Part shown: positions 1 through 26,111 of the stretch, piece by piece
How positions within the stretch are numbered: the first letter of the stretch is position 1
How the letters are laid out: the number at the start of each line of letters is the position of its first letter
Source of the DNA: a virus
Strand: one strand, 5' to 3'
Length of the DNA: 26,111 bases
IMG/VR virus record: IMGVR_UViG_3300032665_000169
Span: 1 to 26,111 of that record
Translations under genes and position numbers: made by a program
The notes under the pieces: generated by a model
What the model saw: the letters and a program-made list of their open reading frames with translations, nothing else
Told to the model about the DNA's origin: nothing
Databases searched by the model: none

Positions 1-159
1 GGAAAAGATGCAGCGGCTAAAACACAGGCTTCACCAGACGCAACTGCTGCAGGTCCAGCTGATCAGCAGGATGTTAAGGCGCAATGGGAAAAATTTGTAC
101 AGTTTGGACAAGAGCTTATCAAAAAGATGAGTGCTGCTCAACCGGCTACTACAACTTAA
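1..159 (+). CDS. C-terminal fragment of an unknown protein
   Basis: The reading frame is open from the window edge for 52 codons and closes with TAA at 157-159. The tail is rich in Ala, Gln, Lys and Thr, contains a helical stretch (EKFVQFGQELIKKM) and ends in PATTT. No catalytic motif is visible, so no function is proposed. It is the only convincing plus-strand gene at this end; the tRNA array that follows lies on the opposite strand and converges on it. A low-complexity Ala/Thr tail like this is compatible with a virion or scaffold-type protein, but that is inference only. Confidence 0.6.
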   Translation, partial: GKDAAAKTQASPDATAAGPADQQDVKAQWEKFVQFGQELIKKMSAAQPATTT

Positions 160-217
160 TTAAAGGCGCACAGATTCACATCTTTTCAACCAGCTACCAG
201 TTATTGCATAGTTATCA

Positions 218-292
218 TGGTCAGTGTGGTTGGATTTGAACCAGCACCTTGCTCCGTATGAAGGAGGTGCACAACCATTATGCTACATTACC
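218..292 (-). tRNA. degenerate tRNA-Met-like gene (anticodon CAT)
   Basis: The 3' half is a normal tRNA: T arm GCTGG-TTCAAAT-CCAAC (one mismatch), discriminator A and encoded CCA. The anticodon loop is TTCATAC (CAT) on a stem with one C-C mismatch, and a D arm GCA/TGC is present. The 5' acceptor strand GGTAATG does not pair with the 3' strand CACACTG. Either it is a decayed gene or its 5' end has been replaced. A sequence that would pair better (CAGTGTA) lies 36 bases further upstream at 322-328, which may be chance. Confidence 0.45.
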
Positions 293-510
293 ATAAATAT
301 AATATGCAGTTCAATGACGATTACACTGAATTTAAGATGTTATATAATCTTAGCAACACACCGTATTCGCCAAATAAATCATTCTCTACCTGTAAAGATT
401 TCACAAACTCGTTTGAAAGGATTGAAAAAGAATTTATTCCTACTGAACTTAAACAATGGCAGGCCCACTTGGGATCGAACCAAGAACGACGGAATCAAAA
501 TCCGTTGTGA
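280..510 (+). CDS. doubtful small ORF opposite tRNA genes
   Basis: This 76-codon plus-strand frame fills the 164-base gap between the Met-like element and tRNA-Gln and runs antisense through both. Its middle part (FNDDYTEFKMLYNLSNTPYS and on to about residue 59) has protein-like composition, whereas the last 17 residues come from the antisense of tRNA-Gln. No good ribosome binding site is seen. It may be a remnant of an older gene; I cannot assign a function and it may not be translated. Confidence 0.2.
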   Translation: MLHYHKYNMQFNDDYTEFKMLYNLSNTPYSPNKSFSTCKDFTNSFERIEKEFIPTELKQWQAHLGSNQERRNQNPL

Positions 511-530
511 TACCATTTCACCATAGGCCA
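457..530 (-). tRNA. tRNA-Gln (TTG)
   Basis: Cloverleaf on the minus strand: acceptor TGGCCTA/TGGGCCT with six of seven pairs (open U1-U72, tolerated in Gln tRNAs), anticodon arm ACGGA-TTTTGAT-TCCGT, T arm CTTGG-TTCGATC-CCAAG, discriminator G as expected for Gln identity, and encoded CCA at 457-459. Confidence 0.9.
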
Positions 531-538
531 ACAAACAC

Positions 539-615
539 TGGTAGGACGAGCGGGATTCGAACCCGCGACTCTCGGTTTAAAAGACCGATACTCTAGCCAA
601 CTGAGTTACCGTCCC
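539..615 (-). tRNA. tRNA-Lys (TTT)
   Basis: Canonical cloverleaf: acceptor GGGACGG/TCGTCCT, D arm ACTC/GAGT, anticodon arm TCGGT-CTTTTAA-ACCGA, perfect T arm GCGGG-TTCGAAT-CCCGC, discriminator A, encoded CCA. It lies 8 bases from tRNA-Gln. It is the first of three Lys-anticodon tRNAs in the array. Confidence 0.95.
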
Positions 616-619
616 AAAT

Positions 620-693
620 TGGTACCCGGAACAAGAATTGAACTTGTAATAAAGGCTTATCAAGCCTCCGTTATACCATTTAACTATCCGGGT
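620..693 (-). tRNA. tRNA-Ile (GAT)
   Basis: Acceptor ACCCGGA/TCCGGGT is perfect, the anticodon loop is TTGATAA (GAT), the T arm is ACAAG-TTCAATT-CTTGT, the discriminator is A and CCA is encoded. Only 4 bases separate it from tRNA-Lys, so the two are probably processed from one transcript. Confidence 0.93.
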
Positions 694-700
694 AAAAATA

Positions 701-775
701 TGGTGGACCGTGGGAGGATCGAACTCCCACCTAAGGCTTGCAAAGCCCCCGTGCTCCCATTATCACTAACAGCCC
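701..775 (-). tRNA. tRNA-Ala (TGC)
   Basis: Acceptor GGGCTGT/ACGGTCC pairs with two G-U wobbles. The anticodon loop is TTTGCAA (TGC), the T arm GGGAG-TTCGATC-CTCCC, the discriminator A, with encoded CCA. The last codons and the TAG stop of the upstream GIY-YIG gene lie inside the 5' acceptor strand, so the protein gene and the tRNA overlap by ten bases. Confidence 0.93.
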
Positions 776-1449
776 AAATTGTTTAATACCCTACCTTTAG
801 TATAACCCAAAGATATGTATTCATTTAACATCTCTTTTTTAATTTTTTTATTACCTAAATCTTTATGTGTTACCCAGCAAGTTCCGTACTGAGAATTCCT
901 GTCACCTTGTTGATGATTTATTTTCTGTAAGGCTTCTTTTTGTTTTTGTTTTAACTTCGGGTCATGCATCGGATTATTTTTAGCAAAATTAGATACTAAT
1001 TCTCCACTTGCATATTTCTCAACAAGTCGGTTTGAAATTTTATTAACATATTCCAAATATCGTCCTTGTTGTTTCATCCTCTTAGCTGTAATAGATTTAT
1101 GTAAATTCTCGCCACCATATCCAGGTTGCCCGTTTTTACCGTACAAATTTTTACCGGTATCGTTTATATAATCAAATCCTCCAAACCCACCTTTTTTAAG
1201 GTTATATGTATTTGTTTCTGCTAAAAAATCTTCATTAACTATCTCTGCTTCTTTAGCATACATGTCTTTAGCATTGTCATATAGAAATAAAATTTCTTTA
1301 ACAAAATTCTCAAGACCATGCTTTTTATATGCGTGATTTAAGTACTTTCCAGACCCCATATAATTATCATCTATATTTTTAGTCTTATGGCTACCAATGT
1401 AAATCTTACCATCCAGTTTGTTTGTAATTTTATAAATCAAATAAAACAT
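766..1449 (-). CDS. free-standing GIY-YIG homing endonuclease
   Basis: This 227-residue protein has the GIY-YIG nuclease module at its N-terminus: YLIYKITN (strand with the GIY-type triad) and KIYIGSHKT (YIG strand), followed by the DDNYMGSGK and [12 protein letters not shown] segments typical of phage Seg-type enzymes. The C-terminal half is basic (KQKQKEALQKI) and probably binds DNA. Such enzymes cut DNA lacking the gene and spread it by repair. It is nested directly upstream of tRNA-Ala, and its TAG stop, inside the tRNA, is followed at once by TGA and TAA in frame. The start codon lies in the right arm of a 14-bp inverted repeat, and a CATAAATA late-promoter octamer overlaps the left arm, suggesting translation only from late transcripts. 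The family assignment is secure; the target site is unknown. Confidence 0.88.
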   Translation of the reverse strand: MFYLIYKITNKLDGKIYIGSHKTKNIDDNYMGSGKYLNHAYKKHGLENFVKEILFLYDNAKDMYAKEAEIVNEDFLAETNTYNLKKGGFGGFDYINDTGKNLYGKNGQPGYGGENLHKSITAKRMKQQGRYLEYVNKISNRLVEKYASGELVSNFAKNNPMHDPKLKQKQKEALQKINHQQGDRNSQYGTCWVTHKDLGNKKIKKEMLNEYISLGYTKGRVLNNLGC

Positions 1450-1494
1450 AAGTGTCCGTGTCCTCTTAACAGTTATTCTTATGTTTTATTTATG
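1439..1494 (-). promoter_or_regulatory. hairpin over the GIY-YIG start codon with overlapping late promoter
   Basis: AAATAAAACATAAG and its exact complement (1478-1491 and 1439-1452) form a 14-bp inverted repeat with a 25-base loop. The ATG (1447-1449) is in the right arm and the GAGG-like ribosome binding site is in the loop. CATAAATA (1487-1494, reading minus) overlaps the left arm, so a transcript begun there would lose most of that arm and free the start codon. The repeat is visible; its regulation is inferred from T4 homing endonucleases. Confidence 0.6.
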
Positions 1495-1526
1495 CGAGTT
1501 CGAGCCTAAGATATCTCAAACTCCAA

Positions 1527-1603
1527 GGGCTCCGCGACTAGGACTCGAACCCACTACCTCCTGGTTCAAAGCCAGGTATTCTTGCCTGTTAAACTATCGG
1601 GCA
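1527..1603 (-). tRNA. tRNA-Gln-like gene (TTG), acceptor imperfect
   Basis: Anticodon arm CCTGG-CTTTGAA-CCAGG (TTG) is perfect, the T loop is TTCGAGT and the discriminator G suits Gln. The acceptor strands TGCCCGA and TCGCGGA pair at only five of seven positions, and the 3' end reads CCC where the neighbouring tRNAs have CCA. A better-pairing 5' strand (ATCGCGA, 1986-1992) lies beyond the small gene upstream, hinting at a displaced 5' half. It may be decaying or need 3' repair. Confidence 0.55.
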
Positions 1604-1673
1604 TCATGGTATTATGATAAATGGTTGCAACGGTTCAAGTTGAACCTAAATGTTTGCTTCCCAAACCTGCAAA

Positions 1674-1955
1674 TCAACAAAATCTCAGCTGGAACTCCAC
1701 AGCTACGCCGTCGTCGTCAAATTGTACGGCATAAAAGCTGGAATCTTCCCAAGCAATGCCACTGCCGCAGATCATTGATCTGCACTTGGTTTCGGAGTAT
1801 CCTTGTACAAACTCGCTTGCAGGACCTATCACCGGCGTTACCGGAACCAATGCACGTATTACGAATCGATTACTACCGCACCAATAATTGGTGTTTAGAA
1901 CCAACGTTTCGCCGTTGGGGATACGATACCATTGATTGGCCTTGAAGTAACTCAT
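1674..1955 (-). CDS. hypothetical small protein nested between tRNAs
   Basis: The 93 residues start at an ATG with a good AGGGAG ribosome binding site six bases upstream and end at TGA. The N-terminal part (MSYFKANQWYRIPNGETLVL) looks like a small beta-rich domain, with several Trp, Tyr and Cys residues; the C-terminus is acidic then hydrophobic. I do not recognise a family. It lies between the initiator-like tRNA and the Gln-like tRNA, the same setting as the homing endonuclease genes nearby, so it could be a passenger or a remnant of a mobile insertion. Confidence 0.5.
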   Translation of the reverse strand: MSYFKANQWYRIPNGETLVLNTNYWCGSNRFVIRALVPVTPVIGPASEFVQGYSETKCRSMICGSGIAWEDSSFYAVQFDDDGVAVEFQLRFC

Positions 1956-2023
1956 TGCATGCTCCCTTCGTTTTCAACCGATATCTCGCGATACAACTGC
2001 CGAGTTGGTCCTGTTGCTGATTT

Positions 2024-2101
2024 TGGTTGCGAGAGGCACGGGTCGAACGTGCGTCAATGGCTTATGAGACCATGCTGGATCCGCCTCCAGTCTACTCCGC
2101 A
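2024..2101 (-). tRNA. tRNA-Met, initiator-like (CAT)
   Basis: The anticodon arm ATGGT-CTCATAA-GCCAT and the 3' end CGCA-A-CCA resemble bacterial initiator tRNA. The T arm GCACG-TTCGACC-CGTGC is perfect and CCA is encoded. One extra base lies between the T arm and the acceptor. The 5' strand TGCGGAG leaves one A-C mismatch with the 3' strand. The D arm (CTGG/CCAG) is atypical. A TGCGGGG strand that would pair fully lies upstream of the adjacent GIY-YIG gene. Confidence 0.8.
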
Positions 2102-2109
2102 ATAATTTT

Positions 2110-2832
2110 TTAGTTTTTTAGGTAATAGGCACGTATATGATCATACCTATTTTTGGTTAAATTGTATTTGGTCATTATTTGGTTGGGTTTCAACCCAGAA
2201 TCATAATCGTTTTTAATCGCTAATAGATCAAATTGTTTATCTAATTTCCGAACTTGGTCAGATTTTTTACGTCTATTATCCGGATTTTGATAATAATCTT
2301 TCATAGCTTGCGATTTAGACCTAATAGTAATAGTTGTAGGTTTATTATTCCTGTTTCCTGCCAACTTTGTTGCCTCTTCAAGAGTTTTTCCATTGGCAAG
2401 ATGTCTTCTTATTGATAGTTTTATTCTGGTTTCTTCGCTAACAAGTCTACGCCTGTTTGATTCGGATAATTTCTTCCGCATTTCGGCGGATATTTGTTTC
2501 CCAGGTCTACCCATTTTTTTCCGGGATTCTTCTGTGTGTTTTCTACCCTTGAAGTGAGGTCCGCCTTCGCCTCCGACACCGAGATTGTAGACATCTTTCC
2601 GTTTAACAAATTCTTCCGTAATCAACTCTTTTTCTTTATTATTCATTTCTTCTTCTGTGTCAAAAACAAATAATATCTCTTTTACAAAGTTTTCTTTTCC
2701 ATGTTTAGCAATAGCTTTAAGTAAAGCTATGCCGCTACCAAAGTAATTGTCGTTTATATTTTGGGTTTGGTGTTTGCCTATATAAATCTTTTTATTGATT
2801 AAATTGGTAATTTGATAAATTGTGTATTTCAT
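2110..2832 (-). CDS. free-standing GIY-YIG homing endonuclease with NUMOD3-type motifs
   Basis: The protein has 240 residues. The GIY-YIG module is at residues 1-95 or so: [38 protein letters not shown]. It is followed by [13 protein letters not shown] and similar segments (residues 97-145) typical of NUMOD3 DNA-binding repeats, then a basic helix-turn-helix-like tail ([17 protein letters not shown]). It makes a site-specific break and promotes its own spread. The gene ends eight bases upstream of the initiator-like tRNA-Met. Upstream of its start lie GATAAATA, a 12-base palindrome, and a 5' tRNA-Met fragment, so the gene appears inserted into an older tRNA-Met. No Shine-Dalgarno is seen; the octamer ends four bases before the ATG. 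Confidence 0.88.
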
Positions 2833-2836
2833 ACGG

Positions 2837-2844
2837 TATTTATC
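2837..2844 (-). promoter_or_regulatory. late-promoter octamer GATAAATA
   Basis: GATAAATA on the minus strand matches the T4-type late consensus TATAAATA at seven of eight bases. It ends four bases before the ATG of the GIY-YIG gene, so a transcript started there would be almost leaderless. A perfect 12-base palindrome (2851-2862) lies just upstream. Confidence 0.45.
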
Positions 2845-2870
2845 AATTCAGTGGTATACCACCTGTTTTT

Positions 2871-2882
2871 CTCCACCCCGCA
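2871..2882 (-). pseudogene. 5' remnant of an initiator tRNA-Met
   Basis: TGCGGGGTGGAG is the usual 5' end of a bacterial initiator tRNA (E. coli begins CGCGGGGTGGAG). Its first seven bases pair at all seven positions (two G-U) with the 3' acceptor strand of the tRNA-Met at 2024-2101, better than that gene's present 5' end. It lies upstream of the GIY-YIG gene. Confidence 0.55.
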
Positions 2883-2890
2883 TTAAATGA

Positions 2891-2964
2891 TGGTGCTCCT
2901 AGCAGGTACCGCCCCTGCGTCTAGGCTTTACCAAAGCCTTGTTCTACTTTTATACTATAGGAGC
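2891..2964 (-). tRNA. tRNA-Thr (GGT) with non-canonical T loop
   Basis: Acceptor GCTCCTA/TAGGAGC is perfect, the anticodon arm is AGGCT-TTGGTAA-AGCCT (GGT), discriminator A, encoded CCA. The T arm GCAGG/CCTGC is intact but its loop is GGCGGTA in place of the usual TTCRANY, so the normal T-loop/D-loop contact is unlikely. Confidence 0.85.
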
Positions 2965-2995
2965 AATGACGATTTTTGCAATATAATTAAAAAAT

Positions 2996-3074
2996 TGGAG
3001 CACCTGACAGGAGTTGAACCTGCATGATTCCAGTTACCTTTCGCTCCGTTCGTAGCGGAGAGGGATACAGGTGC
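2996..3074 (-). tRNA. aberrant tRNA-like element, Arg-type hairpin (ACG), no D arm
   Basis: The acceptor GCACCTG/CAGGTGC is a perfect 7 bp, the T arm GCAGG-TTCAACT-CCTGT nearly so, and the 3' end is T-CCA. Between them there is no D arm: only seven bases precede a perfect hairpin CTCCG-CTACGAA-CGGAG (loop identical to bacterial tRNA-Arg ACG), followed by 20 unassigned bases. It is a D-armless tRNA, a decayed gene, or a tRNA-like RNA. Confidence 0.45.
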
Positions 3075-3120
3075 ATTTATTAGACTGGCGTTCATCCGGT
3101 TGAACGTTGGGATAGTATCT

Positions 3121-3195
3121 TGGTGGACGTGCAGTGAGTCGAACACTGTAGGGGATCAGCCTGTCACCGTAGCTTTATAGCAATCCGGCCAGCCC
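3121..3195 (-). tRNA. tRNA-like element with abnormal central part
   Basis: T arm CAGTG-TTCGACT-CACTG is perfect and is followed by CACGTCC, discriminator A and CCA. The 5' strand GGGCTGG pairs at five of seven positions. I could not fold the 40 intervening bases into normal D and anticodon arms; they make one imperfect long hairpin (GGAT...ATCC). No anticodon is assigned. It is probably a decayed or recombined tRNA. Confidence 0.4.
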
Positions 3196-3200
3196 TTAAA

Positions 3201-3264
3201 TGGTGGACTGTGTGGGATTCGAACCCACATGCATCACGCCCAAATGGTGCCGCCCCGGGGTTAT
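3201..3264 (-). pseudogene. 3' half of a tRNA
   Basis: T arm GTGGG-TTCGAAT-CCCAC, acceptor strand ACAGTCC, discriminator A and CCA are all intact, but no pairing 5' strand (GGACTGT) is found before the end of the upstream tRNA-Tyr at 3265. The middle contains TTTGGG, the loop of Pro tRNAs, without a proper stem. The whole unit is only 64 bases. Confidence 0.5.
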
Positions 3265-3349
3265 TGGTGGGAGATGCTGGGTTCGAACCAGTCGTGCCCG
3301 GAGGCGGCAGATTTACAGTCTGCTGGTCGTCCACTCAACCATATCTCTC
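3265..3349 (-). tRNA. tRNA-Tyr (GTA), copy 1
   Basis: Class II tRNA with a long variable arm. Acceptor GAGAGAT/ATCTCCC has one A-C mismatch, D arm GGT/ACC, anticodon arm GCAGA-CTGTAAA-TCTGC (GTA), T arm CTGG-TTCGAAC-CCAG, discriminator A, encoded CCA. Thirteen bases of its D-arm region (3323-3335) recur exactly at 4330-4342, beyond the 294-residue gene. Confidence 0.93.
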
Positions 3350-3385
3350 AATACTTGTAAAAAAGGTCATCCAGATGGTTATCTG

Positions 3386-4270
3386 TCAGTTATCTCGATC
3401 AACCGATGCCTTGCTCTTGTTAAGGTCTCTTGCTAGATCACTGTAAACGTCGAGCTGAGGAGAGGCAATCTGTGGTGTTTGTTTTGTTTGATCAATTGAT
3501 GGTTTTAGTGTCACACCGAGATTTTTCACCGTAGCCGGAGATTGCCCAAGCAACCTGGCCAACAACCTTGCTGCCGTTGATATGCTCCCAGCATGAGCGG
3601 ACGGCACGCTGCCAATTTCAACGGCACCCGTCGGCGATATCATCGCCCGGCTCATCGCATTGGCAGCCTTGTTTATGTCCTGCCTGCCAATACCCCGGTC
3701 TGCCAGTTTCCTGGCATCGTCCATGGCCTTGTTAGCCGCACGTATTTCATCGCTCCAAAACCAATCAAGCAGTTTCTCCCAATCTCCTTGCATGACATCA
3801 ATGCCATGACGGTCGAGTACCGCAAGGAATTGCTCGTACCGTGGTGTTCGGCCGAGCATTTTCCTGATGGCTTGCAGATCATTTAGATTGTTGTTATCGG
3901 TTAGGTTATACAGATACTCGCTCCAGTACTCACCATACTTGTGACGCAATTCCTTGCGTTCATCATCCATGAGAAAGTCATCCACACCGTTGACATTTGG
4001 GATCTGGCGCCAAAAACGCGTCCAGGCCTGCTTGTCATGGACAGCTACTGATAGAAGATCGTTAAACAGATCAAGAGATGTTTGTGGAACGGTGGTGACC
4101 AGCTGGTCGATTGCGTCAGCTGCTATATTGGCTTTTGGAGCCAGAATCGCAGCAACCAACCCGGCTAATAGCCCTCGACGGCTAAAACCTTCGATTATCA
4201 TGTCTCTATGTGAGATAGAGATCTTCTCCATCTTATCGATCAACTGCCGCATTTCTTCTGTTAGCATCAT
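3386..4270 (-). CDS. hypothetical protein flanked by tRNA-Tyr sequence
   Basis: The protein has 294 residues and starts at ATG behind AAGGAG, with a second Met at residue 2. An N-terminal helix is followed by SRRGLLAGLVAAILAP (residues 30-45), a twin-Arg plus hydrophobic stretch that could be a Tat-like signal or a membrane helix. The middle is rich in Trp, Asp and Asn, the C-terminus in Ala and Ser. No nuclease or known phage motif is seen, so no function is proposed. GATAAATA (4320-4327, minus) and a tRNA-Tyr-like 5' fragment lie upstream, and an intact tRNA-Tyr starts 36 bases downstream, so the gene sits exactly where homing genes sit elsewhere in the array. Its sequence is more GC-rich than the nearby endonuclease genes, suggesting separate acquisition. 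Confidence 0.7.
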   Translation of the reverse strand: MMLTEEMRQLIDKMEKISISHRDMIIEGFSRRGLLAGLVAAILAPKANIAADAIDQLVTTVPQTSLDLFNDLLSVAVHDKQAWTRFWRQIPNVNGVDDFLMDDERKELRHKYGEYWSEYLYNLTDNNNLNDLQAIRKMLGRTPRYEQFLAVLDRHGIDVMQGDWEKLLDWFWSDEIRAANKAMDDARKLADRGIGRQDINKAANAMSRAMISPTGAVEIGSVPSAHAGSISTAARLLARLLGQSPATVKNLGVTLKPSIDQTKQTPQIASPQLDVYSDLARDLNKSKASVDRDN

Positions 4271-4319
4271 TCTCTCCTTGGTTTATGCATCGGAACCTCA
4301 TGTTCCAATAACATGGAGA

Positions 4320-4327
4320 TATTTATC
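4320..4327 (-). promoter_or_regulatory. late-promoter octamer GATAAATA
   Basis: GATAAATA on the minus strand, 50 bases upstream of the 294-residue gene's ATG and directly after the tRNA-Tyr-like fragment. It matches the T4-type late consensus at seven of eight bases. Confidence 0.5.
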
Positions 4328-4329
4328 GT

Positions 4330-4356
4330 CTGGTCGTCCACTGTGCCATCTCTCCC
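4330..4356 (-). pseudogene. 5' fragment of a tRNA-Tyr-like gene
   Basis: The minus strand begins GGGAGAGATGGC and continues AGTGGACGACCAG, the last 13 bases being identical to the D-arm region of tRNA-Tyr copy 1. The match stops where the anticodon stem should begin. GGGAGA can pair with the 3' acceptor strand of tRNA-Tyr copy 1. A Ser-type origin is possible, since class II tRNAs have similar 5' ends. Confidence 0.55.
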
Positions 4357-4363
4357 AAAAAAA

Positions 4364-4438
4364 TGGCAGGCTCGGGGGATTTCGAAATCCCGACCCGCTG
4401 GTTAAAAGCCAGCTGCTCTGCCTCTGAGCTACGAGCCT
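4364..4438 (-). tRNA. tRNA-Lys (TTT), second copy
   Basis: Acceptor AGGCTCG/CGAGCCT is perfect, D arm GCTC/GAGC, anticodon arm GCTGG-CTTTTAA-CCAGC, discriminator G, encoded CCA. The T arm (GGGAT...ATCCC around TTCGAA) implies a six-base loop plus an extra C, or two mismatches with a normal loop. It differs clearly from the Lys tRNA at 539-615. Confidence 0.88.
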
Positions 4439-4555
4439 ACATATGATGCTTAGAACCTACCGCCAGTGCTGCCCTGACCCTCTTGCGCTCAAGTCCCCAT
4501 CCTACGGCTGCATCTCGGAATAGGGCGGGCTATCTGCTCTCGTCGTGCTCTAACT
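4439..4555. other. intergenic stretch within the tRNA array
   Basis: This 117-base, GC-rich stretch lies between two Lys-anticodon tRNAs. I find no open frame with a ribosome binding site and no tRNA with a recognisable T loop. A minus-strand hairpin CTTG-AGCG-CAAG and CCGCC/GGCGG complementarity about 70 bases apart suggest a folded RNA or another decayed tRNA, but nothing is firm. Confidence 0.3.
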
Positions 4556-4630
4556 TGGAGGACCGGGTGAGGATCGAACTCACCGATGCCGGATTAAGAG
4601 CCCAGCTGACCCACCAAGGTGCTCCGGTCC
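4556..4630 (-). tRNA. tRNA-Lys (CTT) by anticodon
   Basis: Acceptor GGACCGG/CCGGTCC and T arm GTGAG-TTCGATC-CTCAC are perfect. The anticodon arm is CTGGG-CTCTTAA-TCCGG (CTT, two G-U pairs), and CCA is encoded. The discriminator is T and the D arm is weak, both unusual for Lys, so its charging identity is less certain than its anticodon. Confidence 0.82.
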
Positions 4631-4636
4631 AATTGG

Positions 4637-5014
4637 CTACATCAATCCCAATCGATCACGCACGGCCTCCGTTAGCGCGTGGTAATCCCTGGGCTTTGGT
4701 GTTTTTACGCAGATCTTGCCAGAGAATGAAAGATCCTCGTAGCAAAGATCCAGATCGAACGGTGGCCCCAGTTGCTGGTAACGCTCCAGCCTCGCACAGT
4801 CGTATGAAGACCGGCGGTTCTCTTGAACCACTGGGTTAAACTTGGGCATGATCCAGTAGCCCTCGTCGTCAAAGGACGCACTTGCTGGATTCTATACCTG
4901 TGCCATGATCTTCCTCGCCCTGAGGCCTGATTCTATGGCAGTCACGACATGTTCTATTCCACCCACCTTCAAGTCCTGCAGACTTGGGAAATGCATCCTG
5001 TGGGATATAAACAT
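4637..5014 (-). CDS. small unknown protein interrupted by an in-frame amber codon
   Basis: A 40-codon frame starts at ATG (5012-5014) behind AGAAGG and ends at TAG (4892-4894, after ...KIMAQV). The same frame continues without another stop for 84 codons (NPASASFDDEGYWIMPKF...) to a second TAG at 4637-4639, six bases before tRNA-Lys(CTT). The sequence on both sides of the TAG is protein-like, and the second part has no start codon until an ATG 14 codons in (4847-4849) with a poor ribosome binding site. The simplest reading is one protein of about 125 residues with CAG changed to TAG. It is read through if the phage's amber-suppressor tRNA (7630-7703) is active, otherwise it is a pseudogene. 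No family is recognised. The frame upstream of 5014 runs antisense to nothing useful and overlaps tRNA-His, so I do not extend it. Confidence 0.5.
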
Positions 5015-5083
5015 ATGCTGTGACCTTCTAAATGCTATGACCGCACGGGATAACACTACGCCGAGTGATTCTATAGCAATATA

Positions 5084-5159
5084 TGGGGTGAGTAACGGGT
5101 AACGCTCCCGTCTCGAGAGTTTCACAGACTCCCGGCCACACTTGCTGCCTCTACTCGCC
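5084..5159 (-). tRNA. tRNA-His (GTG) with non-canonical T loop
   Basis: Acceptor GCGAGTA/TACTCAC (one mismatch) is preceded by G at position -1 facing discriminator C, the hallmark of bacterial tRNA-His. D arm GGC/GCC, anticodon arm GGAGT-CTGTGAA-ACTCT (GTG), CCA encoded. The T stem ACGGG/CCCGT is perfect but the loop is AGCGTTA, not TTCRANY. Confidence 0.85.
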
Positions 5160-5362
5160 ATAAAATTCTTGCTCTGCCTGGGCTGTACCCTTAAAGTGGG
5201 CCGTGGCTTCTCAGTGCTAGAGCAGTATACTTTGACAACACATGGCAACGTGCCCTGCCTACTGATTTACTTCGGGAGTCGTTCTAAAGTATATAGATCT
5301 GCTTGGCGCTCACCGTCCAAATCCGGGTTCGTAGCCCGGCGATGCGGCGCTCTAAGAAAAAT
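5160..5362. other. gene-free stretch with a tRNA-Arg-type anticodon hairpin
   Basis: No convincing frame or complete tRNA is seen in these 203 bases. On the minus strand, 5323-5339 is a perfect CCGGG-CTACGAA-CCCGG hairpin whose loop is that of tRNA-Arg(ACG), flanked by direct copies of GAGCGCC, but no acceptor or T arm can be fitted around it. It may be the remains of a tRNA-Arg gene. Confidence 0.35.
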
Positions 5363-5436
5363 TGGCAGGCCCGGAGGGATTTGAACCCCCGCCAACGGTT
5401 TTGGAGACCGGCATGCTACCGTTACACCACGGACCT
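5363..5436 (-). tRNA. tRNA-Trp (CCA)
   Basis: Acceptor AGGTCCG/CGGGCCT pairs fully (one G-U), anticodon loop CTCCAAA (CCA), T loop TTCAAAT, discriminator G as in bacterial tRNA-Trp, encoded 3' CCA. Confidence 0.94.
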
Positions 5437-5443
5437 ACGAAAT

Positions 5444-5517
5444 TGGTTGGCCGAGGAAGAATCGAACTTCCAACTAGGTCTTATCAGGACCTTGTTATAC
5501 CATTTAACTATCGGTCA
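5444..5517 (-). tRNA. tRNA-Ile (GAT), second copy
   Basis: Acceptor TGACCGA/TCGGCCA has one mismatch, anticodon arm AGGTC-CTGATAA-GACCT (GAT), T arm GGAAG-TTCGATT-CTTCC, discriminator A, encoded CCA. It differs in sequence from the Ile tRNA at 620-693. Confidence 0.92.
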
Positions 5518-5534
5518 ATAGATTTTCTATAAAA

Positions 5535-5609
5535 TGGTGCTGGCAGAGAGATTTGAACTCCCAACCTACGGTTTACAAAACCGTTGCACTACCGTTGTGC
5601 TATGCCAGC
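5535..5609 (-). tRNA. tRNA-Thr (TGT)
   Basis: Acceptor GCTGGCA/TGCCAGC is perfect, anticodon arm ACGGT-TTTGTAA-ACCGT (TGT), T arm GGGAG-TTCAAAT-CTCTC, discriminator A, encoded CCA. Confidence 0.95.
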
Positions 5610-5615
5610 ATTATT

Positions 5616-5690
5616 TGGTGGACCTCCGGGGAGTCGAACCCCGAACTTCGCCGTGCAAAGGCGACGTGTTCCCGCTAGCACTAGAGGCCC
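5616..5690 (-). tRNA. tRNA-Ala (TGC), second copy
   Basis: Acceptor GGGCCTC/GAGGTCC pairs fully (one G-U), anticodon arm TCGCC-TTTGCAC-GGCGA (TGC), T loop TTCGACT, discriminator A, encoded CCA. It starts six bases after tRNA-Thr(TGT). Confidence 0.94.
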
Positions 5691-5699
5691 ATATGCAGA

Positions 5700-5784
5700 T
5701 GGTGGGGAGTGTTGGGTTCGAACCAACCGTGCCATTAGGCGCCAGATTTACAGTCTGGTGACCGTCCACTCGATCATACTCCCC
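5700..5784 (-). tRNA. tRNA-Tyr (GTA), copy 2
   Basis: Class II tRNA: acceptor GGGGAGT/ACTCCCC perfect, anticodon arm CCAGA-CTGTAAA-TCTGG (GTA), long variable arm, T arm TTGG-TTCGAAC-CCAA, discriminator A, encoded CCA. The stop codon of the HNH gene ends one base before its 5' end. Confidence 0.95.
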
Positions 5785-5785
5785 A

Positions 5786-6226
5786 TTATTTCTTTAGAGA
5801 AAAGTAGAAATCCTTCCATTTATCTCCTATTTGTTCATCAATATTAACATGCTCTGTAATTTTGCCCGCATGAGTTAATCTATGACAGTTAGGGCATAAT
5901 GCAGTTAAGTTTGAGTTATCATCTGAACCACCTTTGCTTTTGGCTAATATGTGATGTATATCCAGCGATGCTTCTCTCCAACCACATCTTGAACATCCAA
6001 GACCCATTCTTATAAGTATTTTACTTGCGGTTCGTTTACTTACATCTTTTAATCCTGTTGGATTTTTTCCAACAAATGACTTTGCTTGCTTTATCTTTGT
6101 CTCTGTTGTATGTGATTTTCCAGTAAATGTTCCTGGCAACCTATTTGGATTTAGTTTACATCTACTTTCGTGCATGGCAATCAAACCAGCATTTGGAAAT
6201 TTTTTTTGGTAAAAATTACAATTCAT
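5786..6226 (-). CDS. free-standing HNH homing endonuclease
   Basis: This 146-residue protein has an HNH/zinc core at residues 78-118: CSRCGW, then LDIHHILAKSKGG (the first His pair), SNLTALCPNCHRLTH with the N and final H plus the second Cys pair. The N-terminus (CNFYQKKF...MHESRC) resembles a DNA-binding zinc finger that has lost one Cys. It nicks or cuts DNA and promotes gene spread. GGAG precedes the ATG, right after a hairpin (GACTG...CAGTC). The gene lies between a 35-base tRNA-Tyr 5' half (6258-6292) and the complete tRNA-Tyr copy 2, which suggests the tRNA-Tyr anticodon region is its insertion site. Family confidence is high; target and activity are inferred. Confidence 0.87.
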   Translation of the reverse strand: MNCNFYQKKFPNAGLIAMHESRCKLNPNRLPGTFTGKSHTTETKIKQAKSFVGKNPTGLKDVSKRTASKILIRMGLGCSRCGWREASLDIHHILAKSKGGSDDNSNLTALCPNCHRLTHAGKITEHVNIDEQIGDKWKDFYFSLKK

Positions 6227-6257
6227 TTAGTTATCTCCGACTGAGTATAACTATGTA

Positions 6258-6292
6258 TACAGTCCCCCGCTCTCCAACTCAGCCGCTCCCCC
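6258..6292 (-). pseudogene. 5' half of a tRNA-Tyr, ending at the anticodon
   Basis: The minus strand reads GGGGGAGCGGCTGAGTTGG, then GAGAGCGGGGGACTGTA: acceptor 5' strand, D arm, 5' anticodon stem, and the loop up to the GTA anticodon, where similarity stops and the HNH leader begins. GGGGAGC can pair at six of seven positions with the 3' strand of tRNA-Tyr copy 2. Confidence 0.65.
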
Positions 6293-6300
6293 AACATTTA

Positions 6301-6379
6301 TGGTCTCGGTGGCAAGATTTGAACTTGCGATTTCCTGCTCCCAAAGCAGGCGGAATAAGCCAGACTATCCTACACCGAG
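6301..6379 (-). tRNA. tRNA-Pro (TGG)
   Basis: Acceptor CTCGGTG/CACCGAG is perfect, anticodon arm CCTGC-TTTGGGA-GCAGG (TGG), T arm GCAAG-TTCAAAT-CTTGC, discriminator A, encoded CCA. The D region is a little long (79 bases in total). Confidence 0.93.
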
Positions 6380-6830
6380 TTAATTAACAAAACAATTAAC
6401 ACATACTACCTAAAAAAATAGTATCTGTCAATTGTTTTTTTACTTGGGATGGTGGCTTTCCCTCACCACCATCCCATGCATCATCAAAGAAGAAGTTCCC
6501 TATATGGAAACTCCTGCTAGGCGATCTCTATCTAACCTAGCCTCGAATCGGTATCCGGCACACAAGCCTTGTTGCCCTCCTCGAGTCCCCAGCCTCTGGA
6601 TTTGTGCGTCAAATCCTGGCCCTGGGTAACCAAACCCGTCGTCAAGTTCACAAACTCAACCTAACAAAAACCCCGGTAAGCTGTTGCTTCCGGGGTCTGT
6701 CACATGCTTGTCTATAAGTTTAGACTAAGTGACAGACCTCCACACGGGATTACTAGCCTGTTGGCGTGTAAAAATCCAGAGTGTATAATGTTCTTGTGTC
6801 ATAGTTTATGAATTCTCGTTCCTTCTTATG
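6380..6830 (-). ncRNA. candidate structured non-coding RNA upstream of the tRNA array
   Basis: This stretch has no convincing gene but many hairpins: GGGATGGTGG and its exact complement (6446-6455/6466-6475), GCTAGG/CCTAGC (near 6520), GGCA...TGCC (6557-6576), GGATTTG/CAAATCC (6598-6616), a terminator-like stem (6671-6695), and a nested stem GGTCTGTCAC/GTGACAGACC (6694-6738) with GTCTA/TAGAC inside. Two perfect late octamers lie just upstream on the minus strand. Large ornate RNAs next to phage tRNA clusters (GOLLD, ROOL) are known; identity with either is not shown. A 25-codon frame (6725-6802, minus) ending in TAG is also present and may be chance. Confidence 0.4.
6666..6695 (-). terminator. 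rho-independent terminator-like hairpin
   Basis: On the minus strand, CCCCGG-AAGC-AACA-GCTT-A-CCGGGG is followed by TTTTTG. The stem is GC-rich with one bulged A. It would end transcripts coming from the genes upstream of 6900, unless read through into the tRNA array. Confidence 0.7.
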
Positions 6831-6834
6831 TCAC

Positions 6835-6858
6835 TATTTATAGCGCGTTTTATTTATA
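6835..6858 (-). promoter_or_regulatory. tandem late promoters TATAAATA
   Basis: Two perfect TATAAATA octamers on the minus strand (6851-6858 and 6835-6842), 16 bases apart, match the T4 late-promoter consensus exactly. They point toward the hairpin-rich region and the tRNA array and lie downstream of the 195-residue gene's stop codon. Confidence 0.65.
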
Positions 6859-6909
6859 TGTCAATTGGAAAAAAGCTTATTTTAGACATTTTTTTATAAT
6901 TTTTTGATT

Positions 6910-7497
6910 TTAATCCTCATCATCGTCCTCATCATCGTCCCTGTCGTCCAATTCATCGTTTTCAAGTTGCCGCAATAATTCAGGATCGTCGTAGGCTCTA
7001 AAATAGGTTTCGTTTGGCTGAAGAACTCTGTAACTGCCTTGGAACACCAGTGCCATCATGACTAGGTCTTCTTGGCGTTTGATGTCACACATGGCAAATC
7101 GGCTGCCGCAACTGCCCTGAATGTTTTTTATGGTAGAGTGCTTAACGGCATTGTCTTTTAACCAACTGGCTATTTCAGCAAATCGGCTTGTAATTAGAAT
7201 TCGTGCGTAGTTTCTTTTCATAGCACGCAGCCGAGCAAGATCCGCACTGGTTAATTCTGAAAACACAGCACAGTTCTCGTCGTCAATTGTCAGCAGGGCA
7301 TTTTTAAACTTGAGCGATCCCTTTGTTGCGGTATTGTCAGGTGTTTCTTTGGTACTCCATGCCATGTTTGATGTAACATGCTCAACATACAACGTCTTAC
7401 CACCTGTTTTAATAGTCCACATAGGTGTTGTTGGATCTACCAAATGGTGTTTATTGAAATGAAATACAGCTTCTTTACATGCGATTTCTACGGTCAT
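6910..7497 (-). CDS. hypothetical protein with acidic C-terminal tail
   Basis: The protein has 195 residues; ATG follows AGGAG with good spacing, and the stop is TAA. The body has mixed alpha/beta composition with a basic patch (RLRAMKRNYARILITSR) and a lone CDIKRQED segment. The last 25 residues are nearly all Asp and Glu (ELDDRDDDEDDDED). Such tails mimic DNA charge in some phage proteins or simply aid solubility; neither is shown here. No family is recognised. A terminator lies upstream (7529-7559) with TTGACA beside it, so the gene is probably transcribed separately from the suppressor tRNA and the genes above. Confidence 0.75.
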   Translation of the reverse strand: MTVEIACKEAVFHFNKHHLVDPTTPMWTIKTGGKTLYVEHVTSNMAWSTKETPDNTATKGSLKFKNALLTIDDENCAVFSELTSADLARLRAMKRNYARILITSRFAEIASWLKDNAVKHSTIKNIQGSCGSRFAMCDIKRQEDLVMMALVFQGSYRVLQPNETYFRAYDDPELLRQLENDELDDRDDDEDDDED

Positions 7498-7528
7498 TTT
7501 ATTGCTCCTTTGTTGATTTTTGTGTCAA

Positions 7529-7559
7529 GAAAAAACCCACGCAGAAGACCGCGTGGGTT
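7529..7559 (-). terminator. rho-independent terminator
   Basis: On the minus strand, AACCCACGC-GGTCTTCT-GCGTGGGTT forms a perfect 9-bp stem followed by a run of T. It closes the transcript carrying the suppressor tRNA and the genes upstream of it. Confidence 0.85.
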
Positions 7560-7629
7560 TGAGTTATAGATATTAGGTTATTATTTTTGTTTAAGTTCTA
7601 CAGTTCGCGCATGATTGTCTTTTTATAGT

Positions 7630-7703
7630 TGGCGCTCCGCACGGTATTCGAAACCGTTCTGCAGGATTTTAGAGATCTCCGCTGACCATCAGCAAAGCGG
7701 AGC
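7630..7703 (-). tRNA. amber-suppressor tRNA (anticodon CTA)
   Basis: Complete cloverleaf on the minus strand: acceptor GCTCCGC/GCGGAGC perfect, D arm TGCT/AGCG around GATGGTC, anticodon arm GAGAT-CTCTAAA-ATCCT (one A-C mismatch, one G-U) with anticodon CTA, T arm ACGGT-TTCGAAT-ACCGT perfect, discriminator G, encoded CCA. CTA reads UAG. G73 would suit Gln charging, but the first pair G-C is not Gln-like, so the inserted amino acid is uncertain. It stands apart from the main array with its own sigma70-like promoter and a terminator. Confidence 0.85.
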
Positions 7704-7714
7704 AAGTAAGTAGT

Positions 7715-7742
7715 AATATAGCATAAATTTCTATCATGTCAA
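7715..7742 (-). promoter_or_regulatory. sigma70-like promoter of the suppressor tRNA
   Basis: TTGACA (7737-7742) and TATATT (7715-7720) on the minus strand, 16 bases apart, with the predicted start a few bases before the tRNA 5' end at 7703. A host-type promoter points to early expression. TTGACA overlaps the stop of the deoxyribosyltransferase-like gene. Confidence 0.7.
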
Positions 7743-8209
7743 CCCCAAGTTTTCTTTACTACAGCACATAGTTCATTCCAACCGGGTGCAGCATGTAGAA
7801 TATATTTCTCTTCGGGATGTTCTAGTTTGATCTGAACTTTTAGGTCAAATGCACGTTGATATTCCGGGTGCCAACCTATAACCAATCTTACATTTCTGTG
7901 CTTAGCACGATGCAGCATACCACCTAACTCAAATAGGCTAATAGGACAAAGTGTTTCTTTTGGAAACCAAAATATACAAGCATCTACTAAACCAAGTGCT
8001 TTGTGTTCCCAAGTAATCTGTTCCTCTGCAGTTGCGCCTGTATTATCAAACCCAATTTCTCTGCGAGGATTGACAACATCAAATATATTGCTATCAATTA
8101 AGGTGACAATTTCACTTTGCCAATCAGGACAATTGCTAATTCCTCCAGCGACAAATACACTTTGTCGCTGAAAGGGCCATGGTAAAAGATCTGGTGATTT
8201 GTATAACAT
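7739..8209 (-). CDS. nucleoside 2-deoxyribosyltransferase-like protein
   Basis: The protein has 156 residues. The N-terminal strand and loop SVFVAGGISNCPDWQ and the mid-protein EEQITWEHKALGLVDACIF are the signature of the nucleoside 2-deoxyribosyltransferase-like superfamily, with the catalytic-type Glu expected in CPISLFELGGML. Members cleave or transfer the N-glycosidic bond of nucleosides or nucleotides, and phage versions are usually linked to nucleotide salvage or modified bases. The gene follows the 70-residue unknown by 18 bases on the same strand and lacks a clear Shine-Dalgarno, so it may be translationally linked to it. The stop is TGA. Family likely; substrate unknown. Confidence 0.75.
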   Translation of the reverse strand: MLYKSPDLLPWPFQRQSVFVAGGISNCPDWQSEIVTLIDSNIFDVVNPRREIGFDNTGATAEEQITWEHKALGLVDACIFWFPKETLCPISLFELGGMLHRAKHRNVRLVIGWHPEYQRAFDLKVQIKLEHPEEKYILHAAPGWNELCAVVKKTWG

Positions 8210-8227
8210 GATTTTATGTGCAGTTAT

Positions 8228-8440
8228 TTACGTATCTCGTTCCATTTCTGTTACTTCTTTTGCAAGTGCCAGCATTTCGTCTACAGTGTTGCATAGAATT
8301 TTTGCGGTAACATAGTCGTCTTTTTTATTTCTACCAGAAACTTCAACCATAAAACCATTATCATACATGTTGACACAGAAGCTTTCATTAACTTTGATCA
8401 ACTTGTCTGACAATTTAGAGACTGTTTTGGTGACTGCCAT
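8228..8440 (-). CDS. small hypothetical protein
   Basis: The protein has 70 residues, lying between the peroxiredoxin gene (13-base gap) and the deoxyribosyltransferase-like gene (18-base gap) on the same strand, so probably co-transcribed. An N-terminal basic stretch is followed by a predicted beta-hairpin (SFCVNMYDNGFMVEVSGR) and a C-terminal helix (VDEMLALAKEVTEMERD). Translation start at ATG with a modest AGG upstream. No family is recognised, but the compact alpha/beta pattern and close spacing support a real gene. Confidence 0.7.
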   Translation of the reverse strand: MAVTKTVSKLSDKLIKVNESFCVNMYDNGFMVEVSGRNKKDDYVTAKILCNTVDEMLALAKEVTEMERDT

Positions 8441-8453
8441 TTGAATTACCTGA

Positions 8454-8978
8454 TTAAGTTAATGTTTTAATGCGCTCTAGAATAGTTTGAGGGCTGCTTT
8501 CACCATAAGGATCAGATTCTGCATTATCACAATAACCCGGTTCTGGCCACAGCGCTAGAATCTCACAGTTATCGACCAGCATTGCATAACGCCAACTACG
8601 CATGCCAAATCCTAAGTTATCCTTATTAACTAGCATACCCATCATACGTGTAAATGTCCCGCTACCATCTGGAATCAACTTTACACGATTTACACACTGC
8701 TGCTTACCCCATGCATTCATAACAAAGGCATCGTTAACTGAAATACAGTAGATTTCGTCAACTCCTAAAGCACGAAACTCTTCATATAGAGTTTCAAAGT
8801 CTGGCAGCTGATATGTACTGCAGGTTGGGGTGAATGCACCAGGAAGGCTAAAAACAACCACACGTTTGCCGGCGAAATAATCGGCAGTGGTTATATCTTG
8901 CCAACGATAGGGATTTGGACCAGAAATACTTTCATCACGAACTCTAGTCTTAAATGTCACATTGGGTACAAGTACCAT
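8454..8978 (-). CDS. peroxiredoxin (Prx5/AhpC-TSA type)
   Basis: The protein has 174 residues, a full-length Prx5-type peroxiredoxin. VVFSLPGAFTPTCS holds the peroxidatic Cys within PGAFTPxC, with SVNDAFVMNAWGK and the conserved Arg region FGMRSWRYAMLVD following. The family reduces peroxides through this Cys, using thiol donors. In a phage it would act as an auxiliary stress gene protecting the infected cell or virion DNA. The ATG follows GGAG, and a strong sigma70-like promoter (TTGACA-16-TATAAC, 9007-9034) lies upstream, so it should be expressed early and lead the downstream minus-strand genes. Assignment is confident; the role in infection is inferred. Confidence 0.9.
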   Translation of the reverse strand: MVLVPNVTFKTRVRDESISGPNPYRWQDITTADYFAGKRVVVFSLPGAFTPTCSTYQLPDFETLYEEFRALGVDEIYCISVNDAFVMNAWGKQQCVNRVKLIPDGSGTFTRMMGMLVNKDNLGFGMRSWRYAMLVDNCEILALWPEPGYCDNAESDPYGESSPQTILERIKTLT

Positions 8979-9006
8979 AATGCTCTCCTTTTTTTATACA
9001 GTTATA

Positions 9007-9034
9007 GTTATAAGTGCAATCAAATAGATGTCAA
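9007..9034 (-). promoter_or_regulatory. sigma70-like promoter of the peroxiredoxin operon
   Basis: TTGACA (9029-9034) and TATAAC (9007-9012) on the minus strand with a 16-base spacer, directly after the terminator of the outer-membrane gene and before the GGAG of the peroxiredoxin gene. Confidence 0.7.
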
Positions 9035-9046
9035 TTATCTAAATGA

Positions 9047-9080
9047 ATAAAAAATAAGGCGATAGGAATCCTATCGCCTT
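9047..9080 (-). terminator. rho-independent terminator of the outer-membrane protein gene
   Basis: AAGGCGATAGG and its complement (9056-9066/9070-9080) form a perfect 11-bp stem with a three-base loop, followed on the minus strand by ATTTTTTATT. It starts about 20 bases after the stop codon at 9102. Confidence 0.9.
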
Positions 9081-9101
9081 ATAGTTTGTATCTTGCAAGT
9101 T

Positions 9102-9614
9102 TTAGAACTTGTAAGAAACGTTAACACCTACTGCATTAGCACTTGGTGTTCCTTTATTATACCCGTCAACATAGGTATAACGTAGATCAAGCCCTACTCG
9201 ATCATTAACATCATACATAAGACCGCCACCTACGTTCCAAATAGGTGCAGTTTGGATGGTATTGGAATGATTAGCATATGTAAAATCATAACCAGTACCA
9301 ACGAGCGCATATGGCTTTAGCTTTAGACCATTAACAGCTACAGGGATTCCTGCAATACCATTAATAGTGGTGCTTGTTGAAGCACGTTGATTTCCGTTTG
9401 CAAAACCTGCATCCAGATCAAACTCTGCACTGAGATATTTGTTGAAATCATATCCAGCAAATACACCAGCTGCTCTAGTATCGCTAGCTTTAGCGCCTGA
9501 TGGTTGTACCCAATTACCGCCAACTCCGGCATAAACTCCAGATGCACTCTGTGCATTTGCAGATCCTGCGGCAACGGTTGCCGCCATAACAGCAGCCAAT
9601 ACTAACTTCTTCAT
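9102..9614 (-). CDS. outer-membrane beta-barrel protein (OmpA/porin-like) with signal peptide
   Basis: The protein has 170 residues. MKKLVLAAVMAATVAAGSANA is a classic Sec signal peptide with a predicted AxA cleavage site before QS. The mature part alternates hydrophobic and polar residues (SGVYAGVGGNWV, GVFAGYDF, YSL-type strands, GLDLRYTYVDGY) and ends in VGVNVSYKF, the C-terminal aromatic signal for BAM-mediated insertion. About eight strands fit an OmpA/OmpW-like small barrel. It would be exported to the host outer membrane, perhaps altering the surface to block superinfection. It has its own AGGAGG site, promoter-like sequence and terminator, as an independent accessory gene. The fold call is confident; the function is inferred. 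Confidence 0.85.
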   Translation of the reverse strand: MKKLVLAAVMAATVAAGSANAQSASGVYAGVGGNWVQPSGAKASDTRAAGVFAGYDFNKYLSAEFDLDAGFANGNQRASTSTTINGIAGIPVAVNGLKLKPYALVGTGYDFTYANHSNTIQTAPIWNVGGGLMYDVNDRVGLDLRYTYVDGYNKGTPSANAVGVNVSYKF

Positions 9615-9643
9615 TGTAATCCTCCTTTGGTTGGATAGTGTTG

Positions 9644-9672
9644 TTTATATTACATAGAATTGAAAAACGCAA
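9644..9672 (-). promoter_or_regulatory. possible sigma70-like promoter for the outer-membrane protein gene
   Basis: TATAAA (9644-9649) with TTGCGT (9667-9672) 17 bases upstream on the minus strand, about 30 bases before the ATG. The -35 is weak. The 190-base gap to the ATPase gene otherwise holds only AT-rich sequence. Confidence 0.45.
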
Positions 9673-9803
9673 GTCATCAACTCCATTACAATCATAATTT
9701 TTTTGATTAAAAATTACAATTGTTTTATTTGTGAAACCATCGTAGGTTTCAAATCTCATACCTGAATAGTAATATTATACAAAAATTTTTGTGCGACGCC
9801 AAA

Positions 9804-10346
9804 TTATTGTTGAAGACCCTGAACAGATGGTAATACTATGGTGTTCATAATGCTATCTACGGCTAACTCACCGCCTTGTATGATAGAAAATGAGACTTTG
9901 CATGCATCTAGTAAATTAACCACTTTACGGTCATAAACTTCTGCTTCGTCTTGATCTTTTTGATTTCGGCCTATTGGATTATACCCAAAGCGACGTTTTA
10001 ATAAAAAATTATGATTGTGGTATTTGTTAAAGACTTCCATAACCAATTTTGGAAAATTTTCGCTTAAAACGCCCGGCTTAATGTAAACAAGGCCTAGTGG
10101 GATAGGACTGTCTGTTATTACCCATTCAATTCCGCTGTCAACTAATCTAGCTATTCTTCTTTGCTGCTTTGCGAAAATATAAATCTGGTCATCTAGTAAA
10201 TCGTTACGCTTTTCCCAGGTTGCGTCTTTAGCATATTCAGTTACTAGTTCGACGTTTAACTGCTCTTTTTTCATAGCGTAAAATAAACCGGCTGCTGCTG
10301 TACTTTTACCGGTACCCGGACCACCCCATAAGTTTATTACCTGCAT
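9804..10346 (-). CDS. P-loop ATPase/kinase-like protein
   Basis: The protein has 180 residues. MQVINLWGGPGTGKSTAAA is a Walker A loop on the first strand, and WVITDSPIPLGLVY carries a Walker-B-like Asp followed by a DSP motif as in nucleoside kinases and NadR-type ATPases. LLKRRFGYNPIGR supplies a likely lid Arg cluster. Phage proteins of this size and layout are annotated as AAA-type or NadR/kinase-like ATPases; a nucleotide or nucleoside kinase role is possible but the substrate cannot be read. It starts three bases after the stop of the exonuclease gene, indicating coupled translation. The stop is TAA. Confidence 0.75.
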   Translation of the reverse strand: MQVINLWGGPGTGKSTAAAGLFYAMKKEQLNVELVTEYAKDATWEKRNDLLDDQIYIFAKQQRRIARLVDSGIEWVITDSPIPLGLVYIKPGVLSENFPKLVMEVFNKYHNHNFLLKRRFGYNPIGRNQKDQDEAEVYDRKVVNLLDACKVSFSIIQGGELAVDSIMNTIVLPSVQGLQQ

Positions 10347-10349
10347 CTG

Positions 10350-11159
10350 TTATGATTCCAATCGTCTTTCAAGTTCTTGTCTTACACTTTCAGCTAAGTC
10401 AAAATCATAGTCTTTTTTGTCTTCGTTGAGTGCATCTAAATTCTGTAATGCCCATACATAGTAGTCATCTGGAATTTCACTGAGATCCTTGCCTTTATTT
10501 TTTCCAAAAGGCCACTTGCTGTAAACCATAGGCTGCCAACATAGTTCATAAACTTGATCAGCTATGTCACTTTCATCTGTTATATGTCCCATAGCAAGAG
10601 CATAATCCACAAGGAACTCAAACAGTATTGCGCATACCAATGTATCATCGCCCGCTCTGTGCTCCACTGTGTTGTCGTCCACTGGTAGGTCTAGTCGGTA
10701 TCTCAAATAACTTAAATTATATTGCATATTTGCAAAATCAAAATCTATCAGTTGTCGTGCTAGTCTATAGGTGCAGATCCAGTTTTTGCGGTCACATGCA
10801 ATTGCTTCCAGTTTGGATTCGCCTGCTTCGTTCCAAGCTTTTGCGAGAACCTGTTGATCGTAGCTGCAATTATGTGCAACAAGAAATTTTGATTCTGCAG
10901 GGCGTAAAATGGAAGCAACGCTGTCGAGACTCTCGGCAAAGGTTGGCAAACCTGCAATCATTCTACTACTAATACGAGTTTTGGCACTGGCCTCAGGTGG
11001 GATACCATTTACAGCACCTAGCAGCTTGGCAGAAACTGTCCAATTATTGCCATCGTATGTTGCTCCGGCTATCTCTACAATTTCTGCGTCTTCAGGGTAA
11101 AGATTGGTAGTTTCTGTATCTATAACAGTAACTGAAGACAAAAATTTATTTTTATACAT
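10350..11159 (-). CDS. DnaQ-like DEDDh exonuclease with ExoX-type C-terminal domain
   Basis: The protein has about 269 residues. VTVIDTETTNLYP gives the ExoI motif (DxE), LVAHNCSYDQQVL the ExoII Asp, and EHRAGDDTLVCAILFEFL the ExoIII HxxxxD, a complete DEDDh 3'-5' exonuclease. The C-terminal YSKWPFGKNKGKDLSEIPDDYYVWAL is the small domain often found with exodeoxyribonuclease X and in phage proteins. It likely trims or degrades DNA or RNA ends during replication or repair. I chose the ATG at 11159; an in-frame GTG at 11174 would add five residues. The ATG lies one base after AAGAAGG, too close for an ideal site, so the start is uncertain. Confidence 0.82.
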   Translation of the reverse strand: MYKNKFLSSVTVIDTETTNLYPEDAEIVEIAGATYDGNNWTVSAKLLGAVNGIPPEASAKTRISSRMIAGLPTFAESLDSVASILRPAESKFLVAHNCSYDQQVLAKAWNEAGESKLEAIACDRKNWICTYRLARQLIDFDFANMQYNLSYLRYRLDLPVDDNTVEHRAGDDTLVCAILFEFLVDYALAMGHITDESDIADQVYELCWQPMVYSKWPFGKNKGKDLSEIPDDYYVWALQNLDALNEDKKDYDFDLAESVRQELERRLES

Positions 11160-11200
11160 GCCTTCTTTATACACAAAGTATCGCTAGGTTCACAAGTTCT

Positions 11201-12088
11201 CTATATCAAAATATTTAGATTAGGACCTAAAAAGTTAAATCTACAGTAGAAACTGTTTGGACGATTTTGTACATTTTGTACATTAAACCAATAAAGCTGA
11301 TTGTGATTTATCCATGTATTAACATTGCTCGGTGCCAAATCAATGCTTTTTTGCAGAGAAATATCCCAAAAGTCCCATACAGCCCCAGTAGGACTAAGTG
11401 TAATAGTTTGCTGACTTTGTAGAGGACTATTAGTAAGACTGATACCAGATGGTTCTGCACTCGCCCAGCTGCGAACACCTGGAATAAAAACATTTTCAAA
11501 TGGTGTTGTTAGTGCCACGTTTACAACAACCTGCTGCATGGGCCCAGTTAACTTAAATGGAAAACAAAATGTTGATGCCTGTGGCAAGTTGTACTGGTAT
11601 GTTGGACTAAACTTGGTGATAATGAACGAGCCCTGTGGCAAATAATTGTATGCATATGTTTGAAAATTATCATTACGTGGGCACACAGGGGGCTGACCGG
11701 GAGGTTTAGGCGGGTAGGGTCCAGGTGCTGGACTCTGTAGAGGTGGATAAGGACCGCACTGAGGAAAATGTGCTGGATTTGGTCCCATAGGTGGTACAGC
11801 AGATCGCTGAGGATAACATGCTTGCGTTTGACACAGTGCATTTTGGCACAATGGATAAAAAGGTGTAGGAAAACAAGACTGCACTGCATCAGGCAAAGGA
11901 AATCCTGTAAAATAACCTTGTGTAGGTGGCTGGCATGGTATACATCCAGAGCAACAAGGTGCACATGGACCGCAGCAAGCACAGCCGCAATTACCAGGAT
12001 AAATGTAATTATTTGGATTTCCTGCGCCACCACATGCAAAGGGCGGCGGCGGAAAACCTGGTGGTATGTTTTGTTTATTAGAGGACAT
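11201..12088 (-). CDS. Cys/Pro-rich protein with beta-type C-terminal domain, probably structural
   Basis: The protein has 295 residues. Residues 1-145 are extremely rich in Pro, Cys and Gly (PPGFPPPPFACGG, CGCACCGPCAPCCSG), with repeated PxxPPxxP segments. Residues 150-295 look like a globular beta domain (FIITKFSPTYQYNLP, FYCRFNFLGPNLNILI). No enzyme motif is visible. Proline-rich spacers with clustered Cys occur in virion decoration or fibre proteins, and the gene abuts the fibre cluster on the opposite strand, so a virion role is likely but inferred. AATAAATA (12093-12100, minus) ends four bases before the ATG and no Shine-Dalgarno is seen. The stop is TAG, with no backup stop nearby. Confidence 0.7.
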   Translation of the reverse strand: MSSNKQNIPPGFPPPPFACGGAGNPNNYIYPGNCGCACCGPCAPCCSGCIPCQPPTQGYFTGFPLPDAVQSCFPTPFYPLCQNALCQTQACYPQRSAVPPMGPNPAHFPQCGPYPPLQSPAPGPYPPKPPGQPPVCPRNDNFQTYAYNYLPQGSFIITKFSPTYQYNLPQASTFCFPFKLTGPMQQVVVNVALTTPFENVFIPGVRSWASAEPSGISLTNSPLQSQQTITLSPTGAVWDFWDISLQKSIDLAPSNVNTWINHNQLYWFNVQNVQNRPNSFYCRFNFLGPNLNILI

Positions 12089-12092
12089 ACTA

Positions 12093-12100
12093 TATTTATT
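12093..12100 (-). promoter_or_regulatory. late-promoter octamer AATAAATA
   Basis: AATAAATA on the minus strand, seven of eight bases like the T4 late consensus, ending four bases before the start codon of the Cys/Pro-rich protein, the same spacing as at the second GIY-YIG gene. The plus strand of this divergent gap has only CTAAATA-type sequence near 12160 for the fibre operon. Confidence 0.4.
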
Positions 12101-12194
12101 TGGGTCTATTTGTCATAACACAAAAAATACAACAGCCCATTGCTTTCTCTATCAACAACTAAATAGCTAACAGCAAAATTGGTGATTATGACTC

Positions 12195-14171
<1,977 letters not shown>

Positions 14172-15083
14172 ATGAGTTTTATAACCGATTTATTAACTGG
14201 CAATATCAATGTAACAGGCAGTGTTATTCCTTCTAATAATGCCGCGGCGCTCGGGTCTTCGACCAATGGATGGTCAAATGTTTTTTTAAATAACGGCAAT
14301 GTTGTATCCATAGCAGCATCTACTATCAATCTTCCAGATTTATATTTTGATCAGGTTCTTGCTTATAGCACAAACGCTACCGACCATTTAGAACCCGGTG
14401 ATTATGGGTTGGTTTTTGGTGTTTCTGCTCCTTATACCGTAATACAATTAACATCTGCAAATTATACAGTGGATATAGGAGATAACGTCAGTGGGATAAA
14501 CATTCCGCCCTTTAGCTCTGTTATCTTTGTAGGCAGTGATCCGTATTATAACGTAATCATAATAGACCAAACTGTTCAAGGTATACTGCCGCCATACGGA
14601 ACTCCTTTATCCTTTGCCAGACCGTCACAACGTGCATCATTGGCTGTATTAGCGAATGCACAAACTGATCTATATCTCAAGGCAGGGGATCAAGGCCAGA
14701 TAACTAGCGATGGCAATTTTCTCAGTGCCAATGACGGTCTTCATGACATAGGTGCTAGACTGTCTAGATTTAGTAATTTGTGGCTAGCGGGCAACATATA
14801 CCTAACAGATCAAACGCTAGGTTATATAGGCACACTTGGCGTTGACCAAGGCAATTTGAATATTGTTGGACCCGGGCTGTCTGTGGGGCAAGCAGGCGCA
14901 GGTGTTCCAGTATCTATAAAACTGTTCGGAATGGTTGATGTTGGCACAACTGGTGGAACATTTTACCCTGAAATAGGATGGAGCGGCACACCTGGTACGG
15001 TAACTGTGTACGCTTTAAGCAGGATGTCTATAACACCTATTTCTACAAATAGCGGCAACACAAGTGTAGGAACATGGGCGTAA
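14172..15083 (+). CDS. tail-fibre-type structural protein
   Basis: The protein has 303 residues and starts immediately after the collagen-like gene's stop, so translation is probably coupled. Segments NVTGSVIPSNNAAALGSS, GWSNVFLNNGNV and RLSRFSNLWLAGNIYL are the short beta-repeat phrases found in T4-like and cyanophage fibre proteins (coordinates-of-feature style repeats building beta-helices). A glycine-rich C-terminal part (GTTGGTFYPEIGWSGTPGT) may form the tip. No enzymatic motif is present. A role as a fibre or fibre partner is likely from repeats and position. Confidence 0.75.
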   Translation: MSFITDLLTGNINVTGSVIPSNNAAALGSSTNGWSNVFLNNGNVVSIAASTINLPDLYFDQVLAYSTNATDHLEPGDYGLVFGVSAPYTVIQLTSANYTVDIGDNVSGINIPPFSSVIFVGSDPYYNVIIIDQTVQGILPPYGTPLSFARPSQRASLAVLANAQTDLYLKAGDQGQITSDGNFLSANDGLHDIGARLSRFSNLWLAGNIYLTDQTLGYIGTLGVDQGNLNIVGPGLSVGQAGAGVPVSIKLFGMVDVGTTGGTFYPEIGWSGTPGTVTVYALSRMSITPISTNSGNTSVGTWA

Positions 15084-15121
15084 ATGTTAACTAAATATTG
15101 CATTAAATTTGGAAAAATCAT

Positions 15122-16075
15122 ATGACTGTAGGCAGCAACGTAAACCCAAATTTTCCTATACCAGGTGTTGATCAAAGCAGTCGCGGGTTTCGCGATAACT
15201 TTGCTATCATCAAAACCGAAATAGAAAATTTACAAAGTAAAAATATTCAAATGGCAGGTTCGCTTATAAGCGAACCTGTACAAATAGGAAATGGTACAAA
15301 TGATATAATCATCCCGGTTGCTGTGAGTTTGGCAAACATACAAGCAGCAGGGTCAAATTTGTCTGTTCAATATAACTTTAACAATGTTATTTCTGGAAGT
15401 CAGATTTACTACAACAATGGAAGTGTTGGTATTGGTACAAATCTTCCTCTTGCAACGCTTGATGTTGTAGGAAATTTACAGATATCAAGTGCAACAGAAA
15501 ATACATTTGCTAGAATTGGCAACTTAACGGTTAATAGTTCATCTACTACAACTGCATTTGCTACCAATTTAGCAAATGCTATAACTATTACTAATTCAAC
15601 ACAAACAGTAGGGATTGGATCTGTAGCTACCGCTCAATTAGAAATCTGGTCTAATACAAATGATGTCACTAGATTCCATGCTGCGGTTGATAACACAGAC
15701 AACACAATAAGATTTACAACCAGCACCTTAAATTCAACATTAGGATTGGCCTTTGAACAAACAAATACCAACAGAGTTGGTGGTATTCGCATGGATCAAA
15801 ACGGTAACGTCAGTATCCATACAGGCGAAGACATGTTTTCTAATCTATCAAACAGTTCGCGAGTTATAAATATCCTACCAAATCACAATGTAGGCATAGG
15901 ATCAACTAGCCCTAAAAATACATTAGACGTGGCAGGTAATGCATCAATCAGCGGAACGCTTGCAATTGGCACTATTCCAACAATAACGGGCTCTAGATCA
16001 AGCGGAGCAGCTTTAGCGAATTTACTAACTGCAATGGTAAGTATGGGACTTATAATTGACGATTCAACTGCGTAA
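15122..16075 (+). CDS. virion fibre/appendage protein with head-fibre-like C-terminal module
   Basis: The protein has 317 residues. Its start MTVGSNVNPNFPIPGVDQSS with RGFRDNFAIIKTEIENLQSK is a phrase common at the N-terminus of T4-like phage structural proteins of marine phages. The body has beta-repeat phrases (VGIGTNLPLATLDVVGN; VGIGSTSPKNTLDVAGN). The C-terminus TGSRSSGAALANLLTAMVSMGLIIDDSTA is shared with the next gene and resembles the C-terminal module of phage head-fibre proteins. CTAAATA lies upstream near 15091-15099 as a possible late promoter. A structural role is confident; the exact location on the virion is not. Confidence 0.75.
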   Translation: MTVGSNVNPNFPIPGVDQSSRGFRDNFAIIKTEIENLQSKNIQMAGSLISEPVQIGNGTNDIIIPVAVSLANIQAAGSNLSVQYNFNNVISGSQIYYNNGSVGIGTNLPLATLDVVGNLQISSATENTFARIGNLTVNSSSTTTAFATNLANAITITNSTQTVGIGSVATAQLEIWSNTNDVTRFHAAVDNTDNTIRFTTSTLNSTLGLAFEQTNTNRVGGIRMDQNGNVSIHTGEDMFSNLSNSSRVINILPNHNVGIGSTSPKNTLDVAGNASISGTLAIGTIPTITGSRSSGAALANLLTAMVSMGLIIDDSTA

Positions 16076-16086
16076 AAGGGCATATT

Positions 16087-16530
16087 ATGGCTGACACTCC
16101 ACAAATTTTTGGACAACAATTACCTCCTGCAAATATTGACACTAACCTGTTAACAGTCTCTGCAAATGATCAGGCCATGGTTAATATATTTGTTGCCAAT
16201 CAAAGTCCTAATTTTGATTATTTCAATATTGCCGTGATACCTTTTGACCAAAGTGAGCAAGCTTCAAATTTTGTAGCCTACCAAACACCTCTTATTGGGG
16301 GAGGTATACTTAGTTTGGCTCAAATATATTTGAATTCTAGCGATAGAATAATGGTTAGTACCACAAACGGCTATTGTTCATTTACAGCAACAGGCGTACT
16401 GTATTCACCGCCTGGTTCTACACCATACGTACCAATAGTATCTGGGTCTATTGGTGCAAATACAGCACTAGCCAGTCTAGTAAATGCCCTAGCAGACTTA
16501 GGTCTAATTATTAATGATACCTCTGCATAA
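16087..16530 (+). CDS. small virion protein with the shared C-terminal module
   Basis: The protein has 147 residues and starts 12 bases after the previous gene. Residues 1-115 (FGQQLPPANIDTNLLTVSAN... SFTATGVLY) align by eye with the next gene product, so the two are paralogues. Residues 118-147 (VSGSIGANTALASLVNALADLGLIINDTSA) match the C-terminal module of the preceding gene. The combination suggests recombined building blocks of a virion appendage. No catalytic motif. Confidence 0.75.
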   Translation: MADTPQIFGQQLPPANIDTNLLTVSANDQAMVNIFVANQSPNFDYFNIAVIPFDQSEQASNFVAYQTPLIGGGILSLAQIYLNSSDRIMVSTTNGYCSFTATGVLYSPPGSTPYVPIVSGSIGANTALASLVNALADLGLIINDTSA

Positions 16531-16542
16531 TGGAATAAAATA

Positions 16543-16869
16543 ATGTCATATAGTTCAAAAATTCTAGGGCAAGCTAAGCCAGCTGCTTTACAAAATCAAA
16601 CTCTTTTTTCTGTTTCATCATCTAATTCTGTTGAGTGTACTATTTTTATTAATAATCAAGGACCAATTTATGACGGATATAGCATAGCTTTAATTCAAGC
16701 TAATGGAACACAAACTCCGGCTTCTCAATTGGCTCTGAATACGCAACTAGCTGGTGGTACAACTGTTGCATTTAGTGGAATTTATCTAGGATCCGACTGT
16801 TCAGTTGTTGTATCAAGTTCATTAGGTTTTTGTGCCTTTACAGCTACAGGGTTAGATTTTTCATCATAA
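16543..16869 (+). CDS. small virion protein, paralogue of the preceding gene without the C-terminal module
   Basis: The protein has 108 residues. ILGQAKPAALQNQTLFSVSS, ECTIFINNQGPIYDGYSIAL and VVVSSSLGFCAFTATGLDF line up with IFGQQLPPANIDTNLLTV, VNIFVANQSPNFDYFNIAV and SFTATGV of the 147-residue neighbour. It ends where that protein's shared C-terminal module begins. It looks like a duplicated beta-sandwich-type subunit; role inferred as structural. Confidence 0.72.
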   Translation: MSYSSKILGQAKPAALQNQTLFSVSSSNSVECTIFINNQGPIYDGYSIALIQANGTQTPASQLALNTQLAGGTTVAFSGIYLGSDCSVVVSSSLGFCAFTATGLDFSS

Positions 16870-16910
16870 ATCACATGTTATTTTACAAACTAGTGTAAAT
16901 ATTATTAGAA

Positions 16911-17162
16911 ATGGGGCAAGTAATAGCATTTCCTCGGTCTAAAAAGAAAAAACCTAGTACAAAGGTTTAAGATTTTTTTGTCAAACGTTTACCAGATCAC
17001 GAACAGGCAAATTGTACAAAAACTTTTAATTTTACCTGTGCAACATGCAGCAACCTCACTCAATTTTATTTTAAGGGTGTAATATTTAGAGAAGTTGAAT
17101 TTTATTGTTCTTCATGCGGAGTGGGCTACAAAATAGACAATCCGTTGTTTTCATCTAAATAA
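16911..17162 (+). pseudogene. zinc-ribbon protein interrupted by an in-frame TAA
   Basis: ATG at 16911 opens MGQVIAFPRSKKKKPSTKV and then meets TAA (16968-16970). The same frame continues for 63 codons, DFFVKRLPDHEQANC..., with two Cys pairs (CATC and CSSC) spaced as in a zinc ribbon, to TAA at 17160-17162. No alternative start exists in the second part before its Cys motifs. The most economical reading is one 83-residue zinc-ribbon protein with CAA changed to TAA. The CTA suppressor would not read TAA, so it is either broken, an assembly error or a case of unusual translation. TGTAAATA lies upstream (16893-16900). Confidence 0.55.
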
Positions 17163-17176
17163 GCGAGTAGACCAAA

Positions 17177-17443
17177 ATGAGTTTTACAAATAGCGATCAC
17201 CCTTTTTCAATACCATTAGAAGATCTAAGCCAGGAAGAATTAGATAAGAGGTTCAATGACCTAATGGGCAGATTCAACATAGCTCGTCGCATGCAAATGG
17301 ACCCTAACGTATTGCATCAAATAGATTTATTATTAATATCAATTGAAAACGAGCGAGAACGCAGAACAAGACTTGACGATAAACCTAATGGCGTAATACT
17401 AGATACAGATCCTATCGAGATTCCAAAATTTAAAGGTTTTTAA
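17177..17443 (+). CDS. small hypothetical protein
   Basis: The protein has 88 residues. Strongly helical and charged: LEDLSQEELDKRFNDLMGRF and a second helix MDPNVLHQIDLLLISIENER, suggesting a helical hairpin or coiled coil, then an extended tail ending IPKFKGF. It lies 14 bases after the zinc-ribbon frame and two bases before the next gene, hence part of one operon. No family is recognised; composition and spacing support a real gene. Confidence 0.72.
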   Translation: MSFTNSDHPFSIPLEDLSQEELDKRFNDLMGRFNIARRMQMDPNVLHQIDLLLISIENERERRTRLDDKPNGVILDTDPIEIPKFKGF

Positions 17444-17445
17444 TA

Positions 17446-18141
17446 ATGATGACAAATATGGAAACTATTTTGCGCCACAGGTTTAGACTGCATCGTCTGA
17501 TCAGTGATAGATTGCTGGCAAGTGATTGTGAAATTGAATGCCAAATCACTGTTTTGCCTGGCTTTGATTCACAGGAAATACACACACGTTTTGCAGCAAT
17601 GAAACTGTGGTTAGAAGATTTTGTTGATAATAGTATCGCTTATAATCCTGATAGCGAAATTGATATCAATTGGATCAGCAGCCTATATAATACTGCAATT
17701 ATGACTCCAGGCGAGCCCATGGATCACATTCTTGCTGCGTTAATTCATGCTAAACTTAATGCTATTGGTGTAGGTGTAGTTGAAATATCTCGGACACATT
17801 TTTTATGTGATACCAGCCATGGTTTTTCAAATGCCATATCAGGCTCTACTGCTGAATGGTTGCCGGTTATGAGTGAATGGATAGGTGAACGGCACTTCCA
17901 CAAACTGCCATGGTGGCACCGCGGAGACGCTACTACAATTGATCTACAACCAAGAGAAGGCGACGACCTTGACAATATACCCGATTTAGGCGGATTGTTA
18001 GTAGATATGGTAAGGCTGGATGATCATCCAGACGATGACACAAACACTGATTCTAAAAGCAATAGCAGCGAAGCTAAAAATGCTGAAATCATTAAACTGA
18101 GAACCAAACCGAAACTTGTTGTTTCAAACGAAGATGATTGA
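17446..18141 (+). CDS. hypothetical protein
   Basis: The protein has 231 residues. An N-terminal ETILRHRFRLHRLISDRL is followed by a mixed alpha/beta body containing many Trp and His residues (PWWHRGDATTIDL), then an acidic, Ser-rich linker (HPDDDTNTDSKSNSSEAK) and a short basic tail. It resembles phage proteins with a folded core and a flexible, interaction-type tail; I cannot name a family. It overlaps the start of the DnaE-like gene by eight bases, indicating coupled translation. The stop is TGA. Confidence 0.72.
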   Translation: MMTNMETILRHRFRLHRLISDRLLASDCEIECQITVLPGFDSQEIHTRFAAMKLWLEDFVDNSIAYNPDSEIDINWISSLYNTAIMTPGEPMDHILAALIHAKLNAIGVGVVEISRTHFLCDTSHGFSNAISGSTAEWLPVMSEWIGERHFHKLPWWHRGDATTIDLQPREGDDLDNIPDLGGLLVDMVRLDDHPDDDTNTDSKSNSSEAKNAEIIKLRTKPKLVVSNEDD

Positions 18142-18655
18142 ACTTGATAATCGAAAAATATTTCCTGATGGCACTGTTGTTTGCAACCAACATGCATTGA
18201 AAGAACTGCTTTACGCAGATCAGTCACTTGACAATATTTTTTGTTCAGATGAAGCTGATTCAACTGAATGGCAATCTGCTATTAGAGAATGTGATGTATT
18301 AATTCAGGGCCCGCAATATGTAAATGGTCCTCAATATGAAGGTATAAACTGGTATCACTATTGGAACACACCTGAGCCATATGCCTCTATTAATGTAATT
18401 GAGTGGTGTCGATTACGCTGTAAAACACCAACTGAAGTTCAAAGAACCGATCTAGAGCTTGACTTAATTACAAAAAGAGGCATGATACCTCTTATTCGAC
18501 ATTTGATTTACTGTGTCGATATTTGGCGGCAAAATAACATTGTATGGGGTGTAGGTAGAGGAAGCAGTGTATGTTCTTTTGTATTATTTTTAGTAGGTAT
18601 CAATAGAATTAATCCAATAGAACATAACCTAGACATTAGAGAATGGCTCAAATAA
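18134..18655 (+). CDS. miniature DnaE-like protein (DNA polymerase III alpha fragment-type)
   Basis: The protein has about 173 residues from the ATG that overlaps the preceding stop (an ATG six codons earlier is possible). The C-terminal VWGVGRGSSVCSFVLFLVGI followed by NPIEHNLDIREWL strongly resembles the GRGS segment of bacterial DnaE (GRGSxxGSLVxYxLGIxxxxP). The large catalytic palm with its Asp residues is absent, so it is unlikely to polymerise. It may be a regulatory or clamp-interacting relic kept by the phage. It stands beside the co-chaperonin and clamp-loader genes. The similarity is visible; the role is unknown. Confidence 0.6.
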   Translation: MIELDNRKIFPDGTVVCNQHALKELLYADQSLDNIFCSDEADSTEWQSAIRECDVLIQGPQYVNGPQYEGINWYHYWNTPEPYASINVIEWCRLRCKTPTEVQRTDLELDLITKRGMIPLIRHLIYCVDIWRQNNIVWGVGRGSSVCSFVLFLVGINRINPIEHNLDIREWLK

Positions 18656-18690
18656 CTGTTAAATACATAAAATAAGGTTAGGAGGACCAA

Positions 18691-19092
18691 ATGGCTAATA
18701 AAGTATACACTACTATTCGAGGTAGAAAGATTGATATGGGAGCACTAGCTGCTGCTAATGCTGAAAAAATTGCAGTAGGCAATGCCAAGATGAACGCAAG
18801 AGGGGATTTGCTGGCAAAGAATGGCGTCGTTTTGAGAACACAAGAACAGGTAGAAGCCGAATGGCGCAAAAATCAACAACAACAAAATGATTTAATCGGT
18901 ATAAGCCCAGATATACGAGCTCCATTCCAATCTGATAAGTTTCAAATGAAACCATTGCAAGCTGATCACAATTTTGAACCAAATACTTCATCTATACCAT
19001 TAGAAGACACTGCGCAAGCAGAAGCAGACAATAATGCTGCACAAATTAAAAAAATTGTACAACAGCGTAGAAAAATTGTAGACACAGAATAA
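18691..19092 (+). CDS. hypothetical protein, probably structural or scaffold-like
   Basis: The protein has 133 residues with an excellent ribosome binding site (AGGAGG) and a TTAAATAC late-promoter-like sequence upstream. It starts MANKVYTTIRGRKIDMGAL and is dominated by Ala, Gln, Asn and Lys, with helical segments (QAEADNNAAQIKKIVQQRR). It resembles small T4-like phage proteins of unknown function. No motif allows a functional call. Confidence 0.68.
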   Translation: MANKVYTTIRGRKIDMGALAAANAEKIAVGNAKMNARGDLLAKNGVVLRTQEQVEAEWRKNQQQQNDLIGISPDIRAPFQSDKFQMKPLQADHNFEPNTSSIPLEDTAQAEADNNAAQIKKIVQQRRKIVDTE

Positions 19093-19103
19093 CGTAGGAC
19101 AGC

Positions 19104-19439
19104 ATGAGCGATTTTGATTATGAGTTGACAGCAGGTCAAACAGTAAACCCTTTGCCTGATGTAATTTTAGTAACTAATATGGAACACGGTGAACGTGTTC
19201 TTGCATCAGGTCTAATAATTCCAGATGACAATGGCAAAAATAGCGGTATCAAACCTAGATGGGCCACGGTATGGCGTGTTGGGTCTGCTGTGGATGATGT
19301 TAAACCAGGAGATAAAATACTTGTAGCCCATGGTCGATGGACCCGCGGTGTGAAAGTCAAGGAAAGCGACGGCAGTTTCAGTGTTGTGAGACGTGTTGAC
19401 CCTAAAGATATTTTGCTTGTAAACGACAGTCACAGTTGA
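19104..19439 (+). CDS. GroES-like co-chaperonin (gp31-type)
   Basis: The protein has 111 residues. PLPDVILVTNMEHGERVLASG opens like GroES, with LASGLIIPDD, WATVWRVGSAVDDVKPGDKIL and DPKDILLV matching successive strands of the Cpn10 barrel; the stretch around residues 24-45 corresponds to the mobile loop that contacts GroEL. T4 gp31 replaces host GroES to fold the major capsid protein, so the same role is likely. The gene lies 12 bases after the previous one and about 50 before the clamp-loader N-terminus. Confidence 0.82.
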   Translation: MSDFDYELTAGQTVNPLPDVILVTNMEHGERVLASGLIIPDDNGKNSGIKPRWATVWRVGSAVDDVKPGDKILVAHGRWTRGVKVKESDGSFSVVRRVDPKDILLVNDSHS

Positions 19440-19488
19440 CGCACCGCGTTTCTCTAACACATATTATATCAAATGGAGAAACAAAAGT

Positions 19489-19731
19489 ATGAGTGTTAAA
19501 GATTTGTGGGTTGAACGTTATCGTCCAACTAAATTGGAAGATTATGTATGGAGTGACGATGCGCAAAAAACACAGGTAATGAGTTGGGTACATGATAAGG
19601 CTATTCCAAATCTCTTGCTATCGGGCTCTGCCGGAGTTGGTAAATGTCTAGGCCCGGATGAAAAGATTACAATACGATTAGATAAATCTAAATTATCACC
19701 GGAACAACATCGTATACTTGGTATAGAATAA
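19489..19731 (+). CDS. clamp loader large subunit (gp44-like), N-extein plus 28-residue N-intein
   Basis: The protein has 80 residues. Residues 1-52 are the start of a gp44/RFC-type AAA+ clamp loader: WVERYRPTKLEDYV is the RFC box and LLLSGSAGVGK is Walker A, cut directly after its Lys. Residue 53 is Cys and the remaining 28 residues (CLGPDEKITIRLD...) are intein block A, ending at TAA. The missing Thr of GKT is the first C-extein residue in the fragment at 21669. Protein trans-splicing would rebuild a loader of about 311 residues (T4 gp44 has 319). GGAGA precedes the ATG; TTGACG...CATATT upstream (19436-19465) is a possible promoter. The N-intein is far shorter than in classical split inteins. 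Confidence 0.9.
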   Translation: MSVKDLWVERYRPTKLEDYVWSDDAQKTQVMSWVHDKAIPNLLLSGSAGVGKCLGPDEKITIRLDKSKLSPEQHRILGIE

Positions 19732-19735
19732 TATT

Positions 19736-19785
19736 GTATTTGCTCCATTGTGAGATAAATAATTTCACAATGGAGCAAATACGAT
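19736..19785 (+). promoter_or_regulatory. 18-bp hairpin masking the endonuclease ribosome binding site, late promoter in its loop
   Basis: GTATTTGCTCCATTGTGA (19736-19753) and its exact complement (19765-19782) form an 18-bp stem with an 11-base loop. The loop contains GATAAATA (19754-19761), one base from the T4 late consensus. GGAG (19772-19775), ten bases before the ATG at 19786, is inside the right arm. Through-transcripts would hide it; transcripts begun at the loop promoter would start within the right arm and expose it. Confidence 0.75.
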
Positions 19786-21264
19786 ATGATAAGAAAAACT
19801 GCTCAACGTCGAACTGACGAATTCACCTCTAAATCAAACGTAGTAAAATTTTTTGGTAAAGATTACATATTATCTGCTGAAATTAAATATGAATTACTAG
19901 ATTTTTGGACAAAGTGGTTGGATGACAATCCTACACTTGAACCTAATGGACCAGTTTACGACAGGCTATGCAATTTTATTAAGAGCGGTGAATTAGATTT
20001 TTATAAACGTTATAGAAAAATTCAAACACTTAAAAGTCATACACTTCAGCAATATCAAATTTTATTTGGAGTTGAATTAGGTACGGTTCGATATAATAAT
20101 CGCAATAGTAGAATATCAAATAAAAGCAAATTACAAACAACAGATGAAAAAATTGATGCATTTTGTCAGTTAAAAAATATAAAAGACAAAATTGCGCGAG
20201 AAGAATTATCTCATGATCAATTAAGTGAATTATCGCAATTGTTTGATGCGTTCGAATGGAATTCATTTAAGGAAATTTGGTCTTTGATACTTGATTTAGT
20301 TAAGTTCCACTACCCAAATTACATCAAAAGATACCAAATCTGCATAAACAACCATTATACAAGTGAAGCGTATCTGTTAGCAAGGTTTGGCAATAATCAA
20401 GACCATTTAAAGTATTTAGAAATAAAAAAATCCAATCAAGGTAAAAATAGCTTTGCAAACTGCACAGAATATTGGACAAGCAGAGGGTTTGATTACGACG
20501 CTGCATTAGAACAAGTAAAAATAGTCCAAACAAGTAGATCAAAACGGGCTGGGGATCTAGCAAAAGAAGATCTGAATAGAACTCCTAGACAGATTGGTTA
20601 TTGGGTACGTAAAGGTTATTCTGATTCTGACGCGAAGCAAATTATATCAAATTTACAGCGTAGAGATTTAGAATTTTTTGTGTTAAAATATGGATGCGAT
20701 GACGGGTATATTAGATATCAAAAGATGTTAGATAGTCGTAAAGAAACTTGGTATGCACGGTCCAATGAAGAACGAGATCAAATAAATGAAACAAGAGGGC
20801 GAACTTTTAATGACCTGGTTGAAATGTATGGTAAAACAAAAGCAATTGAAATAATTGTAAGTCGTGCGTCTGGTAACTGCGGCGTGAGCAAAGAAAGTGT
20901 TGATTTTTTTATAGATTTAGACCAATTATTGGGGGAAGAACTAGCAGAGAAATCAGTAACAGGTTATAAAGGCTCTGAAAGATTTGTAATCACAAATAAC
21001 GGGATAATTTTTGTAGATTATTACCTAGATGGAAAAATTGTTGAATATTTTGGAAGTTTTTGGCATGCAGATCCTAGATTGTTTACACCTGATAAGATAC
21101 ATTCGGTTGTTGGTTTACGTGCTGAAGAAATGTGGTTACGAGATAAAAATCGTATAGACAGCCTAAATAACCTAGGTTATAAAGTATTAGTGCTATGGTC
21201 AACAGATGTTAATCAAGATAGAGAATCTGCATTGATCAATGCAAAAGAATTTTTATTAGGATAA
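19786..21264 (+). CDS. Vsr-like (EDxHD-type) homing endonuclease between split-intein halves
   Basis: The protein has 492 residues. The C-terminal 95 or so residues carry a Vsr/very-short-patch-repair-like nuclease: GIIFVDYYLDGKIVEYFGSF, then FWHADPRLF, MWLRDKNRID and GYKVLVLWSTD. This is the layout of the endonuclease family described with fractured genes in phage metagenomes. The central 250 residues contain recurring phrases (YWTSRGFDYDAAL; YWVRKGYSDSDAK) that look like DNA-binding repeats. It presumably cuts intein-free clamp-loader genes and spreads the insertion. The gene sits 54 bases after the N-intein stop and eight before the C-intein start, all on one strand. Its translation is probably gated by the upstream hairpin. 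Confidence 0.85.
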   Translation: MIRKTAQRRTDEFTSKSNVVKFFGKDYILSAEIKYELLDFWTKWLDDNPTLEPNGPVYDRLCNFIKSGELDFYKRYRKIQTLKSHTLQQYQILFGVELGTVRYNNRNSRISNKSKLQTTDEKIDAFCQLKNIKDKIAREELSHDQLSELSQLFDAFEWNSFKEIWSLILDLVKFHYPNYIKRYQICINNHYTSEAYLLARFGNNQDHLKYLEIKKSNQGKNSFANCTEYWTSRGFDYDAALEQVKIVQTSRSKRAGDLAKEDLNRTPRQIGYWVRKGYSDSDAKQIISNLQRRDLEFFVLKYGCDDGYIRYQKMLDSRKETWYARSNEERDQINETRGRTFNDLVEMYGKTKAIEIIVSRASGNCGVSKESVDFFIDLDQLLGEELAEKSVTGYKGSERFVITNNGIIFVDYYLDGKIVEYFGSFWHADPRLFTPDKIHSVVGLRAEEMWLRDKNRIDSLNNLGYKVLVLWSTDVNQDRESALINAKEFLLG

Positions 21265-21272
21265 TTGGAAAA

Positions 21273-22448
21273 ATGACACAACTGGTAGAATATAACGTTA
21301 GTATTAGAACACTATTTGAACTAACAGATAATTTGAATGCAGAGTTCGAATCTGCACAAGATATTTCCAATTTAGGAATAGAAATTCAAACACCGAATGG
21401 TTGGCAAGAAATCAATGCACTGGTAAGAAAATATACCGATGCTGCTAGATATTTGTTAGAAGATGATTTGGAATTAATATGTGCTACAAAGCATTTAGTT
21501 TTCGAAGATACTGTATGTAAGCCAATTGCAAATTGCACCACATTAGACACTGTCAACGGATCTGTAAAAGTAATTGGATCAGAATACTTGGGCCAACAGG
21601 TGCTATATGACATAGCAATTGATAATCCGCATGTATATATAACGTCAAACGGAATTATACATCACAACACTACACTTGCTAAATGCTTGTTTAATGAATT
21701 GGGTGTTGATCCAACCGATATTCGGTATGTCAATGCAAGTCATAACACAGGTGTTGATTATTATAGAAATTTGACAGGCTTTGTTGAAACAATGCCATCT
21801 GGTGATTATAGATATATTCTCTTAGATGAGGCAGACTATCTTTCACCGAATGCACAGGCTATGCTGCGTTCAATGATGGAAGAATATTCTAACATTTGTA
21901 GATGGATACTGACTTGCAATTATCCACACAAGATAATACCTGCGCTGCATTCTCGTACACAAGGGTTTCATATAGAAGATTTAGACCGAGAACAATTCGT
22001 TACACGCGCGGCTACAATTCTTATTACAGAAGGTATTGATCTTACAGAGGAAAATTTAGAAATACTTGATGAATATGTAACGGTTACGTATCCTGATTTA
22101 CGTAAATGTATTAATCTATTACAACAAAATTGTACCAATTCTGAACTAAAGCGTCCCAGTGCTCGTAGTGGCAAAGGTTCTGCAGATTATATAGTTTCAG
22201 CTGTATCACTTTTCAAAGAAGGACGTATACACGATGCTAGAAAACTTATCTGTGCCAATGCAACAAGTGAGGAATACGAAGACTTATATAAGCTGCTGTA
22301 TCGAAACTTGAGCTGGTGGGGTAACACAGAAGATCAACAGAACAGAGCCATTGTAATTATAGCTAATAGATTACGTGATCATGCACTGGTAGCAGACGCT
22401 GAAATGAATTTAGCAGCCTGTTTAATAGAATTATCTATGATAGGTTAG
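21273..22448 (+). CDS. 132-residue C-intein plus clamp loader C-extein (gp44-like)
   Basis: The protein has 391 residues. Residues 1-132 are the C-intein: ATKHLVFEDT is block B (TxxH), LYDIAIDNPHVYITSNG with IIHHN is blocks F and G, ending in the splice-site Asn132. Residues 133-391 continue Walker A (TTLAKCLF) with Walker B YILLDEADYLS, sensor 1 RWILTCNYPHKI and an Arg-finger region PALHSRTQGF. Together with the 80-residue N fragment it gives a full AAA+ clamp loader, the ATPase that loads the sliding clamp on primer-template DNA. The first C-extein residue is Thr, the usual Walker A Thr, serving as nucleophile. The stop TAG is followed four codons later by TGA. Confidence 0.9.
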   Translation: MTQLVEYNVSIRTLFELTDNLNAEFESAQDISNLGIEIQTPNGWQEINALVRKYTDAARYLLEDDLELICATKHLVFEDTVCKPIANCTTLDTVNGSVKVIGSEYLGQQVLYDIAIDNPHVYITSNGIIHHNTTLAKCLFNELGVDPTDIRYVNASHNTGVDYYRNLTGFVETMPSGDYRYILLDEADYLSPNAQAMLRSMMEEYSNICRWILTCNYPHKIIPALHSRTQGFHIEDLDREQFVTRAATILITEGIDLTEENLEILDEYVTVTYPDLRKCINLLQQNCTNSELKRPSARSGKGSADYIVSAVSLFKEGRIHDARKLICANATSEEYEDLYKLLYRNLSWWGNTEDQQNRAIVIIANRLRDHALVADAEMNLAACLIELSMIG

Positions 22449-22452
22449 ATGC

Positions 22453-22698
22453 TTATTGGTTGATAATGGCAGTGCTGGTTTGTTTATCTAATGTCATGGT
22501 TCCATAACAACAGATATTCCAATCATCATTGCCGTGCCCGTCTTTTGAAACTTCGTCGTGGCACGTAACATTTATTTGCAAATGCTTTACAATATACTCT
22601 TGACCATTTTCAAAAACACGCCACACATGGTCTTTAGACCCTCGCCCTGGCATACCACGAGACTTATTGAATCTAATAAGATATTTGTTTTTAAGCAT
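22453..22698 (-). CDS. small hypothetical protein
   Basis: The protein has 81 residues, convergent with the clamp loader gene (four-base gap). It contains several His and Cys residues (NVTCHDEVSKDGHGNDDWN, CCYG) and reads as a small beta-rich domain (YLIRFNKSRG, HVWRVFENGQEYIV). No family is named. A sigma70-like promoter (TTGGTT-17-TATAAT, 22722-22750) and AAGGA lie upstream. Confidence 0.7.
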   Translation of the reverse strand: MLKNKYLIRFNKSRGMPGRGSKDHVWRVFENGQEYIVKHLQINVTCHDEVSKDGHGNDDWNICCYGTMTLDKQTSTAIINQ

Positions 22699-22721
22699 CA
22701 GCGTTTTCCTTATAGTTAATA

Positions 22722-22750
22722 ATTATACATATATCAGTTTTGAAAACCAA
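22722..22750 (-). promoter_or_regulatory. sigma70-like promoter
   Basis: TATAAT (22722-22727) with TTGGTT (22745-22750) 17 bases upstream on the minus strand, about 25 bases before the ATG at 22698. Confidence 0.6.
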
Positions 22751-22787
22751 GATTGATTTTTTGTCAACAAAAAAACTAAAATTAGCT

Positions 22788-22892
22788 ATGAAATTTTATG
22801 TTGATGATGTGCCGGATGAATTGTCTATTTTTGGTTACATAAAAAGTCAGTTGACTGATTGGGATCAGGCTATTGAAATAGTTCCAAAATAA
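22788..22892 (+). CDS. possible 34-residue peptide
   Basis: MKFYVDDVPDELSIFGYIKS and 14 more residues end at TAA (22890-22892). The frame is open upstream to 22722 without a better ATG, and no ribosome binding site is visible. Composition is protein-like. It overlaps the end of the truncated structural gene on the other strand (22865-22892), so it may be a fragment brought in by the event that truncated that gene. Confidence 0.3.
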   Translation: MKFYVDDVPDELSIFGYIKSQLTDWDQAIEIVPK

Positions 22893-23014
22893 ATTAAAGC
22901 TTCATCAATACAGTCTTCAATTTGATCATTATCCACATTCACTTCGAGTATCGGGGCACCAAGACGCCTAAGGCAATTCCACTTGAATTGTTCTCTTGTT
23001 GTTGGTAATGCCAT
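22865..23014 (-). pseudogene. truncated N-terminus of a T4-like structural protein
   Basis: The 49-residue frame begins MALPTTREQFKWNCLRRLGA, continues PILEVNVDNDQIEDCIDEAL and stops at TGA after IYFGTISIA. This opening (short TTR-x-F, CLRRLG, INVD-x-DQ-x-D-x-IDEAL) is shared by N-termini of structural proteins in T4-like marine phages, which are normally several hundred residues long. Here it breaks off after about 43 recognisable residues, and unrelated sequence follows. It is either a remnant or a minimal paralogue. It directly follows the 78-codon fibre-associated gene. Confidence 0.5.
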
Positions 23015-23022
23015 GATTAAGA

Positions 23023-23232
23023 TCAAGTGCTTGACGTATTGATGGTATTTGCGGCAGGTTGAACTACAAGAGTGTTCTCTGATATTAATGCCATGATGTT
23101 CTGATAGTCGGTATTTCCAGGGTCGCAGGGCACGTAAGACTGCACGCCGTTAATTAGGCAGCTGATCAGCACATTAGGTGCGCTGGCGGTCGGTGGTCCA
23201 TTTACGTATTGAGCATTTGTGTAAGTTGTCAT
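23023..23232 (-). CDS. small fibre-associated hypothetical protein
   Basis: The protein has 69 residues if started at the ATG two bases after the tail-fibre stop (TAG-AA-ATG); a longer start nine codons upstream would overlap the fibre gene. MTTYTNAQYVNGPPTASAPN with VLISCLINGVQSYVPCDPGN and NIMALISENTLVV is a phrase typical of small proteins encoded just after phage tail-fibre genes. A role as a fibre cap or assembly factor is conceivable but inferred. The stop is TGA. Confidence 0.7.
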   Translation of the reverse strand: MTTYTNAQYVNGPPTASAPNVLISCLINGVQSYVPCDPGNTDYQNIMALISENTLVVQPAANTINTSST

Positions 23233-23234
23233 TT

Positions 23235-26111
23235 CTATAACTCCGCGCTTATTCCCCAAAAATCAATCCAACCAGCCCCGTTGATGACGCCGGTTGATGT
23301 CCCAGCAGCAACAAAACAATTTGTATAAAGAGCTGAAGCTGTTCGAGAATTAAATCCGCCGTTGCCTTCCCCCGTTTGGCTGATGGAAGTTGCGGTGGGG
23401 GTTGTTCGTTTTATAACTGAATAATATGATATTGCATAATAGACAGCAGTCGATACAGCCTGTCCCGTCCATAAATTACCAACAGGTTCATAATACCGCT
23501 GACACAGCGCCGTCTCCGTCCCAATCATTCGCCGTTCAAACGACGTGGCAACGGACCCAGCTTCAAGTTGAACGCCAGTGATCGTCAGCGTGCCGGACGT
23601 GAACGCACCCCCGTTGTTGGGGTAAAATGAGATACTCACCCCGTTTGCCGCGCTGGAGGGCAAAGATATTTGTGTGGTGAACGTTTGCGCTGAAGTTGTA
23701 ACGCTGAAAGTACCGCTAGCAATTAATGTTTGACCGCTCCAGGTGTCGGTAGAATTTGGGTAATACGCCGTCCACGAAGCACTTTGAGCGCTCGACGCTA
23801 ACAGTGTCACCGACAGGGTGACAGTCTTCCCGGCAAGATCAGCAATGTTGTAGGATTCAATGCGTTGAACCAAACCCGCTGATGTAACTCCCGCCGCGCC
23901 CGTAATTTGCGCGGCGTATTGGTAGCCTGTTGGCCCGGTGACCTGCGCGACCGATGCTACGGATGCTCCCGCCGAATATATCAACCACCGATCCAGCGTA
24001 TATGACAGGCCGGCGGGCGAACTAAAACTTGTTCCACGCTGCGCGATCTGCATCGCGCCATTAATGATGCGATTGCGCATGATGGCCGATGCAGAAGCAG
24101 CAGTGTTTTGAACTGTTCCATCAGAAAATGTTATTCCGCCAAGTGATGAGGCGTTGTTGTTAATTAGCAATGTTCCGGCAACCAATATGTTTCCGCCATA
24201 TACTGCTAGTGCATTACCTGCACTTATCGTTGTCGTACCAATACCAACATTGCCACTGCTATTGATTTGTATGCGTTGTGTGTATGATTCTGATCCAACT
24301 GCACCGGTAAAGGTTGAAAATGCAAGTCCGCCGCCACTTAGTGCGGATATGTTCCCGCCACCTGAGTTGTTGAATGCCCATTCAGTGCCGCCCCCGGTTG
24401 CGTTGTTGACTACTTGCCATACAGCTACACCACTTGGTGCAGTTGAGGTGCCAATTAAAAATTGTCCAGTTGCTGCAATAGTTGCACGTTGTACACTGTT
24501 TGTTGCGAAGCTAACTGTATTTGTACTTGGTAGGTACATTCCATTTGGAGGTACAGATAACGCTGTTGGCTGGAAGCTTGCAGCAATCACGTTGCTGCTG
24601 ACATATATGTTACCTGCAATACCAACACCGCCTGCTACTACTAAAGCACCAGATGTGGTTGACGTACTAACAGTACTGTTGGTAATAGATAAGTTGCCGA
24701 GCCATGCGCTAGCTGAAGTGAATAAGTTACCTGCTACAGTTAAGTTGCCATTAACTGGGTAGTATATCAGCTTGGTTGAGCTGGTATTGATAGTACTTAG
24801 AGTACCCGAGGTAGTAGAAGTGAAGTTGATGTAGCGCGGGGCATTAGTTGCGGTATCATCTGTTATAGTTGCCGCTGTACTAGATGTTCGTTGAACCGTT
24901 CCATCAGAAAATGTTATTCCGCCAAGTTGTGCAGCGGTATTGTTAATCAATAATGTTCCCGCTACAAGTATATTCCCGCCATAAACTGCTAAGGCATTTC
25001 CAGAATTTATAAGGGTAGTACCTATACCAACATTGCCACTGCTATTGATTTGTATGCGTTGTGTGTATGATTCTGATCCAACAGCACCGGTAAATGTTGA
25101 AAACGCAAATCCTCCACCGTTTAAGCCTGCAATGTTACCGCCCCCGGCGTTGTTGTTTACCAACTCGACGCCGCCGCCGACTACAGAATTAACAACTAGA
25201 GTTGCAGCACTTCCTAATGGATTATTTGCTGTACCTAGCAACAATTGCCCATTACTAGTCAAACGCATATGTTCCGAACTGTTGGTATAGAACAACATCG
25301 GATTGCTACTTGTAACCTGCAATTGCAACGGACCGCCGGAAGTATCACTTACCAAATAAAGTTGAGAACCGTTTGAATATAGATACCCTCTACTTGTTGT
25401 GCCACCGGAATACAACCCTATAACTGTACCACTGGAACCGTTTACTGTGAGACTTGTAATACCATTGCTTGCCTGCGATATACTTGTAGTGTTTATGCTC
25501 AAATTACCATATGGGTCTAATACCATATGTTCTGTACTGTTAGTAGACCAACCAAGTGTATTTGCAGCTGGCAAATATTGGCCATTAACTGGTATAACAG
25601 ACGATGTCGGCTGGAATGTACCAGCGAACACATTTCCGCCGATACCAACACCGCCGGTTACTTGTAATGCACCACTTGTGCTTGATGTTGATGCATTACT
25701 ATTAGTAATAATTACTGTGTCAGTTGTAGATAAAAAGATGTTATTGATATAGGTGTTATTGGCAATTAAATTGCCACTGACATTTAGATTTCCACCAACA
25801 TTTAAATCACCTGTAGCCGGATTTATAGTTATACCGCCATTAACTAGAGCTTGTAAGTTACCTACAGTAGCTGACACAAATGTTGGATAAAACAGAGCGT
25901 TTGTCGATACAGCGGTAATGTTTATGTTGCTTACGTTCGCTGCATTTGGATTAGGTGTACCTGAATAACCGCTGTAACCACTGAATCCACTTACACCTGA
26001 ATAGCCACTGATACCACTATAACCACTGATACCTGAATAACCGCTGTAACCACTGAATCCACTTACACCTGAATAACCGCTGTAACCACTGAATCCACTT
26101 ACACCTGAATA
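23235..26111 (-). CDS. large collagen-like tail fibre (partial, N-terminus beyond window)
   Basis: The frame is open from the window edge to TAG at 23235-23237, about 958 codons. The visible N-terminal 60 residues are SGYSG/SGFSG collagen-like repeats (25960-26111). Residues equivalent to 25877-24090 hold long beta-repeats: TSTTSGALQVTGGVGIGGNV, HMVLDPYGNLSI, and a module around NSSGNVGIGTT that occurs twice almost identically. The last 290 residues are a globular tip starting RIINGAMQIAQRGTSFSSPA, then YTLDRWLIYSAGA and SVATSFERRMIGTETALCQR, a domain widely used in phage and prophage fibres and probably receptor- or sugar-binding. The tip is clearly GC-richer than the rest, implying domain exchange. 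TAG is followed by AAA-TGA. The 880-residue frame usually read from GTG at 25877 is only the inner part. Confidence 0.85.
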   Translation of the reverse strand, partial: YSGVSGFSGYSGYSGVSGFSGYSGYSGISGYSGISGYSGVSGFSGYSGYSGTPNPNAANVSNINITAVSTNALFYPTFVSATVGNLQALVNGGITINPATGDLNVGGNLNVSGNLIANNTYINNIFLSTTDTVIITNSNASTSSTSGALQVTGGVGIGGNVFAGTFQPTSSVIPVNGQYLPAANTLGWSTNSTEHMVLDPYGNLSINTTSISQASNGITSLTVNGSSGTVIGLYSGGTTSRGYLYSNGSQLYLVSDTSGGPLQLQVTSSNPMLFYTNSSEHMRLTSNGQLLLGTANNPLGSAATLVVNSVVGGGVELVNNNAGGGNIAGLNGGGFAFSTFTGAVGSESYTQRIQINSSGNVGIGTTLINSGNALAVYGGNILVAGTLLINNTAAQLGGITFSDGTVQRTSSTAATITDDTATNAPRYINFTSTTSGTLSTINTSSTKLIYYPVNGNLTVAGNLFTSASAWLGNLSITNSTVSTSTTSGALVVAGGVGIAGNIYVSSNVIAASFQPTALSVPPNGMYLPSTNTVSFATNSVQRATIAATGQFLIGTSTAPSGVAVWQVVNNATGGGTEWAFNNSGGGNISALSGGGLAFSTFTGAVGSESYTQRIQINSSGNVGIGTTTISAGNALAVYGGNILVAGTLLINNNASSLGGITFSDGTVQNTAASASAIMRNRIINGAMQIAQRGTSFSSPAGLSYTLDRWLIYSAGASVASVAQVTGPTGYQYAAQITGAAGVTSAGLVQRIESYNIADLAGKTVTLSVTLLASSAQSASWTAYYPNSTDTWSGQTLIASGTFSVTTSAQTFTTQISLPSSAANGVSISFYPNNGGAFTSGTLTITGVQLEAGSVATSFERRMIGTETALCQRYYEPVGNLWTGQAVSTAVYYAISYYSVIKRTTPTATSISQTGEGNGGFNSRTASALYTNCFVAAGTSTGVINGAGWIDFWGISAEL
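24116..25112 (-). repeat. duplicated module within the tail-fibre gene
   Basis: A block of about 190 bases occurs twice (roughly 24116-24330 and 24898-25112). The identical core includes 59 bases starting at 24241 and at 25024, and about 30 identical bases starting near 24116 and 24898. The copies encode NNxxxSLGGITFSDGTVQ and the GNVGIGTT...VAGTLLINN beta-repeat unit. Confidence 0.85.
25960..26111 (-). repeat. tandem SGYSG/SGFSG collagen-like repeats
   Basis: A unit of about 42 bases (coding GYSGVSGFSGYS-type peptide) is repeated in tandem at the window edge, with near-identical copies at 25965-26000, 26030-26075 and 26075-26111. It continues beyond the window, so the repeat number is unknown. 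Confidence 0.85.

What the first reader, a model, noticed from the sequence alone, without database searches (positions are those of the whole stretch)
19489..22448. Fractured clamp-loader gene: atypical split intein in Walker A with a nested endonuclease
The gp44-type loader is broken exactly between Lys and Thr of GxxGxGKT. The N half ends with a 28-residue N-intein starting at Cys; the C half begins with a 132-residue C-intein containing block B (TxxH) and ending HHN before Thr. A Vsr-like endonuclease gene lies between them on the same strand. Fractured genes with split inteins and Vsr-like endonucleases, and split inteins with very short N parts (AceL-TerL type), are known from phage metagenomes. 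The combination of an ultra-short N-intein, a clamp-loader host and the endonuclease in the break may be new.
Basis: partly seen in the sequence, partly recalled or inferred. Interest (0 to 1): 0.9.

Follow-up and report, generated by a model that had tools for sequence, protein, structure and literature searches.

The report
Phage clamp-loader gene split by intein
In this bacterial virus the gene for a DNA-replication motor is cut in two at its ATP-binding loop by a self-splicing protein element with a mobile DNA-cutting gene in the gap, and relatives show the same element intact, losing its cutter, and apparently healed, so one can watch how split proteins arise and disappear.

Summary
Confirmed. 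The gp44-type clamp loader is encoded as two ORFs broken exactly between Lys and Thr of Walker A (19489-19731, 21273-22448). They carry a 28-aa N-intein and a 132-aa C-intein, with a 492-aa Vsr/EDxHD-type homing-endonuclease gene (HEG) in the break. The same arrangement recurs with a homologous HEG in three diverged phage contigs (L010, L132, L133). Contiguous versions of the intein (L003, L053) tile exactly onto the two halves. The L003 version models as a HINT fold, best Foldseek hit VidaL. Synteny with PA5oct-like Pseudomonas phages, whose gp44 is intact, shows this is the orthologous gene; 218- and 200-kb relatives have no second gp44. A 26-bp hairpin hides the HEG's ribosome site under a T4-late-promoter-like octamer, as in I-TevI. 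Fractured genes with Vsr-like HEGs and ultra-short N-inteins are each already known. What looks new is the graded series in one gene: empty, contiguous, split+HEG, split+broken HEG, split+relic, split clean. In the intein tree the contiguous forms nest within split ones, suggesting re-fusion. L132 has gp44 in three pieces with two split inteins. Splicing and homing are untested; the key fractured-gene paper (Dassa 2009) was not readable here.

The parts
19489..19644 (+). gp44 N-extein, 52 aa, ends GSAGVGK (Walker A up to Lys)
   Evidence: phrog_168 1.8e-12; 58% identical to Paride gp44 N-terminus
19645..19731 (+). N-intein, 28 aa from Cys1, plus stop codon
   Evidence: sequence; aligns with the first part of contiguous inteins L003 and L053
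19731..19787 (+). 26-bp perfect hairpin (arms 19731-19756 and 19762-19787) that pairs the HEG's SD (GGAG 19772-19775)
   Evidence: fold z-score -7.5; similar architecture at five homologous HEGs
19754..19761 (+). GATAAATA, T4-late-promoter-like octamer at the hairpin tip
   Evidence: expected 0.006 per 55 nt; TATAAATA is the top-ranked of its anagrams upstream of ORFs in relative L010
19786..21264 (+). homing endonuclease gene, 492 aa; Vsr/EDxHD nuclease domain at about residues 370-492
   Evidence: NCBIfam vsr 0.011, phrog_22677 1.3e-13; model top hits Vsr 1cw0 and I-Bth0305I 3r3p; homologues inside other fractured genes
21273..21668 (+). C-intein, 132 aa, ends NGIIHHN
21669..22448 (+). gp44 C-extein, 259 aa from Thr+1, plus stop codon
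   Evidence: phrog_168 3.2e-49; 55% identical to Paride gp44

Best explanation
This is the phage's clamp-loader ATPase gene (gp44/RFC-small-subunit type), fractured by a mobile element made of a near-N-terminally split intein plus a free-standing Vsr/EDxHD homing endonuclease gene in the break. Proposed working: the two gp44 halves are made as separate proteins; the 28-aa and 132-aa intein halves associate into a HINT fold; Cys1 attacks the upstream bond, the acyl group moves to Thr+1, Asn132 cyclises, and an uninterrupted 311-aa loader with a restored Walker A results. On read-through transcripts the HEG's ribosome site is locked in a hairpin; a late promoter at the hairpin's tip gives transcripts that lack the 5' arm, so the endonuclease is made late. 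The endonuclease would cut gp44 (or intein) alleles lacking the element and so copy it across. After the HEG decays the split intein persists, and in some lineages the halves appear to have been re-fused into one cis-splicing intein. Shown by sequence: anatomy, homology, conservation of catalytic residues, synteny, series of states, hairpin and octamer. Inferred: splicing, cutting, late expression, direction of change.
For: Halves match consecutive parts of clamp-loader phrog_168. Same arrangement with a homologous HEG in L010 (HEG 34% over 477 aa), L132 (45%) and L133 (38%). Contiguous inteins at the same codon in L003, L053, L006; the halves sum to 159-162 aa in the window, L010, L049 and L056 against 159-160 in contiguous L003 and L053. 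L003 intein model pLDDT 81: Foldseek best hit VidaL 6vgv (4e-7), VIA-align Z up to 17.1. H74, H131, N132 and T133 (C-half numbering) invariant in six aligned sequences. Orthologous synteny with Paride, L010, L049, L056. No second full gp44 in L010's 218 kb or L132's 200 kb. No intron RNA in the region. HEG model finds Vsr and I-Bth0305I. Hairpin and late-type octamer recur. Intein presence on the extein tree needs at least 4 changes on starred branches.
Against: No splicing, cutting or expression data. The window record is a 26-kb fragment, so a second gp44 elsewhere in its own genome cannot be excluded. Sequence scores for the intein alone are weak (Pfam 0.02, below cut-off), and the Foldseek E-values for the HEG are weak (0.12; probability 0.99). 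Block-B Thr is Ala. L133 lacks a good late-promoter octamer. The structure modelled is the contiguous homologue, not the two window chains.
Confidence: 0.9

Rival explanations
1. Broken gene: the endonuclease has inactivated gp44, the intein pieces are decaying, and the phage uses another clamp loader.
For: No activity shown; the window record is incomplete.
Against: Catalytic residues and the exact K|T junction are kept across diverged split copies; exteins stay conserved (75% to L003); no second full gp44 in 200-218 kb relatives.
Confidence: 0.05
2. Gene in pieces without splicing: the two polypeptides assemble non-covalently, as reported for a ribonucleotide reductase gene split by a HEG in phage Aeh1 (cited in PMC2988022 and PMC10448857), and the intein sequence is a vestige.
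For: Such HEG-split genes exist in T4-like phages.
Against: The break falls inside Walker A between Lys and Thr, where unspliced tails would wreck ATP binding; an intact intein active site is conserved; contiguous forms read through as a full intein.
Confidence: 0.03
3. Evolution ran only from contiguous to split: each split copy is a fresh HEG insertion into a contiguous intein and none was re-fused.
For: If the HEG homes to contiguous intein alleles, repeated fracture at one site is plausible; L003 and L053 could be surviving uninvaded alleles.
Against: This needs 9 fractures on the best intein tree (6-11 in 1000 bootstraps) against 3 re-fusions. The best-supported pairs of the HEG tree (window+L132 87/94, L010+L049 94/93) agree with the intein groups, suggesting joint descent. 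Contiguous L053 is sister to L139, which is split and keeps a HEG C-terminal relic.
Confidence: 0.3
4. The hairpin is a transcription terminator or an operator for HEG autorepression, not an SD lock with a late promoter.
For: A perfect 26-bp palindrome could bind a protein; I-TevI does repress its own promoter (PMC2988022).
Against: No T-run follows the stem; in the six homologous HEGs folded the 3' arm lies at or next to the SD and start codon, and five of six have [TG]ATAAATA upstream.
Confidence: 0.2

Closest known systems
Fractured genes with split inteins and Vsr-like endonucleases (Dassa et al. 2009; cited in PMC12350094 and PMC7891396; the paper itself was not held)
   Same: Conserved replication gene broken by a split intein, free-standing Vsr-type HEG in the break, phage setting
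   Different: Clamp-loader host at Walker A (whether it is among the eight enzyme types that I recall from that paper's abstract could not be checked), split very near the N-terminus, graded series of HEG loss and apparent re-fusion
Atypically split inteins AceL-TerL (25 aa), GOS-TerL, VidaL (16 aa), PolB16 OarG (15 aa) (PMC13014065, PMC10189870)
   Same: Very short N-intein, long C-intein, HINT fold; VidaL is the best Foldseek hit
   Different: 28-aa N-intein in a gp44 gene, its tail conserved between window and L010 (LSPEQHRIL / LSEEQLRLL), with close contiguous homologues at the same codon
MIJ3/PA5oct split PolB intein with HNH HEG (PMC6892783)
   Same: Same phage relatives, fractured replication gene
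   Different: Different gene and HEG type; that paper's text does not mention uvsX, yet PA5oct-like Paride also has uvsX fractured at Walker A with a 17-aa N-intein and a homologue of the window HEG
I-TevI, SegB, MobE regulation in T4-like phages (PMC2988022)
   Same: HEG ribosome site hidden in a hairpin on early transcripts, late promoter just upstream
   Different: Here in a HEG that splits an intein rather than sitting in an intron or between genes; predicted only

Membership tests
Split intein (class 1, trans-splicing) | HINT fold formed by the two halves | tested here: met
   Shown on the contiguous homologue L003, 54% identical; the two-chain window pair itself was not modelled
Split intein (class 1, trans-splicing) | Nucleophile at 1, block-B His, penultimate His, terminal Asn, nucleophile at +1 | tested here: met
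   C1, H74, H131, N132, T+1 present; the C-half ones invariant in six aligned sequences
Split intein (class 1, trans-splicing) | Ligation of the exteins | not testable with these tools
   Needs co-expression and mass spectrometry
Fractured gene with split intein and HEG | One conserved gene in two same-strand ORFs with a free-standing endonuclease gene between | tested here: met
   intact orthologue in Paride
Atypically split intein (AceL/VidaL type) | N-intein of about 15-37 aa, split after beta2 or the first helix | tested here: met
   28 aa; the break maps to the low-confidence loop (about residues 22-36) after strand 12-18 in the L003 model
Vsr/EDxHD homing endonuclease | Vsr-like nuclease core | tested here: met
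   Model hits 1cw0 and 3r3p at probability 0.99 and 0.89, E-values weak; D411, E420, H427, D453 invariant in six homologues
Vsr/EDxHD homing endonuclease | Site-specific cutting and homing of this gene | not testable with these tools
   Needs a cleavage assay and mixed infection
T4-type late, hairpin-gated HEG expression | SD sequestered on long transcripts, late promoter within the hairpin | tested here: inconclusive
   Sequence architecture present and recurrent; transcripts not measured

The most novel reading that the evidence does not exclude
Splitting is a reversible stage in a P-loop intein's life cycle: a hairpin-gated, late-expressed HEG keeps the intein fractured while active; the HEG then decays (truncated, relic, gone) while the split protein persists; and the halves are finally re-fused into a cis-splicing intein. 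The same split-intein plus HEG cassette also moves between the P-loops of different ATPases (gp44, ClpB-like).
Probability: 0.5. Interest if true: 0.82.

Novelty: new variant of a known kind. Interest (0 to 1): 0.68.

Why it matters
How split inteins arise, and whether they can revert, is an open question usually argued from single examples. Here one gene in one phage group offers candidates for most intermediate steps side by side, so each can be synthesised and tested. The close pair L053 (contiguous) and L139 (split, with endonuclease relic) makes fracture versus re-fusion directly testable. The family also yields new natural split inteins with N-halves of 21-33 aa, useful for labelling proteins with synthetic peptides, and puts replication-clamp loading under post-translational assembly.

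Tried and rejected
Intron instead of intein: no group I or II RNA in 19300-22700, only sub-threshold miRNA matches caused by the hairpin. Assembly artefact: rejected because the arrangement recurs in other contigs. Close homologues of the C half in bacterial genome contigs: none found by the pattern scan. PDB sequence search with the HEG: only chance hits. A mixture-model tree of seven inteins gave implausibly long branches, so LG+G4 with more taxa was used. First alignment of the short N halves was misplaced and replaced; in the replacement (A6, used for the model) the L010 N row is still partly misaligned. The script-chosen C-half starts of L132 and L139 are probably too far upstream, so their intein totals of 181 and 174 aa are not used. 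A missing N-terminal piece of terminase in L010 was looked for without success. Dassa 2009 and the VidaL paper were not held, so the enzyme types in the former could not be checked.

Full report
Observation. N half and C half match positions 7-55 and 56-309 of phrog_168, the phage clamp loader. The break is between Lys and Thr of Walker A. The only correction is block B, which is ATKH rather than TxxH; relatives have A or S there and only the His is invariant.

It is the orthologous gp44 locus. Four upstream genes (a hypothetical, a DnaE-like DNA polymerase fragment, a second hypothetical, a GroES-like protein) and gp44 itself lie in the same order in Pseudomonas phage Paride (PA5oct group), where gp44 is a single intact gene. 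The three genes nearest gp44 are also kept in order in contigs L010, L049 and L056. The 218-kb record of L010 holds gp44 only as two halves; a third, weak match is a different AAA protein. L132's 200-kb record likewise has no second full copy.

It is a split intein. The C-intein matches Npu DnaE, gp41-1 and VidaL inteins in the PDB by sequence. A relative, L003 (75% extein and 54% intein identity), carries the same intein in one piece; its model (pLDDT 81, pTM 0.76) is a HINT fold, best Foldseek hit VidaL, VIA-align Z up to 17.1. The break lies in the poorly ordered loop after the early strands, near the published S1/S2 sites (PMC13014065). N plus C halves sum to 159-162 aa in the window, L010, L049 and L056, and the contiguous L003 and L053 inteins are 160 and 159 aa: the two ORFs tile the intein without loss.

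The gene in the break. Sequence searches give weak Vsr matches. The model's C-terminal domain finds Vsr 1cw0 and the homing endonuclease I-Bth0305I, with high probability but weak E-values. Homologues sit in the breaks of other fractured genes: gp44 in L010, L132 and L133; a ClpB-like AAA gene in L141 (pieces confirmed by Pfam); uvsX in Paride (17-aa N-intein, break in Walker A); an SbcC/gp46-like gene in L012 with a Ser1 intein; and, at a canonical split, a gene read here as nrdJ in L011.

Control elements. Between the N-half stop and the HEG start lies a 26-bp perfect hairpin (z -7.5) that pairs the HEG's SD, with GATAAATA at its tip. The homologous HEGs of L010, Paride, L132, L133 and L141 also have a hairpin there (z -4.5, -2.7, -4.9, -6.8, -8.3), and all but L133 have [TG]ATAAATA upstream; the expected count is about 0.006 per 55 nt. 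In L132 the hairpin covers the SD only in part. In L010's record TATAAATA ranks first of 56 anagrams for lying within 60 nt upstream of ORF starts (18 of 34), which fits T4-type late promoters. This is the published I-TevI, SegB and MobE design (PMC2988022). Expression itself is inferred.

A series of states. Empty site: 71 of the 80 loci kept, Paride, L005. Contiguous: L003 (=L001, L002), L053 (=L054, L055), L006. Split with full homologous HEG: window, L010, L132, L133. Split with other or divergent HEGs: L155, L163. Split with truncated HEG: L049, which keeps only the nuclease part. Split with an apparently broken gap ORF: L156; L152 has a 1.4-kb gap without a long ORF. Split with a C-terminal HEG relic in a short gap: L139 (SLEKLGYNVLSLWGIDAQTDVTTAINLCKDFINEN) and L056 (86 nt; relic against L049 below 0.001 in 1000 shuffles, against window and L010 about 0.1). 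Split with 35-46 nt and no HEG: L142, L144.

Direction. In the intein tree contiguous L053 is sister to split L139 (100/99), L003 lies in the window/L132/L133 clade (100/100), and L006 is sister to L163 (93/92). Allowing only re-fusions needs 3 events; allowing only fractures needs 9 (6-11 over 1000 bootstraps). The well-supported pairs of the HEG tree (window+L132, L010+L049) agree with the intein groups. I read this as split-first with three re-fusions, but repeated homing into contiguous alleles could mimic it, and the root is unknown.

Mobility. Intein presence needs at least four changes on well-supported branches of the extein tree. Intein identity sometimes exceeds extein identity (L010/L053: 54% against 40%). 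At a second site, Walker B (DE|C), L003 and L132 share a canonical split intein plus a TnsA-like endonuclease ORF. The element is 90.6% identical in DNA with sharp edges against about 72% for the flanking exteins, a homing-like signature; the window's allele is empty there (LLDE-ADY). L132 therefore encodes gp44 in three pieces with two split inteins and two HEGs.

Verdict. Fractured genes with Vsr-like HEGs and near-N-terminal splits are each known, so this is a new variant rather than a new category. The surprise is the graded series, with apparent re-fusion, in one gene. Splicing, cutting, late expression and direction of change remain to be tested.

Noticed in passing
L132:4203-8656 and L003:3729-6633: gp44 has a second, canonical split intein at Walker B with a TnsA-like endonuclease ORF between its halves, 90.6% identical between the two phages against about 72% in flanking exteins; in L132 gp44 is in three pieces.
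   Followed up: yes
L010 record G001:71573-73663 and 138629-139546: Terminase large subunit appears fractured into at least three pieces with two split and one contiguous intein, two pieces lying about 65 kb apart; the N-terminal piece was not found.
   Followed up: partly
L009:3262-6307 (phage Paride; PA5oct group): uvsX is split at Walker A with a 17-aa N-intein and a homologue of the window HEG between; annotated only as two UvsX-like ORFs and a hypothetical protein.
   Followed up: partly
L012:3385-6690: SbcC/gp46-like gene fractured at Walker A by an intein starting with Ser, with a homologous HEG in the break.
   Followed up: partly
L141:3694-7989 and L161:4313-7200: ClpB-like AAA genes split at a Walker A by the same intein type; L141 carries the window-type HEG with hairpin and TATAAATA.
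   Followed up: partly
L150, L151 (split); L157, L158, L159, L172, L181 (contiguous): The same GK|C...HHN|T intein type occurs in P-loops of genes that look like UvsW-type helicases and UvsX-like recombinases.
   Followed up: no
window:7630-7703: tRNA with CTA anticodon (called Pyl by ARAGORN), perhaps an amber suppressor, among 16 tRNA genes; the C half still ends in TAG at the place relatives end.
   Followed up: no
window:18116-18655: Stand-alone DnaE-like DNA polymerase III alpha fragment, conserved in order next to gp44 in relatives (phrog_11127, 2.9e-37).
   Followed up: no
window:2110-2844 (- strand): GIY-YIG homing endonuclease gene with GATAAATA a few bases upstream of its start; a second GIY-YIG gene (766-1449) and an HNH gene (5786-6226) lie among the tRNAs.
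   Followed up: no
L003:2526-3674 (- strand): Zinc-ribbon/DUF723 plus Vsr-like ORF just upstream of gp44, resembling the CapR-EDxHD HEG group described in PMC12350094.
   Followed up: no
L006:508-2373: A polymerase-like gene of the 484-kb phage LR756508 also appears to contain an intein (ends VHN|T), a few genes upstream of its clamp-loader intein.
   Followed up: no
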